A stretch of DNA of 64,000 nt from positions 2,418,001 through 2,482,000 of the forward strand of contig NZ_CP098518.1 in assembly GCF_023703795.1 (NCBI RefSeq), in the 5' to 3' direction. The stretch comes from Haloplanus sp. HW8-1 (lineage in GTDB: Archaea; Halobacteriota; Halobacteria; Halobacteriales; Haloferacaceae). Shown piece by piece: positions 1-64,000 of this stretch (position 1 is its first letter; every line of letters begins with the position of its first letter). Both the position numbers and the translations under genes were made by a program. The notes beneath the pieces are model-generated. The model searched no databases. It had not been told where the DNA came from and worked only from the letters and a program-made list of their open reading frames with translations.

Positions 1-80
1 ACACTCCACAGCCACCGGACCCACTCCACCGTCCCGATCGGTGGTGCCGTCCCCGCCAGTCCGATCGCCCCGAGTGTCAT
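1..80 (-). CDS. Possible 5' end of a divergent gene, cut by the window edge
   Basis: An ATG at 80 on the minus strand opens a frame with no stop up to the window edge (26 codons). The predicted N-terminus begins MTLGAIGLAGTAPP and is mildly hydrophobic. A T-rich tract about 25 bases upstream (around 101-108) fits a leaderless promoter. The gene would be divergent from priS. Too little is present to name it, and the frame could be chance. Confidence 0.3.
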   Translation of the reverse strand, partial: MTLGAIGLAGTAPPIGTVEWVRWLWS

Positions 81-99
81 GTCAGTTCCTCTCCGCGGC

Positions 100-150
100 C
101 GAAAAAAAGGGTTTCCACGCGACGGGCGCGGCGATCACAAGCTACTATAC
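100..150. promoter_or_regulatory. Divergent promoter region upstream of priS
   Basis: The sequence ctactatacc at 142-151 lies 25-30 bases before the priS ATG, the normal distance for a haloarchaeal TATA box driving a leaderless transcript. On the other strand a run of seven T (complement of 102-108) has similar spacing to the ATG at 80. Inference from spacing and composition only. Confidence 0.45.
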
Positions 151-173
151 CGTCCCTCCCCCAGACGGTATCG

Positions 174-1331
174 ATGGATCGACGGACGCGCGAGTATCTC
201 GCGGGCCGCTTCGGCGATTACTACCGGGATGCCGACCCGACGCTTCCCCCCGACCCGGAGACGCGGGAGTGGGGACATATCCCGTGGACGAGCGGTTCGA
301 CGACGATGATCCGCCACCGGTCGATCTACGATCTCGGGGACGTGGCCGATTTCCTCCACCGCGAGACGCCTCGCCACGTCTACTTCTCGGCGGCGCGGTA
401 CGCCGACCCGGATGCGACCTCGATGGACGAGAAGGGCTGGCAGGGCGCCGACCTCGTTTTCGACCTCGACGCCGACCACCTCCCGGGCGTCGACCCGGAG
501 GCGGCGACCTACGCCGAGATGCTCGCGGCGTGTAAGGACGCGCTGCTGTCCCTCCTCGACCTGTTGGAGGAGGACTTCGGGTTCGAGGACGTGACCGTCG
601 TGTTCTCGGGCGGCCGGGGCTATCACGTCCACGTCCGGGACGAGGGCCTGGCCGGACTCGAGTCGGCTGCCCGGCGCGAGGTGGTCGACTACGTCCGCGC
701 GGTCGACCTCGACGTCGAGGGGCTGGTACGTACCCGCGCCGTCGGCGGGACGACTCGACGCGAACTCCGTACCGAAGGCGGGTGGGGTCGTCGGACCCAC
801 CGCCGTCTCCGCGGGTTCGTCGAGGAGTTGCGGACCCTCGACGAGGACGAGGCGATGGATCGACTCACCGCGTTCGACGGCATCGGCGAGGGACGAGCGA
901 GCACCCTGCTCGATGCCTTCGTCGACAACGAGCGCGCGGTGGCACGGGGTAACGTCGAGGTCGGCGGACCGGGCGCACGCACGCTCGTCGAGGCGATCGC
1001 CCACGAGACGGTCGAAGCGGAGACGGCACCCATCGACGAACCGGTGACGACGGACACCCACCGCCTGATCCGCCTCCCGGGGAGCCTGCACGGTGGGAGC
1101 GGCCTCGTCGTCCGCCGGATCGATCGGGACGCCATCGACGCGTTCGATCCGCTGGTCGACGCCGTCCCCGAGCGGTTCACCAGACGCGACGTTCGGGTCG
1201 AGGTGACCGAACCGGGAACGGTCGAACTTGACGGCGACAGGTTTACCTTGGACGCAGGAGTGCAAACGGTACCGGAGTGCGTCGGCGTGTTCCTGATGAC
1301 GCGCGACCGGGCCCGGAAGGTCAAAGAATGA
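174..1331 (+). CDS. priS: DNA primase small (catalytic) subunit PriS
   Basis: Catalytic subunit of the archaeal/eukaryotic-type primase, which makes RNA primers with PriL. The 385-residue length is normal for haloarchaeal PriS. Visible hallmarks are the acidic metal-binding DLVFDLDADH segment near residue 95, the SGGRGYHVHV nucleotide-binding motif near residue 143, and DTHRLIRLPGSLHG near residue 295, which is the conserved basic/histidine region of the family. The start at 174 is an ATG just downstream of a well-placed TATA-like box. The TGA stop overlaps the ATG of the next gene (ATGA), so translation of priS and the GINS subunit is probably coupled, which suits two replisome components. 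Confidence 0.95.
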   Translation: MDRRTREYLAGRFGDYYRDADPTLPPDPETREWGHIPWTSGSTTMIRHRSIYDLGDVADFLHRETPRHVYFSAARYADPDATSMDEKGWQGADLVFDLDADHLPGVDPEAATYAEMLAACKDALLSLLDLLEEDFGFEDVTVVFSGGRGYHVHVRDEGLAGLESAARREVVDYVRAVDLDVEGLVRTRAVGGTTRRELRTEGGWGRRTHRRLRGFVEELRTLDEDEAMDRLTAFDGIGEGRASTLLDAFVDNERAVARGNVEVGGPGARTLVEAIAHETVEAETAPIDEPVTTDTHRLIRLPGSLHGGSGLVVRRIDRDAIDAFDPLVDAVPERFTRRDVRVEVTEPGTVELDGDRFTLDAGVQTVPECVGVFLMTRDRARKVKE

Positions 1332-2224
1332 ACGTGGAGGAACTGCGCACGGTCCAGCGCACCGAACGACAGAAAGACAGCCTCCAGCACCTCCGGGACT
1401 CGTTCTATCGCGACGTCGCCGAGTACGTCGCCGAGCGCAAGGCCGAACGCCAGCGGGTCGCGGAGGCGGCCGACGATCCCTTCTCCTCGCCGGAGGTCAG
1501 CCGGCTGACCGACGAGATCGAGACCGCCGAGGAAGTCGTCGAGAGCATCTACGAGCGTCGGATCGGCAAGATCGTCAAGCGGGCGACCTTCGCGGCCGCG
1601 GGCATGGCGACCGAGGACGAGGGACTCACGACCGAGGAGCGCGACCTCTTCGAGGATCTGGTCGCCCGCATCGAGCGGAACCGGGAGACGGTCCTCGATA
1701 CGCTCGCCGGCGAGGCCGAGGGCGACGCGACCGGCGGGGCGAGCGCCCCCGCCCCCGCCCACGACTCCGCCGCCGATCCCTCACCCGAAGCCTCGTCCGC
1801 GGCCGATCCCTCGCCGGAGCCATCACCCCAGCCCCCGGCCGACGCCGAGGCAGATCCGGCCCCGGCGCCCGCCCCCGACGACATCCTGGCGGAGGCGATG
1901 GGTGACGAGGGGGGAGCCGACCCGAGCGCCGACGCCACGACTACCGCCGACCGCCCCTCCCGGTCGAGCGAGCCGTCGGCCGACGCGGACCCGGACGCGG
2001 ACGCACCGACGCCGACCGACTCGCCGACGCCCGATGCACCGACACCCGACGGCGGCGAGACCGGGACCGATCGCACGACCCTCCGCATCACCCGCGACGT
2101 GGGCGAGATATTCGGCGTCGACGAGCGTGAGTACGACCTCGCGAGCGAGGACGTCGTGACGCTGCCGACGCCGAACGCCGAACCCCTGCTGGATCGGGAC
2201 GCCGCCGAGCGTCTCGACGACTGA
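1328..2224 (+). CDS. GINS complex subunit (Gins51-type) with long disordered linker
   Basis: Replication factor that joins MCM and Cdc45/GAN in the CMG-like helicase. The first 135 residues are helical and match the haloarchaeal GINS A domain (MNVEELRTVQRTERQ start, then the SIYERRIGKIVKRA helix). Residues about 140-250 are a low-complexity Pro/Ala/Asp/Ser linker, unusually long relative to non-halophile GINS. The last 50 residues (TLRITRDVGEIFGVDEREYDL) look like the small beta-rich B domain. The start chosen is the ATG overlapping the priS stop; a longer frame from 1277 only adds sequence inside priS. Pairing with priS is the usual archaeal arrangement. Confidence 0.88.
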   Translation: MNVEELRTVQRTERQKDSLQHLRDSFYRDVAEYVAERKAERQRVAEAADDPFSSPEVSRLTDEIETAEEVVESIYERRIGKIVKRATFAAAGMATEDEGLTTEERDLFEDLVARIERNRETVLDTLAGEAEGDATGGASAPAPAHDSAADPSPEASSAADPSPEPSPQPPADAEADPAPAPAPDDILAEAMGDEGGADPSADATTTADRPSRSSEPSADADPDADAPTPTDSPTPDAPTPDGGETGTDRTTLRITRDVGEIFGVDEREYDLASEDVVTLPTPNAEPLLDRDAAERLDD

Positions 2225-2323
2225 CACGGGCGCCGCTGCATCCTGTCTCGACGAACGCCCCGATCGAACCGGTCTCAGTGATCCGGGCCACAGATACTTG
2301 CCCGGCGATTGCCTAGACAACTC

Positions 2324-3922
2324 ATGCCAGACCGTCGGGTCCGGATGACGGGGGCCCTGTTGGTGGCCGCAGTACTCGTCGTTGCCGGGGTTTCGCCGGC
2401 ACTGGCGACGACCGACGTCTACGCCGGCGGCGGGACCGACGACGCGTCGGCGTCGGCGCCGGTGGCCGCCGTCTCGGCTCCGACGGCGGCCCCACAGCGG
2501 ACCGGATCGACCCTCCGTGAGCGCATCGTCGCCTCGCGCAACTCCGACCCGGGAAGCGTGACGCTGACGTTCGCGTATCGGGTGCCCGAATCGGTGAGCG
2601 GGCTTCGCGTCGGCGTGCCCCTGCTCTCCGTACCGGGCGTCACCGTCGAGAACACCGACGGGTTCGAGCGGACGGCGGCGACGCGGTTGTTGTGGGACAC
2701 CGAGACGGAGCGACCGACGTTCTCGCTTCGTCTCGCCGTCGGCGACGAGCTGGGGAGCGGCGTCCGTGGCGTCGAACGCGGCGACTGGGCGCTCGTCTCA
2801 CAGCCCAGCACCCGTGTCCAGGTTCGGACCGACGAGCAGCCGGTCCGAACCACGTCCTTCGGCGTCGCGGCGGACGAACCGGGGTACGCCAGCAGCCACC
2901 TCGCGTACCTCGGTCCCCACGACCGACGGAACGTGACCGTCGCCGACGAACGGGCGACGTTCGTCCTCGGGGCCGCGAACGCCGACACCGCGCGGGCTAC
3001 CGACTTCCTGCGCACCGCCAACGAGCACTTCGACTTCGGCGTCCGGCACGACCGGATCACGGTGTTCGTCCTGCCCGTCAGCGACGAGGGCACCGCGAAC
3101 GTCGACGCCGCCACCGTCGACACGGCGTTCTGGGTCGGAGAGTCGGGTCTCAGCCTGACGGACACGGGCGCAGTGTTCGCCCACGAGTACGTCCACACGC
3201 GACTGAGCACGGTGGGGACCGGCGACGCGACGTGGCTAACCGAGGCAAGTGCGGAGTATTACGGCCACCTGTTCGCCCTCAACGACGGCGTCGGAGACTA
3301 CGAGTCCTTCCGGGCGGAACTCCGGGCCAACGAGTACGCCCCCGAACGGCAGTCGGCGACCCTGACCGACCCGGAGACCTGGCGAGGGACCACCGCCCAC
3401 TACGACAAGGGTGCGCACGTCCTCGCCGCACTGGACGCGGAGATCAGGCGCCGCACCGACGGCGAACGGACGCTCCGTGACGTGTTCGCAGGGCGCACGG
3501 AATCCTTCACCGACTACCGGGCCTTCCGGGAAGCGGTGATCGAGGTGGCAGGCGACGAGTCGCTTGGCCCGTGGCTGGATCGGTACGTCACCACCGACGC
3601 TCTGCCGCCGCTGCCCGAGAACCCGCGGTACTACGTGGCCGATCCGGACCTCGACCCGGACGGCGACGGAACCCCGAGCGGCAGGGAGGTAGACAACGGC
3701 CGCCATCCGTTCGTCGCGGGCGCAGGGTCTGACGACGTCGTCGCGACCGAGACGGAGTCGACGGCGACGGCCGGGAGCGAAACTGGAACCGAGAACGAAC
3801 GCGAAACCGGAACGACCCGCACGGTGACGGAGGGTTCGGGGTCCGGGTTCGGTGCGGGTGCGAGTGCCGTCGCTCTGACGCTCGTCGCGGCACTCGGCGC
3901 TTTGCGTCGACGGCGAGGGTGA
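2324..3922 (+). CDS. Secreted, C-terminally anchored HExxH metalloprotease-like protein
   Basis: Predicted exported zinc peptidase. The N-terminus has a basic start and a hydrophobic signal segment (ALLVAAVLVVAGVSPALA). A beta-rich N-terminal part leads to a gluzincin-like core: HEYVH near residue 288 gives the HExxH zinc motif, followed by LTEASAEYYGHL, whose glutamate suits the third zinc ligand. The C-terminal tail has a Thr/Glu-rich spacer, then a glycine-rich hydrophobic helix and RRRRG, which resembles a PGF-CTERM type sorting signal for archaeosortase A, so the protein is probably lipid-anchored at the surface. The ATG at 2324 is preferred over a TTG at 2309. Substrate unknown. Confidence 0.75.
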   Translation: MPDRRVRMTGALLVAAVLVVAGVSPALATTDVYAGGGTDDASASAPVAAVSAPTAAPQRTGSTLRERIVASRNSDPGSVTLTFAYRVPESVSGLRVGVPLLSVPGVTVENTDGFERTAATRLLWDTETERPTFSLRLAVGDELGSGVRGVERGDWALVSQPSTRVQVRTDEQPVRTTSFGVAADEPGYASSHLAYLGPHDRRNVTVADERATFVLGAANADTARATDFLRTANEHFDFGVRHDRITVFVLPVSDEGTANVDAATVDTAFWVGESGLSLTDTGAVFAHEYVHTRLSTVGTGDATWLTEASAEYYGHLFALNDGVGDYESFRAELRANEYAPERQSATLTDPETWRGTTAHYDKGAHVLAALDAEIRRRTDGERTLRDVFAGRTESFTDYRAFREAVIEVAGDESLGPWLDRYVTTDALPPLPENPRYYVADPDLDPDGDGTPSGREVDNGRHPFVAGAGSDDVVATETESTATAGSETGTENERETGTTRTVTEGSGSGFGAGASAVALTLVAALGALRRRRG

Positions 3923-4081
3923 TCAGACCCGTCGCAGCCCCTCGCCGAGACCGGTCGCCTCGCCACACTCCGGACATTCGTAGGTCCAGCCGTCCTTCGT
4001 GGCGCGACCCTCCGGAAACTCGGCGTCGCACTTTCGGCAGACGAGGAGATCTCGGCGGGAGGAGACGTGCATCTGCGGCAT
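3923..4081 (-). CDS. Small zinc-ribbon protein
   Basis: A 52-residue protein with two CxxC knuckles (VCRKC and ECPEC), the pattern of haloarchaeal micro zinc-finger proteins. The preferred start is the ATG at 4081 (MPQMHVSSRRDLL); an in-frame upstream start at 4105 adds eight residues. Its stop codon abuts the stop of the convergent protease gene with no gap. Zinc binding is inferred from the cysteines; cellular role unknown. Confidence 0.7.
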   Translation of the reverse strand: MPQMHVSSRRDLLVCRKCDAEFPEGRATKDGWTYECPECGEATGLGEGLRRV

Positions 4082-4233
4082 AGTCCGAGCATCGACAGCA
4101 TCCACTATGAACGTGTCGTTTCGGTTCCATACACGACGGGTTCGGACCGACTGTGGCGTCTCCGGGGGACGTTCCGTCGAGTTCGGTTTGTCGGGTGCTC
4201 GGGACGTGACCGTGATGGACTCGTGGTCCGGCC

Positions 4234-5658
4234 TCAGTCGTCGGCGCTCAGAATCCCTCGGTGGGTCATCCGCGCGGGGTCGAGCACCTCGTCGGCCTCC
4301 GTCGCCGTGAGATAGCCCTTTTCGATCGCCACCTCGCGGACGGTCTTGTCCTCTTTCAGCGCCGTCTTGGCGACGTCGGAGGCCTTGTCGTAGCCGATGG
4401 CGGGGTTGAGCGCCGTCGCGAGCGCCATCGACCGCTCGACCGCGTCGGCACAGTGTTTCTCGTTGGCCGCCAGTTTCGCCACGAACTTCTCGGCGAACGT
4501 CTCGGCGGCGTTCGCGAGGAGCGAGGTCGACTGCAGGAAGTTGTACGCGATCACGGGTTTGTAGAGGTTGAGGTCGATCTGGCCGCCCGCGGCACCGGCG
4601 GAGACGGCGGCATCGTTGCCCACGACCTGCGTGTGGACCTGGTTGACCGCCTCCGCGACGACCGGGTTGATCTTTCCCGGCATGATCGACGATCCCGGCT
4701 GGTTCTCGGGCTGTTCGATCTCGCCGAGGCCGTTACGGGGGCCCGAGGCCAGTAGTCGGAGGTCGTTCGCGATCTTGTTCAGCGACCCCGCGACCGTCCG
4801 GAGGGCGCCGTGGGCCTCGCCCATCGCGTCGTGGGCGGCTTGGGCCTCGAAGTGGTCGTCGGCCTCGCGGAAGTCGATGCCCGTCTCCTCGGCGATGTAC
4901 GCGGCCGCCCGTTCGGGGAACTCTGGGTGGGTGTTCAGGCCGGTCCCCGTAGCCGTCCCGCCGAGTGCGAGTTCGGCGAGGCGCGGAGCGACCGACTCAC
5001 AGCGCTCGATCCCCTTCTCGACCTGCGTACGGTAGCCGCCGAACTCCTGTCCGAGGCGGACGGGCGTGGCGTCCTGCAGGTGGGTCCGCCCGGTCTTGAC
5101 GACGCCGTCGAACTCGTCGGCCTTGGCGTCGAGTTCGGCCGCCAGCGTCTCCAGTGCGGGTATCAGATCTTTCTCGACTGCCTCCAGTGCGGCGACGTGC
5201 ATCGCGGTGGGAATGACGTCGTTCGAGGACTGGCCGAAGTTGACGTGGTCGTTGGGATGGACGATCCGATCGCCGACCTCGCTGCCCATCAGTTCCGCCG
5301 CACGATTGGCGATCACTTCGTTCGCGTTCATGTTCGAGGAGGTACCGGAGCCGGTCTGGAAGACGTCGACCGGGAACTGATCGTCGTGGCCGCCGGCGAT
5401 CACCTCGTCGGCCGCGGCGACGATGGCGTCGGCGACGTCCGCCTCGACGAGGTCGAGGTCGCGGTTGGCCCGCGCGGCCGACTTCTTGACCACGCCGAGC
5501 GCGCGGACGAACCGGCGGCCGAACCGACAGTCGCTGATGGGGAAGTTCTCGACGGCACGCTGTGTCTGTGCGCCCCAGTACGCGTCCTCGGGGACGCGAA
5601 TCTCGCCGAGACTGTCCCGTTCGACGCGGAATCCGTCCTCGCTGGAATCCTCGCTCAT
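4234..5658 (-). CDS. fumC: Fumarate hydratase, class II
   Basis: Interconverts fumarate and L-malate in the citric acid cycle; cytoplasmic homotetramer. The 474-residue protein is full length for FumC. The superfamily signature GSSIMPGKINPV, which carries the catalytic serine loop, is present near residue 325, with the HPNDHVNFGQSSND and TGSGTSSNMNANE active-site segments upstream. The gene follows bolA on the same strand with a 37-base gap, so the two may be co-transcribed. Nothing unusual was seen in the sequence. Confidence 0.96.
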   Translation of the reverse strand: MSEDSSEDGFRVERDSLGEIRVPEDAYWGAQTQRAVENFPISDCRFGRRFVRALGVVKKSAARANRDLDLVEADVADAIVAAADEVIAGGHDDQFPVDVFQTGSGTSSNMNANEVIANRAAELMGSEVGDRIVHPNDHVNFGQSSNDVIPTAMHVAALEAVEKDLIPALETLAAELDAKADEFDGVVKTGRTHLQDATPVRLGQEFGGYRTQVEKGIERCESVAPRLAELALGGTATGTGLNTHPEFPERAAAYIAEETGIDFREADDHFEAQAAHDAMGEAHGALRTVAGSLNKIANDLRLLASGPRNGLGEIEQPENQPGSSIMPGKINPVVAEAVNQVHTQVVGNDAAVSAGAAGGQIDLNLYKPVIAYNFLQSTSLLANAAETFAEKFVAKLAANEKHCADAVERSMALATALNPAIGYDKASDVAKTALKEDKTVREVAIEKGYLTATEADEVLDPARMTHRGILSADD

Positions 5659-5695
5659 GCGCGAGCGAACGGGAGCCCCCTCGTAAAAGCTACCG

Positions 5696-5965
5696 TTACG
5701 CGTCCGGGCCGTGTTCCTCGTACGCCTCGGGGGTGTACGTCTTCATCTCCACGGCGTGGATATCGGTCGTCATGTGCCCCTCGAGCGCGTCGTAGACCAG
5801 TTGGTGTTGCTGGACTAGGGGTAATCCCTCGAAGGCGGGCGAGACGACCACGGCGGCGAAGTGGGCGTCCTCGTGGTCCTCGTCGGGGACACGCGGTTTG
5901 GTGACCGTCGCGTCCGCGTCCTCGATTCCCTCCTCGATGAGTCGTTCGACGTCAGCAGTCTCCAT
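5696..5965 (-). CDS. BolA/IbaG family protein
   Basis: An 89-residue BolA-fold protein. Family features are the helix-loop region followed by DAHFAAVVVSPAFEGLPLVQQHQLVYDAL and EGHMTTDIHAVEMKTYTPEAY, with the conserved H and the VYDAL segment. In other organisms BolA proteins work with monothiol glutaredoxins in Fe-S handling and stress response. Here it lies immediately upstream of fumC on the same strand. Class II fumarase has no Fe-S cluster, so a direct functional link is not evident. Confidence 0.88.
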   Translation of the reverse strand: METADVERLIEEGIEDADATVTKPRVPDEDHEDAHFAAVVVSPAFEGLPLVQQHQLVYDALEGHMTTDIHAVEMKTYTPEAYEEHGPDA

Positions 5966-6607
5966 ACCCTATGGGGGTGGTCGTCGCACAAAAACTGCGG
6001 GGTCATCGTCCGGCAGATCATCCGTGACGCCCGATCCAGGCTCCCGGCGACGTCGCCCCGCGTCGAACGTATCGAAAATATCGGCAATAGATATAATACT
6101 CAAAACACCGAAATCAGATATTCGGTCGTAGCAGGCAGAAACGTGGCTACCGAAACGATGTTTCGACATCCACGGATCCGTGGCTCAGAGACGGCCTCTA
6201 CCAATATTCGTTTCTTTGGACCGACGTCGTGGGGGCGCGGCGCCGATTCCGAAGTCCTCGACTCCGAATGGACGGTCTCTGAGCGGTAGAAAACAGGTTT
6301 CGACCGATTTCGTGGCTCGTTTTCGACTACTTATCCGCGGTCGAATCGCCGTAGCGTCGATCCTGGGGTGTCGCTGGCTTCGGATCACTCTCGGATAACT
6401 AGATATTCAATAAATAATTCACTTCGGCGGCTGACGATCGACCTCGGGCCCGCCGTCACCACGTCCTACTACCCGGGCGAGAAATTACACTCATACCTCT
6501 GTAACACCGTCTCGCGACCCCTCGATTCGTGCGTTTCGCCGTCCGACCATACGCTCCGATCGGTGACCTCGTGGCTTTTTCATCATGCGGGCCGTTGTGC
6601 CGCCCCA
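5966..6607. other. Intergenic region without a supported gene
   Basis: About 640 bases between bolA (minus) and rdfA (plus), so it carries two divergent promoters. It is more AT-rich than its surroundings, with tracts such as tagatataatactc near 6090 and gatattcaataaataattc near 6402. Open frames here lack haloarchaeal coding character. No RNA gene was recognised. Confidence 0.5.
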
Positions 6608-7225
6608 ATGGCCGAGTCACGCGACGATCGGGACCGAGACGAGACGCGGAGCAAGGTCGGTCGGGTCATACAGAAGTACGACCTTGGCGAGTTGGGTGCG
6701 GAACTCGAACGTCGGTGGCTCGCTGACGACGACGAGCGACTGAGCCTTCGTGACCTCGCCGATCTGTTGAATCGGCGTGTCCTCCAGGCCGCACTCGTCG
6801 CTGCGGGGAGAACGTCGACCGATCGCGACGTCGCTCACCTCTACGAGACGCTGCAGGGGGACGTGAGCGCGGGCGAACGGATACGGAAAGAGCGGGAACT
6901 GGAACGGGACGGCGTCGACGTCGAGGCCCTGACGTCGGATTTCGTCACCCATCAGGCGGTCCACACGTATCTGAAGAAGTACCGGAACGCGGAGTACGAC
7001 CGTGAACCACAGGATCCGACGAAACGGAGCGTAGAGACGCTCCAGCGACTGCGCAGTCGGACGACGGCCGTCACGGACCGTACCGTCGCACAACTGGCGA
7101 AAAAGGACGAGATCACGGCCCAGGAGTACGAAACCTTCGTCGAGATGCGGATTCGCTGTGCGGAGTGTGGATCCGAATACGACGCCGTGGCGTTCATCGA
7201 GCGCGGTGGTTGTGACTGTGATTGA
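6608..7225 (+). CDS. rdfA: Rod-determining factor RdfA-family protein
   Basis: Resembles RdfA, a haloarchaeal protein required for rod-shaped cells in Haloferax volcanii. The 205-residue protein starts MAESRDDRDRDETRSKVGRV, then the family segment KYDLGELGAELERRW near residue 20 and a Leu-rich RDLADLLNRRVLQAAL region. The C-terminus carries a metal-binding pattern, CAECG followed by GGCDCD. The ATG at 6608 is chosen because a longer frame to 6368 has non-coding composition. The next gene is an SMC-related protein, the same partner seen beside rdfA in Haloferax, which supports the assignment. Several paralogues occur per genome, so orthology to the characterised gene is not proven. Confidence 0.82.
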   Translation: MAESRDDRDRDETRSKVGRVIQKYDLGELGAELERRWLADDDERLSLRDLADLLNRRVLQAALVAAGRTSTDRDVAHLYETLQGDVSAGERIRKERELERDGVDVEALTSDFVTHQAVHTYLKKYRNAEYDREPQDPTKRSVETLQRLRSRTTAVTDRTVAQLAKKDEITAQEYETFVEMRIRCAECGSEYDAVAFIERGGCDCD

Positions 7226-7382
7226 GGTAGGAGCGGTGTTCGGCGGGAACCGTCCGGCCGTCCGCCGATACCCGCCGACTGGACTATGGACGCCGCGACC
7301 GTCGTACGACCCACCGGCGTCGCCCGATGCCACCGGGAGGTGAGTGAGAAATATTAAGTCTTGTCTCTCCCATCGCGTTCGT

Positions 7383-9329
7383 ATGGCTTCCTCGAACGTG
7401 CAGGTCCCCGACACTGTCCTCCGGGTCACCGTCGACAACATCGGCGGAATCGATCACACGGCGGTGGAGCTCGCCCCCGGCGTAAACGTTCTGACCGGAA
7501 GGAACGCGACCAATCGAACCTCGTTCCTGCAGGCGCTTATGGCCGTCGTCGGCAGCGAGGACGTCTCGCTCAAGGGGGACGCCGAGGAAGGTTCCGTCGA
7601 ACTCGATCGGGACGACGAAGCGTTCACCCGGACGCTCTCGCGGACGCCCCGTGGGGTACAGTTTCAGGGCGATCCGCTCCTGGACGATCCGACGCTCGCG
7701 GATCTCTTTGCCTTTCTGCTGGAGGACAACGAGGCCCGCCGCGCGGTCGCCCGGGCCGACGACCTGCGGGAGGTGATCATGCGACCGATCGACACCGAAG
7801 CGGTCAAATCCGAGATCGAGCGAGTCGAATCGGAGAAACGACGCGTCGACGAGGAGATCGACCGGATCGAGGAGCTACGCCGGGAGCTTCCAGCGCTCGA
7901 AGAGCGCCGAACGAAGCTTCGGACCCGAATCGAGGACACGGAGGCGGAACTCGAAGCCAAGCGTGCCAAACTCGACGCCGCCGACACGGACGTCTCGGAC
8001 TCTCCGGACGGGGAGTCGGATCTCGAGGACGTGATGGCCGATCTCCGGGCGGCGCGCTCGGAGCTCAACGATATCGACTTCAAACTCGACACGGCACGCG
8101 AGAGCCTCGAGGGTCTCGAGGACGAACGGACGGACGTCGAGCGTGAACTCGACTCCCTTCCCGACGACGTCCCGGGTGATCTGGACGAACTCGAGGCCGA
8201 ACTCGAACAGCTCCGTGACCGCAAGCAGTCACTCGACGCCACCGTCAGCCAACTCCAGCGTATCATCGAGTTCAACGAGGAGATGCTCGACGGGACGAAC
8301 CGGGAGCTCAAGGACGCCCTCACCCCGGGCACGGCCGACTCACCCTCGGAACAGCTGCTCGCCGACACCGCGGTCTGTTGGACTTGCGGTAGCGAGGTCG
8401 AGGCCGACGCTATCCAGGGGACGATCGACCGACTCCGCGAGCTTCGGCGGGAGAAGGGGACCGAGCGCTCCGAGGTCGCGGACGAAATCGAGGAACGCAA
8501 ATCCGAGAAACGAGACATCGAGAACGAACGTCAGGAGCGATCGCAACTCGAGCGGCGACTCCAGCGCCTCGACTCCGAAATCGACAATCAGGAGTCCACC
8601 ATCGAGTCGCTCGAACGACAGCGCGAGGAGACGATGGAGACGATCGATGCCCTGGAGGACCGCGCCGAGACACTGGAGGATCGGGAGCAAAGCGAGGTAC
8701 TGTCGCTCCACAAGTCGATCAACGAACTGGAGTTCGAACGCGACCGCCTCGAGGACGAACTGGCGTCCGTCGAGGAGGAACGCGAGGACCTCGAAGACCG
8801 TATCGCCGAGAAGGACGAACTCGAATCCGAACGCGAGGAGATCAAGCGACGACTCACCGAACTTCGAACCCGCATCGAGACGCTGGAGACGGAGTCCATC
8901 GAACGGTTCAACGAGCACATGGAAACCCTCCTCGATGTCCTCCAGTACGAGAACCTCGAGCGCATCTGGATCGAGCGGACCGAAAGGACCGTTCGTGACG
9001 GCCGCCGCAAGGTACAGCGTGGCTCGTTCGACCTCCACGTCGTCCGGTCGACGGACGACGGCACCACCTACGAGGACACCGTCGACCACCTCAGCGAGAG
9101 CGAACGCGAAGTGACAGGCCTCGTGTTCGCCCTCGCGGGCTACCTCGTTCACGACGTCCACGAGGTCGTCCCGTTCGTGTTACTCGATTCGCTCGAGGCC
9201 ATCGACTCCGAGCGCATCGCTCATCTCGTCTCGTATTTCGAGGAGTACGTCTCCTACCTGGTCGTTGCCCTACTGCCGGAAGACGCACGGGCACTCGACG
9301 ACGAGTACCGCCGGATCACGGAGATCTAG
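7383..9329 (+). CDS. Archaea-specific SMC-related protein (Sph-type)
   Basis: A 648-residue SMC/Rad50-like coiled-coil protein. The N-terminal ATPase half carries a P-loop-like GRNATNRTS at residues 39-47 where the Walker lysine is arginine. Long coiled coils (residues about 140-320 and 345-530) flank a CWTC zinc-hook-like motif at residues 332-335. The C-terminal half has LSESERE in place of the LSGGE signature and VPFVLLDSLEAID in place of Walker B, with Ser at the usual catalytic Glu. These changes suggest altered or weak ATP hydrolysis. It follows rdfA by 157 bases on the same strand, as in Haloferax, where this pair affects cell shape. Confidence 0.87.
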   Translation: MASSNVQVPDTVLRVTVDNIGGIDHTAVELAPGVNVLTGRNATNRTSFLQALMAVVGSEDVSLKGDAEEGSVELDRDDEAFTRTLSRTPRGVQFQGDPLLDDPTLADLFAFLLEDNEARRAVARADDLREVIMRPIDTEAVKSEIERVESEKRRVDEEIDRIEELRRELPALEERRTKLRTRIEDTEAELEAKRAKLDAADTDVSDSPDGESDLEDVMADLRAARSELNDIDFKLDTARESLEGLEDERTDVERELDSLPDDVPGDLDELEAELEQLRDRKQSLDATVSQLQRIIEFNEEMLDGTNRELKDALTPGTADSPSEQLLADTAVCWTCGSEVEADAIQGTIDRLRELRREKGTERSEVADEIEERKSEKRDIENERQERSQLERRLQRLDSEIDNQESTIESLERQREETMETIDALEDRAETLEDREQSEVLSLHKSINELEFERDRLEDELASVEEEREDLEDRIAEKDELESEREEIKRRLTELRTRIETLETESIERFNEHMETLLDVLQYENLERIWIERTERTVRDGRRKVQRGSFDLHVVRSTDDGTTYEDTVDHLSESEREVTGLVFALAGYLVHDVHEVVPFVLLDSLEAIDSERIAHLVSYFEEYVSYLVVALLPEDARALDDEYRRITEI

Positions 9330-9988
9330 CGCGGCGACGGACGCTCCACCGTCACTGGGCCGCCGGTGGCTTCGACGGCCTCTCTTCTGTCGCCCCGTGG
9401 TGGAGGCATCCGGACACGTCTCGGCTGTCGACGGTGGACCGAAGGCCTCCGGGGTCTCGTCGTCGCCGACCGGAACGCGGAACAGTCGTGGTGGAGCGTT
9501 GCCCTCGTCTCCAAAACTATCAACGACGAATAGTGCCTTGTACACAGATACATCATCACTGCGACTGATCACTACCGAGGAACGTGAACGATCGTGATCG
9601 GAGTGGTGGAACGCCGAATGTATGCCGGAATCTCCGCCAAATCCGGGTTCAGGGCCGAAACGTCGGTCGTATCTCTGGTTCGATCCCTACCGTTCGAACG
9701 GTCGTTCGCATCGCCACTCGATCTCGTGGTTCGACCGTGTCTACGAATCGATATCACGCGTGTAAGGCTTCTTTGGGCCCGAATTCGGGAAAAATACACC
9801 ACAGTTCGGGCGCCCACGGTCGCCGTACCCCTGCGTCCGTGCGGCGACGACGTACGTATCCGCTGACCGGTACTCTAATAGACGTACTCGGGTTCGTACA
9901 TGTTTATCCGGCGGCCCGTGGGCCGCCACACGCCGGATCCGGGAGATGGGCTGATCCGGAGTGCCGGGTCGGCGTCGGCCGCGTCTCC
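9330..9988. other. Intergenic region without a supported gene
   Basis: About 660 bases between the SMC-like gene and a minus-strand gene ending at 9989. No frame on either strand looks like a haloarchaeal protein. It contains a perfect 12-bp palindrome CCGTTCGAACGG at 9690-9701 and a GC-rich hairpin at 9910-9927. In Haloferax a third shape gene (ddfA) follows the SMC-like gene; nothing like a gene was seen here. Confidence 0.5.
9910..9927 (-). terminator. GC-rich hairpin downstream of the RHH-like gene
   Basis: Arms GGCGGCCC and GGGCCGCC flank a two-base loop, a perfect 8-bp stem, about 60 bases past the stop of the minus-strand gene at 9989. It could terminate or process that transcript. 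Function inferred from position only. Confidence 0.4.
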
Positions 9989-10324
9989 TTACTGCTGGTA
10001 TCGCCGCTCGTCGTTCCCGTCGACGCCGGTGGTCGCTCTCTCGCCCGCCTGTGCGTACGCGTCGTCCAGTCCACCGTACAGATACTCGTCGTATGTCACG
10101 TCGTAGCTCTGCCGCAGGTGGAAATCCAGATCGCCGGTGTCGACCGCCGAACGGTAGAGCGCGTGGACCGCTCGTCGGACGAGTTCGTCGTGGCTCTTCG
10201 ACTCGAAGGCCGCCGAGAGCATGGCGAGTTCGTTGCGCGTCTCGCGGTCGAGAGCGACCGTGAGTTCGTCACCGACCGCGCCGTAGGCGTCTTCGACGTC
10301 CGCTGTGAGTTCGTCGAGGCTCAT
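9989..10324 (-). CDS. Conserved haloarchaeal protein with ribbon-helix-helix-like segment
   Basis: A 111-residue acidic protein divergent from mutY (84 bases between starts). Residues about 20-60 read DELTVALDRETRNELAML followed by a helix ending RRAVHALYRSAV, which has the strand-helix-helix pattern of RHH DNA-binding proteins, though this is only a pattern match. The rest is rich in Tyr and Asp (SYDVTYDEYLYGGLDD). The ATG at 10324 is chosen because the long upstream extension lies antisense to mutY. It may be an autoregulator or regulate the divergent gene. Confidence 0.6.
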   Translation of the reverse strand: MSLDELTADVEDAYGAVGDELTVALDRETRNELAMLSAAFESKSHDELVRRAVHALYRSAVDTGDLDFHLRQSYDVTYDEYLYGGLDDAYAQAGERATTGVDGNDERRYQQ

Positions 10325-10408
10325 ACGTCGGGCACGACCCGGCCGCCGATACGGTTTTCGGCTCCCGGAACCGGCACGCCTAACGGGACCCGACGCCACA
10401 GTCCGACG

Positions 10409-11332
10409 ATGAGCGAGGACGTCGCGCTGCCGGACCACGACCTGGAGGTCGTCCGCTCGGCGCTCGTCGAGTGGTACGAGTCTGATCACCGCGAGTTCCC
10501 CTGGCGTCGGACGACCGACCCCTACGAGATTCTGGTCTCCGAGGTGATGAGCCAGCAGACCCAACTCGACCGCGTCGTCGACGCCTGGGAGGCCTTCCTC
10601 GACCGGTGGCCGACCGTCGACGCCCTCGCGGCCGCGGACCGGAGCGACGTGGTCGGGTTCTGGTCCGATCAACGTCTCGGCTACAACAACCGGGCACGCT
10701 ACCTCCACGAGGCCGCTGGACAGGTCGTCGACGACTTCGACGGCGAGTGGCCCGAGACACCCGGCGACCTGCAGGAACTGATGGGGGTCGGTCCCTACAC
10801 CGCCAACGCCGTCGCGAGTTTCGCGTTCGACGCCGGCGACGCAGTCGTCGACACGAACGTCAAGCGCGTTCTGTACCGCGCATTTGCGGAAATCGATAAT
10901 TCGGACGACCCTGAGTACGAGGAGATAGCGAACGCGTTGATGCCGGAAGGCCGATCCCGGGTGTGGAACAACGCCATCATGGAGTTGGGTGGCGTCGCCT
11001 GCCAGAAGACGCCCCGGTGTGATCGGGAGGGTTGTCCGTGGCGGGAATGGTGTCACGCGTATCAAACCGGTGACTTTACCGCGCCAGATGTTCCCACCCA
11101 GCCGTCCTTCGAAGGAAGCCGTCGACAGTTCCGCGGGCGAATCGTTCGTGCTCTGGGCGAACACGACGAACTTGAGCTAGATGAATTGGGGCCACTCATC
11201 CGCGTAGACTACACGCCTGACGGTGACCATGGGCGTGATTGGCTTCGCGAATTGCTATCTGATTTGTCCGACGATGGACTCGTCGAGATCGACGAAACCG
11301 ATGGCAAAACTGTCACCAGTCTACAGCAGTGA
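10409..11332 (+). CDS. mutY: A/G-specific adenine glycosylase
   Basis: Removes adenine mispaired with guanine or 8-oxoguanine in base-excision repair. The 307-residue protein has the HhH-GPD fold: FPWRRTTDPYEILVSEVMSQ with the catalytic Glu and QQTQ near residue 45, the hairpin LMGVGPYTANAVASFA near residue 125, the catalytic Asp in AVVDTNVKRVL, and four clustered cysteines (CQKTPRC, then EGCPWREWC) for a 4Fe-4S cluster. The C-terminal 80 residues form a wHTH-like tail rather than the bacterial NUDIX-like domain. The start at 10409 is an ATG; the upstream extension overlaps another gene. Base composition becomes AT-richer in the last 200 bases, at the edge of an accessory region. Confidence 0.93.
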   Translation: MSEDVALPDHDLEVVRSALVEWYESDHREFPWRRTTDPYEILVSEVMSQQTQLDRVVDAWEAFLDRWPTVDALAAADRSDVVGFWSDQRLGYNNRARYLHEAAGQVVDDFDGEWPETPGDLQELMGVGPYTANAVASFAFDAGDAVVDTNVKRVLYRAFAEIDNSDDPEYEEIANALMPEGRSRVWNNAIMELGGVACQKTPRCDREGCPWREWCHAYQTGDFTAPDVPTQPSFEGSRRQFRGRIVRALGEHDELELDELGPLIRVDYTPDGDHGRDWLRELLSDLSDDGLVEIDETDGKTVTSLQQ

Positions 11333-11489
11333 TTTCGGTGTTAGATACCCGGAATAAATCACATGGACGACATATGAGAGCTACTGCTGTAGTTGGAGTC
11401 GATGATACAGTTCTCTGCTCTGTTATGACGGACTGGCCGTCTTGAAAATTCCGGCTCTATCGAAACTCTCAGCAACTGACAGAACTCAC

Positions 11490-11518
11490 GTGCTGACTAC
11501 AGAGCGCAAAGTCAGCAC
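11490..11518. repeat. Hairpin with 9-bp perfect stem
   Basis: GTGCTGACT at 11490-11498 is inverted as AGTCAGCAC at 11510-11518, with an 11-base loop. It sits between mutY and the IS1595 element, just outside the element's left inverted repeat. It could be a terminator for mutY or an insertion-site feature. Confidence 0.4.
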
Positions 11519-11535
11519 CAGAGCGTTTTATTTCA

Positions 11536-12540
11536 ACGCTCTTGGGAAGCAGGTTGTTGGTCGCGTAGATCTGGCACTGTCGATGCGTAGCGGGCAAGGG
11601 TGACGCGAACGCGTCACCCGATGCAATGTTCCCAGTTGAATTGCTGAACTCAGAGGCGAGTGCCGCGAACCTGCTCCAGCAGGTTCGCTGGCGTGATGGC
11701 CTCTACTGCCCGCGCTGCCGGTCTGAGTCGGTGATCAAACACGGCAGCTACCGAGAGTATCAACGGTACTTCTGTAAGGATTGTGACCGTACGTTCAACA
11801 CCAGGACCGGCACGACCTTCGCGCACGCGAAGATCGGCCTCGACAAGCTCTTGTTCGCGTTCTACACGTTGCTTCGGTTCAACACGAGTATTCGCCAGCT
11901 AGACGCTGAACTCGATGTCTCCTACCGGTCGCTCCGGCGGCGCGTCGAGCAGTTCGCCAGAACGCTCGACGCGCCAGCCATCAACCTCGTTGGCCCAGTC
12001 GAAATCGACGAAGTGTACGTGACTGCAGGCCTGAAAGGCCGCGAGCGCGACCAAGAGTCGCACTCGCGTGGTCTTTCGAAACGTGGTCGTGGAAGCTATG
12101 CCGAGGACAAGCCACCGGTGTTCATACTCGTTGATCGTGGGAGCGATCAGCAATACGTCGTGCCAGCGAAATCCGCTGACGAATCGACCGTACGACTCCT
12201 CCTCGGCGACCACGAGGAGGAGTCGCTGACCGTCTATACTGACGGATTTCGAGCGTACGATCCACTCGAAGATGACGAGAACTTCCAGCGAGAAGCAGTG
12301 ATTCACAGCGACGGCGAATACGTTGATGACGACGCACACGTGAACACCTGCGAGAGCCACGCGTCGCTGGCGCGACGGTGGCTCTCGCCGCACCGAGGCG
12401 TCTCAAAAGACAAGCTGACGCCGTATCTCAGAGCCTTCCAGCTTCGCCGACGAATCTTCCGCAAACCTGGTCGAGAAGCTCTCAAAGAAATCGTCCGAAC
12501 CGTTCTCTAACTCACCAACAAAGTGCTTCGCATGAGCGTT
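11536..12540 (+). mobile_element. IS1595-family insertion sequence (ISH4-like)
   Basis: A transposase gene lies between imperfect inverted repeats: 11536-11562 and 12514-12540 match at about 23 of 27 positions (aacgctc, gaagca and ttgttggt blocks are shared). The 1.0-kb span is normal for ISH4-type elements. Outer ends may extend a few bases further because similar tatttc/tatttg tracts follow. No clear 8-bp target duplication was found. A perfect hairpin at 11598-11619 (GGGTGACGCG arm) lies just before the transposase start. Confidence 0.75.
11626..12510 (+). CDS. IS1595-family transposase
   Basis: A 294-residue DDE-type transposase. An N-terminal zinc ribbon (LYCPRCRSE and YFCKDCDRTF, residues about 26-65) precedes an HTH region with RQLDAELDVSYRSLRRRV. 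The catalytic core follows: VEIDEVYV near residue 125 with the first Asp, LTVYTDGFRAYDPL near residue 200 with the second, and a C-terminal HVNTCESH/SPHRGVSKDKL segment typical of ISXO2/IS1595 enzymes, where the third acidic position is Glu or Asn. The frame is intact, so the element may be active. The ATG directly follows a strong hairpin that could limit read-through translation. Confidence 0.88.
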   Translation: MFPVELLNSEASAANLLQQVRWRDGLYCPRCRSESVIKHGSYREYQRYFCKDCDRTFNTRTGTTFAHAKIGLDKLLFAFYTLLRFNTSIRQLDAELDVSYRSLRRRVEQFARTLDAPAINLVGPVEIDEVYVTAGLKGRERDQESHSRGLSKRGRGSYAEDKPPVFILVDRGSDQQYVVPAKSADESTVRLLLGDHEEESLTVYTDGFRAYDPLEDDENFQREAVIHSDGEYVDDDAHVNTCESHASLARRWLSPHRGVSKDKLTPYLRAFQLRRRIFRKPGREALKEIVRTVL

Positions 12541-12643
12541 TTTCAAATACTTGATCATGACTTAATCTCCCGTACGACAAGACCAATTTCAGTTCTTATA
12601 ATGCCACAACACGTTTTTAATGATGGTCACACGTTTGTGAATC

Positions 12644-15600
12644 ATGCAACTCAGTTCTCACCAAGAGATTCGGATTCTCCACGTCGATGACGACCCCTCA
12701 ATCACGGATCTGACAGGGACGTTTCTCGAACGCGAGGACAACCGGTTCGCTGTCGAGACAGCGACCAGCGCCGACGAGGGACTGGAGAGAATCAACGACC
12801 GCCCGCCTGATTGTGTCGTCTCAGATTACAACATGCCCGGGATGGATGGGATCGAATTCCTGCAGGCTGTCCGGGAAGAGCACCCTGATTTGCCGTTCAT
12901 TCTGTTTACCGGCAAAGGCAGTGAGGCCGTCGCCAGCGATGCTATCTCTGCGGACGTCACCGGCTATCTGCAAAAGGGGTCAGGGTCCGAACAGTACGAA
13001 CTGCTGGCCAACCGGATCCGCAACGCCGTCCACGCACGACGCGAGAGCCAACGGGCCGACAGACAGGAACAGCTGATGCGATTAACGGAGTTTGCTGGTG
13101 AGACGGGTGGGTTTGAAATCGACGTGGACAGCGGTGACCTCCTGCTGACTGACGGCACTCACCGACTCGTCGGATTGTCCGACGACGCTCAGATTACGCT
13201 GGAGGAAGCGATCGAACTCTACCACCCGGACGACCAGGCGGACGTCCGACAGACCGTTACCCGGGCAGCCGAGACCGGCGAAGAAACGTATGGCACCTGG
13301 CGTCTCCAGACGCTGGACTGCGACGAACGCCTCGTGGACGTGACAATCACGCCAGCAACCGAGAACGACGACGTCACCACTCTTCGGGGTGCAGTCCACG
13401 ACGTTACTGAACGCAAAAAACGTCGACGGGAGCTCAGAGAGAAACAACAGTTCATCGAACAGGCACTCGATACATTAGATGACTTGTTCTACGTGATCGA
13501 CACAGACGGCACCCTCCGACGGTGGAACAACCAGGTCCCGCAAACGACGGGGTACGCTGACTCGGAGCTGGCCGATATGCGGGCGATCGAACTGTTCCCC
13601 GAGGACGACCGCGAAACAATTGCCGACGCGATCCAGTTGGCCGTTTCGGGTGAAACAGTCACTGTCGAGGCCGACCTGCTCACTGCCGACGGTGAGCGTC
13701 GCCCCTACGAGTTCACCGGGGCGCGTCTGACCGACGCCGATGGGAGTACGACTGGACTGGTCGGAATCGGACGGGACCTCACCGAGCGCAAACGGCGCGA
13801 ACGCCGGTTCCAGGCGCTCGTCGAGGAATCCAACGACATTATTTCGGTTGTTGATGCCGAGGGGGTCTATCAGTACCAGAGCCCATCGCTGGAACGGATC
13901 TTGGGACACGACCCCGCGGAGACGATTGGCGAGCAGGTATGGGAATACATCCATCCAGAGGACCACGAGCGTGTTAGCAACGAATTCGAGGCGTGGGTGA
14001 ATGATTCTGATAGAACGCCAAAAGGCATCCAGTACCGTGCTCGCCACGCTGACGGTACCTTGCACTGGATGGAGTCAAATGGAAGTGACCAACTCACCGA
14101 TCCGGCCGTCGAAGGATACGTCGTCACCAGTCGTGACATTACCGATCGTAAAGAACGCCAGCAGGAACTAGAACGGACCCATGACCTCTTGTCGAACATG
14201 GAGGAGTTGGCCGACGCTGGCGCGTGGGAGTACGATTCTGAGAGTGAACAGCTTATGATAACGGATGGAACACGCCGGCTCTACGGGCTCGATTCGGAGG
14301 CAAGTCTCACGCTTGAGGAGGCGCTTGACGCTGTTCATCCTGATGACCAAGACCTGCTCGCCGACCGGTTCAACAACTGTCTCGAAACAGGCGAGCCATA
14401 CGAGATGGAGGTGCGACTCACCACGCCGGATGGAGAACAGCGGTGGATCATCGCCCGAGGTGAGCGTGTCTCCGAGAGTGAAACCGGCAGCGTACTACGT
14501 GGCTACATCCGGGATATCACCGGGGAAAAAACACGGGAACGGCGATTGACCGAATTGAACCGAGCCACACAGGCACTGCTGACGGCAGAAACCAAGCAGG
14601 AGGTCGCCAACATCGGGGTTGAGGCCGCCAGTGACGTCCTTGACCTCCAGATGAACGCCATCCACATCTCCGAGGCCGACGACACGCGGTTAGTACCCAT
14701 GGCACAGACTGATGAAGTGGCGTCGCTCATCGGAGAGGCATCACCCCTGCCAGTGGCGGATAGTATCGCGGGACGAGTCTACCGGAACGGCGAGCCAGCA
14801 GTGATCGCAGACGTCCAACAGGACCCGGATGTCTACGACTCCGAAACGAATCTCGGGGGCCATTTGTATCTGCCACTTGCGGACCATGGAATCCTGATCG
14901 CCGGCTCCGAGAACCGAGAGGCGTTCGATCAAGAGGACCGCACACTCGGGGAACTGCTGGCGGGGACTCTCGCTGCGGCACTTGACCGCATCGTGCGTGA
15001 ACAGACGGCGCGGCAGCGACAACAACAACTCTCGCTGTTTTTCGAGGAATCCCCGCTCGGGGCAGTCCAATGGGACGACGAACTCCGGTTCGAACGATTG
15101 AATGAGCAAGCCGAATCACTCCTCGGGTACAGTGAAGCGGAACTACGCCAGGAGCCGTGGAAAGTGGTCATCGCCGACGAAGACCGCGACCACATGCGCG
15201 ACACCGTAGAGTCACTCCTCGATGCCGATGGCGGAGAGTACGAACTCAATCGAAATGTCCGAAAGGACGGCGAGGTAATCACCTGCGAGTGGTACAACCG
15301 TGTCGTCACCGACGCAGATGGTGACGTCCAGTCAGTCTTTTCGAAGTTTCAGGATGTTACCGACCGCGAGCAACGTAAGACTGAATTAGAAGAGTACGAG
15401 ACGATCATCGAGGCACTCAGCGATGCGGTGTACGTGCTCGACGAGGAGGGGCAGTTCAGGTACGTCAACGACGAGTTCGTGGAGTTGGTTGGCTACGACC
15501 GGGAGACAATTCTCGGGAACACGCCGTCGCTACTCAAAGACGAGGAAGCCGTCCAGCGGGCCGAGCAGGAACTAGGACGGTTACTGTCGAGTGCCGGCCC

Positions 15601-16747
15601 GGAAACCGTTATGTTCGAAGTGACGATCCACACCCGCGAGGGCGACCCGATTGTCTGTGAAGATCATATGGGCGTCCTTCCGTACGAGGGAGACCAATTC
15701 GATGGATCAGTCGGGACACTCCGGGACATCACCGACCAGAAAGCACGAGAGCGGAAGCTAGAAGCGGTCAACAGCCAGTACCAGACACTGATCGAGAGTT
15801 ATCCCGCCGGCGCTATTTTCCTGTACGATACCGACCTTCGAGTCGTCCGTGCAGGTGGAAGTGAATTATCTGAGGTTGGTTTGTCTCTCGAAGAGATTGA
15901 GGAGACCACACCACGGGACCGGTATCCACCCGAAATCGCCGAGGAACTCGTCGGCACCATCGAGAACGTTCTGGCTGGAGAGAGCCACACGTTCGAACAG
16001 GAGTACCAGGGCGAACACTACCGGGTTCAAATAGTTCCTGTGGAGATGGGTCAAGAAGAGATCACCTATGCGATGGCCGTGTCACAGAACATTACTGACC
16101 AGACTGAGAACAGACGGGAACTCAAACGCCAGAACGAGCGGCTCGACGAGTTCGCAAGCATCGTCAGCCACGACTTGCGGAGTCCACTTGGCGTAGCCGA
16201 GGGGCATCTCGAACTGGCCGCGGAGACCTGCGAGAGTGACCATCTGGCCCGGGCAACCGATGCCATCGACCGGAGTCAGGCACTCATCGACGACCTGTTG
16301 GCGCTGGCACGAGAGGGCGACAGGGTGGACGAGACTGAACCTGTGGAGATTGCAAAGGTGGCAGAGAGGAGTTGGCAAACTGTGGAGACGCGACAAGCGA
16401 CACTCGACGCTGACGAGTCAGGGGTCATCGCAGCCGACTTGAGCCGGCTCCAGCAACTGTTCGAGAACCTCTACCGGAACGCAGTCGAACACGGCGGCGA
16501 AGACGTGATAGTGTCCGTCGGCGCGGTAGACGACGGCTTCTACGTCGCGGACTCGGGCCCCGGCATCCCCGAAGCCGACCGCGAGGACGTATTCGATGCA
16601 GGATACTCGACGAACGAGGACGGGACCGGATTCGGCCTGCGGATCGTCGAGCAGATTGCCGTCGCGCACGGGTGGGAGGTTGCAATCACTGAGAGCGAGG
16701 AGGGCGGGGCCCGGTTCGACATCACCGGCGTTGAGAAAGGTGCGTGA
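12644..16747 (+). CDS. Multi-domain sensor histidine kinase (REC-PASx4-GAF-PASx3-HisKA-HATPase)
   Basis: A 1367-residue soluble signalling protein. The N-terminal receiver has the acidic HVDDDP pocket and phosphoacceptor Asp61 in VVSDYNMPG. PAS-like domains with their DVTER/DITDR ends cover residues about 140-640, then a GAF-like domain (about 645-790), then three more PAS domains to about 1160. The kinase core has His1176 in SIVSHDLRSPLG, the N box ENLYRNAVEHG, and the G boxes VADSGPGIP and GTGFGLRIV. No membrane segment is visible, so signals are probably intracellular. An REC domain at the N-terminus implies input from another kinase. Codon use is more AT-rich than flanking core genes, consistent with the accessory region. 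Confidence 0.9.
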   Translation: MQLSSHQEIRILHVDDDPSITDLTGTFLEREDNRFAVETATSADEGLERINDRPPDCVVSDYNMPGMDGIEFLQAVREEHPDLPFILFTGKGSEAVASDAISADVTGYLQKGSGSEQYELLANRIRNAVHARRESQRADRQEQLMRLTEFAGETGGFEIDVDSGDLLLTDGTHRLVGLSDDAQITLEEAIELYHPDDQADVRQTVTRAAETGEETYGTWRLQTLDCDERLVDVTITPATENDDVTTLRGAVHDVTERKKRRRELREKQQFIEQALDTLDDLFYVIDTDGTLRRWNNQVPQTTGYADSELADMRAIELFPEDDRETIADAIQLAVSGETVTVEADLLTADGERRPYEFTGARLTDADGSTTGLVGIGRDLTERKRRERRFQALVEESNDIISVVDAEGVYQYQSPSLERILGHDPAETIGEQVWEYIHPEDHERVSNEFEAWVNDSDRTPKGIQYRARHADGTLHWMESNGSDQLTDPAVEGYVVTSRDITDRKERQQELERTHDLLSNMEELADAGAWEYDSESEQLMITDGTRRLYGLDSEASLTLEEALDAVHPDDQDLLADRFNNCLETGEPYEMEVRLTTPDGEQRWIIARGERVSESETGSVLRGYIRDITGEKTRERRLTELNRATQALLTAETKQEVANIGVEAASDVLDLQMNAIHISEADDTRLVPMAQTDEVASLIGEASPLPVADSIAGRVYRNGEPAVIADVQQDPDVYDSETNLGGHLYLPLADHGILIAGSENREAFDQEDRTLGELLAGTLAAALDRIVREQTARQRQQQLSLFFEESPLGAVQWDDELRFERLNEQAESLLGYSEAELRQEPWKVVIADEDRDHMRDTVESLLDADGGEYELNRNVRKDGEVITCEWYNRVVTDADGDVQSVFSKFQDVTDREQRKTELEEYETIIEALSDAVYVLDEEGQFRYVNDEFVELVGYDRETILGNTPSLLKDEEAVQRAEQELGRLLSSAGPETVMFEVTIHTREGDPIVCEDHMGVLPYEGDQFDGSVGTLRDITDQKARERKLEAVNSQYQTLIESYPAGAIFLYDTDLRVVRAGGSELSEVGLSLEEIEETTPRDRYPPEIAEELVGTIENVLAGESHTFEQEYQGEHYRVQIVPVEMGQEEITYAMAVSQNITDQTENRRELKRQNERLDEFASIVSHDLRSPLGVAEGHLELAAETCESDHLARATDAIDRSQALIDDLLALAREGDRVDETEPVEIAKVAERSWQTVETRQATLDADESGVIAADLSRLQQLFENLYRNAVEHGGEDVIVSVGAVDDGFYVADSGPGIPEADREDVFDAGYSTNEDGTGFGLRIVEQIAVAHGWEVAITESEEGGARFDITGVEKGA

Positions 16748-16756
16748 CCGACTCGC

Positions 16757-16838
16757 GCCCTCCATCTTGCACGAGATAGAGGGACCTCTCCGAGAGATGT
16801 CAAAAAGGCGTGCAAGATGTAGAGCCTGAGTTCGGCAG
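16757..16838. repeat. 82-bp direct repeat, copy 1
   Basis: Aligns without gaps to 17269-17350. The last 28 bases (gtgcaagatgtagagcctga and following) differ at only two positions, while the first 54 are more diverged but share gccctccatc and other blocks. It lies just past the sensor kinase stop and before the 3' end of the first cupin gene, so the two copies bracket that gene. Confidence 0.7.
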
Positions 16839-16863
16839 TTGTTCGCGGGATCAGATTGGATAT

Positions 16864-17196
16864 TCAGAGACCTTGGCCGAGAACGGAGTCTTCAGCACTC
16901 GCAAAGACGACAAGGGCCGTGATTTCGTCCTCGATGTCAAAAAAGTCGTGTTCGGCTCCTCGTTCCACATAAACTACGTCACCCTCGTCGACAGCATACC
17001 GCTCATTTTCGACGTGGGCCATCCCCGACCCGGAGATGATGAAGTAGAGTTCGTCAGTTTTGTGCGCCGTTTTTGGCTCAGGATTGGGGTACCGTGCAAG
17101 TTCGACGCTCAGCGCGTCCTTGGTCAGTACTTCCAAGTAGTTCGTGTCTTCCTGTTCGAGTTGGTCGACCAAGTCGGTCGTCGAAACGTGGTTCAT
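16864..17196 (-). CDS. Small cupin-domain protein
   Basis: A 110-residue single-domain cupin. The core DELYFIISGSGMAHVENERY then GDVVYVERGAEHDFFDI gives the two beta-barrel motifs; the H of GAEHDF and a preceding Glu/His suit metal binding, as in germin-like cupins. It is paralogous to the cupin at 17552 (near-identical SGSGM and EHDFF motifs) and is transcribed away from it. Substrate or signalling role unknown. The gene is bracketed by the 82-bp repeats. Confidence 0.82.
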   Translation of the reverse strand: MNHVSTTDLVDQLEQEDTNYLEVLTKDALSVELARYPNPEPKTAHKTDELYFIISGSGMAHVENERYAVDEGDVVYVERGAEHDFFDIEDEITALVVFASAEDSVLGQGL

Positions 17197-17268
17197 CGGG
17201 AGAACATATCATCTCCATATCCGATGAATACTTTGATTTCTTGCTCAAGCCGTCGCTGTCAAGCTTCT

Positions 17269-17350
17269 GCCCTCCATCTCTCACAATTGCTATTGACCTA
17301 TCCATTCCGTGTCAGAACCAGCGTACAAGATGTAGAGCCTGAGTTCAGCA
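17269..17350. repeat. 82-bp direct repeat, copy 2
   Basis: Second copy of the sequence at 16757-16838, in the same orientation, exactly 512 bases further on. It lies between the divergent starts of the two cupin genes, so it may carry promoter or operator sequence for one or both. Confidence 0.7.
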
Positions 17351-17551
17351 CGACGATTCTACTCGTTTCAGATATTCCCAAACGAGATAACTACTCGGTG
17401 TGCGTGGTATTCGTCGAGACTCGTACCGGGCGCGACGAGACAGTGGTATCTACCAGTGTGTCGGTGGCTGAATGTACGAATGGGGTTTCACGTCCGCCGC
17501 TTCCGGACCAAACAAGCGAAGTTTGAAGCTTTCGAGAGGATAACAACAGCT

Positions 17552-17887
17552 ATGACTCACGTTTCCACGGAAGAGTTGATAGCGGCGCTCGAAGAGGAAG
17601 ATGCACAGTTCGCAGAAGTGTTTAGCAAAGAGTCAATAACCCTTGAGATAGGAAAATACCCAACGTCGTCGCCGAAGAACCCCCACACGGAAGATGAGGT
17701 TTACTACATTATCTCTGGATCGGGCATGATTCGAGTCGGGGAGGAGACGTATACTGTCGAGAGTGGGGATGTGGTTTTCGTCGAACGGGGACTCGAACAC
17801 GACTTTTTTAATATCGACGAGGAGATTACTGCGCTGACTATCTTTGTCGGGTCTGCTGACCCGAGTTCGTATAGTATTCGTGAATGA
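17552..17887 (+). CDS. Small cupin-domain protein, paralogue
   Basis: A 111-residue cupin with the same architecture as the protein at 16864-17196: DEVYYIISGSGMIRVGEETY, then GDVVFVERGLEHDFFNI. The ATG at 17552 (MTHVSTEELIAAL) aligns with the paralogue start (MNHVSTTDLVDQL), which fixes the start; a longer frame from 17456 is not supported. The pair arose by duplication. The region after the stop to 18138 (about 250 bases) has no recognisable gene. Confidence 0.82.
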   Translation: MTHVSTEELIAALEEEDAQFAEVFSKESITLEIGKYPTSSPKNPHTEDEVYYIISGSGMIRVGEETYTVESGDVVFVERGLEHDFFNIDEEITALTIFVGSADPSSYSIRE

Positions 17888-18138
17888 AGACGACGGGACA
17901 CACGTCAATAATATCGACAACGGACTCCATACTGATCGAGTAGGGTACTTTGATCCAACCAGCGAACCGGCCGAGATACGCGCCCTGTATACAGCACACC
18001 TGCTGAAATCTACTCAACTACTGTTAGAAGCCCCTGCTGGACACCGGAATAAGTAGACAGCGACCACCGCGGGTCACTAGCACAAACGGATCTTGTATCT
18101 ATGATCACTGGCTTAAGTCCGTTCGTCTTAGCACCTTC

Positions 18139-18915
18139 ATGAACAGACGAGAGTCGCTCGCGCTGGCTGTCGGTGTGGCTGCATCCTTGGCAGGATGTAG
18201 TGGATACGCCAGCAGTTCAAGCGGGACGTCGAGTGAATCGCCGGCGGCAGAGCAACCAGCCGTCGATGGCCCATCCTCGGGGACGGAGATGGATCCCGAG
18301 GTGCTACGCGTCCGAGTCGATACCGACCGCCAGCCGGTCTGGCTCGCCAACAAGGACGGCGAGGACGACGGCCGGCCGACGCCGCGTCCCGACGCGCGCC
18401 ACATCGACTCCGAAGTCATCGACAGTGAGGCCCGGGCCGGCCGCCTCTCGGTCGATTCTGAAGTGGACCGCCCCCGGGTCGCGTCGTTCCTTTCGGAACC
18501 CGACTTCAGCGACGAAACGGTGGTGGTGGAAACCATCCAGGTAGAGGAGTGCTTCCGACTGAAACTCTGCCGCATCGGCTGGCAGTCGGAGATGGTGTCA
18601 ACGGACTATACGCGCCGAAGCCGTCACTGGGACGAGCACTGTGCGGTCGACGAGCGCGTTTTCGAGTCACGGCTCATCCGCATCCCCGGCGCTGCAGGCG
18701 CTCGGTCGGTCGCTGAACGAAGCCCCTTGCTGGGCCTGAAACGGTCGAAATCGAGGGTTCCGAACACACTGAAAATCACTGCTGGAAAGATGTCACGATC
18801 GTACGACAGCGCCCCACGCGCTCGTAGAAAGGATGGTGCGAACTCCAGCGATCACCCGGTGGACGTCATCGGTACAACCACGGTTTCCTGCGCTCTACAG
18901 ACGTGTGTCTACTAG
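18139..18915 (+). CDS. Haloarchaeal lipoprotein with a replaced C-terminus
   Basis: The N-terminus MNRRESLALAVGVAASLAGC is a twin-arginine-like signal with a lipobox cysteine at residue 20. Residues about 50-180 form an acidic domain with a Cys pair near ECFRLKLCRIGW and the segment FESRLIRIP. After about residue 184 the sequence changes to basic, low-quality coding (LLGLKRSKSRVPN and beyond) and runs through two repeated DNA blocks (18690-18750 and 18890-18937) before stopping at 18915. The natural C-terminus therefore seems to have been replaced by inserted repeat DNA, and the gene may be a pseudogene. Function unknown. Confidence 0.6.
   Translation: MNRRESLALAVGVAASLAGCSGYASSSSGTSSESPAAEQPAVDGPSSGTEMDPEVLRVRVDTDRQPVWLANKDGEDDGRPTPRPDARHIDSEVIDSEARAGRLSVDSEVDRPRVASFLSEPDFSDETVVVETIQVEECFRLKLCRIGWQSEMVSTDYTRRSRHWDEHCAVDERVFESRLIRIPGAAGARSVAERSPLLGLKRSKSRVPNTLKITAGKMSRSYDSAPRARRKDGANSSDHPVDVIGTTTVSCALQTCVY
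18690..18750. repeat. Repeat block R, copy 1
   Basis: Starts gctgcaggcgctcg and continues through gaacgaagccccttgctggg; about 80% identical to 23086-23146 in the same orientation. It coincides with the point where the lipoprotein gene loses coding character, suggesting an insertion boundary. Confidence 0.55.
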
Positions 18916-18937
18916 TAGATTCTCGATGTGGAACGCC
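18890..18937. repeat. 48-bp direct repeat L, copy 1
   Basis: Matches 22670-22717 at 44 of 48 positions in the same orientation. It contains a perfect palindrome CTACTAGTAG and the block gaacgcc. The lipoprotein reading frame stops inside it. It lies downstream of the permease gene, whose other flank holds copy 2. Confidence 0.75.
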
Positions 18938-19073
18938 GTTTTCGGGAATGTCCCTCTCTCACCGTGTGGACTCCACAGCTGAGAACTGCTAGTAGGTCAC
19001 CACGGCAATGAATCGGATGTATACTGACTATCTGCCATGAATGGCGTGACCGATACAGAGGATATATCCTGTC

Positions 19074-21257
19074 TCAGGATTCGTTCCATCCCCGGACGAT
19101 GCCGACGTTGCTCGTCGCCTCCTGACTGATTCGTTCTGCGATCGTGCCAAACATGACCCGGGATGCGGCACTCCGTTCGGAGAGCCCGACACAGATCGTA
19201 TCGAACTGATCGGCCGTCGCGAGGATGGCCGCTTCGATATCATCGTCGACGACGACCTCTCGCTCGTAGTCCTCCGGGTCGAGTCCTGCCCGCTCAGCAA
19301 CATCGTCGATGACCCCATTCCCTCTTTCGGAGGCTGTAGTGTTATCGTCCCCCATCGGTTGCTGGACGTTCAGCAATGTGGGGACGGTTCCATCGATGCT
19401 CGCGAACTCGGCGGCTCGCCGGGCAGCGACCGGTGAATGTGGCCCCGGACCTGCGAGTGCAACCGGATTGCCGATCGTGTCGTCGTGGAGCGTTACGAGA
19501 GTGACTTCACACGGGGCGTCCTCGACGACGGCATCGAGGTTCGGGCCGAAGACGTGCCCCTGCCGAGTCAGTGTCCCGCCCCACCCGAGCAGCACTTGAT
19601 CGGGCTCCTCGTCGCCGATCGCCTCCAGAATCGTCTCGTCGACGCGTTCGCCCGTCATTGCGACCGTCCGCAACTGCACGTCCATCTCGGCCGCGATGTC
19701 GCGGGCTCCGTCGAGAAGGTCGCGTTGATGCTCGAGCCGCTCGGCTGCAACGTTTTGTTGTGGGTCGGGATCCGCGACCTGGAGGACGTTGACGGCGACG
19801 AGTTCGGGTGTCCCTTCGTCGGTGTGCGCGTGCGCAGTGGCCGCTGCGAGCCGGATCAGATCCTGTTGGGTGTCGGGGTTCGCAACCGGGACGAGGACCC
19901 GGTAGGCATCCGTCGTCGGCGTGATGGCCTCGTCGATGAGTCCCCGGTCGATGGCGTGGTCTCTAACGTACACGAAGTACCAGCCGACACCGAGTCCGAC
20001 GATCCCCAGCCCCAAGAGGATGATAATGGGCGCCATCTGTGAGATGACGACGACCGTCAGGACCACGCCAAGTACCGGGACTGCTGGGTACAGGACGTCC
20101 GGAATTTTGAACGACGGGTCGTAGTCCTCCGGGTCGGCCCGACGGAAGACGACGAGCGCGACGTGGACCAGCGAGTAGGAGACGAGGAAGCTGAAGCTCG
20201 CAACCTCAGCCAGGAGGGCGACGATGGTCTCGACCTGCAAGCCGGCGGCGATCAACACTGCGGTGACGGCGCCGGTGGCGATGATCGCCCGGTGTGGCGT
20301 GCCGAACCGGTCGTGAGTGACGTTCAGCCACTCACTCATCAGGTCGTCCCGACCCATGGCGAAGTTCACCCGTGCCGCGGCAAGAACTGACGAGTTCGAA
20401 CTCGAAATTGCGGCGATGGCGGCGGCCGCCACGATTGCCACCACACCGACGGCTCCGGCGAAGACGACCGCGACATCCGAGACCGGGACCAGCGAGTCGC
20501 CAATCGCCTGGTACGGCAGCACGCCCGTCGTGACGATCATCACCAGGGCGTAGAGGATCGTCACAAGAACGACGGAGAGAATCATCGTCAGCGGAATGTT
20601 CCGACTCGGATCCTTGACCTCACCTGCGACCGTGGCGATGATCTCGAACCCGAGAAAGGAGACGAAGACGACGCCGGTCGTCGCGATGATGCCGCTCGGG
20701 CCCGTCGGCGCGAAGGGCTCGAGGTTATTCGGGTCGATGAAGAACAGCCCGAGGGCGACGTAGGCGAGGACGACGACGGTTTCGGCGCCGATCATCACGT
20801 TCTGCAGTTGGCTGGATTCCTCGGTGCCGTAGTAGTTGACGCCGACGATTAGTGACAGGCCGATGAGACCGAGGAGAACGACGAACACCCGTCCATCGAG
20901 AAACGGAATCGGCTCGACGAGATACTGCCCGAATCCGATCATGTAGAAGGCGCTCGCGAACATCAGGCCGGTCCACATCCCCCACCCGACGATGCTCCCG
21001 AAGAAGCCACCGAGTGCCCGGTTGACGTAGTGGTAGCTCCCGCCGGCAATTGGCATCCCGGTCGCCAGCTCGGATAAAGAGAGCGCTGCGAGCAGAGCGA
21101 CGAACCCTGCGATGAAGAACGAGACCGAACTCGCTGGACCGGCGCCCTCGGCTGCGATCCCGGGCAGGATGAAGATCCCGGCCCCGATCATCGTCCCCCC
21201 ACCGAGCGTCATCGCCTCGAGAAAGCCGATGTTGCGCTCAAGTTGTCCCTTGCTCAT
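19074..21257 (-). CDS. APC-family amino acid permease fused to tandem USP domains
   Basis: The first 430 residues are an APC transporter with about 12 membrane helices; the N-terminal GGGTMIGAGIFILPG is the conserved substrate-binding helix-1 motif. The C-terminal 300 residues are cytoplasmic and contain two universal-stress-protein-like units (starting near YRVLVPVANPDTQ and ending with DTICVGLSERSAASR). Such fusions are common in haloarchaea and suggest transport regulated by nucleotide or stress state. The ATG at 21257 (MSKGQLERNIGF) is preferred to a TTG at 21272. The separate USP gene upstream on the same strand is a likely partner. Transported substrate is not identifiable. Confidence 0.9.
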   Translation of the reverse strand: MSKGQLERNIGFLEAMTLGGGTMIGAGIFILPGIAAEGAGPASSVSFFIAGFVALLAALSLSELATGMPIAGGSYHYVNRALGGFFGSIVGWGMWTGLMFASAFYMIGFGQYLVEPIPFLDGRVFVVLLGLIGLSLIVGVNYYGTEESSQLQNVMIGAETVVVLAYVALGLFFIDPNNLEPFAPTGPSGIIATTGVVFVSFLGFEIIATVAGEVKDPSRNIPLTMILSVVLVTILYALVMIVTTGVLPYQAIGDSLVPVSDVAVVFAGAVGVVAIVAAAAIAAISSSNSSVLAAARVNFAMGRDDLMSEWLNVTHDRFGTPHRAIIATGAVTAVLIAAGLQVETIVALLAEVASFSFLVSYSLVHVALVVFRRADPEDYDPSFKIPDVLYPAVPVLGVVLTVVVISQMAPIIILLGLGIVGLGVGWYFVYVRDHAIDRGLIDEAITPTTDAYRVLVPVANPDTQQDLIRLAAATAHAHTDEGTPELVAVNVLQVADPDPQQNVAAERLEHQRDLLDGARDIAAEMDVQLRTVAMTGERVDETILEAIGDEEPDQVLLGWGGTLTRQGHVFGPNLDAVVEDAPCEVTLVTLHDDTIGNPVALAGPGPHSPVAARRAAEFASIDGTVPTLLNVQQPMGDDNTTASERGNGVIDDVAERAGLDPEDYEREVVVDDDIEAAILATADQFDTICVGLSERSAASRVMFGTIAERISQEATSNVGIVRGWNES

Positions 21258-21521
21258 CGATTCACCATCCAAGAGTGTCGAATTGAACCCTCCAAGTAGC
21301 GTACAGACAGGGCGTCACGCGTCGCTGAGTGACGATCTCCGGGAGTTTGTCGCCCAGCGATAACTCTACTGTCGAAGAGCAAGACCTGGTGGTGGGCAGC
21401 CTTCAGCCAGCTACGGTCGTCTTGTTCGGTCCTCGCTGGTAGTGTAACTGGCCTTGTCGGGTATCTGGGGAGTGTCTGTGCAGTCACTACTGGTGTCTTC
21501 GTATAGATCAACTCGAACTCC

Positions 21522-22295
21522 TCACTCGATATCTCTCACGATGATGGCGGGCTTCTCGATTTCTTCGAGAATTGGTGTGAGTACAGCCCCGAGAATCCGA
21601 TCTCTGAGCGACGGCTCTGCTTCCCCGAGCACAACGAAGTCGTAGTCCACAGCGAGATCGATGATATTGCGCTTCGGAGAGCCGCCCTCCGAGAGCTGCC
21701 AGTCAATCCGGTCGCGGTCGACCCCCCCCTCAGTTAGTCGGTCGGCCGCTCCACGGAGAATGAATTCGCCCTGACTCGGATCGGTCCCTTCGGGGACGGA
21801 GTGAAACAACGTAACTGTAGCATCACTGGCTCGGACTAACTCACCAACGAGAGAGACGATTCGTTCGAGATTCACATCGCCGCGCAACGGCACGAGAATC
21901 CGATCAATCGTGTCAGTCTCACCGGGAACGAAGACAGCGTCACAGTCGTGTTGCTCTGCGATTCGGTCGATCGTATCCTGCCGATCCTTCGTAAATACGA
22001 GAACGTCCTTGACCTCGTGGTCTCCGCGGGCGAATCTGGAGACGATACTCTCTAACCGCTCTGCTGCCTCTGCTTCGTGATCCTCCTTGAGATGTGCCGG
22101 GGCCGTCTGTTTCGGGACGGGATAGTACCCAAGGACGACGAGATTGACTGGCTTCAACAGATCAAGGATTACCTGGTCGGGTGGTTCCGTGATCGACACG
22201 TCCACGGGGACGAGAATCGTTGAGTCGCCGGTGAGAGGCATCTTATTGGTCACTTTTTCAGCGAACCGGCTTGATTGTTCGTGTCCACTACTCAT
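21522..22295 (-). CDS. Universal stress protein, two USP-like halves
   Basis: A 257-residue cytosolic protein with an N-terminal USP-like half (STILVPVDVS through DAVFVPGETD) and a C-terminal half (DRILVPLRGDVNLERIVSL through FVVLGEAEPSLRDRILG, AIIVRD). The LVP starts and the VLGE region match the USP fold; the usual G-x2-G-x9-G-S/T ATP motif is only partly kept. It lies about 265 bases upstream of the permease-USP gene on the same strand, so it is a plausible regulator of that transporter. Confidence 0.83.
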   Translation of the reverse strand: MSSGHEQSSRFAEKVTNKMPLTGDSTILVPVDVSITEPPDQVILDLLKPVNLVVLGYYPVPKQTAPAHLKEDHEAEAAERLESIVSRFARGDHEVKDVLVFTKDRQDTIDRIAEQHDCDAVFVPGETDTIDRILVPLRGDVNLERIVSLVGELVRASDATVTLFHSVPEGTDPSQGEFILRGAADRLTEGGVDRDRIDWQLSEGGSPKRNIIDLAVDYDFVVLGEAEPSLRDRILGAVLTPILEEIEKPAIIVRDIE

Positions 22296-22333
22296 ACTTC
22301 AGGGTAAGAGAGAATCCACACGAGATACGCGTT

Positions 22334-22525
22334 TTATATGCGGCAGCGATTTCGCGTACTGAGCGCAGCAATTCGGTCTTTTTCCGAACCACGTTCGGGG
22401 GTGAATCGTCGCCCACACTGTTCGCACACATCGTGTGAAATGCGCCACCCACCCCCGGTTGTGTATCGGGCTTTGTACGACTCTGAAGCTCCGCACACAG
22501 AACACGTGTCGGGGGGAGGTCGCAT
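22334..22525 (-). CDS. Small zinc-ribbon protein
   Basis: A 63-residue protein with CSVC and CEQC knuckles about 24 residues apart and basic residues between, typical of haloarchaeal micro zinc-finger proteins. The ATG at 22525 is chosen; a GTG at 22549 is an in-frame alternative. It is the first gene of the repeat-bracketed cassette, upstream of the USP gene on the same strand. Role unknown. Confidence 0.6.
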   Translation of the reverse strand: MRPPPDTCSVCGASESYKARYTTGGGWRISHDVCEQCGRRFTPERGSEKDRIAALSTRNRCRI

Positions 22526-22565
22526 AAGCGAATCTTTGTATCTACCCACTAAGCCATTCGCTTAT
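22524..22565. promoter_or_regulatory. 10-bp inverted repeat at the zinc-ribbon start
   Basis: ATAAGCGAAT at 22524-22533 is inverted as ATTCGCTTAT at 22556-22565, perfect arms 22 bases apart. It overlaps the start of the zinc-ribbon gene and a further related aagcgattcgcg follows near 22590. This could be an operator for autoregulation; not proven. Confidence 0.4.
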
Positions 22566-22669
22566 ACGGAGCGGTCTTTCGTCTATACTAAGCGATTCGC
22601 GCGCTCTATTCAGCAGCGCTTCAAACTCATATCAGAGATCGGAAAATTCAATTAAGCGCATTGTAGCCA

Positions 22670-22717
22670 GCGCTTTGCAGACGTGTGTCTACTAGTAGTT
22701 TCTCGATATGGAACGCC
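22670..22717. repeat. 48-bp direct repeat L, copy 2
   Basis: Same orientation as 18890-18937, four mismatches. The two copies enclose 3.78 kb that carries the permease-USP, USP and zinc-ribbon genes. Confidence 0.75.
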
Positions 22718-23085
22718 CGTAATTAACAACTGCCAGTAGATCCCACGATTGAACCACGATCTGGACACTTCGTTTTCGGGTATTATCGGAGGTTTCTCGG
22801 ACAGGCTTCGTCGGAACCCTCACTCGGCGACAGTACGGAGCCTCGTAACCACTCCCAACTGTCGAAGTTGCTGGGGCCCAGTTGATTGCAGCCGAGAGAC
22901 ATCAACGACCCAATGATTAGCAGCCATGCGCCACGCCGTAGAGGCAGCGAACCAGAGGACGAACCCGCCGTCTGTCGGAATCGTTCAGTGGCTGAACGAA
23001 AGCAACGACATTGTACTCAGAGACGATGACATCGACCACCACCCCGCCGCTGTCGTACGATTACGAACGAGAAATCGGCGATGGG

Positions 23086-23146
23086 CGCTGCAGGCGCTCG
23101 TTCACGCGGTGAACGAAGTCCCTTGCTGGCCCTGACACGAGGGAAA
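23086..23146. repeat. Repeat block R, copy 2
   Basis: Partner of 18690-18750. This copy contains a small hairpin CGTTCAC-gcg-GTGAACG (23099-23115) that is degenerate in the other copy. It may be the end of an unrecognised mobile element. Confidence 0.5.
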
Positions 23147-23445
23147 TCGGCGTTCTGAGAGCAGCAGTTTCACCCTATAGTTCTCATCCGCGGACACGAG
23201 TTTCGAGCCAATCCCATCAGGATCGGCGGTAGAAAAGTCCCCGTCCGACGAGGAGAACACTGTCACCAAAGTGACGGCCTACGTGTACCGATCCCGTTTT
23301 GGCTACGTCGTTCGGTGGTGCAGTGCACAAGGGGAGCCACGACGGTTTCATCCGTCCCCGTCGGTTCCGTATGGGCGGCGAACGAGTGTTCGAAACAGAC
23401 ACACGACAGACGAATGCCTATCAACGCGGTCATTGAAGGCCGGCT

Positions 23446-24153
23446 ATGGCCGTTCAGGAACCCGTCGAGACTCCAATAACGGAGATCGAATTGGAGGTGC
23501 GGGACAGAAACTGTTTTTTTTTCGTTCGTCTCTCTGCCGATACCGACTGTCTCATCCGACTCGAGGAGTTGATCCATCGCGCGGATGGGGATCTGCTTCA
23601 ATACTTCAGCATCCGTGAAACGCCTCCGGAGGACGTCCTCGACATGGCTGCGAGCGAATCCGCAATCGCAGAGGCTCGTCTCGTCAGGAACGGTCCCGAC
23701 GGCAATCTCTTCCAGTTCGTCGTCTCTGGGCCGTGTGTCACCGCGATGCTCGCCGATACCGGAGCGATCACTCGTGACGTTTCGGCCGCGGGCGGCGTCG
23801 GCCGTGTCGTCGCAACTGTTCCAGCTCACGTTGCCGTTCGAACCGTCGTCGAGACGTTTCGGACACAGCACTCGGAGTCCGAATTCCTCGCCCGGCGGGA
23901 ACGTGATCTATCAACACCCGTTCGAACAAAATCGGGCGTCCACACCATCCTCGCAGACCGACTTACCGAGAAACAGTACGAAGTACTTCGAACGGCGTAT
24001 CTTAGCGGCTACTTCGCGTGGCCGCGCGAAAGTACGGCCGAAGGGTGTGCCGGCGCGTTGGGGGTCGCTCAGCCGACGTTTAGCCAGCACCTCCGGGCGG
24101 CTCAATCCAAGGTGTTTACCGCGCTCTTCCACGCCGCGGTCGACGACGGATGA
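23446..24153 (+). CDS. Bacterio-opsin-activator-type HTH-10 transcriptional regulator
   Basis: A 235-residue regulator. The N-terminal 150 residues form the GAF-like sensor seen in Bat-type haloarchaeal regulators (FFVRLSADTDCLIRLEEL, DGNLFQFVVSG). The C-terminal HTH-10 domain is complete: LTEKQYEVLRTAYLSGYFAW, then STAEGCAGALGVAQPTFSQH with the recognition helix. It lies 109 bases upstream of an alpha/beta hydrolase on the same strand, which is probably its target. The ligand is unknown. Confidence 0.88.
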   Translation: MAVQEPVETPITEIELEVRDRNCFFFVRLSADTDCLIRLEELIHRADGDLLQYFSIRETPPEDVLDMAASESAIAEARLVRNGPDGNLFQFVVSGPCVTAMLADTGAITRDVSAAGGVGRVVATVPAHVAVRTVVETFRTQHSESEFLARRERDLSTPVRTKSGVHTILADRLTEKQYEVLRTAYLSGYFAWPRESTAEGCAGALGVAQPTFSQHLRAAQSKVFTALFHAAVDDG

Positions 24154-24262
24154 TCGGAACGTCGAGACCGGTCGCGACAGAACGAACGGCGTCCGGATAC
24201 CTATCCCTATAGGCAAGAAGCGTTTGTCGGCAGAACCCGAATGTATCGACGGGTGATTCAGG

Positions 24263-25099
24263 ATGCCAAGCTACGCGGGGTGGACTGCAGCGCAGGAGAC
24301 GGCGACCGTCACGGTCGACGGACACGAACTCGACGTCGCCTACTACGACGAGGGATCGGGCGATCCCGTCGTCTTTCTCCACGGGATTCCGACGAACTCC
24401 TACCTGTGGCGGGACGTGATCGGGCCGATCGCGGCGGAACGCCGCGTCATCGTGCCGGACATGATCGGATACGGCAACTCGTCGATGTTCGACGGGTTCG
24501 ATAGATCGATCCGCGCACAGGAGGAGATGATAACGGAACTGCTGTCGGCGCTTGATGTCGAAACCCCCTCGCTGGTCGGTCACGACCTCGGTGGCGGCGT
24601 GTTCCTTCGATACGCGGCCCATCATCCGGATGCTGTCGACGAGCTCGTGCTCTCGAACTCCATCGCGTACGACTCCTGGCCGATCCAGTTGATCACCGAC
24701 TTGGGACTTCCCGAGACGGCACGAGAAACCGGTGTGGAGGAGTTGCAGGCGATGCTCGACGACCTCTTTCGAGACACGCTCCACGGGTCGGAGCACAGCG
24801 ACGCGTTCCTCGACGGGATGACCACGCCGTGGAACTCCGAAGCGGGTGCAACCTCTCTCGTTCGAAACGCGATCTCGACGAACACGAATCACACGACTGA
24901 GGTCGATCCGGAAACGATCGAAGCCCGGACGCTCCTCCTGTGGGGGGCGGACGATCAGTTCCAGTCCATCGAGTGGGCCGAGCGCTTGCAAGCGGATATC
25001 GAGACGGCCGAACTGATCGGGCTGGACGACGCAAACCACTGGGTGATGGAAGATCGGCCGGACGCCTACCGCGACGAACTGGCCGACTTCCTGCGCTAA
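24263..25099 (+). CDS. Alpha/beta hydrolase, haloalkane dehalogenase/epoxide hydrolase type
   Basis: A 278-residue alpha/beta hydrolase with an Asp nucleophile. The HGIPTNSYLWRDV segment near residue 33 supplies the oxyanion HGxP motif, GHDLGGG near residue 105 the nucleophile Asp, LLWGADDQF the acid, and DDANHWVMED near residue 260 the catalytic His. Asp in the nucleophile elbow points to epoxide hydrolase or dehalogenase chemistry rather than a serine esterase, but the tryptophan that follows the nucleophile in dehalogenases is Leu here. An HTH-10 regulator precedes it. A second family member lies at 46486-47466. Confidence 0.82.
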   Translation: MPSYAGWTAAQETATVTVDGHELDVAYYDEGSGDPVVFLHGIPTNSYLWRDVIGPIAAERRVIVPDMIGYGNSSMFDGFDRSIRAQEEMITELLSALDVETPSLVGHDLGGGVFLRYAAHHPDAVDELVLSNSIAYDSWPIQLITDLGLPETARETGVEELQAMLDDLFRDTLHGSEHSDAFLDGMTTPWNSEAGATSLVRNAISTNTNHTTEVDPETIEARTLLLWGADDQFQSIEWAERLQADIETAELIGLDDANHWVMEDRPDAYRDELADFLR

Positions 25100-25120
25100 T
25101 CAGGTCGAACGTTCGGGCTG

Positions 25121-25200
25121 ATACTGCCGACTGTAAGTCGATCAAAATATTCGCCACCCCGAGGTGGCGAATATCTTGAAACAGTTACAGTCGGTAGTAT
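25121..25200. repeat. 80-nt nested palindrome
   Basis: Outer arms 25121-25136 and 25185-25200 pair with one mismatch. Inner arms 25142-25157 and 25164-25179 also pair, including a perfect 11-bp stem (ATATTCGCCAC) around a six-base loop. Only a five-base internal loop separates the two stems, so the transcript would fold almost end to end. It is 21 bases past the hydrolase stop. It may act as a terminator or be a dispersed palindromic element. Confidence 0.7.
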
Positions 25201-25308
25201 GAGTCGCGGGCGACGGCCACGACTCGAAACGTCCGACCGCAGAGGTACCCCCTAACGCCGGGCCGTCCGTCGTGCCTTCCCCCGATTCTCCCGACGCACG
25301 CTACCAAC

Positions 25309-25460
25309 TTGACATCCTCCCTGCCCTGAAGGGCGAGGATTCCCGAGCGTTGGGATATTACGGTTCGCAACCTGCCTGTTCCCTCGGGGAGAACGACCCC
25401 GAGGTTTGGTTGAACAGGTAGGCTACTGGTCGTGCCAAACGACCGTTACTCATATCCTCG
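25309..25460 (-). ncRNA. Predicted omega RNA (reRNA) at the tnpB 3' end
   Basis: TnpB nucleases use a guide RNA transcribed across the 3' end of tnpB and the element's right end, with the guide read from flanking DNA. Here the right-end hairpins after the stop (25358) fit the scaffold, and the flank would give a guide starting GTTGGTAGCGTGCG. Such sense-overlapping RNAs are known for IS1341-type genes in Halobacterium. The 5' boundary given is approximate. Confidence 0.45.
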
Positions 25461-26638
25461 GTTGGAGGATTCTGAGTTATCTTTCTACGAATATTCACTG
25501 CACCGTTCACGTCCGCGTTCATCGTCGCACCACACGATTCACAGACGTACAAGCCACGTTCCACACGATTCGCGTCACGCTTTCGCCCACAGCATGAACA
25601 CGTCTTGCTCGTGTCTCGCTCGCTCTTCCGGTCAACGAGGATACCGTGTTCCTCCGCCTTGTACTCCAAGAGCGTCGTGAACCGGTCGAACTCCCACCCG
25701 TGGAGTTTCTTGTTCCCACCCTGACCCCAGTTCCGAGCGTCTCCGTTCTCATCCTCTCGAATCTCGCTCAGGTCACCGATGGCGATGCGACCTACCTCGC
25801 GGTCGATGCACCGCTCTACGACGTGTTTGGCGAGCGCGTGGAGGAAGTGGTCTTTCCGCCGGGACAATTTCTGTCGGGCACGAACCGCACGGCGTGAGGG
25901 GCCGTTTTCGCCTTCTGTGTCGTACTCGTCTCGGGTGAAGTAGTGCTTGTCTTGCTTCAGCACGTTCCCCGGATACAATTCAGCATCTCCATCGTCGTAG
26001 GCGATGGCGAGATAGTTCTTGATGCCGAGGTCGATGCCCGCCGTATTGTCGCCCGGTGCGTCTGCGACGGGGATCTCCTTCTTGCAGACAACGTGGAGTT
26101 CCCAACGGTCGCCGTTCCAGACGGCTCGAACCTGCTGGATGTTCTCCACAGTCACGTCCGGTCGCGTCTCGTACTCACAGAGGATGAAATCTGAGCGGTG
26201 GTTCTTCAGGTTGAAGCCCTTGCTCAGACGAAGTTGATTGTGCTTGGAATCGTGCTTGATGCCTTTCTGCTTCCACGTCACGGTGGAACGCGGGTGTTCA
26301 TCGCCGTGTTTGCGATAGCCCGGTGGGTTGGCGTCCTCGTCTCCGCGTTGGCGTGCTTTGTACCAGCTGGTGAACGACTCAGCAAGCTCTTCAAGAACTC
26401 GCTGACTTGACTGCGAATGGAGGTCACTGTATCGTTCGTGGTCCTTGAGTTCGGATTTGAGTTCGCCGTCGTCGGGGATCTCCCCATCTTCGTCCCATTG
26501 GCCATGCGTGTAGTATCGGGCGACGTTCCACAGTTTCGACGCGGAGAACCCGCACTGGTCGAGGTTATCTTGCACCTGTTGGTGATTGACGATTTTCGCT
26601 CGATAGGTACGGGTTGTCTCCAGCATCAGCCTATCCAT
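25358..26638 (-). CDS. tnpB: RNA-guided endonuclease TnpB
   Basis: A 426-residue TnpB/IS1341-type protein. The RuvC-like domain has Asp203 in AGIDLGIKN and Asp377 in NADVNGAVN. The middle motif reads RIAIGDLSEIRED; the canonical Glu position is Gly288, with Glu292 a possible substitute. A zinc finger is formed by Cys348, Cys351, Cys367 and Cys370. The frame is intact and ends SPREQAGCEP. ATG at 26638 and ATG at 26626 (MLETTRTYRAK) are both possible starts; the second matches relatives better. In known systems TnpB cuts the empty donor site so that the element is restored by repair. Confidence 0.9.
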   Translation of the reverse strand: MDRLMLETTRTYRAKIVNHQQVQDNLDQCGFSASKLWNVARYYTHGQWDEDGEIPDDGELKSELKDHERYSDLHSQSSQRVLEELAESFTSWYKARQRGDEDANPPGYRKHGDEHPRSTVTWKQKGIKHDSKHNQLRLSKGFNLKNHRSDFILCEYETRPDVTVENIQQVRAVWNGDRWELHVVCKKEIPVADAPGDNTAGIDLGIKNYLAIAYDDGDAELYPGNVLKQDKHYFTRDEYDTEGENGPSRRAVRARQKLSRRKDHFLHALAKHVVERCIDREVGRIAIGDLSEIREDENGDARNWGQGGNKKLHGWEFDRFTTLLEYKAEEHGILVDRKSERDTSKTCSCCGRKRDANRVERGLYVCESCGATMNADVNGAVNIRRKITQNPPTEDMSNGRLARPVAYLFNQTSGSFSPREQAGCEP

Positions 26639-26844
26639 AACCAGTTATGGGAGATTGTATATTAAAATCAACGACCGGGCCGTGGAATATCCAGCAGTGC
26701 CATCGACGGTGGTTGGTGGAGGAAGTGTCGGCTGTATCCCCGCCCTGTAGGACGGGGGTTTTAGCCTTGCAACTTCCATAAATAGGTTACTCGTATTGGA
26801 AGTCCCTCTTCACACTCACAGAAGAGTAAGGAGTTCCCGGTCGA

Positions 26845-26854
26845 GTTGTACAAC
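26845..26854. promoter_or_regulatory. Palindrome upstream of the HxlR gene
   Basis: Perfect 10-bp palindrome GTTGTACAAC about 80 bases before the HxlR start, followed by the related ccgtgtacgacag. A dyad of this size suits a winged-helix dimer, so it is a candidate operator. Not tested. Confidence 0.35.
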
Positions 26855-26934
26855 CGTGTACGACAGTTCGTGTATAAGTCGGCAGATTCACCCGCAGAAC
26901 CCAGATCACCGATAACAGGTTCTCACAGATACTC

Positions 26935-27303
26935 ATGAGTACACACTCAGAATCGAGTGATACGAAATCGACGTCGGTCGTCACACCGAGCCAGTCACAG
27001 GAAACGCTCATTTCCATGTCAAACCTCCTTGGACGCAAGTGGCACTTGATCATCCTCCACCAGCTACTGACGGAGGGAGCGATGGGATTCGGCGAACTGA
27101 AAGGAGAGATCGATCACATATCGTCGAAGGTCCTGTCGGACAGCCTCGATCGACTCGAGACGGAACACGAACTCGTCGAACGCCACATCGTGAGCAAAAA
27201 GCCGGTGCGCGTCGAGTACGCGGTGACGGACCGCGGTCGTGACTTCGCCCCCATCGTCACTCGTATCCACGAGTGGGGCGTCGAACACGTCGTGAGAGAG
27301 TAG
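26935..27303 (+). CDS. HxlR-family transcriptional regulator
   Basis: A 122-residue winged-helix protein: LLGRKWHLIILHQLLTEGAM, FGELKGEIDHISSKVLSDSL and the wing VRVEYAVTDRGRDF are the HxlR signature segments. It has no cysteine, so direct thiol redox sensing is unlikely. It precedes the exported protein at 27458 by 154 bases on the same strand, and a second HxlR gene follows that. Target inferred from adjacency. Confidence 0.88.
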   Translation: MSTHSESSDTKSTSVVTPSQSQETLISMSNLLGRKWHLIILHQLLTEGAMGFGELKGEIDHISSKVLSDSLDRLETEHELVERHIVSKKPVRVEYAVTDRGRDFAPIVTRIHEWGVEHVVRE

Positions 27304-27457
27304 ATGCGGTGAGGTCGGGATAACGTATCAACCAAATGGTGATCGAGTGACGAATCGGTTACTACCTTACAAATGTGATACAGCTGAAATATAATAGTGG
27401 TGTGTGACGTGGTATTGTGGCCCAATACGTGCAGAGTCGGGCCACGCGGAGCAACTA

Positions 27458-28303
27458 ATGGATCGACGCAACACACTCAAGGCCATCGGAACGGTCGGTA
27501 TCGCGGGTGCGCTCGGACTCGGCACGAGCGGAACCGTGAGCGCCGATCGGGCCGATGCTGCCGGCGGCGGCGACAGTAACAATCCCGGACGGATCGGGAA
27601 CTACGGCGGTGCGAAGACGCTGACTCCACCGAATCTCGGCGGATTCGACCACGTACTGGTCTATCTCGCCGAACCACTCGTCGAGGGCGACTGGAGCGTC
27701 GTCGAGAACGCGGAGCGCTTCCAGCGCGAGATCATGGGGCGAGACGAGGAAGCCATCGACGCGGATCGGCGAGCAGCAGAGGCGTTCTACGAGGAGCGCT
27801 TCGGACTGACGTTCGAGGGAGACACAGGGCTGTTCGAACCGGAGGAGAGTACCGATGGCTCGGCCGTGCTGAATCCGTTCTACCAGGATCCCGACGTGGG
27901 TTACAACGCGTACGTGGTGTCGGGGCGAGCGATGCCGAACAACCACGACGACGGGGCGACCAATCGCGACGAGATGCTGGCCGGGAAAGTCAGAGACGGT
28001 GGCTGGATCGTCTCGATCACCGAAGAGACGACGCTGGGCGGGAGTTACGGCGGTAGCGACGGCTTCGATATCGGAGCCGGCGGCACGCTAGCCTACGGAC
28101 ACTACAACATCAAGATGGGAGACAACGAGGACCCCATCGTGATCCAGTACGAATCCGAACACCCAATCCTGCCACTGGACATGCCGGTCGCGTTCAACTG
28201 TGACCTGTTCCACGACGAGTGGGGTGAAGGGCAGGTTCGCGGAGTTACCGGTGCGCAGAGCGGTGGTATCCGCAACGTGCTCACGTTCCCCCCGTCGCTG
28301 TAG
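27458..28303 (+). CDS. Tat-exported protein of unknown function
   Basis: The start MDRRNTLKAIGTVGIAGALG is a twin-arginine signal ending near ALGLGTSGTVSA, so the folded protein is exported. The mature part (about 250 residues) has GGFDHVLVYLAEPLVEGDW near the front, a ditryptophan-poor acidic middle, and a C-terminal ITEETTLGGSYGGSDGFDIG and GHYNIKMGDNEDPIVIQYES region that looks beta-rich. No catalytic motif was recognised. The ATG at 27458 is favoured over an upstream start at 27404 because it begins the Tat signal. It lies between two HxlR regulators. Confidence 0.75.
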   Translation: MDRRNTLKAIGTVGIAGALGLGTSGTVSADRADAAGGGDSNNPGRIGNYGGAKTLTPPNLGGFDHVLVYLAEPLVEGDWSVVENAERFQREIMGRDEEAIDADRRAAEAFYEERFGLTFEGDTGLFEPEESTDGSAVLNPFYQDPDVGYNAYVVSGRAMPNNHDDGATNRDEMLAGKVRDGGWIVSITEETTLGGSYGGSDGFDIGAGGTLAYGHYNIKMGDNEDPIVIQYESEHPILPLDMPVAFNCDLFHDEWGEGQVRGVTGAQSGGIRNVLTFPPSL

Positions 28304-28389
28304 TCGGATGCCGAACTCATTTTTTCTGGAGAGGATCTGGTAGCAATGGTTCTTGCGTTCCCGTTTCGTTCGTCTCGATACTGAATCAC

Positions 28390-28404
28390 ATCAAGTTACT
28401 TGAT
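28390..28404. promoter_or_regulatory. Dyad upstream of the second HxlR gene
   Basis: ATCAAG-tta-CTTGAT is a perfect 6-bp dyad, and aggtaactattatag follows at 28412, a plausible TATA region about 25 bases before the ATG at 28450. Candidate operator/promoter for autoregulation. Confidence 0.45.
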
Positions 28405-28449
28405 TTCTACAGGTAACTATTATAGCGTCCCCATCCGTATGGGACGGAC

Positions 28450-28839
28450 ATGAGCGACGATACTGAAGCGGACGCTGCCACCCAGCTCGAAGTGTGGTGT
28501 GCCGGCGAGGACTGGTGCCCGGTCACGACGACAGCGTCACTCATCGGCAAGAAGTGGCACCCCGTGATCATTCACCGACTCCTCGAACAGGGACCGAGCG
28601 GGTTCAACGAACTCAAAACGTATGTCGACGGGATTTCGAGCAAAGTCCTCTCGAGTAGTCTCGACGACCTCGAGGAGAAGCAGATCGTCGACCGCGAGAT
28701 CATCAGCGAAAAACCCGTGCGGGTGCAGTACTCGCTCACCGAACACGGGCAGTCGCTCGAACCGGTGATATTTTCGATGCGTGACTGGGGTCTCGAACAT
28801 CTCACGGAACCCGACGAAGACGAGTCGTCGGTCGCGTAG
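28450..28839 (+). CDS. HxlR-family transcriptional regulator with N-terminal cysteines
   Basis: A 129-residue winged-helix protein with LIGKKWHPVIIHRLLEQGPS, FNELKTYVDGISSKVLSSSL and PVRVQYSLTEHGQSLEPV. Unlike the HxlR at 26935 it has two N-terminal cysteines (WCAGEDWCPV), which suits thiol or metal sensing as in other Cys-containing HxlR proteins. It is followed by the cupredoxin-fusion gene and a redoxin, which are likely targets. Confidence 0.88.
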   Translation: MSDDTEADAATQLEVWCAGEDWCPVTTTASLIGKKWHPVIIHRLLEQGPSGFNELKTYVDGISSKVLSSSLDDLEEKQIVDREIISEKPVRVQYSLTEHGQSLEPVIFSMRDWGLEHLTEPDEDESSVA

Positions 28840-29028
28840 GAGTCTCCGGAATTACGCAGGCGGGCATGGTCGAGTCGTGCTCGACACGGTCGGTTGGTTC
28901 CTGCCGCATTCTTACTACGAGTCGGCCACCCACGGTGATCGGCGACTCACCGGGTTACACGTGCGTTACTTGTTGAGCCCGCGGTTGTCTGAGATTCATT
29001 ACGGGTAGAAACTAAGTTTCGGGTAGAT

Positions 29029-31182
29029 ATGGCAATCGATGACATTGACAGGCGTACGCTCCTTCGTCTCGGTGGGGTCGCAGCGATCGGCGCACTAGCG
29101 GGTTGTAACAGTCAGCAAGGCTCCGAGGCCACCTCGACGGCGACGACGACTCCCACGTCGACCGCAACGGCGACGGCCACGGCGACGGAAGCGTCCGGGA
29201 CCAACCCCCTTGGTGCGGATCAACTCGGGGGACCCGACGACCTCCAGTCGTCGGCGACGGTGGAGGCGACGATGCTTTCGTCCGACCAGGGCGCCGGCCA
29301 GCACGTGAACACGCCGGCCGTCGTCTGGGTCGAACAGGGCGCGACCGTGACGTGGAACATCGCCGAGGGATCGCACTCGATCACGGCGTATCACCCCGAC
29401 TTCGACCGGTCACTCCGGATTCCAGAGGGGGCGACTTCCTTCGATTCCGGGATTCTTTCCGCAGGAGAATCTTTCGAACACACCTTCGACACACCGGGCG
29501 TCTACAACTACTTCTGTCGCCCGCACGAGGGACTCGGGATGGTCGGTCTCGTCGTCGTCGGTCAGCCACAGGGTGGGCCGGGAACGACGGCCGTCGACGA
29601 CATCGAACTGAGCGCCGCCGCCCAGTCGCTCACCCGACTCCTCGACGTGGCGGGCATCGTCACCAGCGAGGGTGGGGGGGCGAACGCGTACGCGTGGCAG
29701 GACGCCACCTGGGACTCCTACTGGTACTCCCTGTACAACATGAGTACCAACATCGCCATGAGTGGGAACGGGGTTCTGTTCCCCCACAACGAGGAGCAAC
29801 AGCAGGCGTTCGACCAGCGAGTGCCGGGGATGCTCCAGCATGCGGACGTCGACAAGCCGCCGATCAAGAATCCCAACCTGAACATGGCCGCGTTCACGGA
29901 GGGCGACCCCCACTTCACCCAACAGCCCGTCTTCGATTCCGGCGATGGGCGACCCGACGCCGCGACGCTGACGTGGGGCATGTCGAAGTCCTCGAAGGTC
30001 GTGAGTCCTTCCTCCGTCGCGTGGACGCACCTCAAGGGTGTGACGTGGGCGAAGAACTTCCAGAAACACTTCGAGACGCTTCCACCGGGAATTGCGGCGA
30101 AGTTCCGCGCGCAGATGCTCGCCACCCTCGCCCAGATCGGGACGAACGCGACACTCATCGCCGGCGGCCCGGACGGCAACGGAGCGCTCACGAAAGGCGA
30201 CTCGCTCGAACTCGTCTCCGAGTTCCGACCGAGTGACGGCACGGTCGTCGACGACACGACCCGGCCCAACCACCACTCGGCGATGCTTTGGTTCCTGTCG
30301 GATCTCACGAGCCTCGCGGGGAACGGCTGGTTCGGCTACGTGAACCCGGAACCGCTGATTCCGAACGGAAAGATCCAGCAACTGACCGACGGGATGGCGC
30401 AGACGACGATGAACCTCTTCGATCCCTCGGATGTCGTCGACATGGGGTCGACCCGGGACCTCGGCCAGATGCTCGGGGCCGTCGGCTGGTACGGAACCCA
30501 CGCAGGAGGCGACGACCTGCGTGCTGCCGCCGCGAGCTACGCCGACGATCTGGCGGCTGAAGTCGACGCCCACTTCGAGGGCAACGGATACGTGGCCGAC
30601 GGCGCGGCCAACGGAGCGGCGACGCAGGGCGCGGTCGGACAGGGGCTCCTCTGGGCTTCCCAGATCGACGGCGTCGATCACCGCGACACCGCGGAGAGCG
30701 TTCTCGGCTACCTGCTCGACGAACTCTGGGACGAGGACGCGGGCACCTTCGCCACCAGTCCCGACGCCTCCACCTACCGAATCACGTCGCGTGACGCGGG
30801 CGACGTGACCGGCGGCCTCAACGCCGCCGACGCGCTCCTCGATCTCGACGTACAGGCGGTGTACGCCCGCTACTTCAACCAGACGTTCAACCGCGGGCGA
30901 CTGCAACGGGCCGAACGTCCGAACAGCCGCGACGAGGGTGCCGAATTCACGCTTCCCCTCCCGCCGACTGCCGGCGGCGAGTACGGACAGGCCGCCGTGT
31001 ACAACGACGCCGTCGAGTACGACGCCGGCGACGACGAGTGGACGGTCGTCGACGACACGTTCACGACGGCGTGGGCGCTGTACACCGCGAATCAGGACAT
31101 CTGGATCGGGAACTGGGCCGGCGACTTCTACCAAGGCCGCGGCGTGCCCGGCCGGAGCGACCAGCCGCCTGAGGGGGCCTGA
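29029..31182 (+). CDS. Cupredoxin (halocyanin-like) lipoprotein fused to a long unknown domain
   Basis: A 717-residue exported protein. The Tat-type signal DRRTLLRLGGVAAIGALAGC gives a lipidated Cys26. A Thr/Ala linker leads to a type-1 copper domain (residues about 75-178) with ligands His116, Cys163, His166 and Met171 (YFCRPHEGLGM). The remaining 540 residues are soluble, helix-rich and without known motifs; conserved-looking segments include NAYAWQDATWDSYWYSLYNM and RYFNQTFNRGRLQR. Halocyanins carry electrons at the membrane surface, so the unknown domain may be an enzyme fed by the copper site. The redoxin at 31188 starts five bases after the stop and is surely co-transcribed. Confidence 0.82.
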   Translation: MAIDDIDRRTLLRLGGVAAIGALAGCNSQQGSEATSTATTTPTSTATATATATEASGTNPLGADQLGGPDDLQSSATVEATMLSSDQGAGQHVNTPAVVWVEQGATVTWNIAEGSHSITAYHPDFDRSLRIPEGATSFDSGILSAGESFEHTFDTPGVYNYFCRPHEGLGMVGLVVVGQPQGGPGTTAVDDIELSAAAQSLTRLLDVAGIVTSEGGGANAYAWQDATWDSYWYSLYNMSTNIAMSGNGVLFPHNEEQQQAFDQRVPGMLQHADVDKPPIKNPNLNMAAFTEGDPHFTQQPVFDSGDGRPDAATLTWGMSKSSKVVSPSSVAWTHLKGVTWAKNFQKHFETLPPGIAAKFRAQMLATLAQIGTNATLIAGGPDGNGALTKGDSLELVSEFRPSDGTVVDDTTRPNHHSAMLWFLSDLTSLAGNGWFGYVNPEPLIPNGKIQQLTDGMAQTTMNLFDPSDVVDMGSTRDLGQMLGAVGWYGTHAGGDDLRAAAASYADDLAAEVDAHFEGNGYVADGAANGAATQGAVGQGLLWASQIDGVDHRDTAESVLGYLLDELWDEDAGTFATSPDASTYRITSRDAGDVTGGLNAADALLDLDVQAVYARYFNQTFNRGRLQRAERPNSRDEGAEFTLPLPPTAGGEYGQAAVYNDAVEYDAGDDEWTVVDDTFTTAWALYTANQDIWIGNWAGDFYQGRGVPGRSDQPPEGA

Positions 31183-31187
31183 TCACG

Positions 31188-31694
31188 ATGCTCCCCGAAG
31201 GCACCACCGCACCGGAGTTCACGTTGCCCGGAACCGCGATGGACCGAGACGCGAGCGAGGTGTCGCAGTACTCGCTCGCCGACGCACTCCAGCGAGGGCC
31301 GGTGATACTCAACTTCTATCTCTTCGATTTCCACCCGGAGTGCACCGAACACATGTGCTCGCTCCACGATCTACTGTGGTTCGACCTCGACGACCGAGTG
31401 ACGGTGTTCGGCATCTCCACGGATCGCTCGTTCAGCCATCGAGCGTTCGCGGAGACGGAGGAACTGGCCTTCGCCCTCCTCTCGGATAGCGACGGGAGCG
31501 TCGCCGAATCCTACGACGTGTTCTACGAGGAGTTCAACGGCCACAAACGGATCGCGAAGCGTTCGGTCTTCGTCGTCGACACCGACGGGACGATTCGGTA
31601 CGCGTGGAGCACCGACGATCCCACCGTGCAGCCGGACTTGTCGGCGGTCAAGGACGCACTCGAAGGATTGCAGACCGTCCACTCCGACGACTGA
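31188..31694 (+). CDS. Peroxiredoxin/redoxin family protein
   Basis: A 168-residue AhpC/TSA-type protein. The peroxidatic site is in FDFHPECTEHMC, with the first Cys in the normal position and a second five residues later, the spacing of BCP-type atypical two-Cys enzymes. The C-terminal RSVFVVDTDGTIRYAW is the conserved family strand-turn. It begins five bases after the cupredoxin-fusion gene, in the same operon, pointing to an oxidative or copper-linked stress role. No signal peptide, so it is cytoplasmic. Confidence 0.87.
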   Translation: MLPEGTTAPEFTLPGTAMDRDASEVSQYSLADALQRGPVILNFYLFDFHPECTEHMCSLHDLLWFDLDDRVTVFGISTDRSFSHRAFAETEELAFALLSDSDGSVAESYDVFYEEFNGHKRIAKRSVFVVDTDGTIRYAWSTDDPTVQPDLSAVKDALEGLQTVHSDD

Positions 31695-31740
31695 TCAGGG
31701 GTCGGTCTTGACCTTTTCGAACCTGTAACTCAGCGAACAA

Positions 31741-32466
31741 TCAGTCTCCAGTCGCTAGTTCGATCCACCACTCTCGGCCGAACGGGTCGTCGTACGCGAT
31801 GTCGAGGCGGTCGTACACGACCCGCGGAATGCCGATGTCGGCGAGAACGAGCTGTCCCGCACCGGTTCGTAGTCCCGTTTTCGGTAACGCGAGCGTGACC
31901 GTCGTCTCCGGGTGGACGGCTGCCCCGAGTGTCTCGCCGGTCGTGGCGTCGATACCGGAGGGCACGTCGAGGGAGACGACGCTCGATCCGCGTCGGTCCG
32001 TTTCCTCAACGAGCCCCCGTGCCGGATCGCGGAGTGGGCCGTCGAGGCCGTACCCGACGAGCGCGTCGACGACGACGCCGATCCGATCGAACGCCGCCAG
32101 TTCCTCGACTCCGATCTTGACCGGAATATCCGTGGCGTCGAGAATCCGATACTGCTGTGCCGCGGCCCCGGACAACGCGTCGGGGTCGCGGTCGAGGACG
32201 ACAGCCACTCGAACGTCGTGGTTGTGGAGATGGCGAGCACACGCCAACCCGCCACCGCCGTTGCCGCCGTTTCCGGCCACGACCACGGCCGGCTCCTCAC
32301 CTGTCGCAGCGACTCGATGGGCCAGCGTTCGGCCCGCGTTCTCCATCATCTGGAGTAACTGTAGTCCCACGTCCTCGACGGCAACCCGGTCGACATCGCG
32401 CATCGTCTCCGCCGTCACGGCCGGAACGTGCGTCCCCGACGCCGTCACGAACGCGTCAGTGGTCAT
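31741..32466 (-). CDS. nnrE: NAD(P)H-hydrate epimerase
   Basis: YjeF_N domain protein that epimerises damaged NAD(P)H hydrates. The Rossmann core shows VAGNGGNGGGGLACARHL near residue 65, DALVGYGLDGPLRDPARGLV with the catalytic Asp near residue 135, and DVPSGIDATTGETLG near residue 165. The dehydratase domain (NnrD), fused in many organisms, is absent. The ATG at 32466 (MTTDAF) is chosen; another ATG at 32493 adds nine residues. Convergent with the redoxin gene and divergent from the MFS gene. Confidence 0.9.
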   Translation of the reverse strand: MTTDAFVTASGTHVPAVTAETMRDVDRVAVEDVGLQLLQMMENAGRTLAHRVAATGEEPAVVVAGNGGNGGGGLACARHLHNHDVRVAVVLDRDPDALSGAAAQQYRILDATDIPVKIGVEELAAFDRIGVVVDALVGYGLDGPLRDPARGLVEETDRRGSSVVSLDVPSGIDATTGETLGAAVHPETTVTLALPKTGLRTGAGQLVLADIGIPRVVYDRLDIAYDDPFGREWWIELATGD

Positions 32467-32559
32467 ATCGGTTCTTGGACTCTCAACCACCATTGCTGTG
32501 TGCCGTTGCGATCGCCGACTAGGGGTTACCCACGGGTTAGCTGACGCTTTTGGTAGCTC

Positions 32560-32571
32560 AGGTAGTTACCT
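32560..32571. promoter_or_regulatory. AGGTA-gt-TACCT dyad before the MFS gene
   Basis: A 5-bp dyad with two-base centre, 14 bases before the ATG and just downstream of where a TATA box is expected. The related half-sites ggtagc and cgatacctac lie on both sides. Candidate operator. Confidence 0.3.
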
Positions 32572-32584
32572 ATCGATACCTACA

Positions 32585-33796
32585 ATGGTAGCCCGAAAAC
32601 ACCGAGTGCTGTTAGTGATCGCGCTGGCCGAACTCCTCGCCATGTCTCTCTGGTTCAGCGCGACCGCTGCGGCGCCGGAGTTGGCGGCTGAGTGGGGGCT
32701 CACCGACGGCGAGACGGCGTGGGTGACTATCGCAGTGCAGTTGGGCTTCGTCGCCGGTGCGCTCCTCTCCTCGGCCCTCACGCTCGCGGACGTGATCCGA
32801 CCCCGCTACCTATTTGCGGCGTCGGCCGTCGCCGGCGCAGTGTTCACGGCCGCAATCGCTGGATTCGTCACGTCGGCCGTGCCGGCCATAGGTCTCCGAT
32901 TTTTGACCGGCGTCGCCCTGGCCGGGGTTTACCCCACCGGGATGAAGATTCTCGCCGGCTGGTTCGAGGAGGGCCGCGGATTCGCAATCGGCATGCTGGT
33001 CGGCGCGCTGACCGTCGGCTCGGCGCTTCCGCACCTGCTCCGTGCCGTCGGCGGCGTCGGACAACCTCGAGTCGTGCTGTACGGGGCCGCGGGCCTGTCT
33101 GTACTCGGTGGGCTGTTGGTCCTCCTCGTCGAACCGGGACCGCATCAGGCACCGGCGGCACCGTTCGATCCGAGCGCGATCGGTCGCATCCTCCGGGACC
33201 GGGGAACGATGCTAGCCAACGGCGGCTACTTCGGCCACATGTGGGAGCTCTACGCCGTCTGGACGTGGATCCCTGCCTACCTGATCGCGAGCATCGCGGC
33301 GAACGGCGGGATTAGTGACTCGTCGAGTCTCGCCTCCCTCTTGGCCTTCGGGACTATCGCCATCGGTGGTGTCGGCGCCGTCGTCGCCGGCTCGGCGGCC
33401 GATCGGTTCGGTCGAACGGGGACGACGAGCGCGAGCATGGCCATCAGCGGCGTCGCCTGTATCGCCGCGGGATTCGTCTTCGGGTCGTCGTTGCTCGTTC
33501 TCGTCCCCTTCGTCCTCGTGTGGGGATTCGTCATCGTCGCCGATTCGGCCCAGTTTTCGGCGGCCGTCTCCGAACTCGCCGAAGGGTCCTACGTCGGGAC
33601 GGCGCTGACGCTCCAGACGGCCATCGGGTTCCTCCTGACGACCGTGTCGATCCAGATGATCCCGATGATCGTGGATCTGGTCGGCTGGCGCTGGGCGTTC
33701 GCGCCGCTGGCTCTCGGCCCGATTCTCGGCACGCTGTCGATGCAGCGGCTCCGGAAACTCCCCGAGGCGACGAAGCTCGCCGACGGTCGCGGATAG
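32585..33796 (+). CDS. Major facilitator superfamily transporter
   Basis: A 403-residue membrane protein with about 11-12 hydrophobic helices, full length for MFS. The loop after helix 2 is weak in the usual GxxxDRxGRR form, but GSAADRFGRTGTT near residue 275 is a clear copy in the second half. Helix 1 starts RKHRVLLVIALAELLAMSLWFSA, a pattern seen in nitrate/nitrite- and organic-ion-type members. The substrate cannot be assigned. The start at 32585 is an ATG; the long upstream extension is antisense to nnrE. Confidence 0.85.
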   Translation: MVARKHRVLLVIALAELLAMSLWFSATAAAPELAAEWGLTDGETAWVTIAVQLGFVAGALLSSALTLADVIRPRYLFAASAVAGAVFTAAIAGFVTSAVPAIGLRFLTGVALAGVYPTGMKILAGWFEEGRGFAIGMLVGALTVGSALPHLLRAVGGVGQPRVVLYGAAGLSVLGGLLVLLVEPGPHQAPAAPFDPSAIGRILRDRGTMLANGGYFGHMWELYAVWTWIPAYLIASIAANGGISDSSSLASLLAFGTIAIGGVGAVVAGSAADRFGRTGTTSASMAISGVACIAAGFVFGSSLLVLVPFVLVWGFVIVADSAQFSAAVSELAEGSYVGTALTLQTAIGFLLTTVSIQMIPMIVDLVGWRWAFAPLALGPILGTLSMQRLRKLPEATKLADGRG

Positions 33797-33897
33797 GACG
33801 GCCAGAACCGCCGGGGCGACACTTACCGACCGGTAACGGCGTTACCCGATCCTCGGCTCGCACTTATGACGAAGCTGAGTGAAGGACACGCCAACCG

Positions 33898-34416
33898 ATG
33901 GGAACGAGACGACTGTATCGACTCGCGGGCTGTCCCTACTGTGCGACCGTCGAGGGGAAACTGGACGAGTTGGGGCTCGATTACAGCGGTTCAAGGAGAA
34001 AGCCCACGGCTTCAGCCGTGGGATGAATCCGACAACAGCCGAAACAACTACCACGGTTCGTATCGTCGGTTGTGCTACCGAGTCTCGGGTAAGGATATGC
34101 ACGCCAGCGCGGCGGTAGATGAAGCCCGCTATCCGAGTCGGGGGCCGGACTGGCACGGCCCACAACCCCACCGAACGACGCGAGTGGGGAACCTCTCCGT
34201 CGTGGGCACGGTCTGTGACCGTGGAACCCCACGACTTCAGTCGTGGGAGGATGTCAGGAGACACGAGACGTCTTTCCCATCCGATTCTTCCGGTCGGAAG
34301 TGAAAGAAGTCAGCGGACAGAAGGGCGTTCCAGTTCTCGTCGATCCGGAGAACGGCGTGACTGGAATGGCGGAAAGTGACGACATCGTCGCGTACCTCGA
34401 ACGGACGTACGGTTGA
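33898..34416 (+). pseudogene. Glutaredoxin-like gene interrupted by a 273-bp IS200/IS605-type element
   Basis: The first 29 codons (MGTRRLYRLAGCPYCATVEG and on to GLDY) are a thioredoxin-fold N-terminus with CPYC. The remainder resumes after 34257 in the same frame: TRDVFPIRFFRSEVKEVSGQ, then GVPVLVD and AYLERTYG to the stop at 34416. Joining the parts gives about 82 residues, matching the intact glutaredoxin at 41596-41841 (GVPVLFD, HLERTYG). The inserted length is a multiple of three, but the element carries stop codons in this frame region, so the gene is presumed inactive. Confidence 0.82.
33985..34257 (+). mobile_element. Non-autonomous IS200/IS605-like element (palindrome-associated, MITE-like)
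   Basis: Begins after TTAC (33981-33984) with AGCGGTTCAAGGAGAAAG, then the hairpin CCCACGGCTTCAGCCGTGGG. It ends with the hairpin CCCACGACTTCAGTCGTGGG and GGATGTCAG. Both ends match those of the TnpB element at 25309-26777. The centre has no tnpA or tnpB and may be a relic of a tnpB 3' end. Because the right end is kept, an omega RNA could still be made and used by TnpB in trans. Confidence 0.83.
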
Positions 34417-34434
34417 CGAGTGAGAGATTCCGAG

Positions 34435-35178
34435 ATGAACACCGATCGATTGTCCGCCGAGACGGGCACGTGGACGGCCATCGTCGACCGAGTGCAGCGA
34501 TACGGGTCCCGAGAATCGATGCTGTACGCTGGACTCGTACTGAACGTCGAGGTGACACTGGTGATGGTGTACTGGGTCGCTTCGCCGACGACGATAACGA
34601 ACCCGTTGATTCTGGTGTATCCATTCGTCTGGATCAATCTCGCTCTCTGGGCCGTCAGTTCGGTAAAGCGACCCGACGTGCCGCGACGACGGCAACTCGC
34701 CGTCGGTGCACTCACAGGGCTGTATTTCGTCGTACTGATCGTCGCCGGCGGGCTGGTCGGGCCAGGGCACGCGTTTCACGGCCACTCTCACGGGACCGGC
34801 GCAGTCCGTCTCGCCCTCACGTCGATGCCTCCAGGATGGAGCCCGGCGCTCCTCTACGGCGGTGATCTGGTCCGTTTCTCGCTGTTCCCGTACAAACTCG
34901 TGGGCTATCTCGCGCTCTCCTATCTCGTCTTCGTGACCCTTCTCGACGTGAACGGGTCGGCCCTCTCCGGCGCACTCGGCTTCGCCTCGTGTGTGAGTTG
35001 CACGTGGCCGATTCTCGGGACGGCCGTGACGGCGCTCTTCGGCGGTGGATCGGTACTCGCGACGGTCGCGACGAACCAGCCGTACGGCCTCTCGACGTTC
35101 GTCTTCACGACGTCCGTCGGATTGCTCGTCTGGCGGCCGTTCTCGAACCCGCGAGGCTGGCTGTCGGGGCGCTACTAG
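34435..35178 (+). CDS. Polytopic membrane protein of unknown function
   Basis: A 247-residue protein with about six hydrophobic segments. A His-rich loop HAFHGHSHG near residue 115 could bind metal. Near residue 185 the segment GFASCVSCTWPILG has a CxxC inside or beside a membrane helix. The family seems haloarchaeal and I cannot assign a function. It follows the disrupted glutaredoxin gene by 18 bases, so the two were probably one operon. The ATG at 34435 is preferred to a start at 34420. Confidence 0.68.
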   Translation: MNTDRLSAETGTWTAIVDRVQRYGSRESMLYAGLVLNVEVTLVMVYWVASPTTITNPLILVYPFVWINLALWAVSSVKRPDVPRRRQLAVGALTGLYFVVLIVAGGLVGPGHAFHGHSHGTGAVRLALTSMPPGWSPALLYGGDLVRFSLFPYKLVGYLALSYLVFVTLLDVNGSALSGALGFASCVSCTWPILGTAVTALFGGGSVLATVATNQPYGLSTFVFTTSVGLLVWRPFSNPRGWLSGRY

Positions 35179-35197
35179 GGAGTAGCGTAACTGTCCA

Positions 35198-35231
35198 TAG
35201 ATTCTGGCCGGGATGGTCCGGCGAGAATCTA
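35198..35231. terminator. 14-bp stem hairpin downstream of the membrane protein
   Basis: Arms 35198-35211 and 35218-35231 pair with one mismatch (TAGATTCTGGCCGG) around a six-base loop, 19 bases past the stop. A second inverted repeat (CTACAACTG, 35251-35259 with 35287-35295) follows. Likely transcript 3' end or dispersed palindromic DNA. Confidence 0.5.
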
Positions 35232-35358
35232 CGATGGCTTCCGATAATTCCTACAACTGTCGATGGCCGCTACGTTTTCCCTGGAGCAGTTGTAGTCCTA
35301 TTGCACGGTCGCCGAAGCCGTATGTAACGACAGCGACGATATCGTTCGGAGGCCATCC

Positions 35359-35520
35359 GTGACACACCCCCTCGATCCACAGCGTTCGGACGCGAGTCAA
35401 CCGGACGGCGTCGACCACGGACAGCGCCTCCACGTGAGAGACCACACCTGTGCGGTGTCGAGAGCAGTGGTGCCGAACGATACCCTCGCCAACGACGAAA
35501 TTATCGTTCTCCTCCGATGA
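35359..35520 (+). CDS. Possible 53-residue protein
   Basis: A GTG at 35359 opens a frame to TGA at 35518-35520. Its predicted protein has ordinary haloarchaeal composition (VTHPLDPQRSDASQPDG, then VVPNDTLANDEIIVLLR) and sits in an otherwise empty 400-base gap. It carries one Cys and several His in the middle. No family was recognised; it could be a remnant or a chance frame. Confidence 0.3.
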   Translation: MTHPLDPQRSDASQPDGVDHGQRLHVRDHTCAVSRAVVPNDTLANDEIIVLLR

Positions 35521-35581
35521 GGACGATACACGAGCCGAGAGTCGCGCGACGTCGTCGAGCGCCGAACGAGCAGAACGAAGA

Positions 35582-35851
35582 ATGTCAGTAACCCGTAGGG
35601 ACGTGTTGGAGGAACTCGAGAGACAGAGCGACGCCAGCACCGGGAAGCGAACGTCGGTCGAATCGCTCGCGGACGCGCTCGCCGTCGACGAGCGAACGGT
35701 CCGCGAACAGCTCGACGGACTGGAATCGTGCGCGCTAGCTGACATCGACGCCAACGGGCGGGTCAGAATAACCGTAACCGGTGAAGAACTCCTCGCGCTC
35801 GATCTCGACGAGATGATCGTCGTCGACGCGGAGGTGACCGATCGTGGGTGA
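35582..35851 (+). CDS. Small winged-helix protein
   Basis: An 89-residue protein. RRDVLEELERQ at the front and SLADALAVDERTVREQLDGLE in the middle form an HTH with a clear recognition helix, followed by a wing (GRVRITVTGEELLAL). The start at the ATG 35582 is chosen because the upstream extension is low quality. It ends before the start of another HTH protein on the same strand, so the two are probably co-expressed. Confidence 0.62.
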   Translation: MSVTRRDVLEELERQSDASTGKRTSVESLADALAVDERTVREQLDGLESCALADIDANGRVRITVTGEELLALDLDEMIVVDAEVTDRG

Positions 35852-35916
35852 GCGCACGGGGCAGAGTTATGGATTCCGCCGTCGTCTCTGGGTACGAATG
35901 CTGGGAGTGGCCACCG

Positions 35917-36504
35917 ATGTCTGAACACGACACGAACGAGGCGACCGAGGCGGTTCAGTACGATCCGTCATCCAGCAGGTACGACGTCTTCGAGTGTCCC
36001 GACTGTGACAACGTGGTTCTCGCGCTCGGCCGCGACGACCCACCGATGTCCTGTCACGGGGAGTCGATGCAACGCGTGACCGACTGCGATATCACCGTCA
36101 AACCACCCGACGTCAGACAGGTCCTCCTCGACGCGTTCGGCCTCCCCAAAGCCGGCCTCGACATCTGTCTCTGTGTCATCGGTGAGGGTCCACTCTCGGC
36201 GAACGAAGTCGCCGAATCGCTGGGCTACGACCGGAGCACGGTGACGCGGTACCTGAACAAACTCGTCGACATCGGTCTGCTTCGCCGATCCGAACTGAAC
36301 CGTGAGGAGGGCGGCGTGGTCAACGTCTATCACTCGGTCGACCTAGAGCGGATGCGCCGCGAGACGCTGATCGGCTTCTACATCTGGGCCGGGGAGGCGG
36401 CCGCACTCATCGAGGAAGCCAACGTGACGAAACAGGACTACATGGCCGAGAATCCGGACCGCGAACTCCCGGACGTGTTCTGGGAATCGTTCCCCGACGA
36501 CTGA
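35917..36504 (+). CDS. Transcriptional regulator: Cys-rich ribbon plus winged helix
   Basis: A 195-residue protein. The N-terminus has a metal-site pattern YDVFECPDCDNVVL then PPMSCHGESMQ, close to the CxxC...CCG layout of desulforedoxin-like domains, so iron or zinc binding is possible. Residues about 60-150 are a MarR/TrmB-like winged helix (GPLSANEVAESLGYDRSTVT, YLNKLVDIGLLRR). The start chosen is the ATG at 35917. It precedes a disulfide-reductase gene by 87 bases, making it a candidate redox-responsive regulator of it. Confidence 0.75.
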   Translation: MSEHDTNEATEAVQYDPSSSRYDVFECPDCDNVVLALGRDDPPMSCHGESMQRVTDCDITVKPPDVRQVLLDAFGLPKAGLDICLCVIGEGPLSANEVAESLGYDRSTVTRYLNKLVDIGLLRRSELNREEGGVVNVYHSVDLERMRRETLIGFYIWAGEAAALIEEANVTKQDYMAENPDRELPDVFWESFPDD

Positions 36505-36591
36505 ACGAGACACGCCACCTTCGGTGGTCGTGCAACGCCGTTGCGGAGTCGCTACCCCTTATTTGATTCCGCCCGGCGTATCCCGAGTCAC

Positions 36592-37947
36592 ATGAGTGAT
36601 TTCGACGTGCTCGTCATCGGCGGGGGAACCGGAAACAACGTCGCCTCGGCGGCGGCAGACGCGGGACTCGACACGGCGCTCGTCGAACCGGGACCGCTCG
36701 GCGGGACCTGTCTCAACCGCGGGTGCAACCCCTCGAAGATGTTGATTCAGGCCGCGAACGCCGTCAACCACGTCCGCGATGCCGAGCGCTTCCACGTCGA
36801 CGCCACGCTCGACGGCGTGGATCACGCGGCCGTCGTCGACGAGATGGACGACCTGCTGGGCGGCATCGCTGCCGACATGGAGGCGCGGTACCGCGAGCGA
36901 CCCAACCTGACGCTGTTCGACGAGTACACCGAGTTCGTCGACGAACGGACGGTGGCACTCGGCGGCGAATCCGTCACCGCCGACAAGGTCGTCGTCGCGA
37001 CGGGAAGTCGCCCAGTCGTCCCACCCATCGACGGCCTCGACGACATCGAGTACCTCACGAGCCAAGACGCGCTCTACCGGCGCGAACTCCCGGACAGTCT
37101 CGTCATCATGGGTGGTGGCTACATCGCCGTCGAATTAGGGTACGTGTTCGAGACGATGGGCACCGACGTGACCATCGTCGAGATGAACGACCGGCTGGTC
37201 CACCGGGAGGACGGCGACGTGGCGGACCTGTTCACGGAACTCGCCGCCGCCCGCCACGACGTGTACACCGGGCACCGCGTCACGGCCGTCGAGGAGTCGG
37301 GCGACGGCTACGCCGTCCACGCCGAAACCGAGGCCGGTGACGAACTGACCGTCGACGGGAGCGAGGTGCTGGTCGCACTTGGCCGCCGCCCGAACACTGA
37401 CTCGCTGAACCTCGACGCCGCCGGAATCGAGGTCGACGACCGCGGATTCGTCGAGACGAACGAGTACCTCGAGACGAGCGCGGACAACGTCTGGGCACAG
37501 GGCGACGTGGCTGGAAACGCGCTGTTCAAACACTCTGGAGACCACGAGACGCGGCACACTGTGGCGAACGTCGTCCACGGCGACCGACGGGCGCCCGACC
37601 TCTCGGCGATGCCACACACCATCTTCACCGAGCCACAGATCGCCGGCGTCGGGAAGACCGAGGCGGAACTCGACGGTCGGGAGTACGTCGTCGGCCGGGC
37701 GGACTACGCCGACTCTGCGATGGGTCGCGCGAAGAAACTCGACGACGGCTTCGTGAAAGTGCTCGCGGCGACCGACGGGACTATCCTCGGCGCGCATGCC
37801 ATCGGCTACGAGGCGTCGACCTTGCTGCACGAGGCCGTCGTCGCGATGCGACACGGCCTCACCGTCGAGGACGTCGGCGAGACTATCCACGCCCACCCGA
37901 CGCTGAGCAAGGTCGTCGAAGCGGCGTTCAGAGACGCAGCGAACTGA
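36592..37947 (+). CDS. Class I flavoprotein disulfide reductase, mycothione reductase-like
   Basis: A 451-residue FAD/NAD(P)H enzyme. FAD-binding GGGTGNNVASAAADAG starts at residue 10, the redox pair is Cys40/Cys45 in GTCLNRGCNPSK, and the NAD(P)H-binding GGGYIAVELG is near residue 180. Three segments resemble mycothione reductase more than lipoamide dehydrogenase: GNALFKHSGDHETRHTVANV, HTIFTEPQIAGVG and HAHPTLSKVVEAAFRD. The usual Glu after HPTLS is Lys. Such proteins are often labelled dihydrolipoyl dehydrogenase. Haloarchaea use gamma-glutamylcysteine, so a low-molecular-weight disulfide is a plausible substrate. A paralogue is at 48176. Confidence 0.82.
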   Translation: MSDFDVLVIGGGTGNNVASAAADAGLDTALVEPGPLGGTCLNRGCNPSKMLIQAANAVNHVRDAERFHVDATLDGVDHAAVVDEMDDLLGGIAADMEARYRERPNLTLFDEYTEFVDERTVALGGESVTADKVVVATGSRPVVPPIDGLDDIEYLTSQDALYRRELPDSLVIMGGGYIAVELGYVFETMGTDVTIVEMNDRLVHREDGDVADLFTELAAARHDVYTGHRVTAVEESGDGYAVHAETEAGDELTVDGSEVLVALGRRPNTDSLNLDAAGIEVDDRGFVETNEYLETSADNVWAQGDVAGNALFKHSGDHETRHTVANVVHGDRRAPDLSAMPHTIFTEPQIAGVGKTEAELDGREYVVGRADYADSAMGRAKKLDDGFVKVLAATDGTILGAHAIGYEASTLLHEAVVAMRHGLTVEDVGETIHAHPTLSKVVEAAFRDAAN

Positions 37948-37956
37948 TTCGGGCGT

Positions 37957-38409
37957 CTACTCGTCGTCGACGATAGCCTCTGTTCCGAGGCGCCGAATGC
38001 AGTCAGCCACGGTCTCGGTGCCACTGCCAGTCGAACACGGGAACACGCCGACGAGTCGGTCGCCGGCGTAAACCGCCAGACACTGGAGCGGGAGGCGAAT
38101 CACCTCCCGTCGCTCCGCCGAGACCATCGTCGACCGTTCACACCGCCCGAAGGCCGGTTCGAGGGAGTGGCCTTCGCGGTCGGCCCACGCCTCGAACTCG
38201 GCGATTCGAGCCTGGATCGGCCCCTCCTCGCTTGCGGGAGCGTCGGAAGGCGGATCGACGTACCGTCCCCAGACGCGAACCGACACGTCGTCGACGGCGC
38301 CGTCGGCTTCCAGTTCACGGAGCCGGTCGAGCACCCTCGAACGAGGACCGTCCAGCGGCGGCGCGTCTCGCATCCAGACCACGACGCGGACGGGACCGGA
38401 CCGGTCCAT
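37957..38409 (-). CDS. Conserved haloarchaeal HTH-associated protein
   Basis: A 150-residue protein starting MDRSGPVRVVVWMRDAPPLDG. Residues about 25-45 (RVLDRLRELEADGAVDDVSV) and VWGRYVD are a conserved haloarchaeal pattern; C-terminal RLPLQCLAVYAGDRLVGVFPC is beta-rich. No catalytic motif was seen. It is the last gene of a three-gene minus-strand operon, six bases after the patatin gene, and could be regulatory. Function unknown. Confidence 0.65.
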   Translation of the reverse strand: MDRSGPVRVVVWMRDAPPLDGPRSRVLDRLRELEADGAVDDVSVRVWGRYVDPPSDAPASEEGPIQARIAEFEAWADREGHSLEPAFGRCERSTMVSAERREVIRLPLQCLAVYAGDRLVGVFPCSTGSGTETVADCIRRLGTEAIVDDE

Positions 38410-38415
38410 CGTCGA

Positions 38416-39381
38416 TCACCGCTCCTCCCTGAACTCGGCCCCCCGCCGTTCACCCTGTTCCATCAGTTCCCGGATGAACGACGGACGTCGGTCGACTTTG
38501 GTCGAACAGTGGTACGCCTCGCCCATCTCGATCCGATGAATCTCCGTCCGTTTGAACTCGCTCTCGGGCAGGTATCCCTGATCGATCCAGTCGTTCACTC
38601 GCTCGATCACCCGAAGCTCCTGGTTCAGCGAGATGTTGCCCGAGAGTTCGTTGCGGCGGTCGGCGATCTCCTCGAGCGAGGACGGTTCGCCCTCGCGCAC
38701 CTGCGGGTTGATCTGGATCACCCACAACTCGTCCGGTTTGCGGGACGCCTCGACGGTCATCAGGTCGTCGATGGGGGGGTTCTGCGAGAACAGTCCATCC
38801 CAGTGGTAGTGGCCGTGTATTTTGACGGCCTCGAACAGGTTCGGCACGGCCGCGGAGGCGAGGACGGCCTCCGGCGTCACGTCCTCGTTGGTGAACGTCT
38901 CGAACGTGCCTGCGTTGACGTTGACCGTCCCGACGACGAGTTCCGGAACGTCACGCCGACAGAGCGCAGGAATCTCGTCGAAATCGATGTGTGTTCGAAG
39001 GACGCGCTCGATGCGTCGTTTCCCGAGATTCGAGCCGGGATTCTGGTACGGGCTGATCTGCGGGAAGGGCAGGCCGCTGCTCTCGATCCGCGAGAGGCCG
39101 ACCACCCACTCGTTCGTGACCCGGTCCGACGGGGAGTTCGCCGCGAGATCCTCCCAGAGCGCGTCGAGGAGTTCGATCGACCGCTCGGCGTCGGCGGTGA
39201 CGAGCCCGTACCACGTCGCGAGCGCGTTGAACGCGCCACCGGAGGTGCCGCTGATCCCGACCAGTTCGTACTCGTCGTCCCACTCGCGGAGCAGTTCCTT
39301 CAGCACGCCGGCGGTGAAGGCCGTGTGACTTCCACCGCCCTGACAGGCGATGGCGACGTTCGTCGGTTCGTCGTCACTCAT
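38416..39381 (-). CDS. Patatin-like phospholipase; probable polyhydroxyalkanoate depolymerase
   Basis: A 321-residue patatin. The glycine-rich oxyanion loop CQGGGSHTAFTAGVL is near residue 14, the nucleophile elbow GTSGG near residue 45 supplies the catalytic Ser, and the dyad Asp lies in WDGLFSQNPP near residue 195. In Haloferax mediterranei a patatin-like protein (PhaZh1) degrades native PHA granules. Here the upstream overlapping gene is a 3-hydroxybutyrate dehydrogenase-like SDR, the enzyme that uses the product, which strongly favours that role over a phospholipase. Overlap with the SDR gene is eight bases. Confidence 0.82.
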   Translation of the reverse strand: MSDDEPTNVAIACQGGGSHTAFTAGVLKELLREWDDEYELVGISGTSGGAFNALATWYGLVTADAERSIELLDALWEDLAANSPSDRVTNEWVVGLSRIESSGLPFPQISPYQNPGSNLGKRRIERVLRTHIDFDEIPALCRRDVPELVVGTVNVNAGTFETFTNEDVTPEAVLASAAVPNLFEAVKIHGHYHWDGLFSQNPPIDDLMTVEASRKPDELWVIQINPQVREGEPSSLEEIADRRNELSGNISLNQELRVIERVNDWIDQGYLPESEFKRTEIHRIEMGEAYHCSTKVDRRPSFIRELMEQGERRGAEFREER

Positions 39382-40237
39382 AGGTCGTGGTGTAGCCGCC
39401 GTCGTGGAGCATGTCGCCGCCGTTGAGGTGTTTGCCGTGGCTGGAGAAGCCGAAGACGAAGAGGTTCGCCACTTCGGCGGGCGTCATCATCTCCTTCGTC
39501 CGTGCCTGTCCGAGCATCACGTCCTCGACGACTTCCTGCTCGGAGATACCCCGCTCGGCGGCCGTGTCTTCGATCTGGTTCACCATCAGCGGCGTCAGCA
39601 CGTAGCCGACGCTGACCGAGAAGCCCCGCAAGGTCCCCTCACCCTCCGCGGCGATAGCGCGTGTCAGACCAGTAAGCCCGTGTTTCGCCGTGATATACGC
39701 GGGTTTGTCTTGCGTCGCGTAGTGACCGTGGACGGAGGACATGTTGCCGATTGCGCCGACGCCATCCTCGGTCGCCCGGATGTGCGGCATCGCGAGCTTC
39801 GCAGTGAGGAACGGCGCGCGGAGCATGATATCGAGCAGGAGGTCGTACTTCTCCATCGGGAAGTCGGGGATGGAGGCGATGTGTTGCATCCCGGCCACGT
39901 TGGCGACGTACCGGAGGTCGCCAGCTTCGGCTGCAGCGTCGACCATCGCCTCGACCGCGTCCTCGTCCGTGAGATCGGTCGGGACGGGATGGACGGTTCC
40001 GGGGGCATCCACGTCGTCGGCGAGTTCGACGGTACCGTCGAGGCCGTCCTCGTCGATGTCGGCCCCGACGACCGTGAGACCGTTCGCCGCGAGCGCGACA
40101 GCCGTTGCACGACCGATTCCCGAGGCCGCGCCAGTGACGATGGCGACCGTCTCGGGGGCGAAATGCTCGTCGTCGAGGACGAGCAGGTCGGCAGCGGTCA
40201 ACTCCGGTTCACGGAGGTCGAATTCGTCGGTGGACAT
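39374..40237 (-). CDS. Short-chain dehydrogenase, 3-hydroxybutyrate dehydrogenase-like
   Basis: A 287-residue classical SDR. The cofactor loop TGAASGIGRATAVAL is near residue 36, followed by GADIDEDGLDG, which suits NAD. NVAGMQH near residue 112, the catalytic Ser in NMSSVHGHYA, and YITAKHG (YxxxK) near residue 180 complete the active site. The C-terminal PLMVNQIEDTAAERG segment is seen in 3-hydroxybutyrate dehydrogenases. The start is the ATG at 40237. Coupled to the patatin-like gene downstream, consistent with PHB mobilisation: depolymerise, then oxidise to acetoacetate. Confidence 0.82.
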   Translation of the reverse strand: MSTDEFDLREPELTAADLLVLDDEHFAPETVAIVTGAASGIGRATAVALAANGLTVVGADIDEDGLDGTVELADDVDAPGTVHPVPTDLTDEDAVEAMVDAAAEAGDLRYVANVAGMQHIASIPDFPMEKYDLLLDIMLRAPFLTAKLAMPHIRATEDGVGAIGNMSSVHGHYATQDKPAYITAKHGLTGLTRAIAAEGEGTLRGFSVSVGYVLTPLMVNQIEDTAAERGISEQEVVEDVMLGQARTKEMMTPAEVANLFVFGFSSHGKHLNGGDMLHDGGYTTTYE

Positions 40238-40373
40238 GTGTTCATCCGAACCCACTCCACGAAGCCGTATAACCACACCTCGGCTGTGCAACGGACGGAC
40301 AACGAACGTTGCTCGTTCGTGACGATAGCCAGATATCGCTGGAATCGATGCACTACGGCCCCGTTCGACGCTT

Positions 40374-41594
40374 TCACTCGTCCACCGACGATTCGAGCAG
40401 GTCCAGTAGCTCGCGATTGCTGTCGTCGATCCCCTCGACTTCGTCGAGTATCATCTCCGTCTTCCGATTGGCCTCGTCGGCCATCATGGCGAGTTCCTCG
40501 GTGCTTCGGGCCTGTTGATCCGTCGCCGTCGCCACGTCCGCCATACTCTCCGATAGTTGGCCGTTGACCTCGTCAATCGCTTCGAACGTCTCGACGGCTC
40601 GAGCCGCCTCCTCACGCCCGGCTTCGGTCTGTTCGTGGACGCTCTCGATGTCGTCGACGACCCCATCGACGGCGCCGTCGATCGTCTCGACCAACGCTCG
40701 AATGCGTGCAGCTTCATCCTGACTCTCCTCGGCGAGTGATTTCACCTCGTCCGCAACGACAGCGAATCCCTCACCCTCGTCGACGCGTGCCGCTTCGATC
40801 GAGGCGTTGAGCGCCAGCAGGTTCGTCTGATCCGCGATGTCGTCGATCGTATCCACGAACTCGCCGATGTCCTCGGTGTGATCGGCGAGCGTCCCCACGG
40901 CCTCGCGAACGCCCGTCGCTCGCGTATGAATCTCTTCGATCCGTTCGCTGAGTTCGCTCGCTCTGACACAGCCCTCCTCGGCGAGGGCGGCCGCGTCGTC
41001 GCTCTGGGTGTCGATTTCGTCCACGGAGGCGGCGATCTCCTCGACGGCCGCGCTGATGTCTCCGACCTCTCCACTCAGGTCGTTCACGTTCGACGCCTGC
41101 TGTTCCGTGAGAGACGCAATCTCCGCGGAGCGATCGGTTACGTCCGCCACCTGCGAGTGAACCTCGTCGATCACTTCGGCCCCTCCGCGATCCGACCCGG
41201 CTCTGCTCGCCTCGGCACACGCCGCACTGATCGCAGCGATGTCGCGGCTCGTTAGTCGCCGAAGCTCGACCGCGTCGACCGACTGGAGTCGTTCCCCGCG
41301 TTCGATCAGCTGAGACTGTATCGCCACCAGTAGCTTCGAGAGCGTCTCGGATCGGACGTCGTGTTCGACACAGTACTGGGCGAACTCCCGTCGCGTTCGG
41401 TCGGTCCCGTCGGCGAGAACCGACGTGAGATACTGGGTCACGGCGGAGTCGAGGAGAGCTTCGGATACACGACCCTCGCGCTGTAGTTCCCCGGACAGTA
41501 CCTCGGTGACGAACGCCTGCCGTTGCTCCGGATCGTCGGGGACGAGCGTCGACAGGCCCGAGCGGTCGCGTTCGGAACGAGTCGTGGAACTCAT
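40374..41594 (-). CDS. Soluble methyl-accepting chemotaxis-type transducer
   Basis: A 406-residue transducer without membrane helices. Residues about 1-140 are a helical N-terminal domain (EFAQYCVEHDVRSETLSKLL, RLTSRDIAAISAACAEA) that resembles the C-terminal part of globin-coupled sensors, but no heme-ligating His can be assigned. The rest is the coiled-coil signalling domain with the conserved hairpin DQTNLLALNASIEAARVDEG near residue 275. It probably signals to CheA/CheW from the cytoplasm. It starts one base after the glutaredoxin stop, suggesting a redox-linked input. Confidence 0.88.
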   Translation of the reverse strand: MSSTTRSERDRSGLSTLVPDDPEQRQAFVTEVLSGELQREGRVSEALLDSAVTQYLTSVLADGTDRTRREFAQYCVEHDVRSETLSKLLVAIQSQLIERGERLQSVDAVELRRLTSRDIAAISAACAEASRAGSDRGGAEVIDEVHSQVADVTDRSAEIASLTEQQASNVNDLSGEVGDISAAVEEIAASVDEIDTQSDDAAALAEEGCVRASELSERIEEIHTRATGVREAVGTLADHTEDIGEFVDTIDDIADQTNLLALNASIEAARVDEGEGFAVVADEVKSLAEESQDEAARIRALVETIDGAVDGVVDDIESVHEQTEAGREEAARAVETFEAIDEVNGQLSESMADVATATDQQARSTEELAMMADEANRKTEMILDEVEGIDDSNRELLDLLESSVDE

Positions 41595-41595
41595 C

Positions 41596-41841
41596 TCAGC
41601 CGTAGGTGCGTTCGAGGTGGGTCACGATGGCGTCGCTGTCGGCGAGCCAGCCGTCGTCGAGCGACGGATCGAACAGCACCGGAACGCCCCGTTGTCCGGT
41701 GCGTTCGTGAACCTCTTCGCGGTCGGTGTGCTTGTCCGGCACCACCGTCTCGTCGTAGTCGACGCCCAGTTCCTCGAGTTTGTCCCGCACCTTCTTCGAA
41801 TACGGACAGTCCTGCCTGTCGTACAGTTCCAGACGGCTCAT
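41596..41841 (-). CDS. Glutaredoxin-like protein
   Basis: An 81-residue thioredoxin-fold protein, complete for a small glutaredoxin. The active site near residue 12 is CPYS, so it is monothiol-like. GVPVLFDPSLDDGWLADS near residue 51 holds the cis-Pro loop. The start is the ATG at 41841 (MSRLELYDRQDCPYS). Immediately upstream of the transducer gene. The interrupted gene at 33898 is a dithiol (CPYC) relative. Confidence 0.87.
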   Translation of the reverse strand: MSRLELYDRQDCPYSKKVRDKLEELGVDYDETVVPDKHTDREEVHERTGQRGVPVLFDPSLDDGWLADSDAIVTHLERTYG

Positions 41842-41956
41842 CACGGCACGACCTGCGGTGGGAGTTTCATTAACGATACCGTGGGTGTGTGAATCGATTA
41901 CACGAGCCGGCGTGCGAGAGACAGAGCCCGAGAGCACTCGAACACCATATCGAAGC

Positions 41957-42946
41957 TCACGCGAGCAGTTCGCTCGCGAGGACGATCAGACCGACGCCGA
42001 CGAACACCACCCCGAGTGCCCGCTCCATGAGGTCGCTGGGAAGGTACTTTCCGATCCGGGTTCCAACCGTCCCGCCGATGAGGACGCCGGGGATCGACCA
42101 CGCGACGACGTACCAGACCGGCGTCGCCGCGAGTGCGTGAACGATAGCCCCGGCCAGCGCAGCGATAGCGAGGACGAACACGCTCGTCGCGATCGCCACG
42201 CGAGGGGGAAGTCGACACCGGACGATGAGTTGTGTCGTCGTGATCTCGGGAAGCCCGGCGCTGATGAGGCCCGTGACGAACCCGCCGACGGTGGCCAGCA
42301 TGACTCCGGGCAGTCGCCAGCAGGTATCGTAAGTGAAGGTCGCGCCATCGGCCGCCTCGACGACCGTCGTACCCCGGCCCGCGTTCTTTCGTTCGAGGAA
42401 CTCGTTTTCTTCCTCGCCGGGAACGCACTCTTCCGGCGGGTCGTGGAGGCCGAGGAAGGCCCCGAGTCCGAGGAGGCCGACGCCGAATGCGAGCGTCAGG
42501 AGCGTCGTCGGAACGTAGTGCGCGGCGAGTGCGCCAACGACGACGGACGGGACGGCACCGAGGAGAAGCCACTTCGCCGTCGCGTAGTCGACGACGCGCT
42601 GCCGGACGTAGTTCAGGAGGCCGTTCCCCATGCCGAACACCTCGGTCATGAGCCCGGCACCGATGGCCTGCGCCGGCGACAGGCCGACGACGAGAATGAA
42701 GAAGGGGCTGAAAAAGAGGGCACCCGAGACGCCCGAGGAGAGCGCGATCATCGAAAAGAGGATCGATGCCGGGAACACCCACCAGTGCGCGAGGAACTGA
42801 TCGACGGGAAACCCGGCGGGAACCGGGAGACTCGTGAGTACCGAGCCAGCCGTCCCGACATCGAGTGTTCCAAGCGCGACGAGCGGAACCCCCCCTCCGA
42901 GTACAGCGACGAGGTGCCCAGCACCGACGGCGCGATCATCCATCAT
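41957..42946 (-). CDS. TauE/SafE (TSUP) family membrane permease
   Basis: A 329-residue protein with about eight hydrophobic helices in two halves. The conserved half-repeats are SGVSGALFFSPFFILVVG near residue 72 and GFVTGLISAGLPEITTTQL near residue 222, typical of TSUP proteins that export sulfite, sulfonates or related anions. Between them is an unusual acidic cytoplasmic loop with two Cys (ECVPGEEENEF and YDTCWRLPG). The start is ATG at 42946. Neighbouring thiol-redox genes suggest sulfur chemistry, but the substrate is unproven. Confidence 0.85.
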   Translation of the reverse strand: MMDDRAVGAGHLVAVLGGGVPLVALGTLDVGTAGSVLTSLPVPAGFPVDQFLAHWWVFPASILFSMIALSSGVSGALFFSPFFILVVGLSPAQAIGAGLMTEVFGMGNGLLNYVRQRVVDYATAKWLLLGAVPSVVVGALAAHYVPTTLLTLAFGVGLLGLGAFLGLHDPPEECVPGEEENEFLERKNAGRGTTVVEAADGATFTYDTCWRLPGVMLATVGGFVTGLISAGLPEITTTQLIVRCRLPPRVAIATSVFVLAIAALAGAIVHALAATPVWYVVAWSIPGVLIGGTVGTRIGKYLPSDLMERALGVVFVGVGLIVLASELLA

Positions 42947-42973
42947 GTATGTCACCGGGAGTTCATCGAGCAG

Positions 42974-43537
42974 TCACGCGTCATCGAATAACTCCGCCAC
43001 GGTGTCAGGATCGGGATGCCAGCCGACGAACTCGCCGCCTTCGAAGGGCAGATCGACGGACGCGATGTAGTTGCACAGGCCGACGTAGAAGTCGACGAGG
43101 AGGCCGATCGCGACGATCTCCGCCGACGAGTAGTGTCGTTCCAGCGCGTCGTGGATAGGGTCGGTCACGGTCCCCGATTCGACTGCGCGGGCGTACTGGA
43201 GCAGGACGAACTCCGCGTCGTCGAACGGCGAGAGGTCGTTGCCCCCGATCGCTCGCATCTCCTCGATGGTAACGCCCTTGTCGCGGGCGATGTCGACGTG
43301 CTGGTGCCACTCGTATCGGGCGCCGCGTGCTCGCGCCACGGTGAGGATGACCAGTTCCTTGCGACGCTGACCGAGCTGTTCGTACAGCGTGTTCAGATAC
43401 TCGAGCGTCGCCTGGAGAATTTCGGGGTTGTGCGCCCACGCCCGGAAGATGTGTCGGTCACCGAGGTAATCGTCCGTGAACAGGTAGTGGTACTCCTCCG
43501 GAATCTCGTCCAGTTCGAGTAGTGGTAGTCGTGACAT
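42974..43537 (-). CDS. Carboxymuconolactone decarboxylase-like (AhpD-type) protein
   Basis: A 187-residue all-helical protein with the CMD core RRKELVILTVARARGARYEW then HQHVDIARDKGVT. The AhpD disulfide CxxC is absent (YEWHQH is in place), so it is closer to the decarboxylase/peroxidase-related branch. DFYVGLCNYIASVDLPFEGG closes the protein. It starts 27 bases before the TauE gene on the same strand. The reaction cannot be assigned. Confidence 0.82.
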   Translation of the reverse strand: MSRLPLLELDEIPEEYHYLFTDDYLGDRHIFRAWAHNPEILQATLEYLNTLYEQLGQRRKELVILTVARARGARYEWHQHVDIARDKGVTIEEMRAIGGNDLSPFDDAEFVLLQYARAVESGTVTDPIHDALERHYSSAEIVAIGLLVDFYVGLCNYIASVDLPFEGGEFVGWHPDPDTVAELFDDA

Positions 43538-43585
43538 TGGTTTCGTCTATTTGTGGTGTGATCGGTTACAATGCTATCCAGTGAT

Positions 43586-43807
43586 TCACGCGAGGATGCC
43601 GGTCCCCAGGAACCCGACGAGGACGACGGCGTAGACCCTGTGAAGGATCATTCCCGGCGTGGCGTGGTCGTTCGGTTCGCCACCAGCGAATTTCTCGACG
43701 AGAGCAGCCGTCGGCGGTGAGCCGCCATCGCCTACCATCATCATTACGGCGGTCATGACGATCGTCGCGAGCAACCCACCGACCAAGCCAGCGGTGATCG
43801 AGGCCAT
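43586..43807 (-). CDS. Short membrane protein, probably truncated
   Basis: A 73-residue protein with one clear membrane helix (GLVGGLLATIVMTAVMMMVG) and part of a second at the C-terminus (HRVYAVVLVGFLGTG). It resembles the first half of the 163-residue membrane protein at 47554-48045 (GG...MMM and the later IH/HR-VxxLV pattern). It stops abruptly within what should be the next helix, so truncation is likely. The start is the ATG at 43807. Confidence 0.55.
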   Translation of the reverse strand: MASITAGLVGGLLATIVMTAVMMMVGDGGSPPTAALVEKFAGGEPNDHATPGMILHRVYAVVLVGFLGTGILA

Positions 43808-43913
43808 GAGACGGTGTACGGTACGACAGACGTGTATTAAACCGAAGCGCGGGCGTTTAACGCCGGCACACACTCGGGATAGTACGTTTAGATCCCCCAC
43901 CGACGGTCGTCGT

Positions 43914-44927
43914 ATGGCTGTAGACCAGCAAGCGTACGAAGTCGTCGTCGTCGGTGGCGGACCAGCGGGGCTGTCGACGGCACTGTACAGCGTGCGACTT
44001 GGGCACGAAACAGCACTCGTCGACCGTGGCGGGGGCCGGGCAGCGATGATGAAAGACGTTCACAACCTCGTCGGAACGACCGAAGAGACGAGCGGGATGG
44101 AGCTCCTGCAGATCGGGAAGGAGCAACTGGAGGAGTACGGCTGTACGGTACTCTCGGATCGAATCGGATCGGCCGGCCGGACTGACGACGATCGGTTCCG
44201 CCTGTGCGGCACCGACGTGGACTACGTGGCCGACGCGGTCGCGCTGGCGACGGGAATGAACGACGTGCGACCGGACCCGCCGCTCCCTCGAACCGGTCGC
44301 GGGCTCCACTACTGCCTCCACTGTGACGCACACATGTTCGCGGACGAGTCCGTGTACGTGATGGGGTACGGCGAGAGCGCGGCCCACGTCGCTGCAATCC
44401 TGCTCAACTTCACCGACGAAGTTGACCTGCTGACTCGGGGGGACGCGCCAGCGTGGAGCGACGACACCGACGAGATGCTCGACACACATCCGATCGACGT
44501 GATCCACGAGGACGTGACCGGTGTCCAGAACGGGAGCGACGGATGGCTGAAGGCGCTGGAATTCGAAGGGGGAGCCGTCCGCGAGTACAAGGGTGGCTTC
44601 GCGCTGTACGGCGCCGACTACAACAGCGGGCTCGCGACCGACCTCGGCTGTGAACTGAACGACGACGGGACCGTGGAGGTAGACGACCACGGGCGGACGA
44701 GTGTCGACGGCGTCTACGCGATCGGCGATCTCACACCCGGGCACAACCAGGTGCCGATCGCGCTAGGAGACGGCGCGAAAGCGGGGATTTCGATCCACTG
44801 GACGTTGCGGGATTTCCCGCGAGATCCCGACCTCGTCGAGGAACAGGGGCCCGTTCGAAGCGACGAAGTGCCCGGGATGCCGGACGAACTCCTCGAACAG
44901 GCCACCGAGTTCCACACGTACGATTAG
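43914..44927 (+). CDS. Thioredoxin reductase-like FAD/NAD(P) oxidoreductase
   Basis: A 337-residue flavoprotein. The FAD site VVVGGGPAGLSTALYSVRLG starts near residue 10 and the redox pair is Cys134/Cys137 in HYCLHCDAH, the TrxR position. The second nucleotide site is YVMGYGESAAHVAAIL, and VYAIGDLTPGHNQVPIALGD closes the FAD domain. The NAD(P)H motif GYGESA lacks the basic residues expected for NADPH. It may reduce a thioredoxin, glutaredoxin or DsrE-like partner. The ATG at 43914 is chosen; a longer frame has non-coding composition. Confidence 0.85.
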   Translation: MAVDQQAYEVVVVGGGPAGLSTALYSVRLGHETALVDRGGGRAAMMKDVHNLVGTTEETSGMELLQIGKEQLEEYGCTVLSDRIGSAGRTDDDRFRLCGTDVDYVADAVALATGMNDVRPDPPLPRTGRGLHYCLHCDAHMFADESVYVMGYGESAAHVAAILLNFTDEVDLLTRGDAPAWSDDTDEMLDTHPIDVIHEDVTGVQNGSDGWLKALEFEGGAVREYKGGFALYGADYNSGLATDLGCELNDDGTVEVDDHGRTSVDGVYAIGDLTPGHNQVPIALGDGAKAGISIHWTLRDFPRDPDLVEEQGPVRSDEVPGMPDELLEQATEFHTYD

Positions 44928-45067
44928 GTGTGTGAGTCCGTCGTCGATCCCCGCGGCGGTCGCCACACCGCGGAACCCCGGCGAGGATGCGAACCGATCG
45001 ATCTCGTGCAACGGTGCCGCACGCCTGCCGGGTCTATATACACCCTTGCCGTTCGGGTAGGAGTGCA

Positions 45068-45373
45068 ATGCTCGTCGTCCATGCGACGTTTCCGATCGAT
45101 CCGAACCACCGCGACCGAGCGGTCGAACTGATGCGAGAGCTCGCCGAAAAGTCCCGGGCGGAGGATGGAATCATCGACTATCGGGTCAACACGGATATCG
45201 ACGACCCGAACCTGTTCCGGTTCGTCGAACGGTACGAGAGCGAAGCGGCGTTCGGCGCACACGTCGAAACGGATCATTTCGGCGAGTTCGAGGCGGCGCT
45301 TCCCGAACTGCTCGACGGTGAGCCCGACCTAACCCGGTTCGACGTCGAGAGCGTCAGCGACGTCGAACTCTAG
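45068..45373 (+). CDS. Antibiotic biosynthesis monooxygenase (ABM) family protein
   Basis: A 101-residue ferredoxin-like alpha+beta protein. MLVVHATFPIDPNHRDRAVE opens the first strand and helix, EDGIIDYRVNTDIDDPNLFR carries the family pattern, and HVETDHFGEFEAALPEL the second helix. Members act as cofactor-free quinol monooxygenases or heme-degrading enzymes. Located between the TrxR-like and DsrE genes on the same strand. Specific reaction unknown. Confidence 0.8.
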   Translation: MLVVHATFPIDPNHRDRAVELMRELAEKSRAEDGIIDYRVNTDIDDPNLFRFVERYESEAAFGAHVETDHFGEFEAALPELLDGEPDLTRFDVESVSDVEL

Positions 45374-45560
45374 TCCTTCCGGCCGCACGTCGGTCGAATC
45401 CCGAAACCCATCCCCGACCGCGGTCTCTACCCGACTGGCCTCGAAGTCCCAGTATCGACTCTGGCCTTCGACAGGGGCCTTTTAAATCGAGTGGGACCAG
45501 GTGTGCGGATTGCACAGCCACGCGTCCCCTATATGAGGCGGCGGCGTACCAGGAGCCGGA

Positions 45561-45917
45561 ATGGTGAAAGCAGCAGTTATCGTTCTCGCAGGCACCGACT
45601 CACACGCCGACCAAGGCCGTCTCGCGAACGGGCTCGAAACGGCCAAGGAGTTCGCCGAGACGGACGGCGACGACGTCGAACTCATCTTCGACGGAGCCGG
45701 GACGCAGTGGATTCCCGAACTCGAAGACGAGGACAGCGACTACCACGAACTCTATCGGACGGTTCGGGACGATACCTCCGTCTGTGACTACTGCGCCGGC
45801 GCGTTCGGCGTCGACGACATCGTGAACGACGCCGGACTGGTCACGCTCGACGACCACGACGGGCACCCGAGCATTCGGTCGCTCGTCGCCGACGGGTACG
45901 AAGTTATTACTTTCTGA
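45561..45917 (+). CDS. DsrE/DsrF-like protein
   Basis: A 118-residue protein with the DsrE fold: VIVLAGTDSHADQGRLANGL at the front, VELIFDGAGTQWIPELED and CDYCAGAFGVDDIVND near residue 75, which places two Cys at the usual active-site helix. The last strand is GYEVITF. DsrE-like proteins carry sulfur as persulfide. A TATA-like ctatatgagg lies about 25 bases before the ATG, fitting a leaderless start. Part of the local sulfur/thiol cluster. Confidence 0.85.
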   Translation: MVKAAVIVLAGTDSHADQGRLANGLETAKEFAETDGDDVELIFDGAGTQWIPELEDEDSDYHELYRTVRDDTSVCDYCAGAFGVDDIVNDAGLVTLDDHDGHPSIRSLVADGYEVITF

Positions 45918-46101
45918 TAACTGTCGTCTCTAACACCGCGCGTGAACGTAGAGACGGACCATTCGAGGACAGTCAGTCGATTGCGGGCTATCGACGATTA
46001 CGGATCGTCGTCCATCGTACGACGAACTGATTCGATACGTGATCGGATCGACCGACACTCAAGTGTCGAGTATAAATTAGAGATACGTTTTACTGCGGCG
46101 C

Positions 46102-46377
46102 TTATCCGCCGGCACGCATCGCTTTCTGGGCGAAGCGTTCGATAAGCGAATCGAGGGCGTTGGGGTCACCCTCGAAGATCAGGTCGACCTGCGTCAGCGA
46201 AACGGACGGGCCGATCCCGACGGTCTGTGAGGAGAGCGTCGCCGTCCAGTCGTCGGCAGCGACGCGGTCGTCGTCGACCCGTTCTGCGCCCAGGTTTTCG
46301 AGATAGGTGATCGCGAGACGTTCCGAAATACCGCGGAACGAACGCTCCCGTCGCACCCAGTTCTCGTTCGCACTCAT
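46102..46377 (-). CDS. Small conserved protein of unknown function
   Basis: A 91-residue acidic protein with one hydrophilic alpha/beta domain (ERLAITYLENLGAERVDDDR, DWTATLSSQTVGIGPS). The start is the ATG at 46377, since the extension to 46479 has poor coding character. It lies just downstream of the hydrolase gene on the same strand, with 108 bases between. No family was recognised. Confidence 0.55.
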   Translation of the reverse strand: MSANENWVRRERSFRGISERLAITYLENLGAERVDDDRVAADDWTATLSSQTVGIGPSVSLTQVDLIFEGDPNALDSLIERFAQKAMRAGG

Positions 46378-46485
46378 GCGCTCTGCATCCCCCGAAGAGG
46401 AATTCGTGCTCGGAAATCCATACCGTCGATGGATGCTCCGGTATAAAAAGCCACGCGGCGGCGTGCAACGACGGTACACGACCGA

Positions 46486-47466
46486 TCACAGGATTTCGGG
46501 GAATCCCATGTACCGGTCGGCGAGGACGTCGGTGCCCTGGTGTTCGGTGACGAAATCGATGATGGCATCGGCGCCGAGATGGGGTTGATCCACCAGCGCG
46601 AGGTGGCCCGCCTCCTGCAGCGGCTGGATGCGAACAGGGGCGTTCGTGATGTCGTATCGGAACCGGAACCGGATCGCGGAGTCCATCATGATGTCCTGCA
46701 ACCCCCAGAGGAGCATCGTCGGGGCGGTGATATCCTCGTAGGGAATGTCGAGCATCCAGTCGGGATCGAGCGACGCCCCACGAAGTGCGAGGGCGCGAAT
46801 GGCGTCGAGTTTCGGCGAGCCGTAGCCGGCGTCGCCGTTGAGCTGTGAGCCCCCGTCGGCGTAGTCGACTGTCTCGTACGGTTCGCGGAGTTTCCGGAGG
46901 TCGTGTGTCGTTCGCGCTGTCGAGACGCCCTCTTTGATGGCTCCACCCCGGAAGTTGCTCGGTTCGTGCACCATCGTCCGGAGGGTCTGGACGAGTTTCA
47001 TCGGGAAATCCGCGACGGCCTTTCGGAACTCCTCCTCGTCGTCGATGAAGGCCAGCCGGCCGATGGATTCGATCTCCGCGACCGGCCAGTTGTCGTAGGC
47101 GACCGGGTCGACGGCGACACAGATGTCCGTCTTGTCGGGGTAGCGAGCGGCGAAGTCGAGGGCGATACCACCGCCCCAGTCGTCGCCGGCGACGATCATC
47201 GAGTCGTGGCCCCACTCGTCCATCAGCTCCGCGATGATGTGGGAGTCGTTCTCCCAGGAGTACTCCCAGTCGTCCAGTGGTTTGTCGCTCTTTCCCATAC
47301 CGATGAGGTCGATGGCGTACGTCTGGAAATACGGCGAGAGGAGGTCCTGAATCGGTTCCCACTGGGAACTGTTGGTGGGCACGCCGTGGACCATCACGAT
47401 CGGTGGTCCCTCGTCGCCGTCCGTTCGGTAGTGGATCTCGTGTCCGCGTACGGTTGCTGTTGGCAT
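46486..47466 (-). CDS. Alpha/beta hydrolase, haloalkane dehalogenase-like
   Basis: A 326-residue alpha/beta hydrolase. IVMVHGVPTNSSQWEPIQDL gives the HGxP loop, IDLIGMGKSDKPLDDWEYSW is nearly the dehalogenase consensus, and AGDDWGGGIALDFAARYP near residue 98 has Asp-Trp in the nucleophile elbow, as in haloalkane dehalogenases. QEAGHLALVDQP near residue 290 supplies the catalytic His. The Asn of the dehalogenase HGNP is Val here, so halide binding is uncertain and epoxide hydrolysis is possible. Longer C-terminus than usual. Confidence 0.85.
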   Translation of the reverse strand: MPTATVRGHEIHYRTDGDEGPPIVMVHGVPTNSSQWEPIQDLLSPYFQTYAIDLIGMGKSDKPLDDWEYSWENDSHIIAELMDEWGHDSMIVAGDDWGGGIALDFAARYPDKTDICVAVDPVAYDNWPVAEIESIGRLAFIDDEEEFRKAVADFPMKLVQTLRTMVHEPSNFRGGAIKEGVSTARTTHDLRKLREPYETVDYADGGSQLNGDAGYGSPKLDAIRALALRGASLDPDWMLDIPYEDITAPTMLLWGLQDIMMDSAIRFRFRYDITNAPVRIQPLQEAGHLALVDQPHLGADAIIDFVTEHQGTDVLADRYMGFPEIL

Positions 47467-47553
47467 TGCACATACTCGGACGCAGCGTGGTATCTAATAC
47501 CTGAAGCGACGTTGGGACGGCGTTGCACAGGCGACGGTGGAGGGAAAAACGAC

Positions 47554-48045
47554 CTACGTCGACATCGCGTACGCGATGGCGAGGGGAATCGCGTAGACGA
47601 TGTGGCCGATCGTCGAGACGACCGTCGCCGGGAACGCGACGTTCGGGAACGGTGGCGCAGCGGGGAAGCCGACGGCCGCGAGCCACAGCGGCATCACGAG
47701 CGCCGCGAGGACGAGCGTCGTCAAGATGCCGTAGGCGACGCCGAGACCGATCGCTCCGGTGAACTCACGGGCAGGTTCGCGTAGCGGTCCGAACTGGACG
47801 AGCGCGACGTACACGAGACCGAGGACGACACCGTGGAACTGGTGGATCGCCCAGCCTGCGAGCAACGCCGGGCCGTCGATACCGTACATGGCCGGGATTA
47901 CCACCTCCAGCAGCGGGGCCGGCATGACGAACATCATCATCAGCCCGAAGAAGATGCTCCCGACGAACCCGCCGGCCGCCCCGGCGATCCATTGATCCGA
48001 CGTCACGGACGATACTGACGAGGCCGTTGTGGTTTCAGTTGCCAT
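47554..48045 (-). CDS. Membrane protein of unknown function
   Basis: A 163-residue protein with about four hydrophobic helices (GGFVGSIFFGLMMMFVMPAP, HGVVLGLVYVALVQFG, ILTTLVLAALVMPLWLAAVG and a C-terminal helix). His in AIHQFHGVVLG could line a membrane site. The start is the ATG at 48045. It is divergent from the disulfide reductase at 48176. The truncated protein at 43586 is a relative. Confidence 0.7.
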   Translation of the reverse strand: MATETTTASSVSSVTSDQWIAGAAGGFVGSIFFGLMMMFVMPAPLLEVVIPAMYGIDGPALLAGWAIHQFHGVVLGLVYVALVQFGPLREPAREFTGAIGLGVAYGILTTLVLAALVMPLWLAAVGFPAAPPFPNVAFPATVVSTIGHIVYAIPLAIAYAMST

Positions 48046-48175
48046 AGTTGTCTCCGTTCCGGTCCACGCACCCCACAACAATAATCAATTCGCTAACCAA
48101 TTGGTGAGTAGGTTACCACGAGGAAATGTCGGAATGCAACCGGACGTTCATACTCGAAGACGTGTGAACGGGCGT

Positions 48176-49600
48176 ATGGAAGAGTTCGACTTTCTGGTGA
48201 TCGGCTCCGGGTCGGGGCTCGACGTCGCCAACGTCGCGGCGAATCAAGGGCAGTCCGTCGCCGTGGTCGAGAAGGGGCCACTGGGCGGCACCTGTCTCAA
48301 TCGCGGCTGTATCCCGTCGAAGTTACTGCTCTATCACGCGGACGTCCTCGAAACGGTCGAGCGCGCCGGAGAGTTTCACATCGACGCTCGCGTCGCCGAC
48401 GTCGAGTTCGCCGACATCGTCCGGGAAGTGAACGAGGAGGTAGAGGCGGACGCGGAGTCCATCAGGCAGGGCCTCCGCTCGTCGTCCCAACACAGCCTGT
48501 TCGAGGGAGAAGGGCGGTTCGTCGACGACCACACGGTCGAAGTCGTCGACGGCGAAGACGACGGGGCCCGACTCCGGGCCGAGACGATCCTCATCGCGGC
48601 GGGATCACGGCCGGCGATTCCGTCTATCGACGGTATCGACGAGGTCGATTATGTGACGAGCACGGAGGCGCTCCAACTCGAAACGCCCCCGGACCATCTC
48701 GTGATCGTCGGGGGTGGCTACATCGCGGCCGAACTCGGCCACTTCTTCGGGACGTTCGGCAGCGACGTGACGATCATCGGCCGTCGACCGAACCTGCTTC
48801 CGGAGGCCGACGACGAAGTCGCCGAATCCTTCACCGAACGGTACGCCGACCGATTCACCGTCCACACCGGGCACACCGCGACCGCAGTCTCGGAGAGTGA
48901 CGGTACCGTGTCCGTCGAGGCACGGCCGTACGAATACGGAGACGATGGGGGCATCGTCGACGACGACACAAGCGTCACCGTGACAGGCGACGAGTTGCTG
49001 ATCGCCGCCGGGCGCGTGTCGAACGCCGACACGCTGAACCTCGATGCCACGGGGGTCGAAACCGACGAGCAGGGGTTCGTCGAAACCGACGAGTACCTGC
49101 GGACGGCCGCCGACGGCGTCTGGGCACTGGGCGACATCGTCGGCGAGTACCTGCTGAAACACAACGCCAACCACGAAGCACGGACCGTCGCACGAAACAT
49201 CTTCGGGAGCGACCTCGAAGCGGTCGATTACAGCGCGATGCCCTTCGCCGTGTTCGCCTCGCCGGAAGTGGCTGGCGTCGGCGCCAGCGAGAGCGACCTG
49301 CGAGCCGAGGGACGGGACTACGCGACCAACACCTACCGATACGAGGAGACCGCCCGCGGCGACGCGATGAAAGCCGAAGGCTTCGTGAAGGTGCTCATCG
49401 ACCTCGACGGGGAAATACTCGGTTGCCACATCGTCGGCCCCGACGCCTCCACGCTCGTGCAGGAAGTCGTCGTCGCGATGACGGCCGGCACCGGAACCGT
49501 ACAGGACATCCGCGAGAGTATTCATATCCACCCGGCCCTCCCCGAAGTCGTCCAGCGGGCGTTCTCCGGGCAGTTCACCCGCGGCGGACATGATCACTGA
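48176..49600 (+). CDS. Class I flavoprotein disulfide reductase, mycothione reductase-like, paralogue
   Basis: A 474-residue enzyme with FAD motif GSGSGLDVANVAANQG, redox Cys40/Cys45 (GTCLNRGCIPSK), NAD(P)H motif GGGYIAAELGHFFG near residue 180, and the C-terminal active-site segment HIHPALPEVVQRAFSG. YLLKHNANHEARTVARNIFG and the HPALPEVV end resemble mycothione reductase closely. Unlike the copy at 36592, the acidic residue after HPALP is kept, so the catalytic His-Glu pair is probably complete. An insert after VSVEARP (YEYGDDGGIVDDD) is an acidic surface loop. Likely substrate is a low-molecular-weight thiol disulfide (inference). Confidence 0.85.
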   Translation: MEEFDFLVIGSGSGLDVANVAANQGQSVAVVEKGPLGGTCLNRGCIPSKLLLYHADVLETVERAGEFHIDARVADVEFADIVREVNEEVEADAESIRQGLRSSSQHSLFEGEGRFVDDHTVEVVDGEDDGARLRAETILIAAGSRPAIPSIDGIDEVDYVTSTEALQLETPPDHLVIVGGGYIAAELGHFFGTFGSDVTIIGRRPNLLPEADDEVAESFTERYADRFTVHTGHTATAVSESDGTVSVEARPYEYGDDGGIVDDDTSVTVTGDELLIAAGRVSNADTLNLDATGVETDEQGFVETDEYLRTAADGVWALGDIVGEYLLKHNANHEARTVARNIFGSDLEAVDYSAMPFAVFASPEVAGVGASESDLRAEGRDYATNTYRYEETARGDAMKAEGFVKVLIDLDGEILGCHIVGPDASTLVQEVVVAMTAGTGTVQDIRESIHIHPALPEVVQRAFSGQFTRGGHDH

Positions 49601-49639
49601 TTGCGCGGGGTGGACTGGGCTGGTCCCCTTCTCGTACCC

Positions 49640-49900
49640 CTACGACTCGGCGGTCGTGAGCGAGTAGACGCGCTGTCGGGCGTCGGCGAACGAGATTCGG
49701 GAGGTCACCACATCCTGGTCTTCGAGTTTCCGCAGTGCGTACCGAACTGTTCGGTCCGGAAGTCGCGTCGATTCGACGAGTTCCGCCTGTGTGAGACGGC
49801 CCTCGTACTCCAGAGTCTTGGCGACCAGTTTCGCGCTCGGTGGGAGTGCTCGTAACGACGATAGTTCCGGCGACGACGGGACGGTAGTCTGACCAACCAT
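49640..49900 (-). CDS. Winged-helix transcriptional regulator (MarR-like)
   Basis: An 86-residue single-domain regulator: LPPSAKLVAKTLEYEGRLTQ, AELVESTRLPDRTVRYALRK with the recognition helix, and the wing DVVTSRISFADARQRVYSL. The start at the ATG 49900 is chosen. It is convergent with the disulfide reductase gene, 39 bases from its stop. No ligand domain; target unknown. Confidence 0.8.
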   Translation of the reverse strand: MVGQTTVPSSPELSSLRALPPSAKLVAKTLEYEGRLTQAELVESTRLPDRTVRYALRKLEDQDVVTSRISFADARQRVYSLTTAES

Positions 49901-50000
49901 TAGTATCAGCGACGACGGGAACACTATTAACCCCGTATCGGCTGTGCATTGGAGCTACACGCTCGGATTTGGCCGTCTCATACGAATCTTCGTAACCGTA

Positions 50001-51242
50001 TCACGCGCTCGATGTCGCCTCCGACGTGAACACGCGGGTATCCGGTCTGAACGCCGCCCAACTGAACCAGAAGAGGTCGTCCCAGTGGGGATGTCGGTCG
50101 AGCGTCCGCCCCGCGAGCTCCCCAGCGACGGCCTCCCCCGAGAGCGTCCAGTACGTCCCGGTTTCGTCGTCCCGAGCGACGGCCTCGCCCGGACCGTCGG
50201 GCGCGGGACGAAACGTGAGAACGTGTTCCCCAACCTGTCGGTAAAAGACGTTGCCAATTTCCCGTTCGGGATCGTACAGCACGGCGATAGCCGTCCCGCC
50301 GACCGTTTCGTTGATGACGGAGCACTCGTCGAGGACTGCCCGAGGAATCGCGACCCGCTCCCCGTCGCGTTCGATCCCGAGGACGTACGACATCGCCGGG
50401 AGTCGGTCGTCGACGGCAGTTGTGAGACCGTGGAATGGCGTTTCCCTCGCTTCGAGTTTCGGGATGGCGACCATCATATCGAGCATGACGGCGACGATTC
50501 TATCCCTGAGGGACTGCGGCGGAGCGGAAACCAGCGTCGTCTCCGGATGAAGACGTTTCCACTCTCCCCACTCGGAAATCTGGACGGGGATCGACTCCAG
50601 TGTTGTCCCCTCGTCGGGCCCCGCGACGACGCGCGCCTCGAGTTGCTGAATGTAATTTCCGGTGTTCCGGTCCAGCAATAGAATGTTGTTGTCGGGAGCC
50701 GTGATGGGCAGGATATCCATCGGCTCGCCGTCGAATTCTGCGTGAAACGCGACACCGCTGTTACAGAGCACACAGTACGTGACGACGAGCGAATCTCCCT
50801 GGACGACATCGGGAAGATAGTGGGGCCGCGCGATGTGTTTCCGCGGATACGCCCTCGCCTCGCCATCTTGGTAGAGACCGAGCACCATCTCGTCCGGACC
50901 GAGCAGTTCGTCTCCCTCCGCCGCCGAGAGCACGGTTCGTTCTTTCGGAGGCGACATGACCGAGGGGACGTAGCCGATCCAGAACGCGACGGCCGAAACG
51001 AGTGTCGTCACTCCGAGAAGCCCGATCCAGCGGAGCTGCCCGTCGACGAGCGCACGCACGAACAGGACGAGCAGAGAGAGGATGCCGACGCCTCTGAGTA
51101 GCCACCGGCGCTCGAAGAGAGCAATCTGTTTTTCGCGCGAGTACAGCACTAGGTCAACCGTCGCCGGTGAAAACGGGAGATACGTGACGGCCAACAGCGC
51201 GACACCGAAGATGTAGAGTCCGACGTTGACCAGGTCGATCAT
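50001..51242 (-). CDS. DUF3179-domain protein with N-terminal membrane helices
   Basis: A 413-residue protein. Residues 1-100 contain three or four hydrophobic helices (NVGLYIFGVALLAVTYLPFS, GVGILSLLVLFVRALVDG, WIGLLGVTTLVSAVAFWIGY). The rest is DUF3179: QDGEARAYPRKHIARPHYL, VVTYCVLCNSGVAF with a CxxC, EWGEWKRLHPETTLV and a C-terminal TGTYWTLSGEAVAGELAGRT segment. The domain is probably extracytoplasmic. Function of DUF3179 is not established. Confidence 0.83.
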   Translation of the reverse strand: MIDLVNVGLYIFGVALLAVTYLPFSPATVDLVLYSREKQIALFERRWLLRGVGILSLLVLFVRALVDGQLRWIGLLGVTTLVSAVAFWIGYVPSVMSPPKERTVLSAAEGDELLGPDEMVLGLYQDGEARAYPRKHIARPHYLPDVVQGDSLVVTYCVLCNSGVAFHAEFDGEPMDILPITAPDNNILLLDRNTGNYIQQLEARVVAGPDEGTTLESIPVQISEWGEWKRLHPETTLVSAPPQSLRDRIVAVMLDMMVAIPKLEARETPFHGLTTAVDDRLPAMSYVLGIERDGERVAIPRAVLDECSVINETVGGTAIAVLYDPEREIGNVFYRQVGEHVLTFRPAPDGPGEAVARDDETGTYWTLSGEAVAGELAGRTLDRHPHWDDLFWFSWAAFRPDTRVFTSEATSSA

Positions 51243-51649
51243 GGAGTCCCTCCGGGAGTGGACTGCGACATCTGGAAATCAAACGTGACCGACACTGACC
51301 GACAGTCGATTCGAACACCCATGACAGGGGACTGCAGGACAGGGAGGCTGTTTAATCCAGTTCGCTCGCTACAGCGACCCTCCCGTGCGCGAAAGGTATA
51401 ATATCGGCGTCTACTATCCCGCCAATCGTGACTGAAGTCGTCGTGGAGACTGTCCCGAAAACGGTCGTATCAGGCCGCTTCACCTGACGTGGCAACTCAT
51501 CGTGGATGTGTCCCGCCGGAGCGGCCGACAGGCTCGCTTGAACGCCTCGGAGGCTGTCAGAACCATCTGGGACGACATTCCCGGAGGGTCAAGGACACCT
51601 CGCTCTCACCACGGCCGTTTGCTAAGGAAGAGAAAACGACCGAGAAAAT
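51243..51649. other. Intergenic region with a merA relic
   Basis: Contains the merA-like 3' fragment at 51490-51560, a weak GGGAGG/CCTCCC inverted repeat (51342-51384) and otherwise no gene. A tract ataatatc near 51402 could be a promoter. Confidence 0.45.
51490..51560 (-). pseudogene. Decayed 3' end of a merA-like gene
   Basis: About 70 bases match the 3' end of the intact merA (52935-53005) at roughly three-quarters of positions. On the minus strand it reads SEAFKRACRPLRRDTSTMSC, against SEAFKHACQAFRRDTSTMSC in the intact gene. The second cysteine of the terminal pair is lost (SCH for SCC) and the upstream coding region is absent. It marks an older merA copy or a duplication scar. Confidence 0.72.
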
Positions 51650-52744
51650 TCAATCGTCGCCGGGGACCGGGTCCGGAATCTCGCTGCTATTGAGTGTCGC
51701 CTCCGGCAGTAGCATGGCTTCGAAGTCGAACGCTGCCAACTCCTCGTCGGCAGCGACGCGGGCGGGCCAGTCGGGGTTGGCCAGCGCGCTCTTGGCCACG
51801 GTCACGAGGTCTGCACCGGATGCGAGAACATTCCGGGCGTCCACAGGGTCACCGAGTCCACCGTTCGCGAGTATCCGTGTGTCCGCGTGTTCGACGGCCA
51901 GTTCGGCGAGCGTCCGGTCCGTCCCCGAGAACGCCGGCGTCGTGATGTCCGGGTCGGTCACGTGGACGTAGTCGCCGGCATCGAGCGTCGACAGATAGGT
52001 CTCCGCCTCGTCGACAGTCCAGCGGTGTTCCTCGTCGTTGACCTTCGTCTGCGAGAGGCGGATACCGACGACGAAGTCGTCCGGTGTCGCCTCGATGACG
52101 GCGTCGAGAACCTCCTTCGGGAACCGGGCGCGGGCCGCAGGTGAGCCACCGTACGCATCGGTGCGGTCGTTGAGATGCTGCGAGAGGAACGTGTCGAGCA
52201 GATAGCCGTTCGCGCCGTGAATCTCGACGCCGTCGAAGCCGGCTTGGACGGCGCGTTCGGCCGCCGCGACGAAGGACGCACGGATGTCGTCGAGATCGTC
52301 GCTCGATAGCTTTCGGGGCGTTGCGAATGCACCCTCGCCGCCGTAGATCGGCAACTGCTCGCCCGTCGGGGTAACAGCCGAGGGAGCGACCGGCTCACCG
52401 TGTTCAGCCTGCGTGAGTGGCCCGGCGTGCATCAACTGGGCGACGATAGGCGATCCGGCGGCGTGAACCGCTTGGGTAACCCTCTCCCACGCGGCAGCCT
52501 GGCTGTCGGTTGCGAGGCCAGGTTGATTGTCGTACCCCTGCCCGCTCATCTCGGGATACGTCCCTTCGGTAATGAGCAGGGAGAAGCCACCCTCGGCGAA
52601 CTTCGCATAGTAGCGTGCCATCTCGGCCGTCGCCGTCCCGTCGGCGTTGGCCGACGTTCTCGTCATCGGTGCCAGTCCGATACGCGAGTCGAGTTGCAGT
52701 TCGCCAAGCGACGACTCGTCGAAGAGTGGATCGGAATCAGTCAT
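51650..52744 (-). CDS. Old Yellow Enzyme family NADH:flavin oxidoreductase
   Basis: A 364-residue FMN TIM-barrel enzyme. RIGLAPMTRTSANADG opens the barrel, LMHAGPLTQAEHG near residue 105 is the FMN/substrate loop, and DGVEIHGANGYLLDTFLSQH near residue 165 carries the His-Asn pair. NDRTDAYGGSPAARARFPKE and ILANGGLGDP complete the family pattern. Reduces activated alkenes such as enones. The ATG at 52744 is chosen. Downstream of merA on the same strand with 186 bases and a hairpin between, so probably separate. Confidence 0.92.
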   Translation of the reverse strand: MTDSDPLFDESSLGELQLDSRIGLAPMTRTSANADGTATAEMARYYAKFAEGGFSLLITEGTYPEMSGQGYDNQPGLATDSQAAAWERVTQAVHAAGSPIVAQLMHAGPLTQAEHGEPVAPSAVTPTGEQLPIYGGEGAFATPRKLSSDDLDDIRASFVAAAERAVQAGFDGVEIHGANGYLLDTFLSQHLNDRTDAYGGSPAARARFPKEVLDAVIEATPDDFVVGIRLSQTKVNDEEHRWTVDEAETYLSTLDAGDYVHVTDPDITTPAFSGTDRTLAELAVEHADTRILANGGLGDPVDARNVLASGADLVTVAKSALANPDWPARVAADEELAAFDFEAMLLPEATLNSSEIPDPVPGDD

Positions 52745-52855
52745 CACGAGACGTACTGTGGGACGAAAAATAAGCGGGCGGCGGACTGGCGAAGCGCGTG
52801 CACAAAATGAGTGGTGATGTCTCCCACTATTGTTCGGCAACGCGTCCATCCTATC

Positions 52856-52883
52856 CTTCCAGCCAGTCTAGCTCGACTGGAAG
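52856..52883 (-). terminator. Hairpin between merA and the OYE gene
   Basis: cttccag and CTGGAAG pair at the outside, or CCAGTC (52863-52868) with GACTGG (52875-52880) at the inside. It lies about 50 bases past the merA stop on the minus strand. Probable 3'-end signal. Confidence 0.45.
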
Positions 52884-52930
52884 TCGCTACCGCCTCATTG
52901 CGACCATCTGTCAATCCTGCCATTGAGGGG

Positions 52931-54439
52931 TTACTCGACGCAGCAACTCATCGTCGACGTGTCCCTGCGGAACGCCTGGCAGGCGTGTTTGAACGCCTCG
53001 GAGAACGTCGGGAAGGGGTGGACGGTGTCGATGATGTCGTCGATGGTGAGGCCGAATTTCACCGCTAACGTCGCTTCTACGATCAGGTCGGCGGCGCGCG
53101 GGCCGACCATGTGAACGCCGACGATTTCGGCAGTCTCGTGGTGTTTGACGACCTGGACGAGGCCATCCGTGTTCTTGACGGCTTTCGCCCGCGGTACGTC
53201 CTCCATCTGGACGGTCCGGCACGAACAGGTGCCGTGCTCGGCCATGTACTCCGATTCGGTCGTCCCGACTGCGGCGACTTCGGGGCTGGTGAAGACGACT
53301 GCGGGGACCGTATCGTAGTCGATACTGACGCCTTCGCTGCCGAAGGCGTTTTTGACGGCATGGTGGCCTTCCTTGGCGGCAACAGTCTCCAGTTCTGGTT
53401 CGCCGATCACGTCGCCGGCGGCGTACACGTCAGGGTTCGTCGTCTGGAAGTGATCATCGACGTGGATCGTCCCGTCGTCGTTCGTTTCGACTCCCACTGT
53501 TTCGAGGCCGATACCCTCGCTGTTGGGCTGGACGCCGGTCGCGACGAACAGTGCGTCGCCGGTGACCGTCTGCTCGGTGCCGTGGACGATTGTGTCGACG
53601 GCGACGCCCGACTGTGTCGCTTCGACTCCGCCGTCCGTCGCCGGGGCGCGGACGCGCTGGAAGTCGTTACCGGTGATCACCTCGATGCCGTCCTCCTCGA
53701 ACGCACGTTGCATCTCACGTCCGAGTTGCCCCTCCATGCCCGAAAGCACGCGCTCGGAGCGCTGCAGAAGGGTCACGTCGACGCCGACACGGTGGAGGAT
53801 CTGTCCCCACTCGAGCGCGATGTAGCCACCGCCGATGACCACGATGCTCTCTGGAAGATCCCGCTCCTCGAGGATGGTCTCGCTGGTGTAGTAGTCGATC
53901 TCGTCGAGGCCCTCGATGGGCGGTGCCCAGGGTGAACTCCCGGTCGCAATCAGCGCCTTCTCCCCGGTGATGCGCGCACCCTCGTCAGGGCCGTCTACGA
54001 CCTCGATGGTCGTCTCGTCACCGGAACGCGGCGCGTTCCGGTTGCCCGAGGGACTGCGTCCCTCGCTGTCGACCAACTCACCGTACCCCTCGTAGATGTC
54101 GGTCTCGAAGTGTTCGGCGACGTCGACGTAGTTTTGCTGTCGGAACCGCTCGACGATTTCGTCGGTCCTGTCGAGCGCAGCCGCCCAGTCGACGGTCGGT
54201 TTGCCGTCGCTGTACTGGACCGCATCGAACGGGTTCTCCTGTGGTGTGGCTGCCTGCTCGCTCAGCGCGAGGAGATACTTGCTGGGGACACAGCCGACGT
54301 TCACACAGGTACCCCCAATCGGCAGACCCGTGTTTACTATCGCTGTCGAGAGCCCCCGGTCGCTCGCTTCGGTGATAGCGGCGAACGCGGCTGCACCGCC
54401 GCCGAGAATCACGAGATCGTACGAGTAGTCCGCGTCCAT
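52931..54439 (-). CDS. merA: Mercuric reductase MerA (no NmerA domain)
   Basis: A 502-residue disulfide-reductase family enzyme that reduces Hg(II) to Hg(0). FAD site VILGGGAAAFAAITEASDRG, active-site Cys45/Cys50 in GGTCVNVGCVPSK (MerA-type, not the GTCLNRGC form of its window relatives), NADPH site VIGGGYIALEWGQ, and the diagnostic C-terminal vicinal pair Cys499-Cys500 in MSCCVE, which hands mercury to the active site. The N-terminal metallochaperone domain is absent. An insert after GYGELVDSEGRSPSG is haloarchaeal-looking. Divergent from a Cys-rich HxlR gene; no MerR, MerT or MerB was seen. Confidence 0.93.
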   Translation of the reverse strand: MDADYSYDLVILGGGAAAFAAITEASDRGLSTAIVNTGLPIGGTCVNVGCVPSKYLLALSEQAATPQENPFDAVQYSDGKPTVDWAAALDRTDEIVERFRQQNYVDVAEHFETDIYEGYGELVDSEGRSPSGNRNAPRSGDETTIEVVDGPDEGARITGEKALIATGSSPWAPPIEGLDEIDYYTSETILEERDLPESIVVIGGGYIALEWGQILHRVGVDVTLLQRSERVLSGMEGQLGREMQRAFEEDGIEVITGNDFQRVRAPATDGGVEATQSGVAVDTIVHGTEQTVTGDALFVATGVQPNSEGIGLETVGVETNDDGTIHVDDHFQTTNPDVYAAGDVIGEPELETVAAKEGHHAVKNAFGSEGVSIDYDTVPAVVFTSPEVAAVGTTESEYMAEHGTCSCRTVQMEDVPRAKAVKNTDGLVQVVKHHETAEIVGVHMVGPRAADLIVEATLAVKFGLTIDDIIDTVHPFPTFSEAFKHACQAFRRDTSTMSCCVE

Positions 54440-54463
54440 CTTAACGAGTATTCAGAACGCGAA

Positions 54464-54520
54464 GTAATTATACTGTAGAGTCCAAAGCTATGGAGTAAGT
54501 TGGAGGTTCCAAAGCTATGG
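54464..54520 (+). promoter_or_regulatory. Promoter with 13-bp direct repeat ahead of the HxlR gene
   Basis: TCCAAAGCTATGG occurs at 54481-54493 and 54508-54520, 27 bases apart; the second copy overlaps the HxlR start codon and the first ends in ATG GAG TAA. An AT-rich taattatactg at 54464 is a plausible TATA box. The repeats may be operators for the regulator in the 77-base merA-hxlR gap. Confidence 0.5.
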
Positions 54521-54861
54521 CAGATACCACCTCAGACGCGCCTGCCTGCGATATCGATGGAACGTGCTACTGTCCGCTCACGGGAGTTATCGACACGCTG
54601 AGCCGGAAATACGCGATGCAACTCGTCAGCATCATTGGCGCCCACGACTCGCTACGGTTTGCAGAAATCGAGGAACACCTTCCGACAGCGAGTACCTCGA
54701 CCATCTCGAAACGGCTCGACGAATTCGAGGAGGCCGGACTAATCTCTCGAACCCAGTATAACGAGATTCCGCCCCGTGTCGAGTACTCGCTGACCGATGA
54801 TGGGGACGAGGTGAGAACCCGTCTGGAACCACTGTTAGAGTGGGCTTCGGCGGCCGAGTGA
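54517..54861 (+). CDS. HxlR-family regulator with Cys-rich N-terminus
   Basis: A 114-residue winged-helix protein. The N-terminus PACDIDGTCYCPLTGVID clusters three Cys within ten residues, suited to binding Hg(II) or another thiophilic metal. The HxlR core follows: LSRKYAMQLVSIIGAHDSLR, FAEIEEHLPTASTSTISKRL, PPRVEYSLTDDGDEV. Divergent from merA across 77 bases, so it is the best candidate for the mer regulator in the absence of MerR. Metal sensing is inferred. Confidence 0.88.
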   Translation: MADTTSDAPACDIDGTCYCPLTGVIDTLSRKYAMQLVSIIGAHDSLRFAEIEEHLPTASTSTISKRLDEFEEAGLISRTQYNEIPPRVEYSLTDDGDEVRTRLEPLLEWASAAE

Positions 54862-54921
54862 CCGCTGGACAGTGGACCGATTCACTCGAAGTGGAGACAA
54901 CTAGCGTCTTGGCACCGACCT

Positions 54922-55707
54922 CTAGATCAGTCCCAGTCCACCGGCGACCAGACGAAACCCCACAGCCGTGAGGAGACCGAAGACGACGAGTCTGCGAGAC
55001 CGCTCGCTGGCCGTGACCCGAAGGCGCTTCCCAACTGTGACTCCGATGGCGGCCGGGACGGCAGCGACGACGGACGCGAACAGGACAGTTCGGCTCGGAT
55101 ACAGCCCGAACAGACTCGCGACACCAACGCGAATCCCATTGATTCCCAAGAATACGAGCGCGACGACGCCGACGAATAGTCCGTGTGAGAGGTCGAAGCT
55201 CCGAAGATGCGCGATGAGTTGTACCCCGACGTTCGTCCCGCCGAACAACAGCCCCGAGATGCCGCCGACACCGACCATTCCAACTCGCGTTCGTGCGAAC
55301 GTACCGATCCACCCCGACGACCACTCCGGGAGGGGGAGCCGTCGCTGAGCGGTCGCGACGAATCCGAGCGTCAATACTCCGAGACCGACACGCAGTGGGG
55401 CGGTCGGAACACTACTGAGGACGGCCATCCCGACAACCGTACCGACCAGCGCTGCACCGATGAGTGGTCCAAACCGTCGACTACAGGTTCGAAGCTCTTC
55501 ACGGGAGAGATCACTGACCAGCGAGAGATTCACTGCGAGAATCGGGACGATCATGAACACGACGGCTGTCGCCGGGTCGATCACCGTTGCGAGCGCCATC
55601 GTCCCGACGAGGGCGAATCCGAAGCCAGCCAGTCCATTCGTCGTTCCGGCGATCAGAATAACGAGCGTCATCAGCACGACTGTTGGCCCCCCAATGGCTG
55701 CAATCAT
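54922..55707 (-). CDS. TauE/SafE (TSUP) family membrane permease
   Basis: A 261-residue protein with about eight hydrophobic helices. The paired half-repeats GTTNGLAGFGFALVGTMALA near residue 22 and GISGLLFGGTNVGVQLIAHL near residue 150 are typical of TSUP anion exporters. Its ATG overlaps the stop of the M20 peptidase gene (ATGA), so the two are translationally coupled. The substrate may be a product of the peptidase or of the sulfur chemistry nearby; unproven. Confidence 0.85.
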   Translation of the reverse strand: MIAAIGGPTVVLMTLVILIAGTTNGLAGFGFALVGTMALATVIDPATAVVFMIVPILAVNLSLVSDLSREELRTCSRRFGPLIGAALVGTVVGMAVLSSVPTAPLRVGLGVLTLGFVATAQRRLPLPEWSSGWIGTFARTRVGMVGVGGISGLLFGGTNVGVQLIAHLRSFDLSHGLFVGVVALVFLGINGIRVGVASLFGLYPSRTVLFASVVAAVPAAIGVTVGKRLRVTASERSRRLVVFGLLTAVGFRLVAGGLGLI

Positions 55708-56972
55708 CCATCGACGCCCGTGAGTCGCTCGTAGAGGACCGGGAGTGTTCCGTAGCTGATGGCGTTTCGGGTCAGGGCCTCGGTCGTCGTGTACTCGTCA
55801 GTTCCGTGCGCTGTCTGGGTACCGAAGCCGAACTCGACCGTTGGAATCCCCTCATGTCGAAGCACCTTGGCGTCGCCGCCGCCGGTCGCGCTCCGTCGGT
55901 AGACCCGGTCGTCGACGACGTGCTCGGCCGCCTGCGCGCTCGCTTCGACGATGGGACTCCCCAGCGGTTCGTACGACCCACGGGTCCACGAGATGTCCGC
56001 AATCTCGATCCCATCCATCCCGGTCAAGCAGTTCCGTATCCCGCCGAGTGCCTCTCTGGTATCGACACCGGCGGTCAATCGAATATCGACTCTTGCACAC
56101 GCCGAGGCCGGCACCGTGTTGATCGCCGTTCCGCCTTCGATGATGCCGAGATTGATCGTCGGGTACCGGTACAGGCTGCAGGCAGCCACGGCCCCGGCCT
56201 CCGGCTCGTAGAAGTCGACGGACTCCTCGATAATGTCGTCCATCGATGAATCGACCGACAGTTTCTGCTGTCCGAAGTCGTCTCGCAGCTGCTCGATTGC
56301 ATCCGTTAGTCGGTCAACCGCGTTCTCCCCGATCATCGGCCGTGAGCCGTGGGCAGCAATGCCTGACGCTTCGAGCGTCAGCCAGATGTTCCCACGATCG
56401 GCAACCGAGACGGAATGTCGCCCGTTCCGAGCGGTGGTTTCGCCAACGACACAGGCGTCGGGATCGAATTCGGACGTCTCTAGCAGCGTCGTGAGGCCGG
56501 CGTCACCGCCGGTCTCCTCGTCGCTGACGAACGCAAACTGGAGCGTTACTGGTGGTTCGGGTTCGGTGCGAGCGTAAGCGAGAGCGACCTGCACCATCGC
56601 AGCGACGGCTCCCTTCATATCGGTCGCTCCACGTCCGTAGATGCGCTCGTCGTCTCGCTCACCCAGTGGATCGTACGCCCAACCGCTCTCGTCGAACGGG
56701 ACGGTGTCGAGATGGCCGTTGAAACACAGCGTGCGGTCGCCCCGGCCGGGAAGTGTGGCGACGAGATTCGGCTTTTCCGGGTCGACTTCGAAGCGCTCGA
56801 CCGACAACGCCGGTTCGTCGAGCGTGTCTTCGAGCCACTCGACGACGTCGACGGTTCGCCCGGGTGGATTCTGTGTCTCGTAGCCGACGAGCGTCTCCGT
56901 GAACTCGAACAGCTCTGAACGATTGGCGGAGAGGTACTCGGCGACAGGTGCGGGCAGATCAGACGTATCCAT
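55704..56972 (-). CDS. M20-family metallopeptidase (ArgE/DapE/CPG2-like)
   Basis: A 422-residue zinc amidohydrolase. Metal ligands lie in FNGHLDTVPF near residue 85, GRGATDMKGAVAAMV near residue 114 and SDEETGGDAGL near residue 150, with the C-terminal His in TQTAHGTDEYTT near residue 395. The lid domain lies between. Members hydrolyse N-acyl amino acids or small peptides. It sits 19 bases after the DHFR gene and overlaps the TauE gene. Exact substrate unknown. Confidence 0.88.
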   Translation of the reverse strand: MDTSDLPAPVAEYLSANRSELFEFTETLVGYETQNPPGRTVDVVEWLEDTLDEPALSVERFEVDPEKPNLVATLPGRGDRTLCFNGHLDTVPFDESGWAYDPLGERDDERIYGRGATDMKGAVAAMVQVALAYARTEPEPPVTLQFAFVSDEETGGDAGLTTLLETSEFDPDACVVGETTARNGRHSVSVADRGNIWLTLEASGIAAHGSRPMIGENAVDRLTDAIEQLRDDFGQQKLSVDSSMDDIIEESVDFYEPEAGAVAACSLYRYPTINLGIIEGGTAINTVPASACARVDIRLTAGVDTREALGGIRNCLTGMDGIEIADISWTRGSYEPLGSPIVEASAQAAEHVVDDRVYRRSATGGGDAKVLRHEGIPTVEFGFGTQTAHGTDEYTTTEALTRNAISYGTLPVLYERLTGVDG

Positions 56973-56991
56973 AGTTGGTCAGAGACACTAG

Positions 56992-57477
56992 TTAGCTCGA
57001 TTCTCTCACCCACTCTTCGAGGGTGAAGTCGTCGTAGGGGGTGCGATCGACGACGGTCCACTCATTCGCATCCCATTCCGGGAAGTAGGTGTCACCGTCG
57101 TATTCACCCGGTATCCGGCTGAGCACCATCCGGTCGACGACGGACTGGAACAGGTCGTAGATGCCTGCCCCACCGATGACGTAGGCACGGTCGGCTCCGA
57201 ACGATTCGACGACTTCGACCGCGTCGTCAAGTCCCCCTGCGTGGTGTGCTGATTCGACATCGTATTCGGACACTGACCGGCTCAGCACGACCTGTGCTGT
57301 TCCGGGAAGGTCCTCCCGCATCGAGTCGAACGTTCGACGACCGAGGATTACGGGCCAGGCTGCGATCCGGTTTCGGTACTGTCGTTTGTCGGCCGGGATG
57401 CTCGGCCACGGTAGCTCACCGTTTCGACCGATCACGCCGTTCTCTGCCACCGCAGCGACGCTGATTAGCTCCGTCAT
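56992..57477 (-). CDS. folA: Dihydrofolate reductase
   Basis: A 161-residue DHFR, complete. The start [20 protein letters not shown] and [20 protein letters not shown] hold the Met20-type loop and the catalytic acid region; [12 protein letters not shown] and [12 protein letters not shown] are the NADPH-binding motifs; [11 protein letters not shown] is the C-terminal family segment. Reduces dihydrofolate with NADPH. Second gene of a minus-strand operon after a small protein (nine-base gap). Confidence 0.92.
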
Positions 57478-57486
57478 GTCAGTCCC

Positions 57487-57759
57487 TCACTCACAGTCCA
57501 ATTTACAGTCGTATGACCTGCTGTATATCCAGTATCCGCCTTCGGACGGAGTGGCGAGGGTCGCGTGTTCGAGCGTCAGTTTCGGATCCTCGCCGTGGTC
57601 GAACGTCTCCACGAAACGCCATTCGCCGTCCGGGGCAGAGATATCGACACAATACTGCCACACGCTGATTCCCCTTTTATTCGAGTGGATGGCGTATGAC
57701 CCCTCGATGACGTCGGTTTGTTCTGGATTCGGACCCCGGCGAGTCGTACTGTCGCTCAT
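57487..57759 (-). CDS. Small protein of unknown function
   Basis: A 90-residue protein with the start MSDSTTRRGPNPEQTDVIEG and a C-terminal Cys-containing end YDCKLDCE. The middle (YAIHSNKRGISVWQYCVDIS) looks beta-rich. It heads the DHFR gene by nine bases and follows the Rieske-GltB gene by 78. No family recognised. Confidence 0.6.
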   Translation of the reverse strand: MSDSTTRRGPNPEQTDVIEGSYAIHSNKRGISVWQYCVDISAPDGEWRFVETFDHGEDPKLTLEHATLATPSEGGYWIYSRSYDCKLDCE

Positions 57760-57837
57760 GGTTGAAACATAGTAGGCAAAAAATAATGATTATCGGGGGT
57801 CGCACAAGAGCTGGCACGGCTGCGGTAGTTTTATATA

Positions 57838-59556
57838 TTACCTCCTGGGCTGGCGCACGCCCGCATATTCGACGCCGGTCAGGTCGGCGACATCTTTCTT
57901 CCACGTCGTCAGATCACGACGCTCGAACCCGGACAGTCTCTCGTGCCCGCAGGCACGGGCCATCACCTTCATCAGTTCGACCGTCGCCTCGAAGAAGTTC
58001 TGCAGGCCGTCGGCGGCCGAATCGATCACGAGCCGGTTTCTGAGATCCTCTCGTTGGGTGGCGATCCCGACCGGACAGTTGTTCGAGTCACAGGCCCGCA
58101 TCCCGAGACAGCCGATTGCTTGCATCGCGGAGTTCGCGACTGCGACCCCGTCGGCACCGAGCGCCATCGCCTTGATGAAATCCGACCCCGTCCGAAGGCC
58201 GCCCGTCGCGATGAGCGTCACATCCGACCGGTCACGCGAATCCAGGTGCCTGCGGGCCCGAGCGAGTGCCGCCATCGTCGGAACGGAAATGTTGTTCTTG
58301 AACACGTCCGGTGCCGCACCGGTGCCACCGCCCCGGCCGTCGAGGATGAGATAGTCCGCGCCGGCCTCCAGCGCGAAGTCGATATCCTCCTGGACGTGCT
58401 GAGCGGAGAGTTTGAACCCGATCGGGATGCCGCCGCCGACGTCGCGTACCCGGTCGGCCATCTCGGCGAAGTCCTCGGGCGTCCGCAACTCCTCGAAGTG
58501 CGCGGGACTCACAGCGTCCGTTCCCGGTTCGAGATCACGAACCTCGGCGATCCGGCCCTTTACCTTTTCGCCCGGGAGGTGGCCACCGGTTCCGGTCTTC
58601 GCGCCCTGGCCGGCTTTGAAATGGAACGCCTGGACCCGTTCGACAAGGTCGATGTCCCAGCCGAACTTCCCCGTCGCGTACTCGTAAAAGTACCTAGAGT
58701 TGACCTCTTGTTCTTCGGGGAGCATCCCACCTTCACCGGAACAGATGCCCGTGCCGGCCTGGTCTGCCCCTTTCGATATCGCGATCTTCGCCTCCTCGCT
58801 GAGTGCACCGAAACTCATGTCGCTCACGAATATCGGGATGTCCAGCTGGAGCGGGTTCTCCGCCTTCGGTCCGATCACGAGCTCCGTGTCGACTGGGGCC
58901 TCGTCGTCGAGCGGGGTCCGTGCGAGCTGGGCAGTCAGGATCTGCAGGTCGTCCCAGGACGGGAGCTCCGAGCGCGGAACACCCATCGCCGAGACGTCAC
59001 CGTGTTCACCGATTCCCTCGAGTCCCTTCTGGGCGAGGCTCTGGATGTAGTGTGTGTGGGGCTCTTTCTCGTCGTCGGGCTCGCCGTAGAATTCGGGGTC
59101 GACCGAACCACCCTCGATGTCGTCGGTGGCTCCCTGCATTGCCCCGTCATCGCTGTCTTCAGTCTCAGGAGGGTCGTACGGCTGCGGGTTGTCCTCCGCC
59201 CAGGCCGCCACCTCTGCCGCGTCGACGAAGACGGCGTCGTCGTCCTCGTCGACCCACGCGGTGAACGTCTCGAGGACCTCCGAGTTGTCGTACTCGCTGA
59301 TCCCTGTGTCGTACCGATAATCCCAGCCATGTACGCCGCAGATGAGATTGTGCCCCTCGACGTGCCCGTCGCCGAGGAGCACCCCGCGATGCAGGCAGCG
59401 ACCGTACAGGACCGACACCTCGTCGTCGTACCGGACGACCACGAGATCGACGTCCTCGACGCGAGCGTGTGTGGGTTCACGATCGGGGAGGTCGCTCCAG
59501 ACGGCGACCTGTTCGGCCACCTGTTCGTCGGAGCGACTCACGTCGCGCACCCCCAC
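57838..59556 (-). CDS. Rieske domain fused to glutamate synthase-like FMN domain
   Basis: A 572-residue fusion. Residues about 15-115 form a Rieske 2Fe-2S domain with Cys54, His56, Cys73 and His76 (CLHRG, CGVHGW). An acidic linker leads to a GltB-type FMN barrel (residues about 170-560): PIFVSDMSFGALSEEAKIAI, AGQGAKTGTGGHLPGEKV, ILDGRGGGTGAAPDVFKNN, and the 3Fe-4S cysteines in CDSNNCPVGIATQ. The glutaminase domain of true glutamate synthase is absent. A GTG at 59556 is the assigned start. The neighbour upstream is another Rieske fusion, so a shared electron path is likely. Reaction unknown. Confidence 0.88.
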   Translation of the reverse strand: MGVRDVSRSDEQVAEQVAVWSDLPDREPTHARVEDVDLVVVRYDDEVSVLYGRCLHRGVLLGDGHVEGHNLICGVHGWDYRYDTGISEYDNSEVLETFTAWVDEDDDAVFVDAAEVAAWAEDNPQPYDPPETEDSDDGAMQGATDDIEGGSVDPEFYGEPDDEKEPHTHYIQSLAQKGLEGIGEHGDVSAMGVPRSELPSWDDLQILTAQLARTPLDDEAPVDTELVIGPKAENPLQLDIPIFVSDMSFGALSEEAKIAISKGADQAGTGICSGEGGMLPEEQEVNSRYFYEYATGKFGWDIDLVERVQAFHFKAGQGAKTGTGGHLPGEKVKGRIAEVRDLEPGTDAVSPAHFEELRTPEDFAEMADRVRDVGGGIPIGFKLSAQHVQEDIDFALEAGADYLILDGRGGGTGAAPDVFKNNISVPTMAALARARRHLDSRDRSDVTLIATGGLRTGSDFIKAMALGADGVAVANSAMQAIGCLGMRACDSNNCPVGIATQREDLRNRLVIDSAADGLQNFFEATVELMKVMARACGHERLSGFERRDLTTWKKDVADLTGVEYAGVRQPRR

Positions 59557-59658
59557 GTCCGGTTAGTTCGACGCTCGATACGACTCGATGACTGCTGACC
59601 GGAAATCGATGTAGTGGGTGTCGTGCGTGTCATAACTGGAGTATCGTGTCGGAGGTGT

Positions 59659-61644
59659 TCACACCGGGTCCGAGTCGGTGAGGACTTCGACGAGGGCGGG
59701 GCCGTCGTACGCGATTGCGTTTTCGAGAGCGTCATCAAGTACATCGGGATCGTCGACAAAGACACCGTGACCGCCACAGTTCTCGGCGAACTCAGCGAAG
59801 TTCGGGTTCACGAGGTCGGTCTGCCAGACGTCCCAGCCGCCGGTCCGTTGCTCCTTGCTAATCTTCCCAAGTTCGTCGTCGTTCAACAGGACGTGCGTGA
59901 TGTCCATGTCGTACTTGACGGCGGTGGTGAACTCGCTCATGTACTGGCCGAAGCCGCCGTCGCTGGAGACCGAGACCACCTTGCGACCGGCGAACGGGGA
60001 CTCGGGTTCCTGTGTGGCCGCCCACGCGCCCAGCGCAGCCGGGAACGCAAAGCCGATCGAGCCGAGATAGCCGGACATGAGTACCGACTGGTGTTCCGGT
60101 TCGAAGTACCGTCCGAACGCGTAGGTGTTGTTCCCGACGTCGACGGGGATGATCGCGTCGTCGGGGACGAGTCGCGTCATCGCGTCGAAGGCGGTCGCGT
60201 AGTTGACGCCACGCTCGGGCGTCTGAGCGCATCGCGTCGCCTTCTCCTCTCGCCAGATCTCCCACCGGTCTGCGAGTTCTTCACGCTGACTCTCCGCCTC
60301 GACGTCACCGATGCGATCATGCAGTTCGTTGACGGTGACGCCGATCTCGCCCCAGACGGGTACGTCGATACTGTGGAACTTCCCGAGGGTCATCGCGTCG
60401 TAGTCGACGTGAATCGTCGGCTTGTACTCGGCAATCCCCGTGTGATTCGAGAAGCTCGCACCGAAGACGGCCAGTAAGTCCGCCTCGTTCATGAAGTGGC
60501 TCGCGATCGGCGTCCCACTCCGACCGAGGACGCCTCCAGCAAGCGGATGCGAGTCGGGGATCTGCCCTTTGCCCTTGAACGTCGTGAGGACCGGACAGTC
60601 GAATCGTTCGGCGAGGTCGACGATCCCCTCCATCTCGAAGCGAGCCCCGTGGCCGGCGATGATGACAGGCCGTTCGGCGGATTCGAGCAGGTCTACAGCA
60701 TCCCTGATCGCGTCCTCTGGCGGGCTGATGTCGCGCTCGGTGATACGCCCCTCGGGATCACCGGGCTCAACTCCCTCCGCAGACTGGGTCTGTATCTCGT
60801 CCGGGAAGATCAGGTGTGAGACCCCTCGTTCAAGGATCGCGGTCTTGGCGGCGCGGGTCGCGAGTTCAGCGTGCTGGCTGTCCGGCAGGACAGTCGCCTC
60901 GAATTCGGCGACATCGCCGTAGGCGGCTTCGAGGTCGACCTCCTGAAAGTTGCCCGTCCCGAGGACCTGCGACTCGACCTGACCCGTGAGTGCGATGGTC
61001 GGCGCACCGTCGACGTTGGCATCCCACAGCCCTGTGAGCATGTTCGTCGCGCCAGGGCCGGCGATGGAGAAACAGGCTGCCGGCCGACCGGTGAGTTTTC
61101 CGTAGGCCGACGCGGCGAATGCGCCAGCGCCCTCGTGACGGACACCGTAGTACGCAAGGTTCCCCTGGTTGGCCTCACGGCGGAGCGCGTCGGCGAGGCC
61201 GAGATTCGAGTGGCCGACGATGCCCCAGACGTGCCGGACGCCCCAGTTTACCAGCGTCTCGGCAATCACGTCGGAGGCCGTCCGCTCGTGGGGTTCTTCC
61301 TCGGGAAAACCGACGTAGATGCCGTCGTCCCGTTCTTCGACGGGAAACGTCTGGACGCAGTCGTCGTGTGGCCCGGGCGTCTCGCCGGTCAGCGGGTCGA
61401 AGTCCCACCCGTGCCACGGACACCGGAGCCATCCGGTTTCGATAGAGCCCTCGCCGAGCGGGCCGCCCTGATGCGGGCAGTTGTTGTCGAGAGCAGCGTA
61501 TTCGCCGTCGTAATGCGAGACAGCGACGGTCGTGTCGCCACAGCTGACAGCCTTGACTCGGCCCTCCGGGAGTTCATCCGGAGACAGTGCCTTGTACCAC
61601 GTCAGGTCCCTATGTGGCGTGTTCGGGGATGAGCCATCAGCCAT
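59659..61644 (-). CDS. Rieske domain fused to ThDP-dependent enzyme
   Basis: A 661-residue fusion. The N-terminal Rieske domain (residues about 12-115) has Cys56, His58, Cys75 and His78 (NCPHQGGPLGEG, RCPWHGW). The rest is an acetolactate synthase/pyruvate oxidase-type ThDP enzyme: YYGVRHEGAGAFAASAYGKL with the catalytic Glu, SIAGPGATNMLTG, a central domain ending in AGGVLGRSGTP, and the ThDP site VSSDGGFGQYMSEF with VLLNDDELG. 2Fe-2S plus ThDP suggests oxidative decarboxylation with electrons leaving through the Rieske centre. It precedes the Rieske-GltB gene by 102 bases on the same strand. Confidence 0.88.
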   Translation of the reverse strand: MADGSSPNTPHRDLTWYKALSPDELPEGRVKAVSCGDTTVAVSHYDGEYAALDNNCPHQGGPLGEGSIETGWLRCPWHGWDFDPLTGETPGPHDDCVQTFPVEERDDGIYVGFPEEEPHERTASDVIAETLVNWGVRHVWGIVGHSNLGLADALRREANQGNLAYYGVRHEGAGAFAASAYGKLTGRPAACFSIAGPGATNMLTGLWDANVDGAPTIALTGQVESQVLGTGNFQEVDLEAAYGDVAEFEATVLPDSQHAELATRAAKTAILERGVSHLIFPDEIQTQSAEGVEPGDPEGRITERDISPPEDAIRDAVDLLESAERPVIIAGHGARFEMEGIVDLAERFDCPVLTTFKGKGQIPDSHPLAGGVLGRSGTPIASHFMNEADLLAVFGASFSNHTGIAEYKPTIHVDYDAMTLGKFHSIDVPVWGEIGVTVNELHDRIGDVEAESQREELADRWEIWREEKATRCAQTPERGVNYATAFDAMTRLVPDDAIIPVDVGNNTYAFGRYFEPEHQSVLMSGYLGSIGFAFPAALGAWAATQEPESPFAGRKVVSVSSDGGFGQYMSEFTTAVKYDMDITHVLLNDDELGKISKEQRTGGWDVWQTDLVNPNFAEFAENCGGHGVFVDDPDVLDDALENAIAYDGPALVEVLTDSDPV

Positions 61645-61886
61645 ACTTTTGCCAGCCGTAGAGAATAGGGTTAATAACGCTGGGGGCGTTCAGCCACGTT
61701 CCATCTCACCATAGCATTTATATATCGATTACTATCCTACGTTTTCATCCACAGAGCTAATCATAAGCCGGTGAGCCGGCCCAAGTCATGCTCCGAGAAA
61801 TTGGCCTGTGTGTCCGTGGAACTGGTATAATCACTGTCCATTTGGTTTTAGTAATCAGGACGCTATCTGATCGAATATAGGTATCA

Positions 61887-64000
61887 ATGGAGCCTGAGAT
61901 CGACAGTAATCGACGGGACCCCATCCTCGAACTCGAAGCAAACATTCGGGTACTCTATATCAAAAACGATGGGTGCAATACTCTAGAATGGTCAGAGCGC
62001 CTGGAGCGGGTAAACGACTCGTTCGACGTAACGATTAAATTCGATTTTGAGGTGGCGCTCAAAAATATTCACGACACACCCGTGGATTGTGTCCTCTGCG
62101 ACTACGATCTGGAGGAATCGAACGGGTTGAGAGTATTAGAACGAGTCAGAGAGTTCGATTCAGAGTTGCCGTTCATACTGCTCACAGACGATGGGGACGA
62201 GGACATCGCTAGCGACGCGATCTCGGCCGGCGTCACAGACTATTTCCAAAAAAATCGGGAGGAGAATCAATTGGAAGTGCTGGCAAACTGCATTGAGAGG
62301 GTCGTTGAGCGATATCACTCTCAAAGAGCCGTCAAACGAGAGCGCGTACATCGCGATGCTCTGTTTGAGAACACGCCTGATCCAATCGTCAGGGTGACGT
62401 TCGACGCCCAAACACCCGAAATTGTCGACGTCAACGCCGCCTTCGAGGCGGTATTCGGGTTTGAAGAGGAGGCGGTTATCGGCTCCAGCATTCGAGACGT
62501 CATCGTTCCTGATTCGGAGCAAGTAGAGCATCGCTCGATCCGCGATGACGTAGTCGAAGGGGCACCGGTCGAGACAGAGGTTCGTCGGCAGACGAACGCT
62601 GGCATTCGACAATTCAAGCTCCGAGTCATCCCGATAGACGGGGCCAACGGGGTTCGTGGTGCGTACGCGTGGTACACAGATATCACCGAACAGAAGCAGT
62701 ACGAGGAACGTCTCGAGAGCTTGAATGAGGCGGGCCAGAATCTGATGACCGCCACTACCGAGACAGAGGTCGCGAATATCACAGTCAAAATCGCTCAAGA
62801 GGTTCTCGAACAGCCACTGACGGCGATGTGGTCGTTCGACGCAGATGCGGAGGTCCTCCGCCCGCTAGCTGCTACTGACGCCGCGACCGAACTGAATGGT
62901 TCCCGCGACGTTGGCAACGCGATCGGGAAGATTCCGGCTGGCACCACTGAGATCAACATATTCCACGAAGGCAAGCTGACAGAGATCGAGGATTACAGTT
63001 CGGTCGAGAACCCGGCCCACCCCGATACACCACTTGGAACGATCCTGATCGCGCCACTCGGTCGTCACGGGCAACTCCACATCGGATCCCGGACTGTCCA
63101 GCCGTTCGACGACACAACGCGCGACCTCGTGGAGATCCTGTGTCAGAATGCGGAAGCAGCACTTGAGCGTGTGCATCGTGAACAGACGCTGAGTAATCTC
63201 AGCGAATTGACCAGCGAACTAGTACAAGCGTCGTCGACCGAGGATGTCGTAACGGTCGCAGCCGAGGCCGGAAGTGAGATTCTGGAGTTGCCGTACACGC
63301 ACGTCTACCTGACTAACGACGACGGCGAGGTGCTGGAACCCGTAGCGGTAACAGACGCGACGCGCAATCGGTTTGGCGAGCTACCACGATTCCAACGGGG
63401 AGAGGGGCTGTTCTGGGAGACAATTTCGGCCGGGGAGGTTCGTCTCTACGACGACGTCCAGACCAAGCCCGGATTGGCGAGCGACGTTCCGTTCCGTGGG
63501 GCGGTCATCGCACCCCTCGATAAGAGGGGCGTGTTCGCGAGCGGGTCTCTGCAGCCCGCGGAGTTCAATGCGTTCGACAAAAAACTCGTCTCGATACTGG
63601 CAGCGACTACCGTAGAGGCTCTCAATCGGGCCGAACGCGAACAGCGGTTACGCGATCGTGAGCAGGAACTGAAGCGTGCCAGAGATCAATTCCAATCGGT
63701 GTTCGAACATAGCAACGACGCCATCATGATTTTCGACCCAGATGCCGACGAAGTACTTGAGGCGAACCCGCAAGCGAGCGAGTTGCTGGGCCACTCCTAT
63801 GAGGAACTCCTCTCGATGGGACCGTCTGATATCCATCCCGAGGAGATGGACCAGTTTCGGGCGTTCCTCGATACAATCCGCACGGAGGGTAGTGGTCGGA
63901 CGGACAAAATCTCTTGTCTCACGGAGTCTGGTGAGTACGTCTCGGCGGAGATCTCCGCCTCAACGCTGGAATTCGGTGGTCGTGATAGTGTTCTAGCCCT
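61887..64000 (+). CDS. REC-PAS-GAF-GAF-PAS sensor protein, truncated by window end
   Basis: Starts at ATG 61887 and stays open for 704 codons to the edge. An N-terminal receiver (residues about 20-135) has Asp72 in CVLCDYDLEESNG, but the acidic pocket is weak (RVLYIKNDGCN with a single Asp), so phosphorylation is uncertain. A PAS domain follows (LFENTPDPIVRVTFD to WYTDITEQK), then two GAF-like domains (about 275-430 and 435-590) and another PAS (FEHSNDAIMIFDPDADEVL). A kinase domain is expected beyond the window. Similar layout to the sensor at 12644. Confidence 0.83.
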   Translation, partial: MEPEIDSNRRDPILELEANIRVLYIKNDGCNTLEWSERLERVNDSFDVTIKFDFEVALKNIHDTPVDCVLCDYDLEESNGLRVLERVREFDSELPFILLTDDGDEDIASDAISAGVTDYFQKNREENQLEVLANCIERVVERYHSQRAVKRERVHRDALFENTPDPIVRVTFDAQTPEIVDVNAAFEAVFGFEEEAVIGSSIRDVIVPDSEQVEHRSIRDDVVEGAPVETEVRRQTNAGIRQFKLRVIPIDGANGVRGAYAWYTDITEQKQYEERLESLNEAGQNLMTATTETEVANITVKIAQEVLEQPLTAMWSFDADAEVLRPLAATDAATELNGSRDVGNAIGKIPAGTTEINIFHEGKLTEIEDYSSVENPAHPDTPLGTILIAPLGRHGQLHIGSRTVQPFDDTTRDLVEILCQNAEAALERVHREQTLSNLSELTSELVQASSTEDVVTVAAEAGSEILELPYTHVYLTNDDGEVLEPVAVTDATRNRFGELPRFQRGEGLFWETISAGEVRLYDDVQTKPGLASDVPFRGAVIAPLDKRGVFASGSLQPAEFNAFDKKLVSILAATTVEALNRAEREQRLRDREQELKRARDQFQSVFEHSNDAIMIFDPDADEVLEANPQASELLGHSYEELLSMGPSDIHPEEMDQFRAFLDTIRTEGSGRTDKISCLTESGEYVSAEISASTLEFGGRDSVLA

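Follow-up and report, generated by a model that had tools for sequence, protein, structure and literature searches.

An HxlR-family regulator divergent from merA as a candidate mercury sensor of haloarchaea

Mercury resistance is a textbook example of a metal switch, in which the regulator is MerR in bacteria and an ArsR-type protein in Sulfolobus, and the Hg(II) site of MerR uses three cysteines as ligands. To our knowledge, the HxlR family is not known for metal sensing. In the published Sulfolobus and Streptomyces cases, as presented in PMC3466566, ArsR-type regulators repress mer when Hg is absent, and arsR or merR genes are described there as the mer regulators. For Bacillus subtilis HxlR, the account given in PMC7835342 is that Cys11 reacts with the inducer and that Lys13 is its partner in the formaldehyde methylene bridge. 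Few haloarchaeal mer genes had been annotated in 2013, according to PMC3600143. In the titles and abstract openings of the open-access papers that our searches listed, no proposal of an HxlR regulator for merA was found, and HxlR is not mentioned in PMC8261052.

The locus analyzed here belongs to Haloplanus sp. HW8-1, whose genome comprises 3.84 Mb in 3 contigs, and was taken from a stretch of 64,000 nucleotides (C1:2418001-2482000) that we call the window. The features discussed below are collected in Table 1. The window MerA exceeds the cut-off of the TIGR02053 equivalog profile (511.5 against 454.45 bits) and carries CVNVGC, the active-site cysteine pair, as well as a C-terminal SCCVE. Of its 52 unique relatives having a complete C-terminus, all keep the terminal CC and 50 show C-V-N-x-G-C. 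As the original prediction held, merA is divergent from an HxlR gene, with an intergenic stretch of 77 bp (54440-54516), and the product of that gene has CDIDGTCYC near its N-terminus, at residues 11-19. Its assignment to HxlR is clear by Pfam (65.2 bits against a cut-off of 20.8), HxlR-type chains such as 7kd3, 7bze and 3df8 stand on top in a PDB sequence search, and Pfam lists six families for the protein, with neither MerR nor HTH_5/ArsR among them. The absence of MerR, also part of that prediction, extends to the whole genome, where MerR_1 (PF13411) had zero matches in a search that was positive in 12 of 14 control genomes. The GGAGG motif, conserved in the alignment of unique intergenic regions, is likely the Shine-Dalgarno sequence of hxlR. 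Two more HxlR genes, out of six HxlR matches in the genome, are found in the window at 27025-27294 and 28540-28806. Adjoining hxlR, positions 54922-57477 hold genes for a TauE-like transporter, an M20 peptidase and DHFR; this block is again beside merA/hxlR in loci L075 and L080 and partly in L045 and L051, and so the surroundings of the pair also move or persist as a unit.

Table 1. Coordinates of the genes and candidate regulatory elements in the window.
Feature	Positions	Strand	Remark
merA, mercury(II) reductase without N-terminal HMA domain	52931-54439	-	TIGR02053 equivalog
Candidate operator dyad O1, TATTCA-GAACG-CGAAGT	54449-54465		between TATA and merA start; left arm eroded in the window
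TATA-like core AATTATAC	54466-54473		between O1 and O2; TTATAC for hxlR, GTATAA for merA
Candidate operator dyad O2, ACTGTA-GAGTC-CAAAGC	54472-54488		exactly 23 bp from O1
13-bp direct repeat TCCAAAGCTATGG, copy 1	54481-54493	+	right arm of O2 and neighbouring bases
Candidate operator dyad O3, AGTTGG-AGGTTC-CAAAGC	54498-54515		ends right before hxlR ATG
GGAGG, likely Shine-Dalgarno of hxlR	54502-54506	+	10 nt before ATG
13-bp direct repeat TCCAAAGCTATGG, copy 2	54508-54520	+	right arm of O3 and neighbouring bases
HxlR-family regulator, 114 aa, proposed mercury sensor	54517-54861	+	PF01638
Codons for CDIDGTCYC (Cys11, Cys17, Cys19), proposed Hg(II) ligands	54547-54573	+	putative metal binding

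Searches with the window HxlR and the window MerA were performed in 391 genomes that sample the class (E<=1e-15 for HxlR rows and E<=1e-110 for MerA rows), and neighbourhood ORFs were picked by a length-and-acidity score made for this analysis. The HxlR rows fell into two groups, 56 near ones with at least 73% identity and 74 distant ones with at most 64%, and the MerA search gave 60 rows in 55 genomes. A near HxlR was found divergent from merA in 55 of the 60 MerA matches, and the gap measured 77-94 bp in 54 of these 55, the sole exception (604 bp) being a MerA match that begins at residue 179. Counted per genome, both genes were present in 51, merA only in 4, hxlR only in 1 and neither in 335, figures that do not represent independent events because the rows are related by descent and transfer. 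The five MerA rows without a near HxlR belong to G070, G384, G375, G156 and, for one of its two, G323, and one near HxlR row, G298:C2, is without MerA. Regarding the predicted HxlR-type rather than MerR-type switch, it is the choice of partner that gains from these numbers, HxlR replacing MerR beside merA in 55 of 60 matches; the switching itself is a matter of probability, to which we return below.

A separate scan of named genomes yielded 43 loci, 42 of them with merA or a merA fragment divergent from hxlR; L083 retains merA residues 1-56 only. The one exception, L055, has hxlR without merA on a contig filed under a Mollicutes MAG; its neighbours are of haloarchaeal type, and it is probably a mis-binned haloarchaeal contig. 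On PLSDB plasmids hxlR is annotated as 'helix-turn-helix domain-containing protein' or similar, for example where it adjoins merA on pNG600 of Haloarcula marismortui. Two of the five merA loci without HxlR have an ArsR-like gene in the same divergent slot. That of L126 scores above the ArsR cut-off (39.9 bits) and reaches 77.7 bits with an NCBIfam metalloregulator profile, and that of L122 is slightly below the ArsR cut-off (20.9 against 22). Both ArsR-linked MerAs fall within the haloarchaeal MerA clade, in a tree without resolution of which regulator came first. Judged by sequence, the slot divergent from merA is a regulator slot, and the ArsR-like genes place another metalloregulator family there.

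The original prediction drew attention to a 13-bp direct repeat with a period of 27 bp. It is the longest direct repeat in 54440-54525 and lies beyond chance, since 0 of 5000 mononucleotide shuffles reach 13 bp (maximum 11, mean 5.7); its second copy does overlap the start codon, containing the hxlR ATG at 54517-54519. The TATA-like hexamer TTATAC at 54468-54473 would put the hxlR transcription start near 54495, between the two copies, in line with the original prediction. As the main operator unit the repeat was rejected, because only 4 of the 55 unique relatives' upstream regions retain the exact 13-mer at +27 while the dyads survive; 52 of the 55 do retain a shorter core, [CT]RAAG-N22-[ACT]RAAG. 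The repeat proposed as a switch element is thus real, yet the candidate operator consists of three tandem dyads, and the repeat represents the right arms of two of them. A palindrome centred within each 13-mer (CCAWAGCTWTGG), noticed by eye in the window, was dropped as relatives do not keep it.

The dyad pattern, ACTTYG-N5-CRAAGT, was read from a comparison of the merA-linked alignment with merB-linked regions; O1 of the window departs from it by 3 mismatches. The three tandem dyads are spaced by 23 and 26 bp (0, +23, +49), with the TATA-like core in the 6 bp that separate O1 from O2. When 54 unique intergenic regions are aligned, a block around TTATACT stands out as conserved. The core, whose distance is about 26 nt to the ATG of merA and 43 nt to that of hxlR, apparently serves both genes. 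With at most 2 mismatches, the dyad (O1 or O2) is present in 51 of the 55 unique upstream regions that are merA-linked and in 30 of the 50 that belong to other HxlR genes; the maximum in 200 shuffles was 4 per set. Of the 51 merA-linked regions with a first site, 32 have a partner dyad at +23 and 10 have one at -23; of the 30 other regions with a first site, 25 have the partner at +23, over a background of 0.02-0.14%. If 6 mismatches in total are allowed, 52 of the 55 merA-linked regions and 29 of the 50 others contain the O1 and O2 pair, compared with shuffle means of 0.02 and 0. At +26 from O2, a third dyad, ACTTCG-N6-CRAAGC, with at most 4 mismatches follows in 51 of 52 merA-linked regions and in 23 of 29 others, and its counts are nearly 0 at all other offsets tested. 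All these counts come from the very sequences that supplied the patterns, in rows related by transfer, a circumstance that the offset, shuffle and reversed-pattern controls answer only partly. The conserved 17-bp dyads are probably the DNA that HxlR binds.

The core running from the right arm of O1 through TATA to O2, RAAGTNNTTATACTNNNRAGTCCRAAG, was then used to scan the 391 genomes with at most 2 mismatches. It occurs at 103 places in 89 genomes, and the reversed pattern gave 0. Of these places, 94 are within 200 bp of a subfamily HxlR, all 94 in the orientation of that gene, 7 are at merB (one in each of 7 genomes with convergent hxlR and merB), 1 precedes a small protein with a conserved CC, and 1, with 2 mismatches, is probably due to chance. 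The core accompanies 54 of the 56 near HxlR rows, G339:C34 and G298:C2 being without it, and 40 of the 74 distant rows; all five merA genes without a near HxlR are also without the operator. Because hxlR and merB are convergent in the seven genomes, merB needs its own promoter with an operator copy there, and since the pattern derives from hxlR upstream sequences, the seven merB promoters constitute an independent confirmation. Nearly everything recovered by the scan is hxlR accompanied by merA, merB or the small CC protein, which does not amount to a redox regulon. A scan of the source genome with the short motif GAGTCCRAAGC at 1 mismatch was not informative, giving 91+91 hits compared with 35+40 for the control.

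The wider subfamily leads to organomercury lyase, the product of merB. A MerB domain (PF03243) lies within 2 kb of 38 of the 74 distant HxlRs, in divergent (30), convergent (7) or tandem (1) orientation, and 38 of 67 MerB places are involved in this proximity; the other 36 rows have no MerB within 2 kb. Among the distant HxlRs the operator goes with 32 of the 38 near merB and with 10 of the 36 that are not. Pfam confirms MerB in L114, L116, L117, L118 and L123, and RefSeq names the MerB gene of Halorussus halophilus merB; the lyase activity of the haloarchaeal proteins is itself putative, because two of them, though above the Pfam cut-off, score 43 and 57 against NCBIfam MerB cut-offs of 193. 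In a quick HxlR tree based on few columns, the merA-linked genes (54 rows, joined by 2 rows that lack merA) make up a single starred group (95*) and the merB-linked ones, labelled for the 16 such rows among the fetched loci and not for all 38, fall outside. The proximity of the wider HxlR subfamily to merB is supported by sequence as independent evidence for mercury. The prediction of a mercury switch of HxlR type has therefore gained a conserved candidate operator, copies of it at merB promoters and a subfamily beside merB.

These data also bear on the possibility that HxlR controls only itself or an unrelated function and that the pair is a hitchhiking block moved on plasmids. Many copies of the pair are indeed on plasmid-sized contigs with high mutual identity, so the rows are not independent. 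However, the pair and its 17-bp dyads stay together amid flanking genes that change from one locus to the next. An HxlR of this type and the same operator also recur with merB in separate lineages, where some merB copies carry an operator themselves, and the operator is missing wherever merA has no near HxlR. We thus regard such hitchhiking as very improbable.

The small CC protein (about 112 aa, with ELQCCAF or ERQCCSF) was observed at 16 loci, including L121, L117 and L168, divergent from subfamily HxlRs or after merB and often beside an SBF-type transporter. It has zero matches in Pfam and NCBIfam and none that is meaningful in the PDB. One relative (32%) is located in Peribacillus, in a plasmid region with merA and merR1, and another (30%) inside a MerR-family protein of Rhodococcus; the CC protein is possibly a new mercury-handling protein. 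At L168 (G313:C8) a perfect operator core at 2604-2630 stands before the CC gene and no subfamily HxlR was found beside it; control in trans by the HxlR of G313:C16 may apply. Furthermore, subfamily HxlRs at L110:2384-4696 and L112:360-2601 have a MerA-like/lipoamide-dehydrogenase-like oxidoreductase close by (with GGTCLNRGC at L110, where a zf_CopZ protein is present as well), and a second HxlR-controlled detoxification pair is possible.

Concerning the N-terminal cysteines, C-x5-C-x-CP is present in 56 of 56 unique merA-clade HxlRs, 55 of which have exactly three cysteines. Cys19, which aligns with a cysteine of 7kd3, is kept in all 52 operator-bearing merA-clade rows. Among 31 operator-bearing HxlRs outside the merA clade, Cys17 is kept in 29, Cys19 in 30 and Cys11 in 5; in operator-less HxlRs outside the clade, several of them beside ABC transporters, Cys17 and Cys19 are kept in 13 and 12 of 19, respectively. 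CYC was rejected as a mercury signature, and the cysteines alone do not specify mercury, because CxC also occurs in related HxlRs that lie next to ABC transporters without the operator. The CxC element fits a soft-metal or thiol-reactive site and is not diagnostic. An AlphaFold model built on a shallow alignment (pLDDT 71.7, N-terminus below 50) is too weak to place the cysteines.

Such a site could also suit a general sensor of thiols, electrophiles or oxidants like Bacillus YodB, CatR and HxlR, for which mercury would perhaps be a trigger only through thiol attack and merA one target among detoxifying oxidoreductases. In HxlR/DUF24 regulators the position of Cys19 is that of the conserved cysteine which reacts, HxlRs with CxC are found beside non-mer genes too, and a peroxiredoxin gene, a hint of a link to thiol stress, follows hxlR in 16 of the 43 named merA loci (e.g., L056:6447-7001; also pNG600). 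However, the places recovered by the operator scan are hard to reconcile with so broad a role, Lys13, required for formaldehyde sensing by HxlR, is replaced by Leu (Leu21) in 52 of 52 operator-bearing merA-clade rows, and two extra invariant cysteines are unusual for a one-cysteine redox switch. A general thiol sensor is in our opinion unlikely.

It appears somewhat better than an even bet that HxlR is a repressor of merA and of itself, and a mercury sensor that would release its operator upon binding Hg(II). The HxlR dimer would occupy the three tandem dyads around the TATA box apparently common to merA and hxlR, and both genes would be held down. Hg(II) would be caught by Cys11, Cys17 and Cys19, the capture would shift the N-terminal arm and the DNA-reading domains, and the freed sites would allow merA to be transcribed along with fresh regulator. 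The TATA is separated from the merA start by O1, and from the hxlR start by O2 and O3; repression of both genes is the simplest reading. In its wider form the proposal describes a haloarchaeal mercury regulon (merA, merB and the small CC protein, often beside an SBF-family transporter) under a soft-metal-sensing branch of HxlR, where a single bidirectional TATA would be clamped by tandem dyads, one binding event silencing both genes and mercury opening both; here we see the chances as evenly balanced.

Derepression is nevertheless not assured, because B. subtilis HxlR is an activator. The main alternative to repression keeps the sensor and the sites, with Hg-bound HxlR at O2 and O3, upstream of the merA TATA/BRE, recruiting basal factors and activating merA while repressing its own gene. 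Seen from merA, O2 and O3 are upstream; seen from hxlR, they are downstream of its TATA. These positions suit merA activation together with autorepression, and B. subtilis HxlR gains DNA affinity and activates upon modification of its N-terminal cysteine, according to what PMC7835342 reports on it. However, O1 between TATA and the merA start is in a repressing position, and the ArsR-type regulators, which share the slot at two loci, act as repressors without Hg in the Sulfolobus and Streptomyces cases of PMC3466566. We therefore consider activation unlikely, yet worth keeping in view beside the preferred reading, repression relieved by mercury.

If the preferred reading is true, a third regulator family would be involved in mercury sensing, with likely the first metal sensor in the HxlR family, and a defined archaeal operator would mark mercury genes genome by genome. 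The locus would also offer a compact model, with two divergent genes and one common TATA box.

Among the described systems most similar to this one, the formaldehyde-responsive HxlR of B. subtilis (DUF24/MarR-type; PDB 7bze/7bzd) belongs to the same Pfam family and shares the winged-helix fold by sequence; counted from the conserved Lys (K31 here, K23 there), Cys19 corresponds to HxlR Cys11. Unlike in B. subtilis, Lys13 is replaced by Leu21, so that the Cys11-Lys13 pair is not found, C-x5-C-x-C brings in two additional cysteines, merA and merB are the partner genes, and the host is an archaeon. The HxlR/DUF24 redox sensors YodB, CatR and QsrR likewise have a conserved N-terminal cysteine, the sensing residue in those systems as PMC6798810 presents them, and the palindromes of 16-20 bp given there for the MarR superfamily are matched by dyads of 17 bp here. 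However, these proteins sense quinones or diamide and control reductases and dioxygenases, whereas three tandem dyads surround a TATA box at mercury genes in our case. Bacterial MerR, like the role proposed for this HxlR, is an Hg(II) sensor divergent from mer genes, but it belongs to an unrelated family with no MerR_1 match in the source genome. Finally, the ArsR-type mer regulators (Sulfolobus solfataricus merR, Streptomyces lividans and the two haloarchaeal loci) are winged-helix proteins in the same divergent slot, and differ in family, the window protein being HxlR by Pfam and not HTH_5/ArsR.
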